Source: a virus. From it: a stretch of 38,618 nucleotides of DNA. This document shows positions 1-38,618 of the stretch, piece by piece. Positions within the stretch are counted from its first letter, which is position 1; each line of letters starts with the position of its first letter. The stretch spans positions 1 through 38,618 of IMG/VR virus record IMGVR_UViG_3300033148_002826. One strand, written 5' to 3'. Position numbers and translations under genes: made by a program. The notes beneath the pieces are model-generated. The model searched no databases and was not told the origin of the DNA. It was given only the letters and a program-made list of their open reading frames with translations.

Positions 1-114
1 AACTTCTGAAATTATCCAAGAAACCATTAAAAGTGAATTGGATAAGGTTGAAGCACAAAAAGCTGAAGACTTAGTTGACAGCTTTATAGAGGAAATGTCT
101 AGTGATGAAAACGA
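1..114. repeat. Direct terminal repeat (left copy)
   Basis: These 114 bases recur exactly at 38505-38618. The repeat lies inside one reading frame that continues without a break across the join, which is what an overlapping assembly of a circular or circularly permuted genome produces. The unique genome length is therefore 38504 bases. Confidence 0.95.
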
Positions 115-433
115 GCGTAAGCTTATAGAGTTTCATTACAAGAATACTATCAACAAAATCGGATTCTCTCGGAAACAAATTAAAGATGACTTAGTCAAAG
201 CTCAAGCCATTGCTAATCGTAAAAAGTTAGTAAAGGAATCAAAAGAGCTTAAAGTCGCTTTAAAGGAAAGCCAATCAATTTCTAATACAGGAGTTGGTGG
301 TAATCGTGATAAGTCAGTAGTTAAAATAGATGAACTTTCTGAAGCAGATAAAACTTTTCTTCGTTCTAGCTATCGTTCGCAAGGATTTAGCGATGAACAG
401 ATAGAAGAAAAGATCGCAAAAATTAAACCTTAA
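1..433 (+). CDS. Scaffold-like acidic head protein, C-terminal part
   Basis: This is the 3' part of the gene that starts at 38194; joined across the circular ends it encodes 247 residues. The sequence is rich in Glu, Asp and Lys, has no hydrophobic core or cysteine, and is probably largely helical. The C-terminal segment (DEQIEEKIAKIKP region) looks like a short helical capsid-binding tail. Its place directly before a decoration-like gene and the major capsid gene, after terminase and portal, is the usual place of a scaffolding protein that guides procapsid assembly and is then removed. No protease domain is visible. The role is inferred from composition and position, not from a recognised family. 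The next gene starts 9 bases after its stop. Confidence 0.6.
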   Translation, partial: TSEIIQETIKSELDKVEAQKAEDLVDSFIEEMSSDENERKLIEFHYKNTINKIGFSRKQIKDDLVKAQAIANRKKLVKESKELKVALKESQSISNTGVGGNRDKSVVKIDELSEADKTFLRSSYRSQGFSDEQIEEKIAKIKP

Positions 434-442
434 TATATTATT

Positions 443-955
443 ATGGCAAAGAATGATGTAAAGATTTTAGAGATGAAGCAAGTTTCTACTAGGCAATATA
501 TTGTTGAAGATAGAACTACATCAGGTGCAACTGCCACTATTAAGCCAGGAGAACCTGTAAAGATGCGAAGTGGAGATGATAGTAACGATGTTATTATCCT
601 CGCTACTGGAGATCCTGAACAGGGTACTGACATAATGGTAGGTATTGCTGCATCTGAGAGTACTGAAACTTCTACCGAAGATGGAACTGTTGAAGTATAT
701 GTTCCTATCCCAGGTATTACTGTTATGAGGTGTAGAGCAACTACTCCTGCTAATGTTGACACAGTAGCTAAAAGATTAGCTATTATGGGAGATGTAGTTT
801 CATTTGATTTGACTGATACAACTTTCACTGTTGATGAAGATGAAGGAACTGATGATAATGTTCATGGTTTAGTTATTGTAGATGTTGATATTAATAATGG
901 AGATATTGACTTTGTACTTAAAGGTGCAGTCACTCCAGGCTTTAGTGCTTTATAA
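443..955 (+). CDS. Head decoration/stabilising-like protein
   Basis: 170 residues, acidic, with many beta-branched residues and alternating hydrophobic stretches that suggest an all-beta fold. There are no cysteines apart from one in the VMRCRATT segment. It lies between the scaffold-like gene and the major capsid gene. Small beta-rich proteins in this position often bind the outside of the shell and stabilise it. A central segment reading GTVEVYVPIPGITVMRCRA resembles the loop-plus-beta layout of capsid-stabilising proteins, but I do not recognise a specific family. The start ATG follows an AT-rich stretch without a Shine-Dalgarno sequence. A head-tail role cannot be excluded. Confidence 0.55.
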   Translation: MAKNDVKILEMKQVSTRQYIVEDRTTSGATATIKPGEPVKMRSGDDSNDVIILATGDPEQGTDIMVGIAASESTETSTEDGTVEVYVPIPGITVMRCRATTPANVDTVAKRLAIMGDVVSFDLTDTTFTVDEDEGTDDNVHGLVIVDVDINNGDIDFVLKGAVTPGFSAL

Positions 956-970
956 CGCTGATAAAAGATT

Positions 971-1903
971 ATGAGTTTTAGTTCAGGTTTAAATCCTAAT
1001 GTTGTTAAAACAAGACTTGATGATGTATTTTATCAAGAGTTTAATGGAGAGCAATTGCCTCAATTGGCTACTGCTCAAGATCCTAATGTTTTTCAACAAG
1101 AAACAACCGATCGTCAAGCTGAAATCCAAGAAGTGTTCAAAGGCTCAGGTTATTGGGAAGAGAGAGCTGAAGAACAAGATGTTTCTTCAGGAAACGCTAG
1201 AATCAATAACTTGATTACATTTACAGTAACTAATTTCGCAAAATCAGAAGACATACCTAAAAATATGTTTGACGATAACTTGCATAGTGCTGTGAATAAA
1301 ATGATTGGTGATTTTGGAAGAACTGCAAGAGTTACTCGTGATAAAAACGCTTTTGCTACTTATAGGAATAGTTTTACTACTGCATTGACTGCAGATGGTT
1401 CAACATTGTTTTCTGATTCTCATACTAACTTAAATGGCGACACTGTTGATAACAAGCTTACAGCTGTTTTAACAACCACCTCTTTAGAGGACGCTATTGT
1501 TAAGTTAGGAGAGCAATTAGCACAAGATGGAACTATTAGCGGACACATGCCAGCTACATTACTTGTTCCTATGAAGCTATTTAAGGAAGCCGTTGAATTA
1601 ACCGATTCTCAATTAACTCCAGATTCTGCTAACAACGCAGTTAACTGGATTAGTTCTAAATACGGAATCATGGTTAAGACTTCTCCTTTCTTAGGTGCAA
1701 CAGCAGGCGGTTCTGATACAGCTTGGTTCTTGTTAGCTAAAAATCACTCAATTAGTCGTTGGGTTAGACAAGCAGTTGAAACTACTTTAGTAGATTGGAA
1801 GATCCAAAGAAACAACAACTATATTTATAAGGGAGAATTCCGAGAAGTTGTCGGAGCTATTTCTTATGAAGGATCTGTTGGTTCTACTGGTGTTGGAGCA
1901 TAG
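971..1903 (+). CDS. Major capsid protein (HK97-fold type)
   Basis: 310 residues, a usual length for a processed or delta-less HK97-type capsid protein. Residues about 142-156 carry the pattern ADGSTLFSDSHTNL, typical of a widespread phage capsid family in which LFS..H.NL follows the A/P-domain strand. The N-terminal 90 residues are polar and helical (possible N-arm and E-loop). The C-terminal part, around VDWKIQRNNNYIYKGEFREVVG, looks like the closing beta-strands of the A domain. Genes for scaffold-like and decoration-like proteins precede it, and a hairpin lies just downstream. The leader ATAACGCTGATAAAAG before the start also occurs, nearly unchanged, before the gene at 2264. Confidence 0.85.
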   Translation: MSFSSGLNPNVVKTRLDDVFYQEFNGEQLPQLATAQDPNVFQQETTDRQAEIQEVFKGSGYWEERAEEQDVSSGNARINNLITFTVTNFAKSEDIPKNMFDDNLHSAVNKMIGDFGRTARVTRDKNAFATYRNSFTTALTADGSTLFSDSHTNLNGDTVDNKLTAVLTTTSLEDAIVKLGEQLAQDGTISGHMPATLLVPMKLFKEAVELTDSQLTPDSANNAVNWISSKYGIMVKTSPFLGATAGGSDTAWFLLAKNHSISRWVRQAVETTLVDWKIQRNNNYIYKGEFREVVGAISYEGSVGSTGVGA

Positions 1904-1911
1904 CAATTTTT

Positions 1912-1952
1912 GTGGGTTTATGAGATAGCTACCTTGTTAGGCTAAAACCCAC
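1912..1952 (+). terminator. Hairpin after the capsid gene
   Basis: GTGGGTTT (1912-1919) pairs perfectly with AAACCCAC (1945-1952). A smaller nested hairpin can form inside (TAG/CTA plus CCT/AGG). No long T-run follows, so this is more likely a partial terminator or an mRNA-stabilising or processing hairpin that sets capsid mRNA apart from downstream genes. The loop contains CCTTGTTAG, which also occurs beside the hairpin at 3386. Confidence 0.5.
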
Positions 1953-1997
1953 TCCAATATAGTTTATATCTTAGCTTCCAGAATAAACTTCAGGAAA

Positions 1998-2270
1998 ATG
2001 AAGCGTATATTTAAAAAACATTCCACTAAAGCTGAAAGGAGATTATATGAGATTCTTAAAGAATTACATATACCTTTCAAGCATAGATGGATAATAGGTG
2101 GTCGTGAGGTAGATTTCGTTATCGGAAAGTATTGTATTGAAATTGATGGACATTCTCAAGAAGGAGAAAAAAATGTTCAACTTGTGAAAGCAGGATATAT
2201 TCCAATACATCTTTCTAATAGTGAACTCTATGATAAGAAAAAAATAATAACGCTGATAAAAAAATGTTGA
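1998..2270 (+). CDS. Small Vsr/DUF559-type endonuclease
   Basis: 90 residues. The N-terminus has the HSTKAERRLYEIL pattern seen in Vsr-like and DUF559 nucleases, followed by GREVDFVIGKYCIEIDGHS. D39, E48 and D50, with H52, form a plausible PD-(D/E)XK / EDxHD active site. Free-standing proteins of this kind are often mobile nucleases of the Vsr fold in phage genomes. Its location between the capsid gene and a structural gene, where it has no evident virion role, fits insertion as a selfish gene. It overlaps the next gene by 7 bases. The 3' end of this gene also carries the TAACGCTGATAAAA stretch that precedes the capsid start, so it may supply the translation start region for the downstream gene. 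Confidence 0.75.
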   Translation: MKRIFKKHSTKAERRLYEILKELHIPFKHRWIIGGREVDFVIGKYCIEIDGHSQEGEKNVQLVKAGYIPIHLSNSELYDKKKIITLIKKC

Positions 2271-3229
2271 CTAATTTTCCAAACGGAGCATCATCTTTCG
2301 GAATCCCTTTAATGGGAGGAGGCGGTATTCCCGCTATGTACGGAGATGTTTGGTTCGTAGATGCTCGTAATGGCTCTGATGACAATAACGGAAAGTCAAA
2401 AGATAGAGCTTTTGCGACATTAAGCAAAGCTGAAGATGTAGCTACTTCTAATAACAACGATGTCATTCTTATTGATGGTGATTCAACTATCTCTGAAGAT
2501 AGTATGATTACTTGGGATAAGAATCGTATTCATGTTGTTGGTCTTGGTGGTGGATTTATTACTGGTCAAAGAACTAAGATTCAACTTAATGCAACTGGTA
2601 TTGCTGCTGCTGTTGAAGCTACTATTAAATTAACAGGAGTAGGAAACACATTCAGTAATCTAAAGATTATGAATGCTGGAACTGATGCTGCAAGTGTTGC
2701 TGCCGTAATTGACGCTGGAGAAGCTAATGTATGGTACAACTGTTCTTTCATGAAGTTTAGTGATTTAGGAGAAACAGCTGTAGCTGACTTTATTTGTCGT
2801 TCAGATAGTACTTCTTACATTAACTGTGAATTCGGATTTGATACTTTGACTCAAACAGCTGCAAGACCTACATTCTGGATTAAGAATGATGGAGCTACAA
2901 GAGCAAAGCATATTTACATGAAAGATTGTCATTTTACATGTTCTAGTTCTGAGTCTACAAAGTCTTTTATTCTAATATCTGGTACAAGTGCATTAGCATT
3001 TAGTAATATGTTTGTGAATTGTACTTTCAGTAATGCTTTAGTTTCTAGTGCAAGTGCAGCTGCTTTAGATGATGCTGTGACTTCTGTATCTGGCTTAGTA
3101 GAAGGTAATTTATTATTCGTTAATCCTGCATCTGATACAACTGAATTTTGTTCAGCTGTAACTGATCAGGTTAAGACTTATGGGCCTGTAACATCAGCAC
3201 AAGCTGGTGAAGCTGGAACTCCATCATAA
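2264..3229 (+). CDS. Right-handed beta-helix virion protein
   Basis: 321 residues. The segment WFVDARNGSDDNNGKSKDRA (about residues 29-48) is the classic start of DUF1565/pectate-lyase-like parallel beta-helix proteins. After it come repeated short strands with asparagine- and cysteine-rich turns (YNCSFMKF, INCEFGFD, KDCHFTCS, VNCTFSNA), consistent with successive coils of a beta-helix. Such proteins serve as tailspikes, fibre shafts or virion surface proteins and may bind or cleave polysaccharide. No catalytic residues could be assigned. It sits directly after the head genes, so a head fibre or tailspike role is equally possible. The start overlaps the preceding nuclease gene by 7 bases. Confidence 0.65.
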   Translation: MLTNFPNGASSFGIPLMGGGGIPAMYGDVWFVDARNGSDDNNGKSKDRAFATLSKAEDVATSNNNDVILIDGDSTISEDSMITWDKNRIHVVGLGGGFITGQRTKIQLNATGIAAAVEATIKLTGVGNTFSNLKIMNAGTDAASVAAVIDAGEANVWYNCSFMKFSDLGETAVADFICRSDSTSYINCEFGFDTLTQTAARPTFWIKNDGATRAKHIYMKDCHFTCSSSESTKSFILISGTSALAFSNMFVNCTFSNALVSSASAAALDDAVTSVSGLVEGNLLFVNPASDTTEFCSAVTDQVKTYGPVTSAQAGEAGTPS

Positions 3230-3233
3230 TCTT

Positions 3234-3368
3234 ATGACTAAGAAAATAGAAGAAGCCAAAATAGAGAAGAAATTAAAGAAAGAAACTGAATATCCAGTTG
3301 TTGATCAACCTATCACTAACTCTGATATGGTTGAAGCAGGATTTACTAGTTACAAAGAAGAAAAATAG
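3234..3368 (+). CDS. Small charged hypothetical protein
   Basis: 44 residues, running from MTKKIEEAKIEKKLKKE through a PVVDQP segment to a GFTSYKEEK end. The first 20 residues are a Lys/Glu-rich helix and the rest is polar. It starts 4 bases after the stop of the beta-helix gene and ends just before a strong hairpin, so it is probably the last gene of that transcript. The base composition and frame look coding. No family is recognised; small proteins like this in structural clusters can be head-tail adaptors or assembly helpers. Confidence 0.6.
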   Translation: MTKKIEEAKIEKKLKKETEYPVVDQPITNSDMVEAGFTSYKEEK

Positions 3369-3385
3369 ATTCCCTTGTTAGTCTG

Positions 3386-3445
3386 AGTGGAGGGTAATGT
3401 CCTTACTCTCCACTATAATATCAATTAATCGGTGATGTTCTCACC
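3386..3445 (+). other. Two hairpins before the gene at 3454
   Basis: The first hairpin pairs AGTGGAGGGTAA (3386-3397) with TTACTCTCCACT (3403-3414), 12 pairs with one G-U. The second pairs GGTGA (3431-3435) with TCACC (3441-3445) and ends 8 bases before the next ATG. The intergenic stretch 3369-3453 holds no other feature. There is no T-run, so a role in mRNA stability or in start-site accessibility is more likely than termination. Confidence 0.6.
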
Positions 3446-3453
3446 ACAAAATT

Positions 3454-3873
3454 ATGCCAAGACAATTCGCACAATATACTATATTAAACGCAAAAGGAGA
3501 TACTGGAGTTGGAATAAACATTCCATGTAAAGACTTCAGACATGCGGTATTTTTTTATGCCACTGATGGTGGAAGTGATGCTGCTTTAACAGTAAAGTTT
3601 CAAGGTTCAATAGGAGCTGGGATAGGAGCTGAAATGGATACAGCACCAGATTTTAGTGCTACTCAATCAGTAACTAATATGTGGGATTTTATTGAAGTTA
3701 TTGATTTAGAAGACGGATCAGCAATAGACGGAGATACTGGAGTATCAGTCGCTACTGCTGATGATTATCGTATGTTAGAAGCTAACATTAACGGACTTAA
3801 CTTTATTAACGCTAGGGTTACAGCTCATACAGCAGGCGAAATTACTGTAATCGTGCAGTTATATAACGACTAA
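3454..3873 (+). CDS. Beta-rich virion protein, hypothetical
   Basis: 139 residues, acidic, with alternating hydrophobic residues and glycine turns (KDFRHAVFFYATDGGSDAAL, ITVIVQLYND), predicting a compact beta-sandwich. The overall pattern of an N-terminal strand, a GGSDAAL turn and a C-terminal strand resembles small decoration or head-fibre base proteins. I do not recognise a specific family. It lies 1 base before the coiled-coil gene and within the virion gene block, so a structural role is likely. Confidence 0.5.
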   Translation: MPRQFAQYTILNAKGDTGVGINIPCKDFRHAVFFYATDGGSDAALTVKFQGSIGAGIGAEMDTAPDFSATQSVTNMWDFIEVIDLEDGSAIDGDTGVSVATADDYRMLEANINGLNFINARVTAHTAGEITVIVQLYND

Positions 3874-3874
3874 T

Positions 3875-4750
3875 ATGGCTTTACGATCAATACAAAGAAA
3901 TAAAAAGATTCCTAAAAAAGAGAAACAAAAAGAATTTTCTGATGCTCTTATTCGTGAGGAGGATCAACTTAAAATAATGAAACAAGAAGAAAAAGATAGA
4001 GATGATGTATTATTAGGTCAACAAGAATGGCTTGAACAGAATGAAGATGAGTTAGAAGTATTGAATGAGTCTTTAATTAAAAGGGAAAAAGAATTAAATG
4101 AATTAGCAGAGCAAAAGAATGAATTAGCTAAAAAGATAGGTGGATTAGAAGAACAATATAAATTAGGTGTAAAAAATGTTGAATTTAATGTTAATAAGAT
4201 ACTTCAAGAAAAATATAAAGACATCAAAGAAAAAGAAGACAAAATAGATTCTTTAGAAAGAAGTAAAGAAGTAATTTTAGATACTGTTAATGTTTTAAAA
4301 GGAGATTTAGAAAAATTAGGAAAAGATGAATATGAGTTATCTGAATCTATCGCTGATAAAAGAAACTTGTTAGAAGGACTTAACTATGACATCAAAGGAA
4401 AACTTGAAGAAATTAAAAAATTAGAATCTAAGGGTGAAAAATTAAATGTCAAAGAAAGTGATTTAGATAAAATATATAATGAATTAAAAACGCTTGACAA
4501 TAAGAAAGTTCAAGTTTTAAAAACATTAGAAGAATCAAAGAAAGAAATTGAAAAATTAGATGCTATAAAAGAAAAGAAACTCGGAGAAGTAACTGAAAGA
4601 GAAGCTAAAATTGAAAAAGAACAGGAACGATTAGATAACAGAGAAAAGTTTTTAAAGGAAGAAGAAGAAAGAATTACTAAAATTGGTAAGACAATTCAAA
4701 AACATTCAGATAAACACAACTTGGGTATTAATATTAATTTTGATTTATGA
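3875..4750 (+). CDS. Long coiled-coil protein
   Basis: 291 residues dominated by Glu, Lys and Leu with heptad-like spacing from about residue 20 to 275. Several long uninterrupted helical stretches end in a short IGKTIQKHSDKHNLGININF tail. There are no membrane segments and no catalytic motifs. It lies between two beta-rich virion proteins. Coiled-coil proteins of this kind can be fibre shafts, assembly chaperones or internal proteins; the sequence does not decide between these. A tape-measure role is unlikely because it is short and has no hydrophobic segments. Confidence 0.55.
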   Translation: MALRSIQRNKKIPKKEKQKEFSDALIREEDQLKIMKQEEKDRDDVLLGQQEWLEQNEDELEVLNESLIKREKELNELAEQKNELAKKIGGLEEQYKLGVKNVEFNVNKILQEKYKDIKEKEDKIDSLERSKEVILDTVNVLKGDLEKLGKDEYELSESIADKRNLLEGLNYDIKGKLEEIKKLESKGEKLNVKESDLDKIYNELKTLDNKKVQVLKTLEESKKEIEKLDAIKEKKLGEVTEREAKIEKEQERLDNREKFLKEEEERITKIGKTIQKHSDKHNLGININFDL

Positions 4751-4753
4751 AAA

Positions 4754-5029
4754 ATGGCAAGAACAGAAGCATCAAAAATAACTCAATCGTTAGAAGATGG
4801 AACATTTTTCGTAGATAAAGAAACTCCAGTTGGAGCTATAAATGGTGTAAATACGAGTTTTACTTTAGCAAACACGCCAAATCCTTCTATCTCATTAAGA
4901 GTAAAGGTTAATGGTGTTGACATGTTATTAACAACAGATTATTCAATAATAGGGGATACTTTAACCATGGTTGTAGCACCTCGTTCAGGTGAATCTATAC
5001 GAGTATGGTACAGAGTTGAACCAGTATAA
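4754..5029 (+). CDS. Small beta-rich virion protein
   Basis: 91 residues. After a polar N-terminus comes a pattern of short strands, ETPVGAINGVNTSFTLANTP then VNGVDMLLTTDYSIIGDTL, ending in ESIRVWYRV. This motif order (GxxNGVNxxFTLxxxP, VNGVxxxxxxDYxxxGxxI, RVWYR) is common in phage baseplate, fibre-adaptor and collar proteins as a small beta domain. It is followed after 4 bases by the anchored fibre-like protein, so it may connect fibre to capsid or tail. No enzymatic motif is seen. Confidence 0.6.
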   Translation: MARTEASKITQSLEDGTFFVDKETPVGAINGVNTSFTLANTPNPSISLRVKVNGVDMLLTTDYSIIGDTLTMVVAPRSGESIRVWYRVEPV

Positions 5030-5033
5030 ATAT

Positions 5034-5867
5034 ATGAAAGATAAATTATTTTTAATAATGATACTTTTAGTAATCGTTTTGACCATTGGAGGTATTTATT
5101 ATTCAATTCAAAGTTCAAAGACTGAACTAGAAGTAGACATTCCATTAAGTGGAAGAACTCATACTAGTAGTGATTTTGGAGATCAAAACATTACTACCAG
5201 TGGAACAATAACAGGTGGTACATTGACAGATGGAACAGCAACCATTGCTTCAGGAGTAGGAACTTTTACTGGTCTAGCTCTTACAACAGGAGATTTAGAC
5301 ATTAATGGCAACTTTTTGGCACTAGATGTTGATGGAAATACTCAGATAAGATCGTATGATGACAACATTATTAGTTTTGACATTGGAGAAACAGGAACAG
5401 GAGATTTCTTATTCTCTACAACGAAGCTTGATCTTAATGGCAATAATTTAGAAAGAGGAGGTAATCTTGAAGCAGATACTATTTCAGATACTACCCCTAT
5501 TTTATTGATGGGGTTAAGTTCTGCAAACATAACATTTTATAAGCCAATCGCATTTTCAGTAGATAGAGATACAATAGCTGATACAGGAGATGGATCTGTA
5601 GCTACCCATACATTAACTCCAACTACTAGTTATGTAGAACTTACTTGTAACGATGATGATGGTGCTTGTGAGATTACAATGGGAGAAACTAGTGTGCTTG
5701 AAGCTACTCATGTGACAATAACAAGTTTAACTGCTAATACATGTACTTTTGCTGATACTCCTAATGTGTCTGAATTAGCAGGAGGTTTTGTTATGGGTCA
5801 ATATGACACACTTGAATTAATATATACAGGAGATAGATGGGTAGAAGTAAGTAGGTCAAATAATTAA
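5034..5867 (+). CDS. Membrane-anchored fibre-like protein
   Basis: 277 residues from the ATG at 5034; an upstream in-frame start at 4989 would overlap the preceding gene and is less likely. Residues about 4-26 (LFLIMILLVIVLTIGGIYYS) form one strong transmembrane or uncleaved signal segment. The rest is a Thr/Gly/Ser-rich beta repeat region (TTSGTITGGTLTDGTATIAS, GLALTTGDLDINGNFLALD), typical of fibre shafts, with a C-terminal region containing two conserved-looking cysteines (VELTCNDDDGACEIT). A virion fibre with a membrane anchor is unusual. It could be a host-surface or envelope-associated protein encoded in the fibre cluster. Confidence 0.6.
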   Translation: MKDKLFLIMILLVIVLTIGGIYYSIQSSKTELEVDIPLSGRTHTSSDFGDQNITTSGTITGGTLTDGTATIASGVGTFTGLALTTGDLDINGNFLALDVDGNTQIRSYDDNIISFDIGETGTGDFLFSTTKLDLNGNNLERGGNLEADTISDTTPILLMGLSSANITFYKPIAFSVDRDTIADTGDGSVATHTLTPTTSYVELTCNDDDGACEITMGETSVLEATHVTITSLTANTCTFADTPNVSELAGGFVMGQYDTLELIYTGDRWVEVSRSNN

Positions 5868-5868
5868 A

Positions 5869-7455
5869 ATGAAGAAAACAATAATAGCATCAATAATTGT
5901 ATTTTTACTAAGTTTTGGAATAGCTTGGGCTGTTGTTGTGTTTCCTTACCAAGGAGGAACTGGTGTTGGTACTGCCCCAACCACAGGACAAATGTTAGTA
6001 GGAACAGCAGATGGTGTATATGAAGTTGCTACTAATGTTGACATTCAAGCTGGTAATTTTACTACCACAGGAACACTTGGAGCAGGAGCAACCATAGTGA
6101 CTTCATTAGATGCAGGTTCAGGAGCCATTACCACAACAGGTACAGGAAGATTTGATGGTGGATTAGTTGATAATTTAGATACAAAAGTTATTGATATTGT
6201 AAGCAATAACCTGATTTATGCAACTGGAGACATTACTACGGTAGATTGGAGTACTTTATATTTAAACGATATAACTGAAGTTTTATCTGTTGACTGGGGG
6301 AGTAGACAACTAATAGCAAGTGATGGATCTACTCAATTAGATTGGGATACAGCAGGAACATTAGATTTTCAAGATAATAATCTCACTACCACAGGTACAT
6401 TTGAATCTGGTAATTTAACAATAGATGTTCCTTCTGGTGACCCTACATTATTTTACGAAATAAATAATGTAGAAAAAGCAAAAATATATCTTGATGACGA
6501 CGCTGATGATAGGATGATATTTGATGTCGGTGGAAATCCAATAATGCAATTACATCCTACTGGTAGAACTATGAGTATTAATACTGCTCTTACAAGAGGA
6601 AATCTGTATGTAAAGGCATCAACTAATTCAGATGGACTTGTTTCTATTCAAGGTGATGGTGGAACTTATAGTTCTATGTTGGTATTAGAAGAAGCTAATA
6701 ATTACGGAATGGCTTTTGAATATGACCATTCTAATATTGGTTATATAGGAATGATGAATGGAGTAGCACCTGATGGGGCTTGGACCAAACTGATTAAAAT
6801 GGCTCGGGCTGATACTTATGTAGAATTTCCTGCTGGTGATGTAAATGTAACTGGTGGAGATGTCAACATAACTGCTGGTGAATTAGAAATCACTTCTATT
6901 ACTGATCCTCAATTACGCCTTACTCATACAGATGGAGTAGACGAAGCTGATTTCTATGTTGATAGTGATGGAGATTTATTTACAACTTCAACAAGTGGTA
7001 ATCATTGGTTAGGAAATGGAGGAGATGTAGATTATACTCTTGGATTTTATGGCAACACCAAACAAGGTTATTTTAGTTGGATGGAAGATGAGGACTACTT
7101 TCAATTCGCAGACCATATCAATTTACCTAATAATATAGAATTAAAACTTGGGACGACAGTCACTGATTTTAGAATATGGGGAAGTGGAGGTGGTGTTGGC
7201 AATATAAAAGTAAATACAGAATTACATTTGGGTAATAGTATTACTAATTTTCTTAAGATTGGTAATGGTGGAAATGTAAGTTTTGTAGGTGGTGCTGGAT
7301 TTTATCCAAAAGTATCAGAACAAGATGCTCAACCCGCTCTAACTGTTGGAGAAATGCGTGTATGGGTAGATACCAATGACAGCAATAGAACCTATTTAAT
7401 GTATAGAAAATCAGTAGCAGCAGGGTCAGCTACAGTTAAAATAGAATTACAATGA
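5869..7455 (+). CDS. Fibre protein with N-terminal signal peptide
   Basis: 528 residues. Residues 1-21 (KKTIIASIIVFLLSFGIAWA) look like a classical cleavable signal peptide with an AWA site. The mature part starts with FPYQGGTGVGTAPTTGQM, a common fibre N-terminal motif. It is followed by Thr/Gly-rich repeats (TTTGTLGAG, TTTGTGRFDGG), then a larger mixed region and a compact end, TYLMYRKSVAAGSATVKIEL, typical of trimeric fibre tips. It forms a pair with the anchored protein at 5034, 1 base upstream. Export by the host Sec system is what the signal peptide implies, which is odd for a phage tail fibre. A remnant of another fibre tip follows in the +1 frame. Confidence 0.65.
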   Translation: MKKTIIASIIVFLLSFGIAWAVVVFPYQGGTGVGTAPTTGQMLVGTADGVYEVATNVDIQAGNFTTTGTLGAGATIVTSLDAGSGAITTTGTGRFDGGLVDNLDTKVIDIVSNNLIYATGDITTVDWSTLYLNDITEVLSVDWGSRQLIASDGSTQLDWDTAGTLDFQDNNLTTTGTFESGNLTIDVPSGDPTLFYEINNVEKAKIYLDDDADDRMIFDVGGNPIMQLHPTGRTMSINTALTRGNLYVKASTNSDGLVSIQGDGGTYSSMLVLEEANNYGMAFEYDHSNIGYIGMMNGVAPDGAWTKLIKMARADTYVEFPAGDVNVTGGDVNITAGELEITSITDPQLRLTHTDGVDEADFYVDSDGDLFTTSTSGNHWLGNGGDVDYTLGFYGNTKQGYFSWMEDEDYFQFADHINLPNNIELKLGTTVTDFRIWGSGGGVGNIKVNTELHLGNSITNFLKIGNGGNVSFVGGAGFYPKVSEQDAQPALTVGEMRVWVDTNDSNRTYLMYRKSVAAGSATVKIELQ

Positions 7456-7594
7456 ATACACTTTATGCACAACAGCTTTATTAAATTTAACTGCAGGTCA
7501 AACAGTGGAATTAGCCATAAGGACAATAGATGCAGGAAATCCTACAATAATAGTTGACTGCGTTAACTTAAATATCACACATATAGGAGAATAA
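7454..7594 (+). pseudogene. Fibre-tip remnant in the +1 frame
   Basis: Directly after the fibre stop codon, frame 2 is open from 7445 to 7594 and reads like the C-terminal strands of a C1q/TNF-like fibre tip: TALLNLTAGQTVELAIRTID, then PTIIVDCVNLNITHIGE. There is no in-frame ATG and no plausible start. This is either the end of a lost second tip domain left after deletion, or the real end of the fibre reached by +1 frameshifting at CAA-TGA-A. The fibre already has a natural-looking end, so a remnant is preferred. Confidence 0.6.
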
Positions 7595-7606
7595 ACTAAT
7601 AATAAA

Positions 7607-8806
7607 ATGCCTACATATACAATAGAAAATTTAAAAGACGATTTATCAAGAAAATTACATGGAACATCGTTATCTAAAATACAAGGGCCTTTAGATTTGA
7701 TTTATGAAGCAGGTCGTAATGTTTTACAAGATTGCGATCCGATAGAAACAAAGCGTAAAGCTCAAATAGCTAATGCTCTTTACGATAATGTATATGATTA
7801 TACTTCTCCTACTGATTTAAAAGGAAATAAGATAATTGATATTAGACGACAAGTGAATAGATTACAATCAGATAACTTTTCTCAAAACTTTAATGAAAAC
7901 TTTGATTTAAAAAAAGAATTAACTAATAATAATTTCACTATTGAATCAAGAGATAGTACAAAGTTCTTTCGTATTGCTAAGAGTATAACTGTTGGAAAGA
8001 CTATACATGATATGAATTCTATTACTGGAAATGGAACATGGGCTGTTGGAGGTGATACTGAAAACTTAACTCAAGATACTTTGAATAAAGTTTCTGGTAG
8101 TGCTTCTCTTAACTTTGATTTAGATGGTTCTGGTACAACTGGATATATTGAAAACTCTGATTTTACAGATGTTGATTTATCTGATCATGAAGATAAAAGT
8201 GCTTTGTTCCTATGGCTATATATTCCAGACACAAGCATATTCACAAGTTGTGATTTGAGATGGGGTTCTTCTTCAAGTGCTTATTGGAATGTAATTGTTA
8301 CTTCTGGTCATGCGTCAGTATTTCAGAATGGTTGGAATCTTCTAAGGTTTGATTGGAATGGAGCTACTAAAACTGGAAGCCCTGATTCTTCAGCAATTAA
8401 CTATGCTAAAGTTACTTTAACTTATGATGGAACTGCTGATACAGACTTTAGAGTAGATAACATTATTTCAAACTTAGGAGATATATTTGATGTTCTTTAC
8501 TATTCTAAATACTTATTCCAAAATTCATCTGGCACTTATATTGAAAAACCAACTGCTGATACAGATTTAATAAATTTAGATACTGATAGTTATAATTTAT
8601 TACTTATTAAGACAGCAGAAAAAGCATCTCAACAGATACAAGGAGAAGATAATAACTTTGATTTTGAAGTGTTTAGAGATGAATATGAATCTGCTGTAAA
8701 AGATTATAATCAGAAATATCCTTCAGAAGCTATTAAAACACAGATTAGATATTATCGTTTTGGAACTGAAAGATATAGAGGTAGATATAATAATTTAAGA
8801 AGATGA
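7607..8806 (+). CDS. Tail adaptor-like virion protein
   Basis: 399 residues. The N-terminal 110 residues and C-terminal 90 residues are helical and polar. Between them, residues about 130-300 form a beta-rich insert (SGSASLNFDLDGSGTTGYIE, KSALFLWLYIPDT, WNLLRFDWNGATKTG) resembling a carbohydrate-binding jelly-roll. This split layout, helical adaptor with inserted beta-sandwich, is seen in head-tail adaptor or nozzle-associated proteins of short-tailed phages. The next gene overlaps it by 4 bases (ATGA), indicating a coupled pair. The adaptor function is inferred from context and layout; sugar binding of the insert is a guess from shape. Confidence 0.5.
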   Translation: MPTYTIENLKDDLSRKLHGTSLSKIQGPLDLIYEAGRNVLQDCDPIETKRKAQIANALYDNVYDYTSPTDLKGNKIIDIRRQVNRLQSDNFSQNFNENFDLKKELTNNNFTIESRDSTKFFRIAKSITVGKTIHDMNSITGNGTWAVGGDTENLTQDTLNKVSGSASLNFDLDGSGTTGYIENSDFTDVDLSDHEDKSALFLWLYIPDTSIFTSCDLRWGSSSSAYWNVIVTSGHASVFQNGWNLLRFDWNGATKTGSPDSSAINYAKVTLTYDGTADTDFRVDNIISNLGDIFDVLYYSKYLFQNSSGTYIEKPTADTDLINLDTDSYNLLLIKTAEKASQQIQGEDNNFDFEVFRDEYESAVKDYNQKYPSEAIKTQIRYYRFGTERYRGRYNNLRR

Positions 8807-10596
8807 AAACATTTAGATTAATTAAAAAGTTTAGAGGATATAGAGAAAAGACAGAAGAAACTAATTTAGGGCCTGGATTTTTAGTAAAAGGTTCACAGAA
8901 TGTTTTGTTTAACGATGGAGAAAGAATACAAATAAGAAAAGGATTTACTTTAGATGGTGATGCAGATGCTTCATTAACACCAATAGAAAGTTCTTTTGAA
9001 TGGGCTACTCACAGAGGAGTAGAGATTCCTTTAAGAGCATTTGATGATAAAATTCAATTCAGAACTACTATCACTGGTAGTACAGTGTGGCAAGATTTAT
9101 TAGACGATGCGGCAGATGCTTTTACATCAGTAGCTTTTAACTTTACTACATTCTGGGATACAACTGAAGGACAAGATTTCTTACTTTTTGTCAATGGAAC
9201 TTCTGATCTATTTGATTGGTCGGGAGGTATTGCTACATTTGCTTCTGCTACTTCTAATACGATCACAAAGGAGGGAGATGATACTTGGGGTGAATTAGGA
9301 TTTCTATTAACAGGAACTCGTAGAATAATAATAGGTGGTATAGCTTATGCTTATACTGGAGGAGAAGGTACTACTACCTTAACAGGGGTAACACCAGACC
9401 CTACTGGAGGAGGACATAGTGCTGGAGATATAGCACATCAGCAAATGCGAACTAATGCTGATCAACCTTCATCAAGTTTCAATGCAGAGTTAATATCAGT
9501 TCTTAATAATCAAATATGGGTTGGTAATACTAAAAATCGTCAAGTATTTGTTTCTAAGAATACAGATTTCACAGATTATACTTTTAGTAGTCCTCGTCTT
9601 CCAGGAGAAGGAGCTTTACTTACATTAGACAATGCTCCGACAGGATTTCAACCTTTAGACGAAACAATGGTTATATCTGCTGGAAAAGATGATTACTATA
9701 ATAGTAGTTTTACTTTAAGTGATGATATGACTAAAGAAGTATTAGAGATTAAGAAAATGAAAACAGCTCCACAAGAAGCAGCTATATCACAAGGAGCAAT
9801 GGCTAAAATGAAAAATGCCGTAATTATGCTTACTAATGAGCCTACTTTAGATAGTTTAGGTAGAATAGAGAATATAGATAATAACCAATCAAAACCTTTA
9901 TCTGATCCAGTTAAAAGTTTGTTTGATAGACTTACTTTTACAAACGCACACATTCAATTCTTTGAGAATAATATATACATAGCAGTTCCAAGTGAAACAT
10001 TAGTACTTGTATATAATCTAGAACAAGGATTTTGGGAAGCACCTCAAGTATTGCCTGTTAGAAGATTTGCTATTATAAATGGTGAGCTATACGGACATTC
10101 TAGTACAGTACCAGAAACATATAAACTTTTTGATGGAAGAAATGATAATGGTAAAGCTATAAGTGCTAATGCTCGTTTCAGTTATCAAAACTTTGGTCGT
10201 AGAGCTTGGCAGAAATCATTTGATGAAATGTTCACTGAAGGATTTATTAGTTCTAATACTGAATTAACTTTAACGATTAAATATGATTATAAAGGAGCTA
10301 CTTCTATTCAAGAATATATAATAGATGGAGAAGATACTGATATAATAGTAAATACAGATGATTTAAGTTCACTAGGTAAAAATTCGTTAGGTAAAAAGGC
10401 ATTAGGAGGTTCATTTGATATTTTAACTGATGTAATACCTCCAAAGTTTAGAGTAATACATACTATGGATAAACAAGATTTTTATGAGTTTCAAGTTGAA
10501 TATAGTTCTAGTGATATTGATTTTAACTGGGAACTACTTGCTTTTGGACCAAATGTGAAATTAAGTAAGTCAGATAATATATCAATTAAAAAATAA
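8803..10596 (+). CDS. Tail nozzle/stabilisation-like protein
   Basis: 597 residues, beta-rich throughout. The start pattern (LGPGFLVKGSQNVLFNDGER followed by QIRKGF) is typical of phage proteins in which N-terminal strands precede a ring of repeated beta blades, as in tail nozzle or DNA-stabilising proteins of short-tailed phages. Internal blades are suggested by repeated hydrophobic strands around residues 230-420 (AELISVLNNQIWVG, IQFFENNIYIAVPS, FWEAPQVLPVRRFAIINGEL). It is coupled to the adaptor-like gene upstream by an ATGA overlap. The exact role was not confirmed; a receptor-binding propeller is an alternative. Confidence 0.55.
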   Translation: MKTFRLIKKFRGYREKTEETNLGPGFLVKGSQNVLFNDGERIQIRKGFTLDGDADASLTPIESSFEWATHRGVEIPLRAFDDKIQFRTTITGSTVWQDLLDDAADAFTSVAFNFTTFWDTTEGQDFLLFVNGTSDLFDWSGGIATFASATSNTITKEGDDTWGELGFLLTGTRRIIIGGIAYAYTGGEGTTTLTGVTPDPTGGGHSAGDIAHQQMRTNADQPSSSFNAELISVLNNQIWVGNTKNRQVFVSKNTDFTDYTFSSPRLPGEGALLTLDNAPTGFQPLDETMVISAGKDDYYNSSFTLSDDMTKEVLEIKKMKTAPQEAAISQGAMAKMKNAVIMLTNEPTLDSLGRIENIDNNQSKPLSDPVKSLFDRLTFTNAHIQFFENNIYIAVPSETLVLVYNLEQGFWEAPQVLPVRRFAIINGELYGHSSTVPETYKLFDGRNDNGKAISANARFSYQNFGRRAWQKSFDEMFTEGFISSNTELTLTIKYDYKGATSIQEYIIDGEDTDIIVNTDDLSSLGKNSLGKKALGGSFDILTDVIPPKFRVIHTMDKQDFYEFQVEYSSSDIDFNWELLAFGPNVKLSKSDNISIKK

Positions 10597-10597
10597 T

Positions 10598-10816
10598 ATG
10601 GCTAAAAAACCACCAAAAGAAAAAAAAGAATATATATATGATGCTAAAGATTATAATCATCGCCACGAATTAGAAGAAAAAATTCGTTTTGATTTTAATG
10701 GTAATTTTGATGATAATAACAAAAAAGCAATAATTAAAGGTACTAAAAAACAATTAAAAAAACTACACTTATCTCAGTCTACTAATGTATATGGGATAAA
10801 TGTAGAAAAACAATAA
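10598..10816 (+). CDS. Small basic hypothetical protein
   Basis: 72 residues, Lys-rich at both ends (MAKKPPKEKKEY; KGTKKQLKKLHLSQS), no membrane segment and no cysteine. It fits exactly between two virion genes with gaps of 1 base on each side, so it is clearly part of the same operon. It could be a small virion-associated or DNA-binding protein. No family recognised. Confidence 0.65.
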   Translation: MAKKPPKEKKEYIYDAKDYNHRHELEEKIRFDFNGNFDDNNKKAIIKGTKKQLKKLHLSQSTNVYGINVEKQ

Positions 10817-10817
10817 C

Positions 10818-12404
10818 ATGGCTACATTTACACCAGTACAAGCACAAAAGATGACATTATCAGGTTCAGGAGCAACAGCAACTGCTACTTCTATTGTGCT
10901 TACAAGTATGAAACAAATTGATGGTTCTACTACTTTAACCATGGCAGACTTCGGTTCTATTGGTTATGGAGTATTAGAACCAGGAACTTCTCGTGAAGAA
11001 ACGATTTCTTTTACAGGAATAACTCAAAATGCGAGTGGAACAGCTACTCTTACTGGGGTAACTCGTGGATTAAAGTTTGTTTCAGATTATACACAAGATA
11101 CTGCTTTACGACAAGCTCATGCTGGAGGAACTATATTTATACTTACTAATCCATCTGTTTATTATAATGAGTTTGTAACAAAAAAGAATCAAGAGAATAT
11201 AGCTGGAGTTAAAACATTTACAACTATACCTAAAACTTCTGCTGGAGATCCAATAGCAGATGAAGATTTGGTTCGTAAAAAATATGTAGATGATAATGTA
11301 GCAGGAGGAACTGTGTCTCATAATAAAGTAGTAGTAGCTGGAACTGCTGGTGTAACAATAGCAGCAGGAGAGTTAATATATTTTGACGCTACTGATGATG
11401 AATGGAAATTATGTGATGCTGATTTAACAGCAACTGTTGATAGAGTTTTATTAGGAATAGCTCAAGGATCAGGAATTGATGGTGGAGCTATTACTGATGG
11501 AGTTTTACTATATGGAATAGATGATAATCAATCTGGTATGACAATAGGCGATACAATGTATGCTTCTAATACAGCAGGTGCTATCGCAAGTACTGCTGGA
11601 ACTATTGAGGTAGAAGTTGGTATAGCTAAATCTGCTACTGAACTTTACTTCTCTCCTCGTTACGCTTCTACACCTAAAGCCGATGAAATAGACGCTATGG
11701 CAGGAACTTCTGGTACTCCAAGTTCTACTAATAAATTTGTAACAGAAGATGATCCCGAATATGGAAAGTTTGAGAAATTCATTTTTGGAGAAACGATAGC
11801 TGTTGGAGAAGCGGTATATTTAAAAGCTTCAGATCAAAAAGTATATAAAACTGATGCTTCTTTTGATGATGAAAGAATACATAGTTTTGTAGGAATAGCC
11901 AAAGAAGCAGGAGATGCTGATGAAACTAAAAAAGTCGTTGTTTCTGGAATAATTACTGGATTAAGTGGACTAACTGCTGGTAGCCGATACTATTTATCTG
12001 ATACTGCTGGTGCTATTGCTACTACTCCTGGAACATATAAAAAACATGTTGGCATAGCAACATTAACAACAGCATTAATTGTACAAAATCAAGCTAACTT
12101 TTCAGATTTTGGAGCACCCGTAAGAGCTAAAGATACAGAATATCAAAATGGAAATAATTGGAGAATGATTATGGTTACAGTGAATTTATCATCTGGTGCT
12201 GCAGTGAATCAAGCATTATTAAAAATAGGAGTTGCAAGTCCTGCTGCTACAGTAATATCAAGAGTTTCATCTGATAGTAGTACGGTGTCAAATGATTTTT
12301 CTCAAATAGCTGTTATGATTCCACCAAAGTATTATTATAAACTAGTGACTGGATCAGGAACAATAGTTGTTGGTTATTGGTATGAAATAGATTTAAGATG
12401 GTAA
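10818..12404 (+). CDS. Tail appendage/receptor-binding-like protein
   Basis: 528 residues. The N-terminus (FTPVQAQKMTLSGSGATATA, then GVLEPGTSREETISFTGIT and ATLTGVTRGL) is a well-spread phage module found at the start of fibre or baseplate appendages. It is followed by NQENIAGVKTFTTIPKTSA, the usual link region before a shaft. Two similar repeats around residues 170-290 and 320-430 (AAGELIYFDATDDEWKLCDA; AVGEAVYLKASDQKVYKTDA, each ending in a GIA segment) suggest duplicated small beta domains. The C-terminal 100 residues are a different beta-sandwich, probably the receptor-binding tip. Position after the nozzle-like gene fits a tail fibre or tailspike. Confidence 0.65.
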   Translation: MATFTPVQAQKMTLSGSGATATATSIVLTSMKQIDGSTTLTMADFGSIGYGVLEPGTSREETISFTGITQNASGTATLTGVTRGLKFVSDYTQDTALRQAHAGGTIFILTNPSVYYNEFVTKKNQENIAGVKTFTTIPKTSAGDPIADEDLVRKKYVDDNVAGGTVSHNKVVVAGTAGVTIAAGELIYFDATDDEWKLCDADLTATVDRVLLGIAQGSGIDGGAITDGVLLYGIDDNQSGMTIGDTMYASNTAGAIASTAGTIEVEVGIAKSATELYFSPRYASTPKADEIDAMAGTSGTPSSTNKFVTEDDPEYGKFEKFIFGETIAVGEAVYLKASDQKVYKTDASFDDERIHSFVGIAKEAGDADETKKVVVSGIITGLSGLTAGSRYYLSDTAGAIATTPGTYKKHVGIATLTTALIVQNQANFSDFGAPVRAKDTEYQNGNNWRMIMVTVNLSSGAAVNQALLKIGVASPAATVISRVSSDSSTVSNDFSQIAVMIPPKYYYKLVTGSGTIVVGYWYEIDLRW

Positions 12405-12413
12405 TATAAAATT

Positions 12414-13784
12414 ATGTCAAATAATAACCTATTCGTACAAGCAAGAACAGCAGGGCAAGAAGATATAGAAGCCCCTCAAATCCCTCCATCACAGGGAGGA
12501 CTTGGAGCTGAAGATGTAATCACTCCACAAGCCCCTAGAGGCACTCCTAGTGCCGTTGTTACTAGTGATATGGCTAGAACTACTACTTTAGGTAATCAGG
12601 CCGAATTAAACAAACTTAGAAAGCGATTAGAGGAAATAAGTAAAAGACTAGGAAAAGCAGGTGAAACAGCAGCTAAATTAAAAGCTAAAGAAGTTGCTAA
12701 AGAAGCTGCTAGGAAAGCTGAAACAACAGAACCTCTTGATCCGTTTCAACAACAATTACAAAATGCCATAGATTCATTAGATAATGAGTTGGCTTCAGCA
12801 ACAGATTTATTAGATGCTCAATCAGCTCGTTTTGATGCTGCTAATCAGTCTTTAATAACAAGCATTACGGCTTCTTTTGCTCGTAGAAAAGCTCAAATGG
12901 AATTGTTTAATAAGCAACTCTTAGGAGGAACTCGTGTGGCAGGTATTAGAGCTGGACGACAAAGATTCGCTCCAGAGATTCAGCAAAGTATATTATCAGC
13001 AGAAGAATCAGCAGGATTACAGCGTTTAGCTAATTTAGATGCTCAAGAGTTAGCTTTAATAGCAGAAGCTAATATGGCTAATGAAGATAAACAATTCGCT
13101 ATTCTTAATGCTAAAATGGAAGCAATTAAAGAAACCAGAAATACAAAGATTCAGATAATTAAGGATTTACATACTATTACTTTACAGCAAGAACAGGCAC
13201 AGAGGGAGAAGGTAAGGTTTGAAAGAGAAGAACAAGAAAGACAAGCAGAAGATATAGCTATTTCTATTTTAGATTTACTTACTGATGATCCTGAGGAAAA
13301 TACTGAGATTATAAAAAAATCAGCAGATGATGCCTTAATTCCATTTTCTACTTTATTTAGTAAAGTAGAACAATTTCAACAAGCGGAAAAGGAAGGAGAA
13401 TTAGATTTAGAAAAAAAGAAACTTGAAATTGAAAAAACACGAGCTCAAATAGAAAAACTTCGAAAAGGTAAAGACCCAAGTCAAACAGATATAGAGGTAT
13501 TTTTAAGTCCACAGGCAGATGAATATTTAAGATTAGTAATCGGAGAAGGCGGGTTTGTTGATATAAATGACTGGAGAGATGTTAGAAACTTATTTAGCAA
13601 AGAAGGTGGAAGAATTAATACATTTGACGATGCTTTTGCTAATTATCTTTCCCCAAGTGATCGCGCTAAGTTTGGAATAGGAAAAGCAGCGGGAATAAAA
13701 GCTATTCTTGAAGAAGATGAAGGACAAGACTTAGAAAAAGCTTTAGAAGAACTTAATAAACCTTGGTGGAAAAAGTTATTTTAA
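12414..13784 (+). CDS. Coiled-coil internal/ejection-like protein
   Basis: 456 residues. The first 55 residues are Pro- and Thr-rich and disordered. From about residue 60 to 350 the protein is strongly helical with Ala-, Glu- and Lys-rich heptads (ELNKLRKRLEEISKRLGKAG, KLKAKEVAKEAARKAE, KMEAIKETRNTKIQIIKDL). The end is a compact region finishing in NKPWWKKLF, a possible amphipathic membrane-touching tip. It precedes the giant internal protein, and the pair resembles internal virion proteins that are ejected to form a channel. No enzymatic motif seen. Confidence 0.55.
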   Translation: MSNNNLFVQARTAGQEDIEAPQIPPSQGGLGAEDVITPQAPRGTPSAVVTSDMARTTTLGNQAELNKLRKRLEEISKRLGKAGETAAKLKAKEVAKEAARKAETTEPLDPFQQQLQNAIDSLDNELASATDLLDAQSARFDAANQSLITSITASFARRKAQMELFNKQLLGGTRVAGIRAGRQRFAPEIQQSILSAEESAGLQRLANLDAQELALIAEANMANEDKQFAILNAKMEAIKETRNTKIQIIKDLHTITLQQEQAQREKVRFEREEQERQAEDIAISILDLLTDDPEENTEIIKKSADDALIPFSTLFSKVEQFQQAEKEGELDLEKKKLEIEKTRAQIEKLRKGKDPSQTDIEVFLSPQADEYLRLVIGEGGFVDINDWRDVRNLFSKEGGRINTFDDAFANYLSPSDRAKFGIGKAAGIKAILEEDEGQDLEKALEELNKPWWKKLF

Positions 13785-13786
13785 TT

Positions 13787-16700
13787 ATGGCTAATATTTT
13801 TATATCAACCTTAGGAGAACCAGAACCAAAAAGACCTCCAATATCATTTGGTCAGTTTATGCGTGAAAGACAGATTAAAGCTCCAAGACGATTATCGCAG
13901 TCTAATATATTTATAAGCAGATTAAAAACTATTATAAGGGGGAAGAAAAAACCATTAAAATATGGTCCATTAGGATTTGGAGAAGTAGTTAAACAATTAC
14001 CAAGTGCTACATTAGAGGCATTTCCAAAAGTCGGTATAGGTATTAAGAACTTATTTATAGAAGCATTAAGAGCGACTCCAAGAACCGCCGCTTCTCTTGC
14101 TTTAGAAAGAGGAGAACAGAAACAACTTGTTCCAGAAACAAGAGCAGAAAAGTTTCTATTCGGAAAAGCACCAATAAAACCTTTATCAACACAGTTTGAA
14201 GAAGCTAAAAGAGCATTAGGCCCAGAGTTTGGTATAGTTCAAATTCCTATTGCTGGTGCTGCTGTATTTGGTGGAGCATTATTAGATTTAACTTTATTTG
14301 GAGGAGGCAAAAAACAATTAGTAGATAGTCTTGTAAAAGAAGGGACAGAAATTGGTATTAAAAAACTATTAACAAAAGCAAAAGTCCCAGTTAATTTAAT
14401 AGATGATTTTGCTCCTCAATTAGTTAAAGCTAAAACAACAAAAGAAGTTAGTAATTTGTTGAAAACTATTGAGAAGCCAATAAAAGGATTACCTGAATCA
14501 ATTTTTCCAACTAAAAAAATAGGACAAGAAGTTTTAGAAGCATCAGAAAAAGTTGGGAATATAGAGGTTCAAATTCAAAATCTTGAAGAAACATTAAAAG
14601 CAAATCCAGCCAGAGAGCTTGAAAAATATGCTAATAGAAAAACTGGAGAATTACCTGAAGTATTGGGGATAGGAGAGGGATTTAGAAAAAGAGGAGATGA
14701 TATAGCTGAAACACTTGGTTATCCTGATTCTGAAACAGCAAGAAGAGCATATGAAAAATATGTAGTCAATAGAGAAAGTTTAAAAGATTTAGTAGATCAA
14801 AAAAAGTTTTTAAAAAGTATTGAAAAAGGAACTCTTAAAAGAGAAAGAGGAATAAAAAATAATATTAAAAAAATAATAAATAAAATACAGCAAGAAAACA
14901 ATTTATCAGATAATGTATTAGTTCGTTTAAAAGAAAAGCATAAAATAAAAGAATGGAAAAACGCTACATCTGAACAATTATCTTTTGTTTTAGATGATAT
15001 TCAAAATCTTAGTAAGGGCGATCAAATGATTTCTAAGACTCAAGTTGAAAGCTTAAAAGAATTCGGTATTAAGAATTGGACTACAAAAAGAGAAGCTACA
15101 GAAATTATAGGAGATGTTACTGGTTGGAAAGATAGAAGCGCAAAGTTCTTTAATTTTTTTAAAACAATAGATCAGAAAATTGAAGCGGTAGCTGGAAAAG
15201 AATCAGAAAAACTTAAAAACATTCTTATAAGACCAAGAGAAAAAGCTGTGGGAAATATGTTTAAAGAAGAAATTACTTTAAAGAATGAAATGAGAGCGAT
15301 GTTAGATGATTTAAGGTTAAAAGGAAAAAAAGACAGGGCTTTAATTATGAGATATGGTGAAGGCAGAATAAAATTAGATGAATTAAAAAAAGCAATTCCT
15401 GATAAATGGGAAAACATTGTGAGAGCAGATAATTGGTTTAGAAAACAATACGATAATCTTCTTGAAACTACTAATAAAGAGTTATCAAGATTTTACAAAG
15501 ATGACAAGCTTATTCCTAAAAGAAAAGATTATTATACTCATGCTCAAGAAATGGGAAGTGTTTGGAATCAATTACGAAATAAAGGAGGAGATATAAACCC
15601 TGTATTAGAGCAGATTTCAGAGTTTACAAGACCTAATAGAAAATTTAACCCCTTTGCTTTAAGAAGAAAAGGCGGAGCAGAGTTTATAGAAGACGCTGGA
15701 AGAGCATTTGAGGCATATTTAAATCCTATTTTACACAATAAGCACATGACAGAAAGCATTGTAAGACATAGAGCGGTAGCTGATATTTTAGCTCATAATA
15801 CTTTAAAAACTAAAAATGTAAATCAGTTTATCTTTTCACTAAGAGATGCGGCAGATAGTTTAGCTGGAAAAACTAATCCATTTGACAGGGCTTTAATGAA
15901 TAGAGTGTTAGGCAGAAAACCAATTCAACTTATATCTCAAGCTTCTACTCGTTTAGCTAAAAATAGAATTATAGGAAATGTTGGTTCAGCTGTTATGCAG
16001 ATTTCTGGAGTGCCTAATTCTGTAATGAAAAATAACATTATCAGAACTTCTAAAGGACTTTTGACTCAAGCAGTTTCTCCTTTTTTAGGAAAAAATGATC
16101 CTCTTTTAAAATCTAAATTTCTTTTAAGAAGATATGGAGAAAAAGGATTACATCATGGAGAGTCTGTTTTTCCAACAATAATTAAAAGAGGCGAAAAGAT
16201 AGCTTCTATTCCATTTGAAGTAATAGAAAAAAATATAACTAAGGGATTATGGAGAGCATCTTTTAACAATGCTTATTCTCAAGGATATAGGGGATTGGAA
16301 CTTATACAAAAAACAGACGAAATTACAGCAAGTATTGTAGGGGCAAGATCAATAGGTGAAAAAGCATTGGCATTTGAAAGCGGAGTATTAAGTTTACCAT
16401 TACAATTTCAATTAGAAGTTAATACTCACGCGCAACTTTGGGCAGATGAAGTATTTAAAAAGATATTTAAAAATCCTGTAAAAGCCACAAGAGCGGCAAC
16501 TGAAACAGCTATAACATTGTTTTTATTCAATACTTTATTTAATAAAACAATGGGTAGAACTCCGCTTCCTGATCCAATAAGAGCGGCAGGAGAAGCAATG
16601 GAAGCAGATACATGGTCAGAAGGAATTGGCCGTATAGGCGGAGAAGCGTTATCATCAGTAGCTGGAGGACAATTTTTTGCTAATCTTGTTCCACATGACA

Positions 16701-17251
16701 TTAGAAAGAAATACTTTGGCAGAAGTGAGGTCGGTATTTATCCTGGCGGTATTCCAATAACATCAGCATTAGAAGGAGTTTTTAGAACTCCAACAAACTT
16801 TGTTTTTGATTTTGTATTACCTTATGGAGGTGGGCAATTAAAAAAGATATTTCAAGGAATTGAAGGTGTTGATAAAATGGGATCGTTTAATAAATCAGAT
16901 AAACTTCAATTTCCGATAAATCAAAATCAATGGCTCCAAGTTATACTATTTGGCAAATATTCCACCAAAGAAGCTCAAGAATATTTTGATAAACAAAGAA
17001 CTCCTTTAACAGAAAAACAGACAGTTGAATATTTTTTAAGAACTCAAGAAGGTGAAAATCCACAAAATGTGTATAAAGATATTGCTAAAGACAGAATAAG
17101 AAAAGAATATGAAAGAGAAATCGTTGATAAATTAATTAAAAGAATAAAAGCAAAACCAGATGAAGGTCTTGCTTTACTGCAATTATGGGTTAAAGAAAAA
17201 ATAGTTTCTGAAAAAATGGAAGAAGAGATACTGAAAAAATTATCTAAATAA
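13787..17251 (+). CDS. Giant internal virion protein
   Basis: 1154 residues from the ATG at 13787; the reading frame is also open back to 13763, but that start would overlap the upstream gene end. Early hydrophobic segments (IPIAGAAVFGGALLDLTLF, about residue 165) and a later one (ATETAITLFLFNTLF) could enter membrane. A middle region of about 400 residues is helical and Lys/Glu-rich. The region around IIGNVGSAVMQISGVPNSVM and SLPLQFQLEVNTHAQLWADE matches the style of very large phage proteins known as large polyvalent or ejection proteins. No lytic transglycosylase motif was found. Position at the end of the virion cluster and size suggest an ejected internal protein. Confidence 0.6.
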   Translation: MANIFISTLGEPEPKRPPISFGQFMRERQIKAPRRLSQSNIFISRLKTIIRGKKKPLKYGPLGFGEVVKQLPSATLEAFPKVGIGIKNLFIEALRATPRTAASLALERGEQKQLVPETRAEKFLFGKAPIKPLSTQFEEAKRALGPEFGIVQIPIAGAAVFGGALLDLTLFGGGKKQLVDSLVKEGTEIGIKKLLTKAKVPVNLIDDFAPQLVKAKTTKEVSNLLKTIEKPIKGLPESIFPTKKIGQEVLEASEKVGNIEVQIQNLEETLKANPARELEKYANRKTGELPEVLGIGEGFRKRGDDIAETLGYPDSETARRAYEKYVVNRESLKDLVDQKKFLKSIEKGTLKRERGIKNNIKKIINKIQQENNLSDNVLVRLKEKHKIKEWKNATSEQLSFVLDDIQNLSKGDQMISKTQVESLKEFGIKNWTTKREATEIIGDVTGWKDRSAKFFNFFKTIDQKIEAVAGKESEKLKNILIRPREKAVGNMFKEEITLKNEMRAMLDDLRLKGKKDRALIMRYGEGRIKLDELKKAIPDKWENIVRADNWFRKQYDNLLETTNKELSRFYKDDKLIPKRKDYYTHAQEMGSVWNQLRNKGGDINPVLEQISEFTRPNRKFNPFALRRKGGAEFIEDAGRAFEAYLNPILHNKHMTESIVRHRAVADILAHNTLKTKNVNQFIFSLRDAADSLAGKTNPFDRALMNRVLGRKPIQLISQASTRLAKNRIIGNVGSAVMQISGVPNSVMKNNIIRTSKGLLTQAVSPFLGKNDPLLKSKFLLRRYGEKGLHHGESVFPTIIKRGEKIASIPFEVIEKNITKGLWRASFNNAYSQGYRGLELIQKTDEITASIVGARSIGEKALAFESGVLSLPLQFQLEVNTHAQLWADEVFKKIFKNPVKATRAATETAITLFLFNTLFNKTMGRTPLPDPIRAAGEAMEADTWSEGIGRIGGEALSSVAGGQFFANLVPHDIRKKYFGRSEVGIYPGGIPITSALEGVFRTPTNFVFDFVLPYGGGQLKKIFQGIEGVDKMGSFNKSDKLQFPINQNQWLQVILFGKYSTKEAQEYFDKQRTPLTEKQTVEYFLRTQEGENPQNVYKDIAKDRIRKEYEREIVDKLIKRIKAKPDEGLALLQLWVKEKIVSEKMEEEILKKLSK

Positions 17252-17377
17252 TAATATAATTAACAAAATAATGAAAGCCCAAAACATCATTTCAAAGTTC
17301 TCCCATGAAAAATATTTGTCTTCCCCTCCAGTAGGATTTATTTCATCTTGTAATTTATTACCTTTTCCAAAATGCAT
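17240..17377 (-). CDS. Tiny membrane protein, the only minus-strand gene
   Basis: On the minus strand an ATG (complement of 17375-17377) opens 45 residues: a polar N-terminus MHFGKGNKLQDEINPTGG, then an aromatic stretch (KYFSWENFE) and a C-terminal membrane segment MMFWAFIILLIILLF ending in Arg. The plus-strand reading of the same stretch is only 38 residues and not protein-like. A TATAAT (minus strand, at 17401-17396) lies upstream as a possible -10 box, though no good -35 is seen. It overlaps the end of the giant internal protein gene by 12 bases, so it also produces antisense RNA there. A tail-anchored membrane peptide near the lysis region could be a lysis regulator or exclusion protein; this is inference. 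Confidence 0.55.
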   Translation of the reverse strand: MHFGKGNKLQDEINPTGGEDKYFSWENFEMMFWAFIILLIILLFR

Positions 17378-17439
17378 GATAAATTGAAAGAATAAATTAT
17401 ATGTTTTTCATTACTAAATAATACCACAATCAAAAAACC

Positions 17440-17715
17440 ATGTCAACAAACAACAACGGAATTACATTAAAAAGATTAAGTTTAATGGTAGGAATCTATA
17501 CTGCTTTATTGGGTGGTTTTATATATTTTAATCAACCGAAAAATGATATAATAGAAATTAAGAAAGACATAAAAGAAATTAAAGAGAATCATTTAAAACA
17601 TTTAAAAGAAGACATCGTAAAAAATGAGACAGATATAGATGATGTTTCAGATGATATTAACCAAATTAAATTAGACATTAACACGATTAAAACATACTTA
17701 GAAATAGAAAAGTAG
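17440..17715 (+). CDS. Membrane-anchored coiled-coil protein (holin/spanin-like)
   Basis: 91 residues. One membrane segment at about residues 13-29 (LMVGIYTALLGGFIYF) is followed by a long helical, Asp/Glu/Lys-rich coiled coil (NDIIEIKKDIKEIKENHLKH to the end). The N-in, C-out single-pass layout with an extracytoplasmic coiled coil resembles inner-membrane spanins or accessory holins. It lies before the lysin gene. Without a partner lipoprotein gene the spanin idea stays weak; it could also be an antiholin or a membrane tether. No Shine-Dalgarno sequence is seen. Confidence 0.6.
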   Translation: MSTNNNGITLKRLSLMVGIYTALLGGFIYFNQPKNDIIEIKKDIKEIKENHLKHLKEDIVKNETDIDDVSDDINQIKLDINTIKTYLEIEK

Positions 17716-17736
17716 TTCTTTAGAAAGGAGCTTCCG

Positions 17737-17943
17737 ATGTTAGTTGGATTTTGCTCACGAACAGACAGAGAGATTCCACCCCGTAAGGTAGTATTCTATT
17801 GTATCGCCAAAAGGAATTGTCAATACTTGAGAATTGGTAATAGACGACTTCCTCGTAGGGATCGTCATCGCCATGAAAGAGAAAGGTTTACAGTTCCAGG
17901 GACAGGAGGATATAATGGTCAGCAAAGACATCGTAGGATATAG
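17737..17943 (+). CDS. Possible Arg-rich small protein with strong RBS
   Basis: The start ATG is preceded by AAAGGAG with a 6-base gap, one of only two clear Shine-Dalgarno sites found in the window. The frame encodes 68 residues, very rich in Arg and with several Cys in the first half (MLVGFCSRTDREIPPR). Codon use is unlike neighbouring genes and the region can fold extensively, so the frame may be accidental. It overlaps the next small frame at 17915. Either a recently acquired gene or part of a structured RNA. Confidence 0.25.
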   Translation: MLVGFCSRTDREIPPRKVVFYCIAKRNCQYLRIGNRRLPRRDRHRHERERFTVPGTGGYNGQQRHRRI

Positions 17944-18070
17944 GATTGAAACCATGGTTGGTATACAGAAGCTAAGCGACAAGTTAGTTGCTTTGCTAAG
18001 ACAAGCAACGGAACAAGGAAAGGATCTGGTAGTTTATACCAGACTAAAATCTCCACGGAAAGGAGATTAA
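17915..18070 (+). CDS. Possible small protein with canonical RBS
   Basis: An AGGAGG sits 5 bases before the ATG at 17915, a textbook ribosome-binding site unlike the rest of the genome. The frame, 51 residues, contains a helical stretch (QKLSDKLVALLRQATEQGKD) and a basic end (TRLKSPRKGD). The frame extends upstream to the ATG at 17873 without a stop. The local base composition is more GC-rich than around it. The 3' part of the frame coincides with two perfect hairpins (TCTGGTA/TACCAGA and AATCTCC/GGAGATT), so coding and RNA structure overlap here. Function unknown. Confidence 0.4.
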   Translation: MVSKDIVGYRIETMVGIQKLSDKLVALLRQATEQGKDLVVYTRLKSPRKGD

Positions 18071-18075
18071 CCAAA

Positions 18076-18138
18076 GGGCGAGAGCAGAACTAGCCTAAAC
18101 GGCTACACAAAGAAACATAAAGGTTTCTGCTCTCCCCC
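18076..18138 (+). ncRNA. Three-way-junction RNA element
   Basis: GGGCGAGAGCAGAA (18076-18089) pairs with TTCTGCTCTCCCCC (18125-18138) with one mismatch. Inside are two hairpins: TAGCC/GGCTA (18091-18105) and GAAAC/GTTTC (18112-18127), the latter competing with the two innermost pairs of the long stem. The element follows a stretch of further hairpins from about 17985 and precedes the lysin gene by 47 bases. After it come two copies of GTAGGACA. It may be a leader structure for the lysin gene, or the 3' end of a longer structured RNA that begins near 17716. Confidence 0.5.
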
Positions 18139-18185
18139 TCTTTATTATGTAGGACATTAAGTAGGACAAATAACTAAATAATAAT

Positions 18186-19145
18186 ATGTTTTTACTAGAT
18201 TTAATTAGAAAATGGTTTAAAAAAGAATACGGAACTGGACTTTTAGAAGATCCAATAGATTACAGGGACATATCAATGTCAGCAGTCAGTAAAAAGGAAT
18301 CCCCATTACCAGAGAGTTATACAATTCCTTATGTATTAGGAGTTAAAAAACAAGGTAGTGATCCAATATGTGTAGGTTGCTCAACATCTAGTTTAAAAGA
18401 AAACAAGGAACGAATAGAAGGAAACTTTATAGATTTTGATGCTTGGTGGTTGTATTCTGAATGTAAGAAGTCAGATGGTATGCCAGATTACCCAGGTACA
18501 TACTTTCGTAGTGGTCTTAAAGTCCTTCAGAAGATAGGTTGTAAGCCAGTAGACGGCGTTGTAAGCGATGAATATCGCATAGGTGGATATATCAGGGTCC
18601 CTTGTGATTACAAGAGCTTAAAACGGGCAATTTACGAATTTGGCGGAGTTCTTATAGGTTTTAAAGGAAGCAACAAAGGTTGGAAGTCAGCATATATACG
18701 ACCTCCTAAATCAGGGGAACATCAGTGGGGTCATGCTGTTTATGCTGTAGGATATGATAAAGAATATATAACTATACAAAATTCATGGGGCAAACATTGG
18801 GGTAAAAAAGGATACGGATATTTTAATGAAAAGTATTTACCTTTTTCGGCGTGGGCAATAGTTAATGATCTTCCTAATAATTGGAAAGAGCTACTTAAAA
18901 AACCAGAGAAACCAAAATATGAATTCATTAATAATCTTTACAAAGGATTACAGAATGAAGAAGTAAAGATTTTACAAGATTGTCTTAATTATCTTGGATG
19001 TATGAATTATAAAAGCACAGGATATTTTGGATCATTAACTTTTCAGGCTGTAAAAAACTTTCAAATAAGATATAATATATTTCCTCGTAGTGGTTTTGTC
19101 GGACCACTAACAAGGGAAAAATTAAATAATCAATTTAACAAATAA
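18186..19145 (+). CDS. Papain-like peptidase lysin with PG-binding domain
   Basis: 319 residues. Residues about 40-228 form a papain-fold (C1) cysteine peptidase: oxyanion Gln56 in KKQGSDPICVGCSTSS, catalytic Cys65, His183 in QWGHAVYAVGYD, and Asn199 in the IQNSWG motif. Residues about 250-319 are a peptidoglycan-binding type 1 domain (LYKGLQNEEVKILQDCLNYL, GYFGSLTFQAVKNFQ, GPLTREKLN). This combination suggests an endolysin that cuts peptide cross-links in peptidoglycan. There is no signal peptide; the basic N-terminus (LIRKWFKKEY) is amphipathic. It is followed 2 bases later by a holin-like gene. The start has the AAATAATAATATG leader and no Shine-Dalgarno. Confidence 0.8.
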   Translation: MFLLDLIRKWFKKEYGTGLLEDPIDYRDISMSAVSKKESPLPESYTIPYVLGVKKQGSDPICVGCSTSSLKENKERIEGNFIDFDAWWLYSECKKSDGMPDYPGTYFRSGLKVLQKIGCKPVDGVVSDEYRIGGYIRVPCDYKSLKRAIYEFGGVLIGFKGSNKGWKSAYIRPPKSGEHQWGHAVYAVGYDKEYITIQNSWGKHWGKKGYGYFNEKYLPFSAWAIVNDLPNNWKELLKKPEKPKYEFINNLYKGLQNEEVKILQDCLNYLGCMNYKSTGYFGSLTFQAVKNFQIRYNIFPRSGFVGPLTREKLNNQFNK

Positions 19146-19147
19146 AT

Positions 19148-19315
19148 ATGAAAAAAATATATTTGTCTAAAACAATTTGGGTTGGTACAATAGAAGTAGT
19201 AATAGGAATCTTAACTGCTATTCAGGCTGATTTAGTAAGTGGTGTTACCATCACTATCGCAGGTATTATAATGATAATATTAAGAGCAGTAACCAAGCAA
19301 GGAATCACATTATAA
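19148..19315 (+). CDS. Holin-like two-helix membrane protein
   Basis: 55 residues with two membrane segments (about residues 12-27, VGTIEVVIGILTAI, and 31-46, VSGVTITIAGIIMIIL) and a short basic tail (RAVTKQGITL). The pattern LSKTIWVG...GVTITIAGIIMIILRAVTKQGI is very like a common family of small phage holins. It directly follows the lysin gene, giving a lysin-holin pair. It would form membrane lesions to release or activate the lysin. The stop codon begins the 18-base motif shared with 23070. Confidence 0.75.
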   Translation: MKKIYLSKTIWVGTIEVVIGILTAIQADLVSGVTITIAGIIMIILRAVTKQGITL

Positions 19316-19330
19316 ATGGTCGGTTATTAA
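19313..19330 (+). repeat. Stop-linked motif with minicistron, copy 1
   Basis: TAAATGGTCGGTTATTAA occurs here and, with one change, at 23070-23087. In both places its first TAA is the stop codon of the preceding gene, and ATG-GTC-N-TAT-TAA follows directly, a four-residue minicistron M-V-x-Y. It may couple termination with reinitiation, or be a protein-binding or processing site. Confidence 0.5.
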
Positions 19331-19349
19331 CAATTAACTATATACTATT

Positions 19350-19502
19350 ATGATTGAAGAATTAAAAATGCAGGAAACTGCTGAAACACCAGAAGAGGAA
19401 ACTCCAGCTGAAGAGGAATCTTCTGAAGAATCCAATGAAAACGAAGAGAAGCCAGAAGGGGAAGAAGAGGGAACGGAAGAAAGCGAAAAGGAAACTGAAT
19501 AA
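19350..19502 (+). CDS. Highly acidic small protein
   Basis: 50 residues, more than half Glu (MIEELKMQETAETPEEET; ending GEEEGTEESEKETE), no hydrophobic core, certainly disordered. It lies between the holin-like gene and a terminator. The same style of acidic tail (TPETPEGEEEEAE) ends the HNH protein at 19588. Such proteins may mimic DNA and bind basic host proteins, but nothing in the sequence proves this. Confidence 0.55.
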   Translation: MIEELKMQETAETPEEETPAEEESSEESNENEEKPEGEEEGTEESEKETE

Positions 19503-19525
19503 AAAATTGGATAAATAAACAATAT

Positions 19526-19582
19526 CAACACACACTAAATCCCGCCTTTTCTTTGTGTGTTGAGGCGGGATTTTGATTTTTT
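19526..19582 (+). terminator. Terminator with interleaved second stem
   Basis: AAATCCCGCC (19537-19546) pairs perfectly with GGCGGGATTT (19564-19573), followed by T-rich sequence: a rho-independent terminator at the end of the lysis genes. CAACACACA (19526-19534) pairs with TGTGTGTTG (19554-19562), which lies in the terminator loop. The order of arms is therefore 1-2-1'-2', as in a pseudoknot. With linkers of 2, 7 and 1 bases the two stems can hardly form fully together, so they may be alternatives that switch termination. Confidence 0.8.
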
Positions 19583-19587
19583 AATTT

Positions 19588-20256
19588 ATGTATAAAAACA
19601 AAGAGAAAGAAAAACAGAACAAAAAAAAATGGTATCAAAAAAATAAAAAAAAGGTAAAAGAAAAAATTAAGAAATGGCGTTTAAAAAATAGAGAAAAACA
19701 TAATAAATATAATAGACAATGGTACCAAAAAAACAGAGAAAAAATACTTCAGAAACAGAGAAAATATCGTCAGGAAAATAAAGGAAAGATGAAGATATTT
19801 GATAGAAAACGATATCAAAAGAACAAAGAAAAAAAAATAAAGCAAGGAATAATATATGAAAAAAAACGAAGAGATACAGATCCGAAATATCGTTTAGATG
19901 ACAATGTTGGATCTTATATTCGTCATAGTTTAAAAGGTAAAAAAGCAGGTAAAAGGTGGAAAATTTTAGTAAATTTTACATTAGAAGATTTAATGAAACA
20001 TCTTGAAAGTCAATTTGATAAAAATATGTCTTGGGATAATTATGGTAATTATTGGGTGATTGATCACATAAAACCAAGAAGTTTATTTAATTATACAACC
20101 CCAGAAGATCAAGAATTTAAAGAGTGTTGGGCGTTGAATAATCTTCAGCCATTAGAAAAAATTGAGAATATTAAAAAATCTAATCATTTTGATGAGAAGG
20201 AAGAAGGCGAGAAAACGCCTGAAACTCCAGAGGGAGAAGAAGAAGAAGCTGAGTGA
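19588..20256 (+). CDS. HNH endonuclease with Lys-rich N-terminus
   Basis: 222 residues. Residues 1-95 are extremely Lys/Arg/Asn/Gln-rich with a repeated KWYQKN / QWYQKN / KRYQKN motif, a DNA-binding style array. The HNH domain lies about residues 130-200: WVIDHIKPRSLF, then CWALNNLQPLEKIENIKKSN, matching the DH..P..N.L.PL..N pattern. The C-terminus (EEGEKTPETPEGEEEEAE) is acidic and resembles the end of the protein at 19350. Free-standing HNH proteins of this kind are common mobile nucleases. It starts just after the terminator, so it has either its own promoter or read-through expression. Confidence 0.75.
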   Translation: MYKNKEKEKQNKKKWYQKNKKKVKEKIKKWRLKNREKHNKYNRQWYQKNREKILQKQRKYRQENKGKMKIFDRKRYQKNKEKKIKQGIIYEKKRRDTDPKYRLDDNVGSYIRHSLKGKKAGKRWKILVNFTLEDLMKHLESQFDKNMSWDNYGNYWVIDHIKPRSLFNYTTPEDQEFKECWALNNLQPLEKIENIKKSNHFDEKEEGEKTPETPEGEEEEAE

Positions 20257-20640
20257 GAAGACGATTATGGATCAATAGGTAATCCAGACGATTGGAAAAG
20301 CTCTCTCGGCTGTTAGGAGAGCTTTCGGAGAATTGATTTCTCCGTTGTGGGCAAGTGCTCTATATTGCCTACAACAGAGGAATTAGTCTTCTGTTCTGAG
20401 AAGGTTGAGTGCCACCAATGAATGTGGCTTTGGATAAGAGGTCGGCTCTTTTATCCGAGATATAACAATGGTTGAGAGTCCTACTAGTATTATGACTATC
20501 CTGTGATATTCATATACAAGGAGTAAGGTTTAAATGGATTAGCCCCCTACCATCTCCAAAAACACCTTCTTGGAACAGAGGAATTGAGTTTCCTCTTCTT
20601 GCAGTTAAACAAAAGCCCTTAACGGGGTTTTTGTTTTAGA
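20256..20640 (+). ncRNA. Large structured noncoding RNA, unknown class
   Basis: About 385 bases without a credible gene, more GC-rich than its surroundings and full of consecutive perfect hairpins: TGGAT/ATCCA (20268-20286), AAAGCTCTC/GAGAGCTTT (20297-20325), CGGAGAA/TTCTCCG (20326-20344), TTGTGGGCAA/TTGCCTACAA (20345-20374), CAGAGGA/TCTTCTG (20375-20393), GCCAC/GTGGC (20411-20428), GGATAAGAG with CTC and TTATCC (20432-20456), AGAGGAA/TTCCTCT (20577-20596). AGAAGAC (20256-20262) pairs with GTCTTCT (20386-20392), closing the first multibranched domain. ACAGAGGAATT occurs twice. The RNA ends in a strong terminator. Length and style recall large phage RNAs such as ROOL or GOLLD, but no class could be assigned. 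tmRNA and RNase P signatures were not found. Confidence 0.65.
20607..20637 (+). terminator. Rho-independent terminator
   Basis: AAACAAAAGCCC (20607-20618) pairs with GGGTTTTTGTTT (20625-20636), 12 pairs with one G-U, 6-base loop, T-rich 3' arm and A-rich 5' arm. It could end transcripts in both directions. It ends the structured RNA at 20256. Confidence 0.85.
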
Positions 20641-20648
20641 AAAGGTCA

Positions 20649-20672
20649 GCGGAATTTCCGCGGGGCTTTTTT
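20649..20672 (+). terminator. Second terminator-like hairpin
   Basis: GCGG/CCGC around AATTT (20649-20661), followed by GGGC and six T. It lies 12 bases after the first terminator and just before the promoter at 20681, so the two insulate the replication region from read-through. Confidence 0.6.
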
Positions 20673-20680
20673 ATTAACAC

Positions 20681-20709
20681 TTGACAGGGTTTAACAGGTG
20701 TTATAAAAT
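20681..20709 (+). promoter_or_regulatory. Sigma70-type promoter of the replication region
   Basis: TTGACA (20681-20686), 17-base spacer, TAAAAT (20704-20709). The spacer holds TAACA-GG-TGTTA, an inverted repeat that could be an operator. The -35 region with its flank (CTTGACAGGGT) is repeated at the promoter at 22591. Transcription would start near 20716, at the foot of the stem at 20718. Confidence 0.85.
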
Positions 20710-20717
20710 GAAGATAC

Positions 20718-20794
20718 CAGTGAAGACATTTATCGTTATTATATAATTTAGGATCTTAAATTATGCCCCCATGTCTTCACTGATGAGGGGGCGT
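20718..20794 (+). ncRNA. Leader RNA with pseudoknot-ordered stems
   Basis: CAGTGAAGACAT (20718-20729) pairs perfectly with ATGTCTTCACTG (20771-20782). GCCCCC (20765-20770) pairs with GGGGGC (20787-20792), extendable by an A-T and a G-U pair. The arms are interleaved 1-2-1'-2', with no base between arm 2 and arm 1', 4 bases between 1' and 2', and 35 between 1 and 2. It lies right at the predicted 5' end of the mRNA and 18 bases before the initiator start codon, so it is well placed to control translation, act as a riboswitch or protect the mRNA end. Confidence 0.7.
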
Positions 20795-20812
20795 TTCATT
20801 TATTATGATAAA

Positions 20813-21523
20813 ATGTCAAACCAAGGATATGTAAAACTTCATAGAAAACTACAAGATAACCCTCTTTATAAAAAATCAAGTTATCTACATATTTGGATAC
20901 ATTTATTATTATCTTGTAATCATAAAGAGAAAGAAATCATTTGGAATAAAGAACTAATAAAAATAAAGGGTGGGCAGTTTATTACATCAAGAATAAAGAT
21001 CGCTGAAAAAACTGGTGTTCCAGAAACAACAATAGAAGATATCCTTAATTTCTTTGAAAGCCAACAGCAAATCCGACAACAAAAAACTACCAAGTTTCGT
21101 GTAATTACCATTAAAAAATGGAGTGAATACCAAATAGAAGAAGATATTCCGACATCAAAACCGACAACAGAGCGACAACAGAGCGACAACAGAGCGACAC
21201 AAACAAGAATGAATAAGAATGAAAAGAATGATAAAGAAGAGAGTGTACTCTCCCCAAAAGAAACAATGATATTATTTTTAGAAAACGAAGATAACTTTTT
21301 AAAAGTAGTAGATCACATAGTAGAAAAGAAGAGCGTCCAAAAAGATATCGCTTTAAGAGAGCTTAAAAAGTTTAAAGCATACTGGTCAGAACCAAACGCT
21401 TCAGGAAAAAAACAACGCTGGGAGCTTCAGAAGACATTTGAATTAAGCCGAAGATTAACAACTTGGTTTAGTAAGGTAGATCAATTTAAAGGTCAAAAGA
21501 AAATTAAAGTAGGAATAATATAA
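20813..21523 (+). CDS. DnaD-like replication initiator
   Basis: 236 residues from the ATG at 20813; an earlier in-frame start at 20771 would begin inside the leader stem. The N-terminus (NQGYVKLHRKLQDNPLYKKS, then HIWIHLLLSCNHKEKE and GGQFITSRIKIAEKTGVPET) is the typical phage replication protein module with a winged helix-turn-helix. KFRVITIKKWSEYQ closes the domain. A Gln/Thr/Arg-rich linker (about 125-145) leads to a helical C-terminal domain. It would bind the origin and recruit host replication proteins; no phage polymerase or helicase is present. It is the first gene after the promoter at 20681. Confidence 0.7.
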   Translation: MSNQGYVKLHRKLQDNPLYKKSSYLHIWIHLLLSCNHKEKEIIWNKELIKIKGGQFITSRIKIAEKTGVPETTIEDILNFFESQQQIRQQKTTKFRVITIKKWSEYQIEEDIPTSKPTTERQQSDNRATQTRMNKNEKNDKEESVLSPKETMILFLENEDNFLKVVDHIVEKKSVQKDIALRELKKFKAYWSEPNASGKKQRWELQKTFELSRRLTTWFSKVDQFKGQKKIKVGII

Positions 21524-21527
21524 TTAT

Positions 21528-21645
21528 GGACGAGTGGCGGAATAGGTAAAGCTGGGTTATTACTTATAAAAAGGATAGACACACATCATAAGTCGTTTCT
21601 TTTTTAGCCCATAGCAGTTCCAAGGTGCAAATCCTTGGCTCGTCC
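21528..21645 (+). tRNA. tRNA-like RNA with enlarged anticodon region
   Basis: GGACGAG (21528-21534) pairs perfectly with CTCGTCC (21639-21645) as a 7-bp acceptor stem. CCAAG/CTTGG (21620-21638) makes a T arm with TGCAAAT in the loop. TGGCGGAATAGGTAAAGC resembles a tRNA-Leu D arm with the GG pair. GGGTT (21554-21558) can pair with AGCCC (21606-21610) as the anticodon stem, but 47 bases lie between its arms, including a second hairpin ACTTAT/ATAAGT. At 118 bases it is about 30 longer than a normal class II tRNA. Either it has an insertion or small intron, or it is a tRNA-like structure with another use. CCA is not encoded; the anticodon cannot be assigned. Confidence 0.55.
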
Positions 21646-21660
21646 TAAAAATAAAATAAT

Positions 21661-21921
21661 ATGTACAAAATCTTATTAAACAATACAAAAGAAACGATCC
21701 CTATTCTAAATAAGGATCAAGTAAAAAACATAATGGATAAAATAGTAGAGGGTAATAAAATAATAGTTTGCCCCCATGGGATATTTAATCCAAGCTATTT
21801 AGTGGCCATTTTAGAAGATAATCAAGGTAGGCCAGAAGAAGTTAAAGCAAGAAGGGAATATCTTGAAAGCAAAAAAAGTAATTTTGATTTTAAAGAGATC
21901 AAAAAACTTAAACAACCATGA
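21661..21921 (+). CDS. Small hypothetical protein
   Basis: 86 residues with a beta-rich first half (YKILLNNTKETIPILNKDQV, KIIVCPHGIFNPSYLVAILE) and a charged helical end. A CPHG motif is present, but no second Cys pair. It follows the tRNA-like RNA by 15 bases. No family recognised. Confidence 0.6.
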   Translation: MYKILLNNTKETIPILNKDQVKNIMDKIVEGNKIIVCPHGIFNPSYLVAILEDNQGRPEEVKARREYLESKKSNFDFKEIKKLKQP

Positions 21922-21984
21922 AACAAGAAGATAAGCAGTTCTTAAATTAACCTATGTTAAATTATAAACTAACTAAATAAGATT

Positions 21985-22419
21985 ATGAAGAAAGAAATGA
22001 AATTAAAAGAAATAGAATTTAAATTTGAATATGATGATGACAAAGGAAGAAGAAGATTTGAAATACATAAAGTAAATGATTATTTTGGTGATGAATGGCT
22101 TATAAATTTTGTCAAAAAATATGTTGGAGAATTTGAAGATAGTTGTTTAAAATGGATAAAAATTGACGGAAAAAAACAATTAATGAATAATGTAAAAGTT
22201 CAAGGAATAAAAACGATAAATAATCTTTATTGTAAGACTGGCAAGATAAATGCTTATAGAAGAAGTTTTTTGGATGGAACGGGTGGAAGTCGTAAAGATG
22301 AAACTTGGAATAGAATTAAAAATTGTCATTCTTGTTGTAATAGTAAAGTTTATTGGAGGCATAAGATAAATTGTAAATCATTAAAAGGGAATAAAAAATG
22401 GCAAGATTTAGAATATTAA
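21985..22419 (+). CDS. Hypothetical protein with C-terminal Cys/His cluster
   Basis: 144 residues. The first half is acidic and beta-like (IEFKFEYDDDKGRRRFEIHK). Cysteines gather near the end, in NCHSCCNSKVYWRHKINC, which could bind zinc. The leader AACTAAATAAGATTATG is the AT-rich, non-Shine-Dalgarno type. Function unknown; a nucleic-acid-binding role is only suggested by the cluster. Confidence 0.6.
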   Translation: MKKEMKLKEIEFKFEYDDDKGRRRFEIHKVNDYFGDEWLINFVKKYVGEFEDSCLKWIKIDGKKQLMNNVKVQGIKTINNLYCKTGKINAYRRSFLDGTGGSRKDETWNRIKNCHSCCNSKVYWRHKINCKSLKGNKKWQDLEY

Positions 22420-22422
22420 ACA

Positions 22423-22590
22423 ATGATCATGAGAAAAAAACATCCCATTCCAACAGCTCCAACATGCCCTAATTGTGGCACTCCAGAGAAAATATATCAT
22501 TATGGGCAAATGAAGTTTTGGGCATGTCCTAATCGGGATAAGTGTGGATCACAACCTGTGGCTTATGTGGAGAAGAGGAAGAGTTATTAA
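22423..22590 (+). CDS. Zinc-ribbon protein
   Basis: 55 residues (or 53 from the second ATG) with two Cys pairs: TCPNCGTPEK and ACPNRDKCGS, separated by an aromatic beta turn (IYHYGQMKFW). This is a rubredoxin-like or transcription-factor-like zinc ribbon. It is followed at once by the promoter at 22592. A role in nucleic acid binding is likely from the fold, without a known partner. Confidence 0.7.
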   Translation: MIMRKKHPIPTAPTCPNCGTPEKIYHYGQMKFWACPNRDKCGSQPVAYVEKRKSY

Positions 22591-22591
22591 C

Positions 22592-22620
22592 TTGACAGGG
22601 TGTTAATGATTTGTTAATCT
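22592..22620 (+). promoter_or_regulatory. Second sigma70-type promoter
   Basis: TTGACA (22592-22597), 17-base spacer, TAATCT (22615-22620). CTTGACAGGGTGTTAA closely matches the promoter at 20681. TGTTAAT is repeated directly within it, a possible operator. It would drive the HTH gene and the recombination genes beyond it. Confidence 0.8.
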
Positions 22621-22644
22621 AAAAATAGAAGTTAATAAACTATT

Positions 22645-22836
22645 ATGAGAAGAGAAAAAAAAGAAAGAAACAATTTAATAATTCAAAAGATAAATAGAGG
22701 TGAATATCAGATTGACATAGCAAGGGAGTTTAATATCTCCCCTGTTATGGTTACTAAAATTAAAAAGAGATATTTTGAACGGATTGAAAAGAGTAATCCA
22801 GGAATTAAAAAGGTCGTATTATCAACCAATAAATAA
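22645..22836 (+). CDS. Helix-turn-helix regulator
   Basis: 63 residues. A helix-turn-helix is clear at about residues 18-42: NRGEYQIDIAREFNISPVMV followed by TKIKKRYFE, with the turn at FNIS. The flanks are basic. Small single-HTH proteins directly behind a phage promoter often bind that promoter; the repeats in the promoters at 20681 and 22592 are candidate sites. No repressor peptidase or dimerisation domain is present, so a Cro-like or excision-like role is equally possible. Confidence 0.7.
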   Translation: MRREKKERNNLIIQKINRGEYQIDIAREFNISPVMVTKIKKRYFERIEKSNPGIKKVVLSTNK

Positions 22837-22842
22837 AAATCA

Positions 22843-22923
22843 ATGAAAGAATCAAATAAAACATTCATCGCATTCTTTATCCCAATGTTATTTGCTTTTG
22901 TTCTTTTTCTATTACTAATATGA
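22843..22923 (+). CDS. Tiny membrane peptide
   Basis: 26 residues, a single hydrophobic helix (FIAFFIPMLFAFVLFLLLI) after a short polar start. It overlaps the next gene by 4 bases (ATGA), a coupling sign that supports translation. Function unknown. Confidence 0.55.
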   Translation: MKESNKTFIAFFIPMLFAFVLFLLLI

Positions 22924-23072
22924 AACCATCAATACACAAAAAATGGATCGCCGAGGGAAAAATGACTTCCGAAGAAAGCGAACGAGAAGTGAGAGAAGCT
23001 GAATACTATGGAAGAATAGGCTATCAAGCCAAAGTAGACGCTTTAGAGGAGTGTCAAAGAGTAGATAATTAA
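22920..23072 (+). CDS. Small charged hypothetical protein
   Basis: 50 residues, helical and charged (MKPSIHKKWIAEGKMTSEES, EREVREAEYYGRIGYQAKVD), with one Cys. It is coupled to the membrane peptide upstream through ATGA. Its stop codon is part of the repeated TAAATGGTCGTTTATTAA motif. Function unknown. Confidence 0.6.
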   Translation: MKPSIHKKWIAEGKMTSEESEREVREAEYYGRIGYQAKVDALEECQRVDN

Positions 23073-23087
23073 ATGGTCGTTTATTAA
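23070..23087 (+). repeat. Stop-linked motif with minicistron, copy 2
   Basis: TAAATGGTCGTTTATTAA, 17 of 18 bases identical to 19313-19330 and again fused to the stop codon of the preceding gene. The minicistron here reads M-V-V-Y. Confidence 0.5.
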
Positions 23088-23102
23088 TTTAAATAAAATT
23101 GA

Positions 23103-23180
23103 ATGGAATTACTTGAAATGGTCAATAATATAAAAGAATGTGCTAATTTCCTTGAAGTTCCTATTTCTTATTTAAAGTAG
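23103..23180 (+). CDS. Tiny hypothetical protein
   Basis: 25 residues, MELLEMVNNIKECANFLEVP ending ISYLK. It could be a short amphipathic helix. It lies between the repeated motif and the structured leader at 23190. Translation is uncertain. Confidence 0.35.
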   Translation: MELLEMVNNIKECANFLEVPISYLK

Positions 23181-23189
23181 TAAATTAAA

Positions 23190-23242
23190 ACACGGTTGCA
23201 TTCGGGGGCAGGGTTATCGGCAACGGTGTCCTTTCCCCGAAT
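23190..23242 (+). ncRNA. Leader RNA before the Sak4-like gene, interleaved stems
   Basis: ACACGGTTGC (23190-23199) pairs with GCAACGGTGT (23220-23229), 9 of 10. ATTCGGGG (23200-23207) pairs perfectly with CCCCGAAT (23235-23242). The order of arms is 1-2-1'-2', with no base between arms 1 and 2 and 5 bases between 1' and 2'. That is too short for both full stems at once, so they may be alternatives. The region is a GC-rich island in AT-rich sequence, 15 bases before the ATG. A riboswitch or translational control element is possible. Confidence 0.65.
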
Positions 23243-23257
23243 AAACTTAAAAAAAAC

Positions 23258-24076
23258 ATGAATATAATAAACACAAAAGATCCAGCTTTTCAACCTTCAG
23301 TCGTAATGATGGTTTATGGAGAAGGAGGAGTTGGAAAAACAACATTTGCCTCAACAGGCCCTGATGTATTATTAGCAGATTGTGAAAATGGATCAAAATA
23401 CTTTGGGTTAAGAGGAATAAAAGTAGATATAGCACAGATCAGAACTTGGTCTGATATGAAAGACTTTTTAGATGAGGTCAAAAAGGATAAGTATAAAACA
23501 ATAGTAATTGATCCAATTGGTGAGTTAATGGAAAAACTTAAGACTTTTATGATCGCCAAGGCCGATAGCAAATTAGTTCAAAGAGATGGAAGTCCAACAA
23601 TGGCTGGATGGGGATGGCTTAAAACTACTCTTAAAATGTATATCAAGGCATTAAGAGATACTGGAAAGCATATCATTTTAGTTGCTCATCTTACAGAAAA
23701 GGATGATGAAGGAAGGATGATTAAAAGACCAAAGATAGAAACTAAATTAGCTGATGATTTAGTAGCATTAGTTGATATAGTAGCTTACATGACAGTTGTT
23801 AAGACTGAAGCAGGAGATGATAAAAGAGTATTGATAGTTGATCCTACTAATGACAAATATACTGCTAAAGATAGAACTGGTCAATTAGGAAAACTCGTAG
23901 AGCCAGATTTTTCTAAAATCATTAATGCTTGTCAGGGAAATAAAACTTATCAATGGAGTAATACAGAACAGATAATGAAAGAAGAGATTAAGAAATCAGA
24001 CGAGAAAGACGAAAAAAAGGAAGCGGTAAAGGTTGCTAAAGATAAACTTAAAAAATCAAATGGAAAAAACAAATAA
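23258..24076 (+). CDS. Sak4-like RecA-fold ATPase
   Basis: 272 residues. Walker A GEGGVGKTT at 21-29 and Walker B TIVIDP at about 81-86, in the AAA_24/Sak4 arrangement; the region KHIILVAHLTEKDDEGRM is the sensor strand of this group. The last 40 residues are Lys/Glu-rich and flexible. Sak4 proteins are ATP-dependent single-strand annealing proteins of phages. It overlaps a RecB/Cas4-like nuclease gene, and an SSB-like gene follows, giving a recombination operon. It may help replicate or circularise the genome. A structured leader precedes it. Confidence 0.8.
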   Translation: MNIINTKDPAFQPSVVMMVYGEGGVGKTTFASTGPDVLLADCENGSKYFGLRGIKVDIAQIRTWSDMKDFLDEVKKDKYKTIVIDPIGELMEKLKTFMIAKADSKLVQRDGSPTMAGWGWLKTTLKMYIKALRDTGKHIILVAHLTEKDDEGRMIKRPKIETKLADDLVALVDIVAYMTVVKTEAGDDKRVLIVDPTNDKYTAKDRTGQLGKLVEPDFSKIINACQGNKTYQWSNTEQIMKEEIKKSDEKDEKKEAVKVAKDKLKKSNGKNK

Positions 24077-24854
24077 AGAAATAATCAAGAAATATAATGG
24101 TAAGGTAGAGATTACTTTTTATCCTAATTCTCATAGATATAAATTAGCAGGAAGGAAGAACTATTTAATATCAGTTACTGGTGCAACTGGAATGAAAGAT
24201 AAGAGTAGACATTTAATGATATGGGCTTCAAGATTATGTAAATCCTTTTTGTATGATTATTTAGAAAAGATAAAATCAGATAGTATTAGTATTAATGAGT
24301 TGTATCCAGTTATAGATGAAGCAGTAGTCCGATATGATGCTGAGAGAGATGAAGCAGCGACTTTTGGAGATATGGTTCATGATTGGATAGAAAGCTTTTC
24401 ACGAGCCAAGGTAGAGCGTAAAAAAGAGCCAGAAATACCAGATGACGCACCAATTGAAGTGATCAAAGGTATAACTGCGTTTCTTGATTGGTATAACAAG
24501 AATAAAGTTAAGTTTATTAAAAGTGAAGAATTGATCTATTCTATGGAGCATGAGTATGTTGGGAAATTAGATGCGATAGCAACTGTTAATGGAAAACATA
24601 CTTTATTGGATTATAAGACAGGCAAGGGAGTTTATACAGAGGCCTATTACCAAGAAGCAGGATACAAGAATGCTTATGAAGAAGAATACAAAGAGAAAAT
24701 AGATCAACAATTGATTATCCATATAGATAAAGAAACAGGGAAGTTTGAAGTAATTGAAAGAACTGAAAGTGATTATGAAAAAGATTTACCTGTATTTTTA
24801 GCTCTTCTGAAAGTCAAAAGAAGAGAAAAAGAATTAAATAAATGGAGTAAATAA
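24060..24854 (+). CDS. PD-(D/E)XK exonuclease, RecB/Cas4-like
   Basis: 264 residues from the ATG at 24060, which overlaps the Sak4-like gene by 17 bases. Motifs: H107 in GDMVHDWIE, E157 in SEELIYS, D171 in VGKLDAIATV, D184-x-K186 in LLDYKTGKG, then Q198 and Y202 in YYQEAGYKNAY. This is the order of a RecB-family nuclease with the QxxxY motif. It probably resects DNA ends to give single strands for the Sak4-like annealing protein next to it. No iron-sulfur Cys cluster is present, which separates it from typical Cas4. Confidence 0.8.
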   Translation: MEKTNKEIIKKYNGKVEITFYPNSHRYKLAGRKNYLISVTGATGMKDKSRHLMIWASRLCKSFLYDYLEKIKSDSISINELYPVIDEAVVRYDAERDEAATFGDMVHDWIESFSRAKVERKKEPEIPDDAPIEVIKGITAFLDWYNKNKVKFIKSEELIYSMEHEYVGKLDAIATVNGKHTLLDYKTGKGVYTEAYYQEAGYKNAYEEEYKEKIDQQLIIHIDKETGKFEVIERTESDYEKDLPVFLALLKVKRREKELNKWSK

Positions 24855-24855
24855 T

Positions 24856-25155
24856 ATGAAAAAACTTGGTGCATTATGGCTAAAGTCATCTGAAAAAGAA
24901 AAACAATACTTCTCAGGAGTATTAGAAGATATGCGAGGAGATATTCCAATAGTTGTATTTATTAATAAGAAAAAAGAAAAAGACAATCAACCAGATTACA
25001 TTGTTTATCTTTCTGAACTACAAGAAAAGAAAGAAGGAGGATATGCAACAGCTCCAGCCCCAGTGATCCAGAAACCTAATTCTCCATCAGGAGTAGTTCA
25101 AGAACCAATACAGGAAAAAAATGATGAGATTGATGTAGGTAATATCCCTTTCTAA
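24856..25155 (+). CDS. ssDNA-binding-like protein with SSB tip
   Basis: 99 residues. The first 55 (GALWLKSSEKEKQYFSGVLE, PIVVFINKKKEKDNQPDYIV) look like a DUF736/OB-like small beta domain. A Pro/Gln-rich linker follows. The end, DEIDVGNIPF, is like the acidic tip (D-x-IPF) of bacterial SSB that docks partner enzymes. It lies 1 base after the exonuclease gene. Together these suggest a phage single-strand DNA-binding protein that works with the Sak4-like protein and nuclease. The domain assignment is by eye. Confidence 0.6.
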   Translation: MKKLGALWLKSSEKEKQYFSGVLEDMRGDIPIVVFINKKKEKDNQPDYIVYLSELQEKKEGGYATAPAPVIQKPNSPSGVVQEPIQEKNDEIDVGNIPF

Positions 25156-25156
25156 T

Positions 25157-25519
25157 ATGATGTTCTTTTCTGAATTAGAGGATACTGAAAAGGTATTAAA
25201 AAGAATAGATGAGTATTTAAAATCATTGAAAAAAGGAAAAGTTCAGATAGAGATTAAGAAAGTTCGGGCCATTAGAAGTTTACAGCAGAACGCACTTTAT
25301 TGGTTATGGTTAAGTATAATATCAAATGAAACAGGATTTACGACTGATGAATTACACGTAACTTTCAGATCAATGTTTTTAACAGATCATAAACAAAGAA
25401 TACCAGTAGTTAGATCAACTACGGTATTAGATAAAATTCAGTTCTGTTTGTATCTTGATAAAATAGAAAGAGTAGCAGGAGAAATGGGTATAACACTTCC
25501 ATCTCCTGATCAATACTAA
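25157..25519 (+). CDS. NinB-like recombination protein
   Basis: 120 residues. RAIRSLQQNALYWLWLSIIS is the hallmark of NinB/Orf-family proteins (RSLxQNxxYW), and the end ITLPSPDQY fits the usual short LP.P...Y finish. NinB proteins bind DNA and assist RecA-type or annealing recombination, replacing RecFOR mediators. It closes the recombination operon. The gene starts 1 base after the SSB-like gene, and the next region holds three tandem hairpins. Confidence 0.7.
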   Translation: MMFFSELEDTEKVLKRIDEYLKSLKKGKVQIEIKKVRAIRSLQQNALYWLWLSIISNETGFTTDELHVTFRSMFLTDHKQRIPVVRSTTVLDKIQFCLYLDKIERVAGEMGITLPSPDQY

Positions 25520-25521
25520 AT

Positions 25522-25660
25522 CTGAGTCGTTCCTTTCCTTAAGAGTATACTCAAGAGGTCATGGGCGACTCGGAGAGAACATAATAGGGCTTCCTTCACT
25601 TAACCTTTAGTTCTATGATTAAGCCCAGTGCCACGCCATAAGCAGAAGGCAAAGCGTGGC
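25522..25660 (+). ncRNA. Three tandem hairpins between operons
   Basis: CTGAGTCG (25522-25529) pairs with CGACTCGG (25566-25573), enclosing GAGTATACTC. GGGCTT (25587-25592) pairs with AAGCCC (25621-25626). GCCACGC (25630-25636) pairs perfectly with GCGTGGC (25654-25660), 9 bases before the next ATG. The 150-base region has no credible gene except a frame from a GTG at 25628 that runs through the last hairpin. Possible small RNA or leader of the following operon. Confidence 0.55.
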
Positions 25661-25669
25661 GATAATAAT

Positions 25670-25978
25670 ATGAATGAATATAATTTAAAAATAGAACAAT
25701 ACAAACAAAGGATTATAAATGCTTTTCAAAAAAACAATTTATTTATTAAAAGATTAAGGAAAGCGAGTGATGAAAAAGGTATTTTTATATATCATTCATT
25801 GGGAACAGAATACCAAAGAACATATAGAAAATTAGTAGAAAAATTAAGTGAAAGTGAATATCTTTATCAGAGAATTAAAAAGAATTATAATGTTGATTTT
25901 ATAGGGATTGAAAATGAAGAAGATTTTAAAGATTCGCTTGATAGAATTATTATAGAAGCAAAAAACAGAATTAAATGA
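25670..25978 (+). CDS. Helical hypothetical protein
   Basis: 102 residues from the ATG at 25670 with the AATAATATG leader; a GTG start at 25628 would lie inside the hairpin. All-helical, charged (EYNLKIEQYKQRIINAFQK, SEYLYQRIKKNYN), no Cys. It overlaps the next small membrane gene by 4 bases. No family recognised. Confidence 0.6.
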   Translation: MNEYNLKIEQYKQRIINAFQKNNLFIKRLRKASDEKGIFIYHSLGTEYQRTYRKLVEKLSESEYLYQRIKKNYNVDFIGIENEEDFKDSLDRIIIEAKNRIK

Positions 25979-26082
25979 AAATAATAGTTAAAAATAATAA
26001 ATTAGACAAAATACTCATTGAAATAGCAAAGCTTTTGATCGGTATGTTAGTCGGAGTCATTTTGTTTAGTAGCATATTATAA
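25975..26082 (+). CDS. Small membrane protein
   Basis: 35 residues: a basic N-terminus (MKIIVKNNKLDK), then one hydrophobic helix (LIGMLVGVILFSSIL) to the end. The ATGA overlap with the upstream gene suggests translational coupling. Function unknown. Confidence 0.6.
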   Translation: MKIIVKNNKLDKILIEIAKLLIGMLVGVILFSSIL

Positions 26083-26101
26083 ATATCTAATATAAAATAA
26101 C

Positions 26102-26872
26102 ATGAAAACATACACAATCAAAAAACCAAAAGACCTAGAAAAGTTCAAAGATGATTATGGATATAATGTAGATGGCAATCTTGAATTAGAATGTGGCATT
26201 GATATTGAGGGTAGATTAAGGGCAGATGGATATATATTGAGTAAAGCTGGATACTCTATTGAAGCTGGAGACTTCATTGAAGCTGGAGACTTCATTAAAG
26301 CTGAAGACTTCATTAAAGCTGGAGGCTCTATTGAAGCTGGAGGCTTCATTAAAGCTGGAGGCTCTATTGAAGCTGGAGACTTCATTGAAGCTGGATACTC
26401 TATTAAAGCTGGAGGCTCTATTAAAGCTGGAGGCTCTATTAAAGCTGGAGGCTCTATTGAAGCTGGAGGCTCTATTGAAGCTGGAGGCTCTATTGAAGCT
26501 GGAGACTTCATTAAAGCTGGATGCTCTATTGAAGCTGGAGACTCTATTAAAGCTGGAGACTTCATTGAAGCTGAAGGCTCTATTGAAGCTGGAGGCTCTA
26601 TTGAAGCTGGAGACTCCTGTGGAATATCAGCAGGACTATCAATTATTTGTAAAACAACTTTATCATTTGGTTTAAACGCATATGCTGGAATAAAAACTTG
26701 GGGAGAAGCAACAGATGAAGACAAAACAATAACTTGCGGAAAACTATTAAAAGGGAATATAGAATATGGTATTTTAAGAGAAACAGGATTATCAGATGAA
26801 CCAGAAACAGGCAAAAAAGTAAAGATTAAGCTAGATAATAATCAAGTCGTAGAGGGAATAATAATAAAATAA
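26102..26872 (+). CDS. Hexapeptide-repeat left-handed solenoid protein
   Basis: 256 residues. Residues 52-171 are 20 tandem hexads of the type S/F-I-E/K-A-G-G/D, fitting a left-handed parallel beta-helix (I at every sixth place, small A two places later). The N-terminal cap begins MKTYTIKKPKDLEKFKDD. The C-terminal region (SFGLNAYAGIKTWGEATDED) continues the solenoid irregularly and ends in a small beta domain. Such hexad proteins form trimers or filaments, as in bactofilin-like and acyltransferase folds, but no catalytic His is evident. The near-identical DNA repeats suggest recent expansion. Function unknown. Confidence 0.65.
   Translation: MKTYTIKKPKDLEKFKDDYGYNVDGNLELECGIDIEGRLRADGYILSKAGYSIEAGDFIEAGDFIKAEDFIKAGGSIEAGGFIKAGGSIEAGDFIEAGYSIKAGGSIKAGGSIKAGGSIEAGGSIEAGGSIEAGDFIKAGCSIEAGDSIKAGDFIEAEGSIEAGGSIEAGDSCGISAGLSIICKTTLSFGLNAYAGIKTWGEATDEDKTITCGKLLKGNIEYGILRETGLSDEPETGKKVKIKLDNNQVVEGIIIK
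26255..26614. repeat. 20 tandem 18-base repeats in the hexapeptide gene
   Basis: Units like TCTATTGAAGCTGGAGGC repeat about 20 times with few changes (TCT/TTC, GAA/AAA, GGC/GAC). Because 18 is divisible by 3 and the unit lacks stops, one other plus frame and one minus frame stay open through the array too. Such arrays change length easily by slippage. Confidence 0.95.
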
Positions 26873-26873
26873 C

Positions 26874-27356
26874 ATGAAACAACTACCAGAGAAAATACAA
26901 CCAATAGATGAAGAACAACATTATTCAGCATTGGAAGAAATAAAAGAAAACCGAGCAACTATAAATAAACCAATAGACTATCTTAAAAGCAAGGAAGAAG
27001 TGAAAAAAGAATGTGAACATGAATGGGAAGCAGGAACAACAATGTTTACTTGTAAAAAATGTGGAGCGATAGAACCACCAAGCAACCAAAAGAAAAAGGA
27101 ATGTGAACATGTATGGATAAAAGAAGGGAGGCTTATCGGTTGTTGGAAATGTAGGGCATTAAAACTCCAACAACCAAAGAAATGGAAGCCAGAAAGAAAT
27201 TATTATTATATTAGTAGTAAGGGAGCAATAGGAGTAAAAGAATTTCAAGATAGTAATAGAGATAAAGCAAGAGCAGAGTTTGGTAATATGTTTAAAACAA
27301 AACAAGAAGCCGAGAATATGAGAGATAAAATCAAATCATTACTTAACAACGATTAA
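26874..27356 (+). CDS. Double zinc-finger protein
   Basis: 160 residues. Two similar zinc-binding units: ECEHEWEAGTTMFTCKKCGA (about 46-65) and ECEHVWIKEGRLIGCWKC (about 75-92), each C-x-H...C-x-x-C, so an internal duplication. The C-terminal 60 residues (NYYYISSKGAIGVKEFQDSN, AEFGNMFKTKQEAENMRDKI) form a module often seen at the end of phage hypothetical proteins. Likely nucleic-acid or protein binding; no enzyme motif. It follows the hexad gene by 1 base. Confidence 0.65.
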   Translation: MKQLPEKIQPIDEEQHYSALEEIKENRATINKPIDYLKSKEEVKKECEHEWEAGTTMFTCKKCGAIEPPSNQKKKECEHVWIKEGRLIGCWKCRALKLQQPKKWKPERNYYYISSKGAIGVKEFQDSNRDKARAEFGNMFKTKQEAENMRDKIKSLLNND

Positions 27357-27395
27357 CCACCTTAAACGTAATTAACTAATATCTTAACTACTCCA

Positions 27396-27761
27396 ATGAA
27401 TAACAAACCCATGACACCAACAGAACAAGTAATATCATTAAAATATGCCAAAGAGCTTAAAGAGTTAGGTTTTGAGAAAGAGAGTTTGTTTTATTGGATC
27501 AATCCTTTTAAAAGACAAGGTTGGAAAATAGTATGTGAAAATGAATATGATTTTAATAAACATCATGAGTATTATCCTGCTTATACAGTAGCAGAGTTAG
27601 GAGAGTTTTTGCCGAATTTTCATTATAGTTATAAATCTGAAAATTGGAAAACATACTATAAAGGTGTTAGTGATATATTAGATAATTTTCCATTAATAGA
27701 AGCCAAAACAGAAGCAGATGTAAGAGTAAAAATGTTAATCTATTTAATTAAAAAAAACTAA
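27396..27761 (+). CDS. Phage hypothetical protein
   Basis: 121 residues, mixed helix and strand, rich in aromatic residues (SLFYWINPFKRQGWKIVCEN, YYPAYTVAELGEFLP). The pattern of AKELKELGFEKESLFYW followed by a YPAYT-AELGE-LP segment is widely seen among phage accessory proteins without known function. No membrane segment or catalytic motif. Confidence 0.65.
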   Translation: MNNKPMTPTEQVISLKYAKELKELGFEKESLFYWINPFKRQGWKIVCENEYDFNKHHEYYPAYTVAELGEFLPNFHYSYKSENWKTYYKGVSDILDNFPLIEAKTEADVRVKMLIYLIKKN

Positions 27762-27762
27762 T

Positions 27763-28011
27763 ATGACACCAGAACAAAGATTTGATAAGAAGTTTGTAAA
27801 TCAAATAATTCACGGAGGGTTTGATAGCAATGAGATAAAACAATTCATCTTATCAGAAATAACCCTCGCAAGAAAAGAAGTATTAAAAGAAGTTAAATCA
27901 ATCTTCTTATCGGAAGCATTAGGAAGCAAGAGTAAATCTTGGGAACAAATAGAATCATCAATAAAGAGTAAGTATAATAAACTAACTAAAAATTATGTCA
28001 AAACAAATTGA
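27763..28011 (+). CDS. Helical hypothetical protein
   Basis: 82 residues, helical and charged (DSNEIKQFILSEITLARKEV, KSKSWEQIESSIKSKYNKL). It starts 1 base after the previous gene and overlaps the pentapeptide gene by 17 bases. No family recognised. Confidence 0.6.
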   Translation: MTPEQRFDKKFVNQIIHGGFDSNEIKQFILSEITLARKEVLKEVKSIFLSEALGSKSKSWEQIESSIKSKYNKLTKNYVKTN

Positions 28012-28477
28012 GGTTTCTGATGAAACTTGGGAAAAAATCAAAGATGTTGTTCAAAAAGAGGGCGACAAAGAAAAAAAGAAAGCTAAAATAGAAATAAAAA
28101 CAATAGGAGGTTCTTTATTGTGGGAAAGTGAAAAAGAAACTCTAAAAGAAGCAGTAGAAGAAGCTGTTAGTAAAGATGCTAATTTGAGAGGTGCTAATTT
28201 GAGAGGTGCTAATTTGAGAGGTACCAATTTGGGAGATGCTAATTTGGAAGGTGCTTATTTGGGAGATGTTAATTTGGAAGGTGCTAATTTGAGAGGTGCT
28301 AATTTGAGAGGTGCTAATTTGAGAGATGCTGATTTGGGAGGTACCAATTTGAGAGATGCTTATTTGGAAGGTGCTGATTTCTATCATACAAAGTTATACG
28401 GAAAAGGCGGAACAACAAAAATAACAAAAAAACAAATACCAGATTTCTTAATAGCATTAGGAGTAATAGTAGAATAG
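27995..28477 (+). CDS. Pentapeptide-repeat protein
   Basis: 160 residues. Residues 62-136 are about 15 tandem pentapeptides of A(N/D)LxG/D type (ANLRG, TNLGD, AYLEG), which fold as a right-handed square beta-helix. The first 60 residues (EIKTIGGSLLWESEKETLKE, AVEEAVSKDAN) are a common lead-in for phage and bacterial pentapeptide proteins. The C-terminus (KQIPDFLIALGVIVE) caps the helix. Some pentapeptide proteins mimic DNA and bind gyrase, but the size and surface here give no proof. It lies 1.1 kb after the hexad solenoid gene. Confidence 0.8.
   Translation: MSKQIEVSDETWEKIKDVVQKEGDKEKKKAKIEIKTIGGSLLWESEKETLKEAVEEAVSKDANLRGANLRGANLRGTNLGDANLEGAYLGDVNLEGANLRGANLRGANLRDADLGGTNLRDAYLEGADFYHTKLYGKGGTTKITKKQIPDFLIALGVIVE
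28178..28402. repeat. 15 tandem 15-base repeats in the pentapeptide gene
   Basis: Units like GCTAATTTGAGAGGT repeat with small changes (GGAGAT, GGAAGGT, ACCAATTTG). Several neighbouring units are identical, which points to recent expansion or homogenisation. The minus strand also stays open across the array. Confidence 0.95.
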
Positions 28478-28491
28478 TAAGTATAAATAAT

Positions 28492-28653
28492 ATGAAGAAA
28501 GAAGCAACAATAAGGGAGTTGGAAAAAGATTATGGAGTAGATTTCGGGGTAAAAAGAGATATGAAGTTGACTACTTGGTTAAAAAAAAACGGATATAATA
28601 ATATAGCAAAAACATTGGAGAGAATAGAAAAAGATTTAAAAGCCAACAAATAA
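28492..28653 (+). CDS. Small helical hypothetical protein
   Basis: 53 residues, basic and helical (MKKEATIRELEKDYGVDFGV, LTTWLKKNGYNNIAKTLERI). The AAATAATATG leader and codon use match nearby genes. It could be a small DNA-binding or partner protein; no family recognised. Confidence 0.6.
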   Translation: MKKEATIRELEKDYGVDFGVKRDMKLTTWLKKNGYNNIAKTLERIEKDLKANK

Positions 28654-28686
28654 AACATCTTTAAAAAGATATAACACATAATAACT

Positions 28687-28926
28687 ATGAAAAACGCAAT
28701 TATAATAATCATATTAATAATAGTTATATTCACGGCAGTTGTTATTGTGCCAATAGTTAGTATTAAAGAAAGAGGAGGGGTTAAAGAACAGAAGAAAATG
28801 ATAAGCAATGATTGCCAAAGAGCTTGTGAAACATTAAAATCTGACTACATAAAAAGAAAAGTATATAATTTTAAAGGAGAAGAGTGTTTTTGTGCGAAAG
28901 ATAATGAAGTATTCCAAGCATATTAA
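28687..28926 (+). CDS. Membrane-anchored Cys-rich small protein
   Basis: 79 residues. An N-terminal membrane segment (IIIIILIIVIFTAVVIVPIV) is followed by a polar domain with four Cys (DCQRACETL, ECFCAKDN), probably disulfide-bonded outside the cytoplasm. It could be an uncleaved-signal surface or superinfection-exclusion protein. The latter is inference from topology only. Confidence 0.6.
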   Translation: MKNAIIIIILIIVIFTAVVIVPIVSIKERGGVKEQKKMISNDCQRACETLKSDYIKRKVYNFKGEECFCAKDNEVFQAY

Positions 28927-28951
28927 AACATAATAACATTGTAGGTTTCTG

Positions 28952-29078
28952 GGGGAAGCGTAACGACGCAGGGCGAACTTGCAAGAGAGATAACATCAAA
29001 CTGCAGAGTACATAAATGACGGTGATTACATCAAAGGTCCGTTGTGGGTGAAAATCCCATTTCCCCAAAAGCCCACAA
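28952..29078 (+). ncRNA. Structured RNA with tRNA-like ends
   Basis: GGGGAAG (28952-28958) pairs with TTTCCCC (29060-29066), and TGGG/CCCA (29045-29059) forms a T-arm-like hairpin with loop TGAAAAT. GCGT/ACGC around AACG (28958-28969) and TGAT/ATCA (29023-29033) are internal hairpins. TTGTGGG (29042-29048) can instead pair with CCCACAA (29072-29078), giving interleaved arms again. GATAACATCAAA and GATTACATCAAA are near repeats inside. No D arm or anticodon arm is convincing, so this is not called a tRNA. It fills the gap between two small genes. Confidence 0.5.
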
Positions 29079-29105
29079 TAATAAACTAAATAACACACAA
29101 TCAAT

Positions 29106-29276
29106 ATGAATAAAAAGAAACCAAAAATAATAAGAATGACTGAAAAAGAAGTTAAAGAGATGCAGAATCATTATTTTGATAATGGAAGAAGGTATGAAAA
29201 AAGACAATTACGAAGAGATTTGGCAGAAGTTCTTGGATTGTATGACATTTTTGAAACTTTAAAAGAAGATTGCTAA
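29106..29276 (+). CDS. Small basic hypothetical protein
   Basis: 56 residues, basic start (MNKKKPKIIRMTEKEVKEMQ), a YEKRQLRRDLAEVLGLYDIF helical part and one terminal Cys. Leader of the CCCACAATAATAAACTAAAT type shared with the next genes. Function unknown. Confidence 0.6.
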   Translation: MNKKKPKIIRMTEKEVKEMQNHYFDNGRRYEKRQLRRDLAEVLGLYDIFETLKEDC

Positions 29277-29280
29277 TAAA

Positions 29281-29312
29281 CCCACAACAATAAATTAAAT
29301 AATAACTATGGA
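29281..29312 (+). repeat. 32-base leader repeat, copy 1
   Basis: CCCACAACAATAAATTAAAT and the next 12 bases through CTATGGA are identical to 29566-29597; a looser copy starts at 29072. Each ends at or just before a start codon. It looks like a duplicated leader that carries the translation start of a gene. Confidence 0.8.
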
Positions 29313-29583
29313 GATTAAAACAAAATACAATATAGGAGAAACATTGTTCTGGCTTGATAAGAGAGATGGGATTTATAAAATAAAATATGATTCAATTAAA
29401 TCAATAAATTTTGGTGGAAAATCCTTTAAAAGATATGAAATTGGTTATACAACGAGAGCAGAAAGAGATATTTTTGAAATTTTTGAAGATGCTAAAAAGG
29501 AAGCAATAAGATTACAAAAAGAATGGAATAAAAAAACTCTTGAGATTATTGAAGAAACAAAACTGCCCACAACAATAAATTAA
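29308..29583 (+). CDS. Hypothetical protein
   Basis: 91 residues. A beta-rich first half (KYNIGETLFWLDKRDGIYKI, FKRYEIGYTT) leads to a charged helix (DIFEIFEDAKKEAIRLQKEW). Similar small beta barrels followed by a helix occur in phage accessory proteins. The last codons (LPTTIN) lie in the second copy of the 32-base leader repeat. Confidence 0.6.
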   Translation: MEIKTKYNIGETLFWLDKRDGIYKIKYDSIKSINFGGKSFKRYEIGYTTRAERDIFEIFEDAKKEAIRLQKEWNKKTLEIIEETKLPTTIN

Positions 29584-29597
29584 ATAATAACTATGGA
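29566..29597 (+). repeat. 32-base leader repeat, copy 2
   Basis: Identical to 29281-29312. Here it also codes for the last residues and stop of the upstream gene and supplies the start of the gene at 29593, so recombination between copies would swap genes cleanly. Confidence 0.8.
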
Positions 29598-29760
29598 AGA
29601 ACAATTATTAACAATAAGAGATACAATGGATATAGTTCAGATACTTGTTTTAAGTTTATTAGCTGTTTTTTATCTTAAAGAAGGAATAGCAAGCAAACAA
29701 AACATTTATATTGTAATGGGAGGAATTCTCATGGCTTTAGCAATCATATGGAGAATATAA
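29593..29760 (+). CDS. Small two-helix membrane protein
   Basis: 55 residues with two membrane helices (IVQILVLSLLAVFYL and IYIVMGGILMALAIIW) joined by a short charged turn. The topology is holin-like, but it lies far from the lysin gene. It could be an antiholin, an exclusion protein or an accessory membrane protein. Confidence 0.55.
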   Translation: MEEQLLTIRDTMDIVQILVLSLLAVFYLKEGIASKQNIYIVMGGILMALAIIWRI

Positions 29761-29763
29761 CTA

Positions 29764-29985
29764 ATGAGATCTACTAACGGAAATCAATTATTAGAAGAAG
29801 AGAAGTATATTCTTTTAAAGCCATATAATTTAACTAAAGAATTCTTTAATACAGATAAGTTCAATGTTATAATAACTTTAGATGAAGAAACTAATGAAAA
29901 AGTAGTAATCATTAGAGAGCGAAAGTCTAAAAGAAAAGTGTTAAGAGGTAAAAAAGATGAATTAGTTTTAGAAGATGAGAAATAA
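29764..29985 (+). CDS. Small hypothetical protein
   Basis: 73 residues, a charged beta-rich protein (EEEKYILLKPYNLTKEFFNT, FNVIITLDEETNEKVVIIRE) with a basic C-terminal stretch (RKSKRKVLRGKKDEL). The end overlaps the decayed NinG-like fragment by 11 bases. No family recognised. Confidence 0.55.
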   Translation: MRSTNGNQLLEEEKYILLKPYNLTKEFFNTDKFNVIITLDEETNEKVVIIRERKSKRKVLRGKKDELVLEDEK

Positions 29986-30100
29986 AGTCTGGTCAACAAA
30001 AATAGCAGATAAGTATTTCAGTCAGTTTATAGTACAAAGAGATAAGAAATGCTTACGCTGTGGATAAAAGATTTACAATAAGAACACTTTTATGATATAA
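29975..30100 (+). pseudogene. Decayed NinG-like HNH gene fragment
   Basis: The frame 29975-30067 encodes 30 residues: MRNKVWSTKIADKYFSQFIV then QRDKKCLRCG and a stop. It matches the start of the intact gene at 30602 (RVWSTQVADRKFSEFIRNRD, MCMRCHK). After the stop, another frame still reads DLQ-stop-EHFY against GLQCSHFW of the intact copy, showing decay by frameshift and stops. The homing endonuclease gene at 30108 follows directly. This looks like the ruin of a gene invaded by that element. Confidence 0.75.
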
Positions 30101-30101
30101 T
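30072..30101 (+). promoter_or_regulatory. Possible promoter of the homing endonuclease
   Basis: TTTACA (30072-30077), 18-base spacer, TATAAT (30096-30101). The start codon at 30108 lies 7 bases after the -10 box, so the mRNA would be leaderless or nearly so. Confidence 0.5.
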
Positions 30102-30107
30102 TAAAGA

Positions 30108-30605
30108 ATGGAAATAAAATTAAACAAAAAAAATAATAGATATTATATTATAGAATATGTAAAAAATCATTATAGATATAGAGCTAAAGGAATGCCAAGG
30201 GATTATTACAGGAAAGTATATGGAATAGTTAAGGGTTGTAAAAATTGTAATAAAAGTTTTTTTTCAAGAGATGGAAAATCAAACTATTGTAATAATGCTT
30301 GTTCAAAAATAAAAGAATTGAATCCACAATGGAAAGGTGGAATTAAGTATTCAGGTGGATATGTTTCGATAAAATCTCCTAATCATCCATTTAAGACAAT
30401 AACAGGATATGTCTTAGAACATAGATTAGTGATGGAAAAACATTTGAAAAGATATTTAAAACCATATGAGATAATACATCATAAGAATGCAGTAAAAGAT
30501 GATAATAGAATTGAGAATTTAGAAATAATACTTCAATCTAAAAAAGGTTTTCATCGAGGTTGTCTTAAATGTCCAAATTGTAATTATAGATTTTTTGTAA
30601 AATGA
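30108..30605 (+). CDS. HNH homing endonuclease
   Basis: 165 residues. The HNH_3-type core is at about 100-145: GYVLEHRLVMEKHLKRYL, then YEIIHHKNAVKDDNRIENLE. Zinc-binding Cys pairs flank it (CKNCNKSFFSRDGKSNYCNN before; CLKCPNCNYRF at the end). This family is typical of free-standing or intron-borne homing endonucleases. It lies between the dead NinG-like fragment and the intact paralogue and has its own probable promoter, all consistent with a mobile gene. It overlaps the following gene by 4 bases. Confidence 0.85.
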   Translation: MEIKLNKKNNRYYIIEYVKNHYRYRAKGMPRDYYRKVYGIVKGCKNCNKSFFSRDGKSNYCNNACSKIKELNPQWKGGIKYSGGYVSIKSPNHPFKTITGYVLEHRLVMEKHLKRYLKPYEIIHHKNAVKDDNRIENLEIILQSKKGFHRGCLKCPNCNYRFFVK

Positions 30606-30988
30606 AAAAAAAGATAAAAAGAGTTTGGTCTACACAAGTTGCTGATAGAAAATTTAGTGAATTTATCAGAAATAGAGATGGAATGTGTATGAGATGCCAT
30701 AAAGAATCAGGTCTTCAATGTTCTCATTTTTGGGGTAGAGGATTTTCAGCAACAAGATATGATCCAGAGAATTGTATTACTCTATGTTATCCATGTCATT
30801 ATGGAAACTCTAAGGGCTGGGAATACGAGAAGCAAGGAGAGTATAGAGAGTTTATGATTAACTGGCTCGGTAAAGATAAGTACAATGATTTAGAAGAATG
30901 GCACAGAGAGATAATTCCATTAAGAAAAGCCAAGCAAGAATGTATGGAATGGCTTAAACCTTTAAGGAAAAATGAAAATAACAAATAA
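30602..30988 (+). CDS. NinG-like HNH nuclease
   Basis: 128 residues. CMRCHKESGLQCSHFWGRGF, then RYDPENCITLCYPCHYGNSK, form a zinc-stabilised HNH fold (two C-x-x-C pairs, H in CSHF and CHY). The order LQCSHFWGRG..TRYDPEN...LC..CH is characteristic of NinG/Rap-like phage nucleases. NinG (Rap) resolves branched DNA; related HNH proteins near terminase genes aid packaging. Here it sits before the packaging genes, so either role fits. It is coupled by ATGA to the homing endonuclease gene, probably a result of the insertion. Confidence 0.75.
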   Translation: MKKKIKRVWSTQVADRKFSEFIRNRDGMCMRCHKESGLQCSHFWGRGFSATRYDPENCITLCYPCHYGNSKGWEYEKQGEYREFMINWLGKDKYNDLEEWHREIIPLRKAKQECMEWLKPLRKNENNK

Positions 30989-31227
30989 ACACTTTGAATT
31001 ATTCAAAAAAGAATGTCTTTATTGGCAAGACAGAGTTTTTTTCAAGAGATTGGAGTAATCACGACAAAATATCGGATAATGATATTAAAGAAGTGGCAAA
31101 ACATGAGATGATACATCTTTTACTAGAAAGATTAAATTCAACAGGAGAAGCAAGATTTATCAATAGAGATGAAATAACTGAAGCGAATGAAGAGCTTGTT
31201 AGAAAATTAGAATATATTATTAAATAG
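30972..31227 (+). pseudogene. Broken zincin (SprT-like) gene
   Basis: The N-terminal part, MKITNKHFELFKKECLYWQD, starts at 30972 and stops at 31058. The C-terminal part continues in another frame: WSNHDKISDNDIKEVAKHEM, then IHLLLERLNS, with an intact HEMIH zinc site. In similar phage proteins about 40 residues lie between these parts, so a deletion with frameshift is likely. The second part could be translated from a TTG at 30994, but lacks the usual N-terminus. Confidence 0.65.
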
Positions 31228-31238
31228 TTTTCCACAGC

Positions 31239-31276
31239 TTATCCTATTTGACAACACTTCTTGAAAATAGGATAAT
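31239..31276 (+). promoter_or_regulatory. Promoter inside an 11-bp inverted repeat
   Basis: TTGACA (31248-31253), 17-base spacer, GATAAT (31271-31276). TTATCCTATTT (31239-31249) and AAATAGGATAA (31265-31275) are a perfect inverted repeat that covers both promoter boxes, a strong candidate operator. TTTTCCACA just upstream fits the DnaA-box consensus. Confidence 0.85.
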
Positions 31277-31292
31277 TAAAGTATATGACAAT

Positions 31293-31351
31293 GTTAAATC
31301 AACACAATTTAACAAAAGTTTTAAGTTAATACCCGTTTTTCGGGTTTTTTT
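31293..31351 (+). terminator. Leader hairpin and attenuator before the packaging genes
   Basis: GTTAAAT/ATTTAAC (31293-31313) is followed by ACCCG-TTTTT-CGGGT (31331-31345) and T6. The terminator ends 3 bases before the start codon at 31355 and lies inside the transcript from the promoter at 31248. TTAAC and GTTAA in between can pair and could form an alternative structure. Expression of the late genes probably needs antitermination or partial read-through. Confidence 0.75.
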
Positions 31352-31354
31352 ATT

Positions 31355-31660
31355 ATGTTTTTTAAAAAAGAAATCGGTAAATTATCAAAGAAGTTCTTTC
31401 TATTAAACGAATATAATAAATGTTTAGAAGGAATAGTCAAGTTAGAAATATCAATAGACTTTTTAGCTGAAATGAATGCCTTTGATGTAATCCAAGAGAA
31501 TGGAACTACTAAAAAGGATAAAGATGGTAAAATAGTCCCTTGTGATCTATTAGTAGGGCAAGTAATAAAAGATAATCAAAAGGAGTTAGATAAAGGTAGA
31601 ACTAAATTAAACTCTATCGAGGCATTAATAAAAGCTGAAGATAAAAAATGGCTAAATTAA
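31355..31660 (+). CDS. Hypothetical protein, first gene of packaging operon
   Basis: 101 residues, helical and charged (KKEIGKLSKKFFLLNEYNKC, IKDNQKELDKGRTKLNSIEA) with a short loop (QENGTTKKDKDGKIVPCDLL). Two Cys. First gene after the attenuator; it could be an antiterminator or packaging accessory, but nothing proves it. It overlaps the next gene by 13 bases. Confidence 0.6.
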   Translation: MFFKKEIGKLSKKFFLLNEYNKCLEGIVKLEISIDFLAEMNAFDVIQENGTTKKDKDGKIVPCDLLVGQVIKDNQKELDKGRTKLNSIEALIKAEDKKWLN

Positions 31661-31773
31661 CCAAATCTAAAGCTAAATTGATCCTTAAAGACGGAAAAAT
31701 ACGAGGAAAGAAGATCACAGCTAAGCAAAGACGCTTCTTTGGAGCTATTATTAGTGGTAAAAGGAAAAAATGA
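31648..31773 (+). CDS. Small basic protein
   Basis: 41 residues, strongly basic (MAKLTKSKAKLILKDGKIRG, KKITAKQRRFFGAIISGKRK). The motif G-x-x-I-T-A-K-Q-R-R-F-F-G-A-I is frequent in small phage proteins encoded just before terminase genes. It could bind DNA in packaging. Coupled to the next gene by ATGA. Confidence 0.65.
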   Translation: MAKLTKSKAKLILKDGKIRGKKITAKQRRFFGAIISGKRKK

Positions 31774-31922
31774 TAAAATATATTTGTAATAATTGTGGAA
31801 AAGACGAACCAATTAAAGGATATGAAGATGAATTGGGGCAAGGTGATGTATTGTGTGAAAAATGTTGGAAAGAGTATCAAAAAAGAATAAAAAGTTTAAA
31901 AAGAGAATTTAAGATTAAATAA
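31770..31922 (+). CDS. Small zinc-finger protein
   Basis: 50 residues with two C-x-x-C pairs: YICNNCGKDEPIKGYEDE and VLCEKCWKEY, then a basic helix (QKRIKSLKREFKIK). A treble-clef or ribbon zinc site with a DNA-binding-like tail. It lies between tiny genes before the terminase. Confidence 0.65.
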   Translation: MIKYICNNCGKDEPIKGYEDELGQGDVLCEKCWKEYQKRIKSLKREFKIK

Positions 31923-31924
31923 TC

Positions 31925-32002
31925 ATGCCTATTAAACCATCATCAGGTGTTAGAAGATTAAAGTCTGCTAAAAGGCAGAGGAAAAAGAAGAGAAAATTAT
32001 GA
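31925..32002 (+). CDS. Tiny very basic protein
   Basis: 25 residues, MPIKPSSGVRRLKSAKRQRK ending KKRKL. Like a protamine-style or nucleic-acid-binding peptide. The spacing and ATGA overlap with the next tiny frame support translation. Confidence 0.5.
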   Translation: MPIKPSSGVRRLKSAKRQRKKKRKL

Positions 32003-32040
32003 AAGATCAAATAACATTATTAGATGGTATGTGGGATTAA
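31999..32040 (+). CDS. Tiny frame before the small terminase
   Basis: 13 residues, MKDQITLLDGMWD. It begins by ATGA overlap with the basic peptide gene and ends 2 bases before the terminase small subunit start, so it may only serve translational coupling. Confidence 0.3.
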   Translation: MKDQITLLDGMWD

Positions 32041-32042
32041 AT

Positions 32043-32528
32043 ATGTCAGAAGAAACTACACAAGAAAAAGAGAATGATGTCAACGATAAAGCAGGGAGCA
32101 ATCAGGGAGAATATAAGGTAGGAGATAAAAAGCCACCTAAAGAACATCGGTTTAAAAAGGGTCAATCAGGAAACCCAAAAGGAAAGCCGAAAGGAACATT
32201 ATCAGTTGTAGCAGCACTTAAAAAGAAATTACAGGAAATACCAGACGATCCAAGTAATAAAGAAAGACGATCATATTTAGATATTCTTATTTTAAAGATA
32301 ATAAAGAAAGCAATAACTGGTGAAGATGTGGCAATGATAAAAGATATAATAGATAGAGTAGATGGAAAACCAAAGCAACCAATAGAAGCAGATATAAGTT
32401 TAACATCTCAGGCAAAAGAAGGCGCAGAAAAATTAAATGATTTAATAAATGACCTTACAGGAGAAACAAAAGAAACTAGCAAAGAATCTACTAAAGTTAT
32501 TCCAGATAGACGGGAAACCAGCAAATGA
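32043..32528 (+). CDS. terS: Terminase small subunit-like (DUF5681)
   Basis: 161 residues from the ATG at 32043; a GTG start at 32031 would add four residues. KKPPKEHRFKKGQSGNPKGK (about 29-48) is the hallmark of DUF5681 proteins encoded next to large terminases, followed by helical regions (SVVAALKKKLQEIP; DILILKIIKKAI) and a disordered, Thr/Ser/Glu-rich end. It would recognise the packaging site and load DNA onto the large subunit. It overlaps the large terminase frame by 80 bases in another frame, which is long for a phage. Confidence 0.7.
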   Translation: MSEETTQEKENDVNDKAGSNQGEYKVGDKKPPKEHRFKKGQSGNPKGKPKGTLSVVAALKKKLQEIPDDPSNKERRSYLDILILKIIKKAITGEDVAMIKDIIDRVDGKPKQPIEADISLTSQAKEGAEKLNDLINDLTGETKETSKESTKVIPDRRETSK

Positions 32529-34830
32529 AGCAATAACAGAAGGTCAGTTAGATATATTTAGTTCATTGATATTTAGAAACAAGAATAGAGTTCAGATTAT
32601 AACTTCTACTCAATATGGAAAGCTAATAGCTAATGATGTTCCAGTTTGGACTAATAAAGGATGGAAAAAACATGGAGAATTAAAAGTAGGAGATTATGTT
32701 TTTAACCATTTAGGAAAAAGAGTCAAAATAATAGTAATAGGAGAAAAGCAGTTTGCTAATAAAGAAGTAATTTTTACAAATGGAGAAAAGATAAAATGTC
32801 ATGAAAATCATGAATGGATTGTTTGGAATGAAAATTGGGATGAATATAAAGTGATTCAAACCAATGAGATAGAAAAATATAAAATAATAATGTCAATTCC
32901 TAAGGTTAAACCCTTAGAAGGAAAAGGAGAATTAGACATTGATCCATATTTTTTAGGAGCTTGGTTGGGAGATGGAACATCAAAAAAGCCATCAATAACA
33001 ATACATCCAAATGATAAAGACATTATTGATAGAATACCATATAAATTATCAGCAGTTCATATTCATAAAATAACAGGAATAAAAACATTTGAATTTTACA
33101 AAAATGGATTATTAGACAGATTAAGAGAGAATAATTTATATAATAATAAGCACATTCCATTAAAATATAAGTTAGCTTCGTTGAAAGATAGATTGGAATT
33201 ATTAGCTGGTTTAATAGATACTGATGGATCGGTTAATAAGGATTATAGAGAAAAAGGATGGAAAAATGGTAGAGTATATATAATAAATACTAATAAAATT
33301 TTAATTGATGATGTTAGAGATATAATTCACGGACTGGGGATAAGAACAAGCATAACAAAAGTTAAAGCGTGTAAATCATCAAGTGGAATACAAGGAAAAA
33401 AGGATGTATATTATTTAGGATTTCAACCCAACATAAATATACCAACAGTTCTTTTAAGAAAAAAAGTAAATTATAGAGAAAGTAAACGAAGTATTAGAAT
33501 TAAAGAAATAATAGACATAGAGTCAGAGAGTGGTAATTGTATTCAGGTTGAAGGGGGAATATATCTTGTAGGTAAGACAATGATTCCTACTCATAATTCT
33601 TTAATAACAGCATTAGCTTGTTTAGTAATCAGTTGTATTCAGAAAGAGTTAGTAGCAGTAGTAGCTCCTAACAAAGAAAAAGCAAAGATAATAATGCGAT
33701 ACTATATTGAGCATTTATCAGATAATCCTGTATTTTGGTCACAGCTTGAAAAGAATACAAAGCTTGAAAGATTAAGACAAGAGGAGAGCAAAGAGCGTAT
33801 TATACTAAACAACGAAGGAGGTATATTCGTTGTATCAGCTCAAGCAGGAAACGCTGTAAAAGGAGTAGAATCTGCTATGGGAGAAGGTGCTAAAATAGTT
33901 ATTCAAGATGAGAGTTGTTTAATCCCCGATCAGACAGAGTCTTCAATTTATCGTATGATTGCTGGATACAAAGATGGATTCTATTGTAAGATCGGAAACC
34001 CTTTTTATAGAAATCACTTTTTAAAGAGTTGGAGAAGTGAAAAGTATCAAAAGATATTTATTGATTATTTCCAAGGTTTAAAAGAAGGTAGATATACACA
34101 AGAGTTTATTGAAGAAGCAAAAAAGAAACCGAACTTTGATATATTATTTGGTTGTAAGTTCCCTGACGCAGATATGATAGATCAGAAAGGATATTCTGTA
34201 TTGTTAGCAGAAAGTGATATTAAACAAGGTGAAGTTAATCCTTTTGGAGAAATACGAATGGGAGTTGATGTAGCAGAAGGAGGAGGAAATTATAATGTAA
34301 TCGTTTTAAGATGGGATAATACAGCTAAAGTAGTTCTTAAATATCAATCAGAGAATACAATGGATTTAGTTGGTAGAATTATTCAGATCGGAAATGAATA
34401 CGATATTTTGCCAGATAACATTTTTGTAGATTCAATAGGAGTAGGAAAAGGAGTTTGTGATCGTTTAGAAGAAAATTATAATAAAAAAGTAAGAACAATT
34501 AACGGAGTTAAAGTATCAGAAAAAGCTCAAGATTCAAAGCTTTACTTTAATAAAAGAGCAGAGAATTACTGGAGATTAAGACAATGGATTAAACAAGGAG
34601 CGATATTAGAACCCAATAATGACTGGAATCAATTAGAAGACATTAAGTATAAAGTAAAAGATAGTTCAGGACAATTATTGATAATGCCCAAAGATGAAAT
34701 GAGGAAAGAAGGTTATGAGAGTCCTGATATTGCTGACGCTTTAATGCTTACATTTTCAAGAATAGACTTTTCAGGAGGTAAAGTAGTAACAAATAGAGTA
34801 AAACCTCCTTCAACTTATAAAAAACGCTGA
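32449..34830 (+). CDS. terL: Terminase large subunit, interrupted by an intein
   Basis: 793 residues, of which 325 (59-383) are an intein, leaving a 468-residue terminase, a normal length. The Walker A motif reads STQYGK at 53-58 and continues with S384 LITALACL after the intein. Walker B is AKIVIQDES. The C-terminal nuclease has MGVDVAEGGGNYNVIVLRWD, DNIFVDSIGVGKGVCDRL and YESPDIADALMLTF. It packages DNA into the prohead using ATP and cuts it. Without splicing the ATPase site would be broken, so protein splicing is required. The first 26 codons overlap the small subunit gene. Confidence 0.9.
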   Translation: MTLQEKQKKLAKNLLKLFQIDGKPANEAITEGQLDIFSSLIFRNKNRVQIITSTQYGKLIANDVPVWTNKGWKKHGELKVGDYVFNHLGKRVKIIVIGEKQFANKEVIFTNGEKIKCHENHEWIVWNENWDEYKVIQTNEIEKYKIIMSIPKVKPLEGKGELDIDPYFLGAWLGDGTSKKPSITIHPNDKDIIDRIPYKLSAVHIHKITGIKTFEFYKNGLLDRLRENNLYNNKHIPLKYKLASLKDRLELLAGLIDTDGSVNKDYREKGWKNGRVYIINTNKILIDDVRDIIHGLGIRTSITKVKACKSSSGIQGKKDVYYLGFQPNINIPTVLLRKKVNYRESKRSIRIKEIIDIESESGNCIQVEGGIYLVGKTMIPTHNSLITALACLVISCIQKELVAVVAPNKEKAKIIMRYYIEHLSDNPVFWSQLEKNTKLERLRQEESKERIILNNEGGIFVVSAQAGNAVKGVESAMGEGAKIVIQDESCLIPDQTESSIYRMIAGYKDGFYCKIGNPFYRNHFLKSWRSEKYQKIFIDYFQGLKEGRYTQEFIEEAKKKPNFDILFGCKFPDADMIDQKGYSVLLAESDIKQGEVNPFGEIRMGVDVAEGGGNYNVIVLRWDNTAKVVLKYQSENTMDLVGRIIQIGNEYDILPDNIFVDSIGVGKGVCDRLEENYNKKVRTINGVKVSEKAQDSKLYFNKRAENYWRLRQWIKQGAILEPNNDWNQLEDIKYKVKDSSGQLLIMPKDEMRKEGYESPDIADALMLTFSRIDFSGGKVVTNRVKPPSTYKKR
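32623..33597 (+). mobile_element. Class 3 intein with LAGLIDADG endonuclease
   Basis: 325 residues between K58 and S384 of the terminase. It begins LIANDVPVWTNKGWKKHGEL, with no Cys, Ser or Ala at position 1. Block B is KIKCHENHEWIV with Trp123; block F is NCIQVEGGIYLVG with Cys364; block G is IPTHN with Thr381, His382 and Asn383, then Ser384. This W-C-T triplet is the signature of class 3 inteins, where the block F Cys starts splicing. Two endonuclease motifs are present, YFLGAWLGDGT (167-177) and LLAGLIDTDGS (251-261), with intact acidic residues. It is probably an active homing element. Confidence 0.9.
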
Positions 34831-34837
34831 AACATGA

Positions 34838-36781
34838 ATGATAATCAATTTAGAATTACAAAAAGATAAAAAAGGTAATGTTGTTTCAGAACCTTCAAAT
34901 TATAATCCTTCAAAAGAGGTAAAAAAGATTACGGCACAAGTAATGAAAGACTTTGATGCGTCTGATAAGATAATGAGTCAGCCATACAGAGAGTTTAATG
35001 ATATTAGTTTAAGAGATAGACAATCAAGAGATCAGATGGCTTTTAATAACTTTGAGCCATTCTCAAGTAGTAATCCAGATGAAGAATGGAGATCAACAGC
35101 TATCAGACCTATTACTCGTAATAAGATAATTAGTATAGCTGCTCATGTAACGGGAAACTTAATCTTTCCAAAGATATTCGCACAGAATGATCAAGATCAA
35201 GAAGATAGAGATGCTGCTTCAGTAATGAGGACTTTAATGGAATGGGTAGGAGATATATCAGATTACGAAAGAACCTTTTTATACGCAGTAATAGCTGCTT
35301 TAGTAAATCCTGCTACGATTATACACACAGAGTTTACTAAAGTAATGCGTAAAGTTAAGACTAAGAATGCTAACGGAGAAATTTCAGAACCTAAAGAAGT
35401 CTTAGATGAAGAGCTTTCAGGATTTCACGATACATTAGTTCCTATTGATGAGTTATGGATAGAGAATATCTATGAGAATAAGATCCAAAGACAAGGACAT
35501 TTAATCTGGAGAAAGGTAATTGATTATAGTTTGGCTCAAGTAAAGTATGGTAATAATAAAAACTTTAAAGAGTTTGTAAAACCAGGACTTCAAATATTAC
35601 TAGGAGATAATAAGGATACCTTTTACGAGCAATATGACGAAGATTTACAAGATCGTTTAGTAGAAGAAATTATATATTATAATCGTCAGTTAGACTTACA
35701 GTTAGTATATGTCAATGGAATACTACTTACTGAACCAGATGAACCAAACCCAAGACTAGACAAGAAATACCCGTTTGCTAAAAGTGGATATGAGTTAATT
35801 GATGAAGGAAAGTTCTTTTATTATAAGTCGTCTGCGTTTAAAACAGCTCCTGACGCAGATGTAGTAGATGTTTTATATAGAATGATTATAGATGGAACAT
35901 ATCTTCAATTAATGCCTCCAGTAGCAGCAATTGGTAATGAAGAGGTAGATTCTTCAATATTAATGCCTGGAACAATAACCACTATTAAAGATAAAGAAAC
36001 CAGAATAGAAAAAATAGACCTAGGAAATGATCTAGTAGCAGGATTTAATGCTCTTGAAAAAGTAGAATCAAGTGTAAGTGAGAGTTCCCAAGATCCACAG
36101 CAATCTGGTATTCCATCACCACAACAGCAAACAGCGTTTGAAATATCTAGATTAGAACAGAATGCTCGTATTCAGTTAGGTTTATTCGGTAAGATGATAG
36201 GTTTTCTTATTAAGGATTTCGGAGAGTTAAGAATATCTGATATTATACAACATCTAACAATAGGAGAGCTTAAAGGAATAACTGGAGATACTGATACTTT
36301 AAAGTTTAGAAGTTTCTTGATCCCTGAAAAAGAAGGATTGGATTCTAAGAGAGTAACAATGACTACTGAAGTTTCAGATGAACTACTTTCTCCAGAAGAG
36401 CAGTTAGATGAAAGTTTTAAAGTAATGGAAGAAGAAGGAGGATTAGAAAGCAAAGACAGGATATTTAAAGTTAATCCTTCATTATTCAGAGAGTTAAAGT
36501 TTTTAGTAAGGATTTCTCCAGATATAGTATTTCCACCATCAGAGAATGTTAAGAAAGCATTAATGTTAGAGCAGTATGATAGAGCTGTTAATAATCCTTT
36601 AGCAGATCAAGAGAACATATTTAAAGAGTTGTTACTAGGAGCATATTCAACCACTAGAGATAATCCAGACAAGTTTGTGGCTAAACAAGCCACAGGTACT
36701 TTAGAAGGAGGTCAGAAAGGAGTATTAAGTCGTATAACAGGGGCAGAGCGTCCCGAAACATCAGAAGTATTAACTAAATAA
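34838..36781 (+). CDS. Portal protein
   Basis: 647 residues, directly after the large terminase. Start chosen at 34838; an ATG 4 bases earlier gives only 10 codons. The N-terminus is polar (EVKKITAQVMKDFDASDKIM), then REFNDISLRDRQSRDQMAFN and a helix-rich body. Residues about 345-390 (VVDVLYRMIIDGTYLQLMPP, AAIGNEEVDSSILMPGTITT) and the Gln-rich stretch SSQDPQQSGIPSPQQQTAFE, just before a long helix, are typical of portal clip and wing regions. It forms the ring through which DNA enters. Family by layout and position. Confidence 0.75.
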   Translation: MIINLELQKDKKGNVVSEPSNYNPSKEVKKITAQVMKDFDASDKIMSQPYREFNDISLRDRQSRDQMAFNNFEPFSSSNPDEEWRSTAIRPITRNKIISIAAHVTGNLIFPKIFAQNDQDQEDRDAASVMRTLMEWVGDISDYERTFLYAVIAALVNPATIIHTEFTKVMRKVKTKNANGEISEPKEVLDEELSGFHDTLVPIDELWIENIYENKIQRQGHLIWRKVIDYSLAQVKYGNNKNFKEFVKPGLQILLGDNKDTFYEQYDEDLQDRLVEEIIYYNRQLDLQLVYVNGILLTEPDEPNPRLDKKYPFAKSGYELIDEGKFFYYKSSAFKTAPDADVVDVLYRMIIDGTYLQLMPPVAAIGNEEVDSSILMPGTITTIKDKETRIEKIDLGNDLVAGFNALEKVESSVSESSQDPQQSGIPSPQQQTAFEISRLEQNARIQLGLFGKMIGFLIKDFGELRISDIIQHLTIGELKGITGDTDTLKFRSFLIPEKEGLDSKRVTMTTEVSDELLSPEEQLDESFKVMEEEGGLESKDRIFKVNPSLFRELKFLVRISPDIVFPPSENVKKALMLEQYDRAVNNPLADQENIFKELLLGAYSTTRDNPDKFVAKQATGTLEGGQKGVLSRITGAERPETSEVLTK

Positions 36782-36782
36782 C

Positions 36783-37316
36783 ATGAAATACAAAGTAGTA
36801 ACTTATCCACCATGGTATCTGTCTTTATGGAAAAAGAAGTTCCCATTTGCTGATTTTGAGAAAGGAGTAATAATGGTTTGGGGTAAAAAGATATATATTA
36901 ATAGGCCTGATTTGTTAACTATCCCATTAATAAGACACGAAGAAGTACATCTTAGACAACAAAAGAATTCCTATTTATTCGGATTAATATGGTTGATTAG
37001 ATATGTGTTCTCTGTAAAGTTCAGATTTAATCAAGAAATTGAAGCACACAGAGCAGAGTATTTAGCAGATAAAAAGAACTTGTATCATGTAGCAAAGAGA
37101 TTATCTTCTTCACTTTATGGGAATATCGTTAGTTATAAAGAAGCGATTGATTTAATAAAGTTTGAAGAGATTAAGTCTAAGCCTAAAAGCAAATCAAAAT
37201 ACGAAATTTATAATATAATTAAAACAACTTCAGGAGGATTTCATTCTTGGCTTAATACAAGCATTGGAAAGATAAGAAAGCCAAATAGTGAAGTTCCTAA
37301 TGAATTATTCAAATGA
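36783..37316 (+). CDS. Zincin-like protein (HExxH)
   Basis: 177 residues. H52-E53-x-x-H56 in IRHEEVHLRQQ is a zinc-metallopeptidase motif. E85 or E87 in NQEIEAHRAEYLADK may be the third ligand, as in gluzincin-like or DUF4157-like proteins. A hydrophobic stretch (YLFGLIWLIRYVFSV) lies between. It sits between portal and scaffold; it could be a head maturation protease or an accessory. Its start is 1 base after the portal stop. A protease role is inference from the motif. Confidence 0.6.
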   Translation: MKYKVVTYPPWYLSLWKKKFPFADFEKGVIMVWGKKIYINRPDLLTIPLIRHEEVHLRQQKNSYLFGLIWLIRYVFSVKFRFNQEIEAHRAEYLADKKNLYHVAKRLSSSLYGNIVSYKEAIDLIKFEEIKSKPKSKSKYEIYNIIKTTSGGFHSWLNTSIGKIRKPNSEVPNELFK

Positions 37317-37678
37317 AACAATATATTACACAAGAGCAATACAATGTTCTCCGTTGGGAGCAAAAGTTAAAAATCCAAAAGTTATTTAAGATAAATCCAT
37401 CTGCTCAAAGAGAAATGGTTAATAATGAAGTCAAGTTTGATGGAGTAGTAGCTTACGATTTAGAAGTTATTAACATAGGTAATATGATAGAAGCTTTAGG
37501 AGATACTTGGGATAGTTATATTAAAAGCTACAAAGTAGATAATCTATGTGATCAGTTATGGGACGCTATTATTGAGATAACTTCTGAAGAAGTTAATACA
37601 ACAAAAGATGTAAAGATACCAGAAGAACCATTGCCAGAATCAGTAGAATTAGTAAAAACTAATGAAAGCAAAAAATGA
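37313..37678 (+). CDS. Hypothetical protein in the head cluster
   Basis: 121 residues, mixed helices (YITQEQYNVLRWEQKLKIQK, LEVINIGNMIEALGDTWDSY) and an acidic flexible tail (IPEEPLPESVELVKTNESKK). ATGA overlaps on both sides show tight coupling with neighbours. No family recognised; a head-assembly role is possible from position. Confidence 0.6.
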   Translation: MKQYITQEQYNVLRWEQKLKIQKLFKINPSAQREMVNNEVKFDGVVAYDLEVINIGNMIEALGDTWDSYIKSYKVDNLCDQLWDAIIEITSEEVNTTKDVKIPEEPLPESVELVKTNESKK

Positions 37679-38025
37679 AAAAGCTGAAAATTAAACTATT
37701 AAATTATATTATTAGACATCTGTTTAATGGTATAACGGAAAATGATGTATTAAGGAATTACAAGGGAAAGTTCTTTATCGGAAGACATGAAGTACCAGAA
37801 GTCAGAATTAAAGCAATGATAGCAGAAGCTAAAGCTATGCAGAAAACAGAGTTATGGGGCTTATTAATAAAAGACATGAAGTTATTGTCAAATCAGAAGA
37901 TGTATGAGCGTTCACAGACCGTAGATGACATGATATTCGGTAAAGCAATGTTGTTTATTACAGAGATATTAGACAAGAAAGTCAAGAACATATCAAATAT
38001 ACAAGATAAAGATTTAAAATACTAG
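37675..38025 (+). CDS. Hypothetical protein before the structured leader
   Basis: 116 residues, basic and helical (LKIKLLNYIIRHLFNGITEN, PEVRIKAMIAEAKAMQKTEL, KAMLFITEILDKKVKNI). Coupled to the previous gene by ATGA overlap. It is the last gene before the pseudoknot-like leader and terminator. In related gene orders a small helical protein between portal and scaffold is common, role unknown. Confidence 0.6.
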   Translation: MKKLKIKLLNYIIRHLFNGITENDVLRNYKGKFFIGRHEVPEVRIKAMIAEAKAMQKTELWGLLIKDMKLLSNQKMYERSQTVDDMIFGKAMLFITEILDKKVKNISNIQDKDLKY

Positions 38026-38051
38026 AATAAAATTAACAATTATGTTATAAA

Positions 38052-38130
38052 GTTAAGTCGCTGACCATGGGTGGTTGAATGTTGCCCCTGGTACTTACAA
38101 AGTTTTCAGCGACTTAACAGTACCAGGTGC
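38052..38130 (+). ncRNA. Pseudoknot-ordered RNA before the scaffold gene
   Basis: GTTAAGTCGCTGA (38052-38064) pairs perfectly, 13 bp, with TCAGCGACTTAAC (38106-38118). GCCCCTGGTACT (38084-38095), in the loop of that stem, pairs with AGTACCAGGTGC (38119-38130), 11 of 12. Arm order is 1-2-1'-2' with no base between 1' and 2', so the stems could stack end to end; loops are 19 and 10 bases. A terminator follows at 38138. Good candidate for a riboswitch, an antitermination site or a nuclease-resistant RNA; a DNA site is also possible. Confidence 0.8.
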
Positions 38131-38137
38131 GACATTG

Positions 38138-38160
38138 AGTCACTTATAGTGGCTTTTTTT
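38138..38160 (+). terminator. Rho-independent terminator before the scaffold gene
   Basis: AGTCACT (38138-38144) pairs with AGTGGCT (38148-38154) with a 3-base loop, followed by T6. It lies 33 bases before the scaffold start, directly after the pseudoknot-like RNA, so it either ends the packaging transcript or acts as an attenuator for the head genes. Confidence 0.8.
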
Positions 38161-38193
38161 AATGTCTGTGCGGACTTTAAACGCATTAATCTT

Positions 38194-38618
38194 ATGGCTG
38201 AAATACAAGATAAGGGGTCTTTAAAAGACGCAGACGAAACTGCTACTTCTCCAGCCCCAGAGGAGGAAACAAACAAAGATGATTCAAAGCTCGGTAAGGA
38301 CGAGTCTAAACTAACAGAATCATCTCAAAACGCTGATGATGCTGGAAGTTCAGAAGCACCAGATGATCCAGTCGTACCATCTGATGATATTGACTACGAG
38401 GCAGAGTACGAAGACGAAAAACAAAAGAGAATAAAAGCTGAAAAGGCTATTGTTAAGCTTAAAAAGCTAAACAAGTCTGACGGTGACGATGAAGATAGTC
38501 CTTTAACTTCTGAAATTATCCAAGAAACCATTAAAAGTGAATTGGATAAGGTTGAAGCACAAAAAGCTGAAGACTTAGTTGACAGCTTTATAGAGGAAAT
38601 GTCTAGTGATGAAAACGA
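38194..38618 (+). CDS. Scaffold-like acidic head protein, N-terminal part
   Basis: Starts at the ATG at 38194 (after CATTAATCTT) and runs off the window; the rest is at 1-433, in the same frame. The N-terminus (MAEIQDKGSLKDADETATSP) and the region up to about residue 75 are disordered and rich in Asp, Glu, Ser and Pro. A helix follows (DEKQKRIKAEKAIVKLKKLN). A long acidic disordered start and a helical end are usual for scaffolding proteins. Expression probably depends on passing the terminator at 38138. Confidence 0.6.
   Translation, partial: MAEIQDKGSLKDADETATSPAPEEETNKDDSKLGKDESKLTESSQNADDAGSSEAPDDPVVPSDDIDYEAEYEDEKQKRIKAEKAIVKLKKLNKSDGDDEDSPLTSEIIQETIKSELDKVEAQKAEDLVDSFIEEMSSDEN
38505..38618. 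repeat. Direct terminal repeat (right copy)
   Basis: Identical to 1-114. It most likely reflects the overlap of a circular contig rather than a true terminal repeat, because it lies within a gene and is very short. Confidence 0.95.

What the first reader, a model, noticed from the sequence alone, without database searches (positions are those of the whole stretch)
20256..20640. About 385-base highly structured RNA of unknown class between lysis and replication genes
At least eight consecutive, nearly perfect hairpins, a long-range stem closing the first domain, a repeated ACAGAGGAATT segment and a strong terminator, with no reading frame. It is GC-richer than its surroundings. This resembles the big ornate phage RNAs (ROOL, GOLLD, HEARO type) in style, but no known signature was seen, and it lies near a tRNA-like RNA as some of them do.
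Basis: partly seen in the sequence, partly recalled or inferred. Interest (0 to 1): 0.72.

Follow-up and report, generated by a model that had tools for sequence, protein, structure and literature searches.

The report
Orphan structured RNA in a phage
A small-genome phage carries, after its cell-bursting genes, a roughly 345-base noncoding stretch that really is predicted to fold into an elaborate RNA, but no relative of it could be found anywhere, so its class and job remain unproven.

Summary
Window 20257-20636 is noncoding. It is GC-richer (41%) than its neighbours (27% and 31%) and folds far better than dinucleotide shuffles (z about -5 to -7; 0 of 400 shuffles as stable). It contains about eight hairpins and an almost continuous 30-bp long-range helix (20376-20405/20564-20596); two terminators follow. 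The 12-nt repeat is explained: both copies lie in the arms of that helix. The long helices carry wobble pairs that hold only on the + strand, so this looks like a + strand RNA, not a DNA palindrome. The ROOL/GOLLD/HEARO comparison is style only: no Rfam family matches even at E 10, no tRNA, no IscB or Nop protein. No homologue was found in about 50 related phage contigs, phage or plasmid records, or 280 host-class genomes, so covariation is untestable and membership in any known class fails. HNH-gene relatives lack such an RNA. Best reading: a terminator-ended structured noncoding RNA from the 3' end of the late (lysis) transcript, with a predicted strand exchange; acting in trans is inferred. 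A purely cis 3'-UTR/insulator role is the main rival. Separately, a position-conserved structured RNA precedes the capsid genes in most relatives.

The parts
19588..20256 (+). stand-alone HNH endonuclease-like gene (222 aa, lysine-rich repeats, HNH, acidic tail) that ends directly before the RNA
20257..20600 (+). structured noncoding RNA body; 4-bp closing stem 20258-20261/20597-20600
   Evidence: MFE -120.8 kcal/mol, z -5 to -6
20262..20294 (+). hairpin P2 (two 5-bp segments)
   Evidence: pairing probability 0.80-0.86
20297..20325 (+). hairpin h1, 9 bp AAAGCTCTC/GAGAGCTTT
20327..20343 (+). hairpin h2, 6 bp in the final fold; its 3' arm is predicted to pair with 20376-20386 in the nascent RNA
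20344..20375 (+). hairpin h3, 11 bp, directly stacked on h2 and on the long helix
   Evidence: probability 0.98
20376..20405 (+). 5' arm of the 30-bp long-range helix P6; holds most of repeat copy 1 (AACAGAGGAATT 20373-20384)
   Evidence: probability 0.71-0.98
20411..20428 (+). hairpin P7, GCCAC/GTGGC
20429..20459 (+). hairpin P8, 13 bp, including 4 G-U pairs
20487..20517 (+). hairpin P9 (weaker, interrupted)
20520..20557 (+). hairpin P10 (weak)
20564..20596 (+). 3' arm of the long-range helix P6; holds repeat copy 2 (20574-20585)
20607..20636 (+). terminator hairpin 1 (13 bp, U-rich 3' arm)
20637..20673 (+). terminator 2 (GCGGAA/TTCCGC stem, T6 tail)
20681..20709 (+). promoter-like TTGACA-17-TAAAAT for the next (early, DnaD-like) operon
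   Evidence: 11 of 12 matches; number of promoter-like sites in the region is at chance level

Best explanation
The stretch encodes a + strand structured noncoding RNA of about 345-380 nt. Nearly every larger window gene lies on the + strand and no promoter-like site stands directly before it, so it is most likely the 3' end of the late transcript (tail, lysis, HNH). It is cut off by two terminators just before the early promoter, and released by termination and perhaps by RNase processing. While it is made, 20376-20386 first pairs backwards with 20331-20343 to form a 22-bp hairpin. When 20564-20596 emerges, that strand swaps into the 30-bp long-range helix, which frees h2 and closes the second domain. 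The finished molecule should be nuclease-resistant and accumulate late in infection, where it most likely acts as a structural or protein-binding RNA, working like (not belonging to) the other large phage RNAs. Shown: noncoding status, extreme predicted folding stability, strand preference, terminator-like hairpins, absence of known families and homologues in what was searched. Inferred: late transcription, processing, strand exchange in vivo, accumulation, and any action in trans.
For: z -5 to -7, 0/400 shuffles as stable. Long helices of 9, 11, 18 and 13 bp with 8 G-U and no A-C positions on +; the minus strand keeps only one helix of 8 bp or more, and MFE goes from -120.8 to -103.7 kcal/mol. 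The longest uninterrupted helix (18 bp) was not reached in any of 400 shuffles. GC 0.41 in an AT-rich genome. No ORF. Two terminators, then a separate promoter-like site. Folding of growing transcripts shows the strand swap, and the long-range fold gains 19 kcal/mol over the best fold with spans up to 150 nt. A related phage, G284, carries about 1.3 kb of densely structured noncoding DNA directly downstream of its own endolysin.
Against: No homologue, so no covariation. No recognisable own promoter. No expression data. Strongly folded gaps are common in this phage group, so structure alone does not prove a trans role. Post-lysis gaps of other relatives (G281, G291, G314) are not comparably structured.
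Confidence: 0.5

Rival explanations
1. Cis-acting 3' untranslated region only: the hairpins and twin terminators end the late transcript, protect its 3' end from exonucleases or present RNase III sites, and shield the early promoter. No separate RNA function.
For: Position at the late/early boundary, no own promoter, two terminators directly before the early promoter. G284 also has terminator-rich structure after its endolysin.
Against: A 344-nt body with a 30-bp long-range helix and two multibranch domains is far more than termination or end protection needs; several relatives have no such structure there.
Confidence: 0.32
2. DNA-level element next to the DnaD-like helicase-loader gene, such as a replication origin whose single strand folds into hairpins.
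For: Lies 130-200 bp before a DnaD-like loader gene.
Against: G-U pairs on the + strand only and a clearly weaker minus-strand fold point to RNA; higher, not lower, GC; no iteron-like direct repeats.
Confidence: 0.07
3. Diverged member or relic of a catalytic or guide RNA coupled to the upstream HNH gene (group I intron, HEARO/omega RNA, TIGR array).
For: HNH gene directly upstream; group I introns do occur in capsid genes of related phages.
Against: No Rfam hit to such families at E<=10, whereas the same kind of search found a sub-threshold intron at E 3e-10. No Nop protein. Nine HNH relatives have no structured RNA downstream. No interrupted gene seen.
Confidence: 0.04
4. No function: neutral inverted duplications of a short hairpin (three similar AGAGGAATT-type hairpins) that happen to fold well.
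For: Orphan; the three hairpins at 20327, 20376 and 20576 resemble each other, so part of the structure may come from duplication.
Against: Unrelated hairpins (h1, h3, P7, P8) are equally good; GC and strand bias; gene-dense phage genome with little spare room.
Confidence: 0.07

Closest known systems
ROOL RNA
   Same: Large structured noncoding RNA of a phage, function unknown
   Different: No Rfam match; about half the length of the 659-nt ROOL in PMC12286853; no tRNA nearby
GOLLD RNA
   Same: Phage location; GOLLD rises during lysis (PMC12286853) and this one sits behind the lysis genes
   Different: No Rfam match; under half of >800 nt; no tRNA; expression unknown
HEARO / omega RNA of IscB
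   Same: A structured RNA next to an HNH gene
   Different: RNA is downstream of the gene; protein is a 222-aa stand-alone HNH with no match to solved structures, IscB included; no Rfam match; pairing not conserved
TIGR stem-loop arrays (PMC12045711)
   Same: Row of hairpins in a phage; TIGR systems occur in phages and CPR bacteria
   Different: No Nop/Tas protein in the genome bin and no repeating unit
3'UTR-derived bacterial small RNAs (own knowledge)
   Same: Inferred origin at a transcript 3' end with intrinsic terminator
   Different: Usually under 150 nt and simpler; no expression shown here

Membership tests
ROOL | Match to the family covariance model | tested here: not met
   not listed at E<=10
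ROOL | Length near 600-660 nt | tested here: not met
   about 345-380 nt
ROOL | Often near phage tRNA islands | tested here: not met
   ARAGORN 0 tRNAs, Rfam 0
ROOL | Forms an octameric cage | not testable with these tools
   needs cryo-EM or mass photometry
GOLLD | Match to the family covariance model | tested here: not met
GOLLD | Length mostly over 800 nt | tested here: not met
GOLLD | Expression rises during lysis | not testable with these tools
   no transcriptome
HEARO / omega RNA | Match to the family covariance model | tested here: not met
HEARO / omega RNA | Neighbouring IscB (RuvC plus HNH) | tested here: not met
   222-aa HNH only; no Pfam hit, no PDB hit
TIGR-Tas | Nop-domain Tas protein | tested here: not met
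   PF01798 absent from the genome bin including this contig; archaeal controls ring
TIGR-Tas | Tandem array of repeat-spacer units | tested here: not met
Group I intron | Match to RF00028 core | tested here: not met
   at E<=10; positive control in L021 at E 2.8e-10
New conserved structured RNA class | Homologues with covarying base pairs | tested here: inconclusive
   no homologue found

The most novel reading that the evidence does not exclude
The first seen member of an unnamed class of fast-evolving phage RNAs made at the end of the late transcript, which assemble or refold by a programmed strand exchange and act in trans late in infection, as ROOL and GOLLD may do.
Probability: 0.15. Interest if true: 0.75.

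Novelty: new member of a known kind. Interest (0 to 1): 0.42.

Why it matters
Large structured phage RNAs are few and mostly unexplained. A compact example in a 38.6-kb genome, with a clear predicted fold and a testable strand exchange, would be an easy subject for probing. The group of phages it belongs to also seems rich in structured RNAs, including one before the capsid genes whose position is conserved.

Tried and rejected
Rfam at gathering level and at E 10. BLASTN to phages and plasmids. DNA search in own genome and 55 relatives of the host (only itself plus chance hits). Relatives by terminase, DnaD, capsid, portal, Sak4, endolysin and HNH proteins, then nhmmer/blastn of the RNA against those fetched up to then. 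Paired-repeat DNA pattern in viral and genome collections (118 stretches, all chance). Single-sequence covariance models of both domains (weak hits at E 0.02-0.06 in two host-class genomes judged chance). HNH-coupled RNA. TIGR array. Group I intron. The weak L112:5347 hit was coding sequence. G299 and G291 post-lysis regions proved to hold small genes or little structure. Helix flushness was no more than shuffles give, so it was not used as evidence.

Full report
Setting. The window is one whole contig (38,618 bp) with a 114-bp direct terminal repeat, consistent with a complete circularly assembled phage genome. It is binned with a 1.2-Mb genome. The host is not established. Nearly all larger ORFs lie on the + strand. 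Around the finding the order is: papain-like/endolysin gene 18186-19145, a short holin-like and a short acidic ORF (read), HNH gene 19588-20256, the RNA, two terminators, a promoter-like site, and the DnaD-like helicase loader 20771-21523.

Observation. The 481-nt region folds with z -6.8, the body without terminators with z -5.1, and the body against 400 shuffles with z -6.0 and none as stable. In the 120-nt + strand scan of the window it has the lowest free energy per window. GC is 0.41 against 0.27 and 0.31 in the flanking genes. No ORF over 24 aa lies inside.

Anatomy. Folded from the first base after the HNH stop codon, the RNA has a short closing stem and a first multibranch domain with hairpins P2, h1, h2 and h3. 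A nearly continuous 30-bp helix (20376-20405 with 20564-20596) leads to a second multibranch domain with P7, P8, P9 and P10. That is why local hairpins and the long helix compete for the same strands. Growing transcripts are predicted to pair 20378 with 20341 until about 20585 and with 20594 from 20600 on. The long-range fold gains 19 kcal/mol over the best fold limited to 150-nt spans. This strand exchange is a prediction only.

Strand. The long helices on the + strand contain 8 G-U pairs among 51. The minus strand keeps only one helix of 8 bp or more and folds 17 kcal/mol less well. A DNA palindrome would not be expected to show this bias, so the + strand RNA is the likely functional form. 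The + strand search itself favours G-U, so this is supporting evidence, not proof.

Relatives. The portal protein defines a group of 47 viral contigs (best 51% identity) and Sak4 gives six more (59-67%). None that was examined carries the RNA by sequence or by single-sequence covariance models of either domain. Neither phage or plasmid records nor 280 genomes of the host class give a credible match. The RNA is an orphan, and covariation could not be tested. In one relative (G284) about 1.3 kb directly downstream of the endolysin is densely structured (z down to -7.9) with several independent hairpin clusters, one with a long closing helix over a multibranch loop. This is an analogue by position and style, not a homologue. 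G281, G291 and G314 do not show the same.

Known classes. ROOL, GOLLD, HEARO/omega RNA, TIGR arrays and group I introns were each tested on defining features and failed (membership table). The permissive Rfam search is informative, since the same kind of search found a sub-threshold group I intron in a relative. The upstream HNH gene has many relatives in phages; none of nine checked loci has a structured RNA behind it.

Explanation. The best-supported reading is a structured RNA from the 3' end of the late transcript, ended by twin terminators. Whether it acts in trans (preferred, because its architecture exceeds what termination needs) or only in cis is undecided; I put about 0.5 and 0.32 on these. 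It is a new orphan of a known broad kind, not a member of a named class. Interest is moderate because nothing beyond structure could be shown.

Noticed in passing
window 38041-38160; first 140 nt after the 37675-38025 homologue in 20 relatives (G281, G291, L016, L026, G304, L050, G308, G314 and others): A strongly folded RNA stands between this gene and the capsid/scaffold genes in most of 21 phages (mean z -4.65 against -0.86 for 80 other gaps, Mann-Whitney p 9e-9). Most sequences are too diverged to align. In about half a -10-like box stands before it and a T-run after it, and a GGGTG loop motif recurs by eye. Best Rfam score is far below gathering. The window copy has two interleaved helices (13 and about 18 bp), a possible pseudoknot or switch. 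This may be a more solid RNA family than the finding itself.
   Followed up: partly
window 20718-20795: Interleaved pairing CAGTGAAGACAT/ATGTCTTCACTG with GCCCCC/GGGGGC between promoter and likely start of the DnaD-like gene: a possible pseudoknot in its 5' leader.
   Followed up: no
No tRNA is called there.
   Followed up: partly
L073:14400-16300 (minus), relative G284: About 1.3-1.7 kb of noncoding, densely structured DNA right after the endolysin gene, with several terminators and an interleaved-helix element (GTTTCGATA / CAAAAATCCCCGTA); no Rfam hit.
   Followed up: partly
L021:5416-6207 (G281 capsid gene); also G291, and noncoding similarity in L023, G296, G299, G303: Major capsid genes of several relatives appear interrupted by a group I intron (RF00028 45.8 bits, E 2.8e-10, under the gathering score of 50).
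   Followed up: partly
window 32449-34830, residues about 58-384: The large terminase gene seems to contain an intein: the best phage matches lie only in this insert, which ends in HNS before the terminase resumes.
   Followed up: partly
window 26102-26872 and 27995-28477: Two repeat proteins: an 18-nt DNA repeat (beta-solenoid, FapA-like, just below the Pfam cut-off) and a 15/30-nt repeat that looks like pentapeptide repeats.
   Followed up: no
relative G280:31801-32300: Very stable, AT-rich stretch (400 nt at -166 kcal/mol, 28% GC) that looks like a near-perfect long inverted repeat; could be real or an assembly artefact.
   Followed up: no

Follow-up and report, generated by a model that had tools for sequence, protein, structure and literature searches.

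The class 3 intein signature, Trp in block B (B:12), Cys in block F (F:4) and Thr in block G (G:5), abbreviated WCT, is used here as defined in earlier work (PMC5222942, PMC3196547, PMC7664689). Inteins interrupting the P-loop of the large terminase subunit (TerL) of mycobacteriophages, as well as class 3 TerL inteins, have already been published, and several of the mycobacteriophage TerL inteins splice while two cut empty alleles (PMC5050341). These elements, TerL1-a to TerL1-e, are located in the ATPase domain, where TerL1-a occupies the same P-loop position as the intein described here, between Lys and Thr (PMC5050341); among the matches listed, they share about 25-31% identity with it. The Mycobacterium DnaB mini-inteins 6bs8 and 6rix have the class 3 splicing domain and the catalytic residues in common with our intein, but they lack an endonuclease domain and their host protein is DnaB.

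The DNA analyzed in this study, referred to as the window, is a viral stretch of 38,618 nucleotides. A preliminary description, prepared from the sequence alone, proposed that the Walker A motif of its TerL is split by a class 3 intein. The follow-up analysis supports this proposal, and we estimate at roughly 96% the probability that the insert is a class 3 intein equipped with a homing endonuclease of the LAGLIDADG type, placed in the TerL Walker A loop of a tailed virus. This assignment is based on observed and computed properties: the insertion itself, its signature, fold and relatives, the empty sites of related genes, and the unrelated terminases that also carry the intein. The TerL reading frame (793 codons) is open throughout, and a match to the terminase large subunit family PHROG 2 (E 4.5e-22) was obtained for the C-extein. 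The insertion point lies between the Lys and Ser of Walker A (TQYGK/S, where the slash marks the junction). All of the numbers given earlier hold, i.e. an insert of 325 residues, a 468-residue terminase after joining of the exteins (58 + 410) and Asn383 of the precursor, which is residue 325 of the intein. The GC content of the intein is 27.4%, compared with 32.0% for the C-extein. Features of the locus, together with those of a related subgroup discussed below, are summarized in Table 1.

Table 1. Features of the TerL locus (window coordinates) and of inteins with Ser at F:4 (coordinates of the named loci)
Feature	Position	Strand	Basis
DUF5681 gene, upstream; candidate small terminase by placement only	32031..32528	+	
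TerL precursor gene, 793 aa with intein	32449..34830	+	ORF; PHROG 2 match of C-extein
N-extein, 58 aa, ending in TSTQYGK (first part of Walker A)	32449..32622	+	
Class 3 intein, 325 aa (325 codons, in frame)	32623..33597	+	
Intein position 1, Leu, non-nucleophile	32623..32625	+	
Block B His63-Glu-Trp65 (B:10 His; B:12 Trp of WCT)	32809..32817	+	
First LAGLIDADG motif, DPYFLGAWLGDG	32941..32976	+	
Second LAGLIDADG motif, RLELLAGLIDTDG (LLAGLIDTDG)	33190..33228	+	Pfam, alignment of relatives
Cys306 (F:4); predicted nucleophile of the first step and first branch point	33538..33540	+	
Thr323 (G:5), His324 and Asn325 (cyclising Asn)	33589..33597	+	
C-extein, 410 aa, from Ser+1 (last Walker A residue); remaining ATPase and nuclease domain	33598..34827	+	
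Portal/connector-like gene, downstream; PHROG 332 (connector)	34838..36781	+	
Ser-F:4 intein, L048	224-1231		
Ser-F:4 intein, L046	1157-2164		
Ser-F:4 intein, L068	2998-4002		

Terminases of this family that lack the intein (loci L003-L014) contain an uninterrupted TQYGKS, TRYGKS or TRFGKS motif and share 38-53% identity with the C-extein of the window. Joining of the window flanks restores Walker A as TQYGKS, and the resulting protein, a member of the TerL family, aligns to these relatives without a gap, residue for residue across the junction. An in-frame, uninterrupted insert could also be a normal terminase domain. However, same-family terminases lack the 325 residues with an exact junction, and the same module is present in unrelated terminases, so this interpretation was ruled out and its probability is negligible.

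The set of residues characteristic of class 3 is complete in the intein and comprises Trp65, Cys306 and Thr323, along with His63, His324-Asn325 and Ser+1. A first alignment included 21 homologues (20 phage records and one metagenomic contig). The Trp, Cys and Thr originally recognized in HEW, NCIQVE and PTHN aligned as expected and were invariant in 21/21 homologues, a degree of conservation beyond chance. Leu1 was aligned to block A of the same homologues, whose first residue varies among L, E, Q, A, G, D, V, P and S; the alignment places no Cys, Ser or Thr nucleophile at the first position of the window intein.

A profile search of the PDB was topped by the class 3 DnaB inteins 6bs8 (E 5e-19) and 6rix (E 8e-19), with which W65, C306 and T323 align, also in a single-sequence search. 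The AlphaFold2 model of the intein, built from 40 sequences, has a mean pLDDT of 94.7 and a pTM of 0.91. In model comparisons its splicing domain shows the HINT fold and lies near 6bs8 (Z 20.3, rmsd 1.5 A over 121 residues), while the class 1 inteins gp41-1 (Z 17.9) and Ssp DnaB (Z 16.0) both score below this structure; among the structures listed, no class 1 entry limited to the splicing domain reaches the score of 6bs8. The full-length model matches PI-SceI (1jva) with Z 26.7, and the LAGLIDADG endonuclease part resembles that of PI-SceI. Whole-length class 1 intein-endonucleases, PI-SceI and others, score higher because the endonuclease is matched as well. The modelling suggested in the preliminary description yields a class 3-like splicing domain combined with a LAGLIDADG endonuclease. 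The LAGLIDADG_3 and Hom_end families exceed their Pfam cut-offs, whereas the general Intein_splicing family reaches 18.4 bits, under its curated cut-off of 35.8, so the Pfam library alone would not name an intein at this locus.

A broader survey covered IMG/VR and GTDB contigs, with most loci taken from the best 80 relatives listed, so its counts describe a sample of nearest relatives. Among the matches listed, 74 of the 78 distinct inteins are inserted at GK/S or GK/T, and position 1 of these 74 is most often Leu (31), followed by Gln (23), Glu (10) and Ala (5). The suggestion that Leu1 is an oddity was thus not borne out: it is the commonest residue at this position among same-site relatives. 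The survey patterns were placed in block B and the LAGLIDADG motifs, away from position 1, so Leu was not selected for. It is also found in GK/S or GK/T inteins of cultured phages, namely Gordonia phages Verity and Sampson and Klebsiella phage KP13-7. Such variability (Leu, Gln, Glu, Ala and others) is expected if Cys F:4 performs the first step of splicing. A non-nucleophilic position 1 is common to class 2 and class 3 inteins and would also suit a class 2-like route, with a direct attack of Ser+1 on the N-terminal junction and WCT residues that are there by coincidence. We regard this as a very remote alternative: WCT is kept in 82/86 aligned inteins (that of the window and 85 from IMG/VR and GTDB contigs, among the matches listed), mutation of the F:4 Cys blocks splicing in the class 3 inteins tested (PMC5222942), and class 3 structures give the best splicing-domain match among splicing-domain-only entries.

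Inteins with the same site and signature are present in the TerLs of Bacteroides, Porphyromonas, Gordonia and Klebsiella phages, and matches spanning at least 80% of the intein were obtained in 442 named-phage records. The TerL intein of Gordonia phages Verity and Sampson shares the GK/S site, WCT, Leu1 and LAGLIDADG motifs with the window intein (approximately 38-39% identity over the full length), but it resides in another terminase, has VHPRHEW instead of CHENHEW in block B, and its block F is two residues longer. The inteins of Bacteroides phage B124-14 and Porphyromonas phage005b (41-42% identity) occupy the same site and retain WCT, the CHxxHEW block B and the short block F (NCIQVEGG), but position 1 is Glu or Gln and the terminase differs from that of the window. 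Closer relatives were distinguished in IMG/VR loci L040, L041 and L001, with 48-57% intein identity at the same site of related terminases; the C-exteins of L040 and L041 are about 40% identical to that of the window (BLASTP), and the L001 intein starts with Glu rather than Leu. The L040 terminase, unlike that of the window, contains another intein farther into the ATPase domain; this one is apparently of class 1, with a Cys start, a His-Asn end followed by Ser, and no LAGLIDADG match. The L050 terminase likewise has two inteins, and its second one, also farther into the ATPase domain, includes a LAGLIDADG domain.

The C-exteins of related inteins were compared with the window terminase by BLASTP. 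Among the matches listed, only 6/81 resemble it (E < 1e-3) and 75/81 do not, although the inteins themselves share 34-56% identity with the window intein. Most of the dissimilar C-exteins that were tested match other terminase families (Terminase_6, T7-type). The presence of related inteins at the same site in terminases without detectable similarity indicates horizontal spread. Judged from these sequence comparisons, one intein lineage holds the same Lys-Ser/Thr codons in terminases sharing little beyond the P-loop.

A subgroup with Ser in place of Cys at F:4 (W-S-T) was noticed in the survey in the otherwise intact TerL P-loop inteins of L046, L048, L068 and L070 (among the matches listed), and a targeted scan added one further contig, L176; L172-L176 are listed with this subgroup. 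The Ser codons are TCA and TCT, the frames are open, residue +1 is Thr, and a shared Cys lies six to seven residues upstream of F:4. These inteins form three lineages that are 61-81% identical, and a named-phage search with one of them gave only matches below 60% identity. They may use a different nucleophile, which could be the Ser itself, the Cys that precedes it, or Thr+1 attacking directly.

The splicing pathway of the window intein can be outlined from class 3 homologues that have been studied in experiments. Cys306 would form a protease-like triad together with His63 and Thr323, assisted by Trp65, and would attack the Lys(-1)-Leu1 peptide bond, giving a branched thioester. Transfer of the N-extein to Ser+1 and cyclisation of Asn325 would follow, after which an ester-to-amide shift would yield the 468-residue terminase, its GKS loop intact. 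Since the P-loop of the precursor is split by the intein, packaging should wait for splicing, and we infer, soundly in our opinion, that DNA packaging depends on it. As previously proposed, both LAGLIDADG motifs are intact, with their acidic residues (WLGDG and LIDTDG), and they are kept in the aligned relatives. The endonuclease would be expected to cut intein-free TerL genes at the conserved P-loop codons, with the gap then copied across, but it may be inactive despite the intact motifs. Since one class 3 intein is known as a pseudogene (PMC3196547), an intact signature is no proof of splicing. It is nevertheless very improbable that the window contains a decayed intein that has lost splicing and left the terminase non-functional: every catalytic residue and both endonuclease motifs are preserved and retained in close relatives, no codon of the precursor is interrupted, and the C-extein matches its terminase family. 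Furthermore, a non-splicing copy in the apparently sole TerL of a complete circular genome should vanish fast. We favour a class 3 intein that is predicted to splice.

The window carries an exact 114-bp terminal direct repeat (positions 1-114 and 38505-38618), which suggests that it is probably a complete genome, either circular (approximately 38.5 kb) or terminally redundant. It is contig C22 of a 1.2-Mb binned assembly (G000) whose 16S and 23S rRNAs match archaeal models (for the 16S, 1447.8 bits with the archaeal model versus 1112 with the bacterial one). Class 3 inteins in the literature compared come from bacteria and their phages, and infection of the archaeon of this bin, if true, would make the window an archaeal virus with an intein of class 3. 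We consider this host assignment unlikely, although less so than the alternative readings of the insert discussed above. A circular phage contig is easily mis-binned, which counts against it, and a papain-like peptidase with a peptidoglycan-binding domain (window 18186-19145) points to a bacterial host as the better fit. When the window was compared with its own genome by BLASTN, nothing clearly resembling a spacer was matched; the hits were short pieces with low scores and a phage-like stretch shared with contig C38. Terminase relatives in the same archaeal phylum are remote. Intein relatives were sought in 371 genomes of this phylum, but the best full-length matches (G143 and G271) start with Cys and interrupt another P-loop ATPase; they were rejected as class 1, which also argues against an archaeal host.

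Several other elements were noted in these genomes. The G143 and G271 loci (L154 and L155), which belong to the same archaeal class, encode a Cys1 LAGLIDADG class 1 intein at GK/S or GK/T in the P-loop of the other ATPase. Contig C36 of the bin (about 4149-4883; L017 1072-3012) encodes a Cys1 LAGLIDADG intein of class 1 type just before SGKS of a different P-loop ATPase. An HNH-like gene region of the window (19930-20160) shares 74% DNA identity with positions 11106-11336 of contig C38, and this bin may thus contain a further phage-related contig in C38. Finally, a gene composed of many short repeats (IEAGGSIEAGDFIKAG...) was found at window 26102-26872, where several frames are open on both strands; its product may resemble a beta-helix protein built from repeats.

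Related inserts are present in hundreds of phages, in most of the relatives compared at the same site, and the window intein is an ordinary addition to this known group. It is a further clear and complete example of the class 3 inteins that are widespread in the TerL P-loop. The freedom at position 1 and the shared site in dissimilar terminases, while unsurprising, are of use for intein engineering and for studies of intein evolution.

Follow-up and report, generated by a model that had tools for sequence, protein, structure and literature searches.

A probable transcription attenuator of interlocked RNA hairpins, followed by a compact pseudoknot, ahead of the capsid genes of an uncultured phage

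What is the role of two interleaved stems and a terminator that stand just ahead of the head genes of a phage? The question is raised by a short region near the end of virus record IMGVR_UViG_3300033148_002826, which was analyzed over its full 38,618 nucleotides (the window). An earlier note on this DNA had suggested a new riboswitch, an antiterminator RNA such as a put-like element, or a packaging site. It now appears fairly probable that the region acts in cis as a bistable attenuator of transcription, placed in the leader of the capsid operon (scaffold, decoration, and major capsid genes). The computed support consists of a conserved layout, alternative pairings, covariation, and promoter enrichment. 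Termination would alternate with read-through, and the balance between them may be set by the speed of elongation, by a protein, or by another RNA.

The window ends in an identical direct repeat of 114 bp (1-114 and 38505-38618), which indicates that the phage genome is circular and apparently complete, at about 38.5 kb. A scaffold-type gene begins at 38194 on the + strand. Its first 141 codons reach to 38618, and it continues at the window start. This gene has the same position as the scaffold-type ORFs in the loci of relatives; the label rests on position and composition because the 38194-38618 part has no PHROG match. A decoration-type protein (443-955) lies between the scaffold-type gene and the major capsid protein (971-1903, + strand), which lies farther down the same operon, beyond the junction of the contig ends. 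The homologue of this capsid protein in one relative, L018, matches Pfam Mu-like_gpT and Phage_capsid_4. The region had been described as lying before the head genes, and this is true only because the contig is circular, with the operon running from the scaffold gene at 38194 through the window start to the capsid gene. Upstream of the leader, a terminase gene and three small genes accompany the gene for a portal protein, which has a connector match to PHROG 332. The terminase large subunit gene (32449-34830) has a LAGLIDADG homing endonuclease domain inside it, with a weak intein-splicing match. Elsewhere, the product of 18186-19145 is a cysteine protease of the papain family that also has a peptidoglycan-binding domain and perhaps serves in lysis or entry. 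One portal relative sits in a Candidatus Falkowbacteria MAG. Given this relative and the small size of the MAG to which the window belongs (1.2 Mb), the hosts are probably Patescibacteria.

All parts of the region are on the + strand. Arm a (38052-38064) is the 5′ arm of the first hairpin and the proposed anti-antiterminator. It pairs with arm a′ (38106-38118) around a loop of 41 nt, and all 13 of the 13 pairs are Watson-Crick, so the perfect 13-bp stem seen earlier is real. The loop was also said to pair with bases directly after this stem, and it does: strand b′ (38119-38136), a partner of loop strand b (38070-38095), starts at the base that follows the end of a′ at 38118. The second stem itself exists, only not as the single 12-bp run that had been described. 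It is an interrupted helix of 24 pairs, four of them G-U, in which 38087-38095 pairs with 38119-38127 (9 bp, spacer of 0 to a′), 38078-38085 pairs with 38129-38136 (8 bp), and 38070-38076 pairs with 38138-38144 (7 bp). The last of these partners is the 5′ arm of the intrinsic terminator, which was correctly placed after the stems (38138-38160; second arm 38148-38154, T run to 38160). This arm therefore doubles in the window as the last part of the helix, and because 7 of the pairs of b reach into it, b can be read as the antiterminator strand. Two marks of an attenuator are present in the window, a terminator ahead of an operon and an alternative helix that takes the 5′ arm of this terminator. 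A possible extended -10 (TGTTATAAA, 38043-38051, + strand), proposed from the sequence and a motif scan, abuts arm a. If used, it would place the start of transcription inside a. The sigma-70 scan listed no + strand promoter in the window leader, where TGTTATAAA is only a weak -10-like candidate.

The pairing was claimed to be far above chance, and it is. A segment of 151 nt folds with z = -5.0, and none of 200 shuffles was as good. The b duplex of the window has an energy of -33.7 kcal/mol (z -7.1, p 0.003) with 7 of 7 terminator-arm bases engaged. The interleaved pair is the top-scoring one on either strand of the whole 38.6-kb window. Its score is 55, and only 2 of 1920 shuffled terminator upstreams reached 44. 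Another interleaved pair is found at 19525-19583, where TCAACACACA/TGTGTGTTGA is interlocked with AAATCCCGCCTT/GAGGCGGGATTT. A T run follows AAATCCCGCCTT/GAGGCGGGATTT, and the stem may compete with that terminator. A partner in trans for the 13-mer of arm a was sought in the window's assembly with at most one mismatch, and the only sites were a and a′; the 10-base core of arm a has two more sites with one mismatch within the window.

A phage collection was searched by DNA similarity and by protein, and neither gave a relative. Scans that used the portal protein of L063 or of L050 as the single query returned only self-matches, and a portal profile run against 378 genomes of the class matched nothing but the contig of the window. 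IMG/VR scans with the portal and capsid protein, together with genome contigs, gave about 165 loci, several of which share one contig. In many of these loci, the gap before the scaffold gene repeats the order a, b, a′, b′, and terminator in unrelated letters. Many relatives are without the element; some possess just a long simple hairpin and some have almost no spacer. An automatic scan found no terminator in 40 of 70 leaders, L016 with its short T run being counted among them.

Two tests were free of hand selection. One scored interleaved pairs at terminators and the other chose a:a′ blind to b. Loci L001-L003, L005, L007-L009, L011-L013, and L108 (one contig duplicated) were omitted from both, and loci too short past the portal were skipped. 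An interleaved score of at least 44 was found at 12 of 96 target terminators, at 2 of 357 others on the + strand, and at 1 of 738 on the minus strand, as compared with the shuffled rate given above. One of the two + strand cases, L103, is really upstream of a scaffold gene, outside the labelled range, and the match at L080:1491 consists of repeated GGGGTTGGGCA units. In the blind test, a helix between the loop and the downstream strand reached a z of -3.5 or lower at 20 of 27 target terminators; the controls gave one positive among 34 other + strand terminators and one among 49 minus strand terminators. The terminator arm was engaged in 18 of the 20 target positives. The + strand control positive, L064:1471, is an A/T-rich hairpin cluster. 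The minus strand positive, L010 (+ coordinates about 2190-1973), is followed on the same strand by a pseudoknot and the scaffold, decoration, and capsid genes. The portal and capsid cassettes of L010 are on opposite strands, and both the attenuator and the pseudoknot stay with the capsid cassette. Thus, the element travels with the capsid cassette and not with the portal genes.

The alternative pairings were explored in 22 elements, which were delimited by eye after the b helices had been seen. In 21 of these hand-delimited elements, the helix that the loop strand forms with the bases past a′ beats shuffles (p <= 0.007); L100 fails the duplex test (p = 0.66). At least four terminator-arm bases are engaged in 19 of the 22. 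When the terminator arm alone is the target, p is 0.05 or less in 12 of the 22, and an automatic ungapped arm test, which is too weak, beats shuffles in 4 of 30 (window p = 0.42). The pairing signal stems from the whole helix rather than from the terminator arm alone.

A covariation search in relatives had been put forward as a check, and its outcome is favorable, both in the recurrence of one layout with unrelated letters and in compensatory changes between L050 and L109. The portals of these two loci are 87% alike. All 55 tested pairs are kept (110 of 110 cells). Two pairs, one belonging to the antiterminator and the other to a pseudoknot stem, have changed on both sides by compensation, and two one-sided changes also keep pairing. 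Exchanges of G-U for A-U and of U-A for U-G preserve the pairing in RNA only. The shuffle control (139 of 500) is weak because there are only two sequences; when the partners were slid by 1-3 columns, pairing fell to 26-43%. Three terminator pairs flagged as broken in this alignment are due to gap placement, as L109 reads CAACC...GGTTG. The strand is indicated as well. Among the helix pairs, 55 of 500 are G-U on the + strand and 23 of 462 on the minus strand, and the + strand helix has the lower energy in 16 of 22 elements (p = 0.03). Nine of the 22 elements have a TATAAT in the 70 nt upstream of a, where 2.0 would be expected. In eight of them this TATAAT is perfect and its end lies 10-25 nt from a, in the ninth (L018) it overlaps a, and the window is not among them. 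In the loci that have it, the element would thereby belong to an operon leader.

How the region could switch was explored by ensemble folding of the 22 elements, run without pseudoknots. When a′ has just emerged, a:a′ is dominant in 22 of 22. Once the first terminator arm is out, the antiterminator is dominant in 17 of 22. In the full RNA at equilibrium, the antiterminator is preferred in 13 of 22 and the terminator in 9 of 22, and the window is on the read-through side (antiterminator 0.91). Since the full RNA favors the terminator in only these nine, termination in the rest, including the window, must be kinetic. The spare loop beyond a′ measures only 1-8 nt in 15 of 22 elements (a single nucleotide in L016, L032, and L133) and 10 nt in the window. 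With so little spare loop, the complete a:a′ and the complete b:b′ should exclude each other, and stems a and b should be alternatives in most members rather than parts of a lasting, stacked pseudoknot as had been envisaged. In the window, the 10 spare nucleotides may still leave room for a partial pseudoknot, in which a:a′ would coexist with the 9-bp part of the second helix. This exclusion would come from interlocking, as the two hairpins share no bases. In the emerging RNA, a:a′ would pair first and hold b in its loop. If a:a′ persists until the second terminator arm is made, the terminator would form and transcription would stop. If a:a′ is displaced, b would take b′ and the first terminator arm as the antiterminator, and the capsid genes would be read. 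The choice would be made once the first terminator arm exists and before the second does. Leader peptides do not appear to be involved, as the mini-ORFs spotted by eye are not conserved.

Some of these observations could also be explained by a small-RNA gene, made up of a promoter, a structured RNA of about 100 nt, and a terminator. Its product would function in trans or in packaging, with a separate start for the capsid genes. The TATAAT that ends 10-25 nt upstream of a in eight elements and an sRNA-sized span from promoter to terminator fit this, as does the long b:b′ hairpin favored at equilibrium in 13 of 22 full sequences. A small-RNA gene is unlikely, however, because the arm sequences are not conserved and such an RNA would not need its loop strand to pair with the terminator arm. 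The element of L010 accompanies an inverted capsid cassette and so behaves as the leader of that operon, and in the window, with no + strand promoter listed, the T run and the scaffold start are separated by 33 nt that are filled by a pseudoknot. It is likewise improbable that the terminator is an ordinary one that ends the portal operon, with a strong 5′ hairpin that shields the capsid mRNA and an interlocking that has no part in switching. Although other relatives do carry a long hairpin without a terminator at the same place, a conserved helix that disables the terminator would then be unexpected. The terminator arm was engaged in 18 of 27 blind targets as compared with 2 of 83 controls, one of which is a real element (L010).

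The interleaved order and the 10 spare nucleotides of the window, which allow a partial pseudoknot of a:a′ with the 9-bp part, would suit a stable H-type pseudoknot that serves in antitermination (put-like) or senses a ligand (riboswitch). A stable pseudoknot with such a function is very improbable given the short spare loop of most elements and the absence of shared sequence. A riboswitch would be known by a conserved aptamer of a known class, and the arms are unrelated between loci, with no aptamer-like conservation. Neither the attenuator nor the pseudoknot of the window has an Rfam match at the gathering score. Below it, the window gave three chance-like microRNA-family matches, and the sub-threshold searches overall gave weak microRNA and sRNA matches only, all far under the gathering scores. 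A perfect inverted repeat that adjoins packaging and head genes could also be a DNA feature, with overlapping inverted repeats for packaging, replication, or protein binding. This is hardly credible, as the layout, the G-U excess of the + strand, the U run, and the promoter enrichment all point to a + strand RNA, and the L050/L109 exchanges keep pairing in RNA only. The packaging site proposed earlier has no evidence in its favor. The transcription attenuator thus remains the preferred reading.

Read-through past the attenuator would yield an RNA that bears a compact pseudoknot just ahead of the scaffold start, probably as a second, translational control point. In the window, this is the H-type pseudoknot GTC-T-GTGCG-GAC-TTTAAA-CGCAT (38164-38186, + strand), 7 nt before the scaffold start codon. 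A pseudoknot score of at least 20 within 60 nt of the start was found in 42 of 66 scaffold leaders, 41 of 621 other gene starts, and 395 of 6600 shuffles; the window scores 19, just below this line. The 66 scaffold starts were chosen by hand from ORF gaps, and the start codon of L074 is unconfirmed. The 42 scoring leaders have 40 distinct stem-2 5′ strands, and their pseudoknots lie a median of 10 nt from the start. Tandem pseudoknots are present in some leaders (L041, L050, L100, and L127). Compensatory changes were seen in L095 as compared with L093/L099, and in the L054/L060/L057/L064 group, where L063 is unpaired at two alignment columns and L064 has one gapped cell. This covariation comes from relatives of the family, as close relatives of the window were not found.

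The pseudoknot is more widespread among relatives than the attenuator. Because it also occurs in leaders that lack the attenuator, the two elements can be separated. It recurs before the scaffold gene across phages in which the likeness of the capsid proteins goes down to about 30%. The idea that it replaces a Shine-Dalgarno motif was dropped, as SD-like motifs are rare everywhere (7 of 66 scaffold starts and 39 of 625 others) and nothing is specific to the scaffold gene. From their start regions, these phages do not seem to use Shine-Dalgarno motifs. TTAAA precedes the start in 26 of 66 scaffold genes and 158 of 621 others, a modest difference. Three leaders (L136:5099-5314, L138:5121-5338, and L162:5089-5307) have a long hairpin, then an AGGT-AA-CTTT-G-ACCT pseudoknot candidate, and then a second pseudoknot. 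The first candidate has an inserted hairpin and a GGTTCGAAT stretch that is tRNA T-loop-like.

A broader picture is possible, if still doubtful. The capsid assembly genes of a large uncultured phage group may widely be under a two-tier RNA control. A kinetic attenuator that excludes by interlocking rather than by strand sharing would be followed at the scaffold start by compact pseudoknots of a new family, in some cases in tandem, through which the scaffold or the capsid protein of the head would regulate its own production. If they work as proposed, phages of uncultured bacteria control head assembly through RNA folding. Since conservation is confined to the pairing, searches by sequence miss such RNAs.

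Searches of the open-access literature found no published description of the interlocked attenuator layout and no report of a pseudoknot or other structured RNA at the capsid genes of a phage. Attenuators with a terminator, an antiterminator, and a 5′ anti-antiterminator are represented by the pyr/PyrR, trp, and T-box types, and B. subtilis rplJL reportedly has an attenuator of the terminator/antiterminator kind. The region shares with the pyr/PyrR, trp, and T-box attenuators an early hairpin, an antiterminator that seizes the 5′ arm of the terminator, an intrinsic terminator, and a place in an operon leader. Unlike them, it has no conserved binding sequence and no recognized leader peptide, it precedes phage capsid genes, and its early hairpin and antiterminator are interlocked with no shared bases. 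To our knowledge, this interlocked geometry and the place before phage capsid genes are unusual. The put RNA of phage HK022 consists of two hairpins of defined sequence, acts on RNA polymerase, and lets it pass distant terminators. By description, it too is a phage RNA structure that affects termination; the RNA here differs in that it pairs directly with its own terminator. The pRNA of phi29 is, again by description, another structured phage RNA near head genes, and is set apart because there is no sign of a conserved stand-alone RNA here.

For the pseudoknot, the nearest likeness is the leader of T4 gene 32. According to a 2010 review of T4 post-transcriptional control, this leader has a pseudoknot 67 nt upstream of the gene for the single-strand binding protein and binds that protein, and it may be the only viral example of a pseudoknot in translational autoregulation (PMC3014915). 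Both systems have a compact H-type pseudoknot upstream of a phage gene, with A+U-rich sequence up to the start (PMC3014915). The pseudoknots here differ in their median distance of 10 nt, in the scaffold-type gene that they precede, in being tandem in some leaders, and in being known from sequence alone. The scaffold-start pseudoknot takes the place of the T4 gene 32 operator and may share its mode of action.
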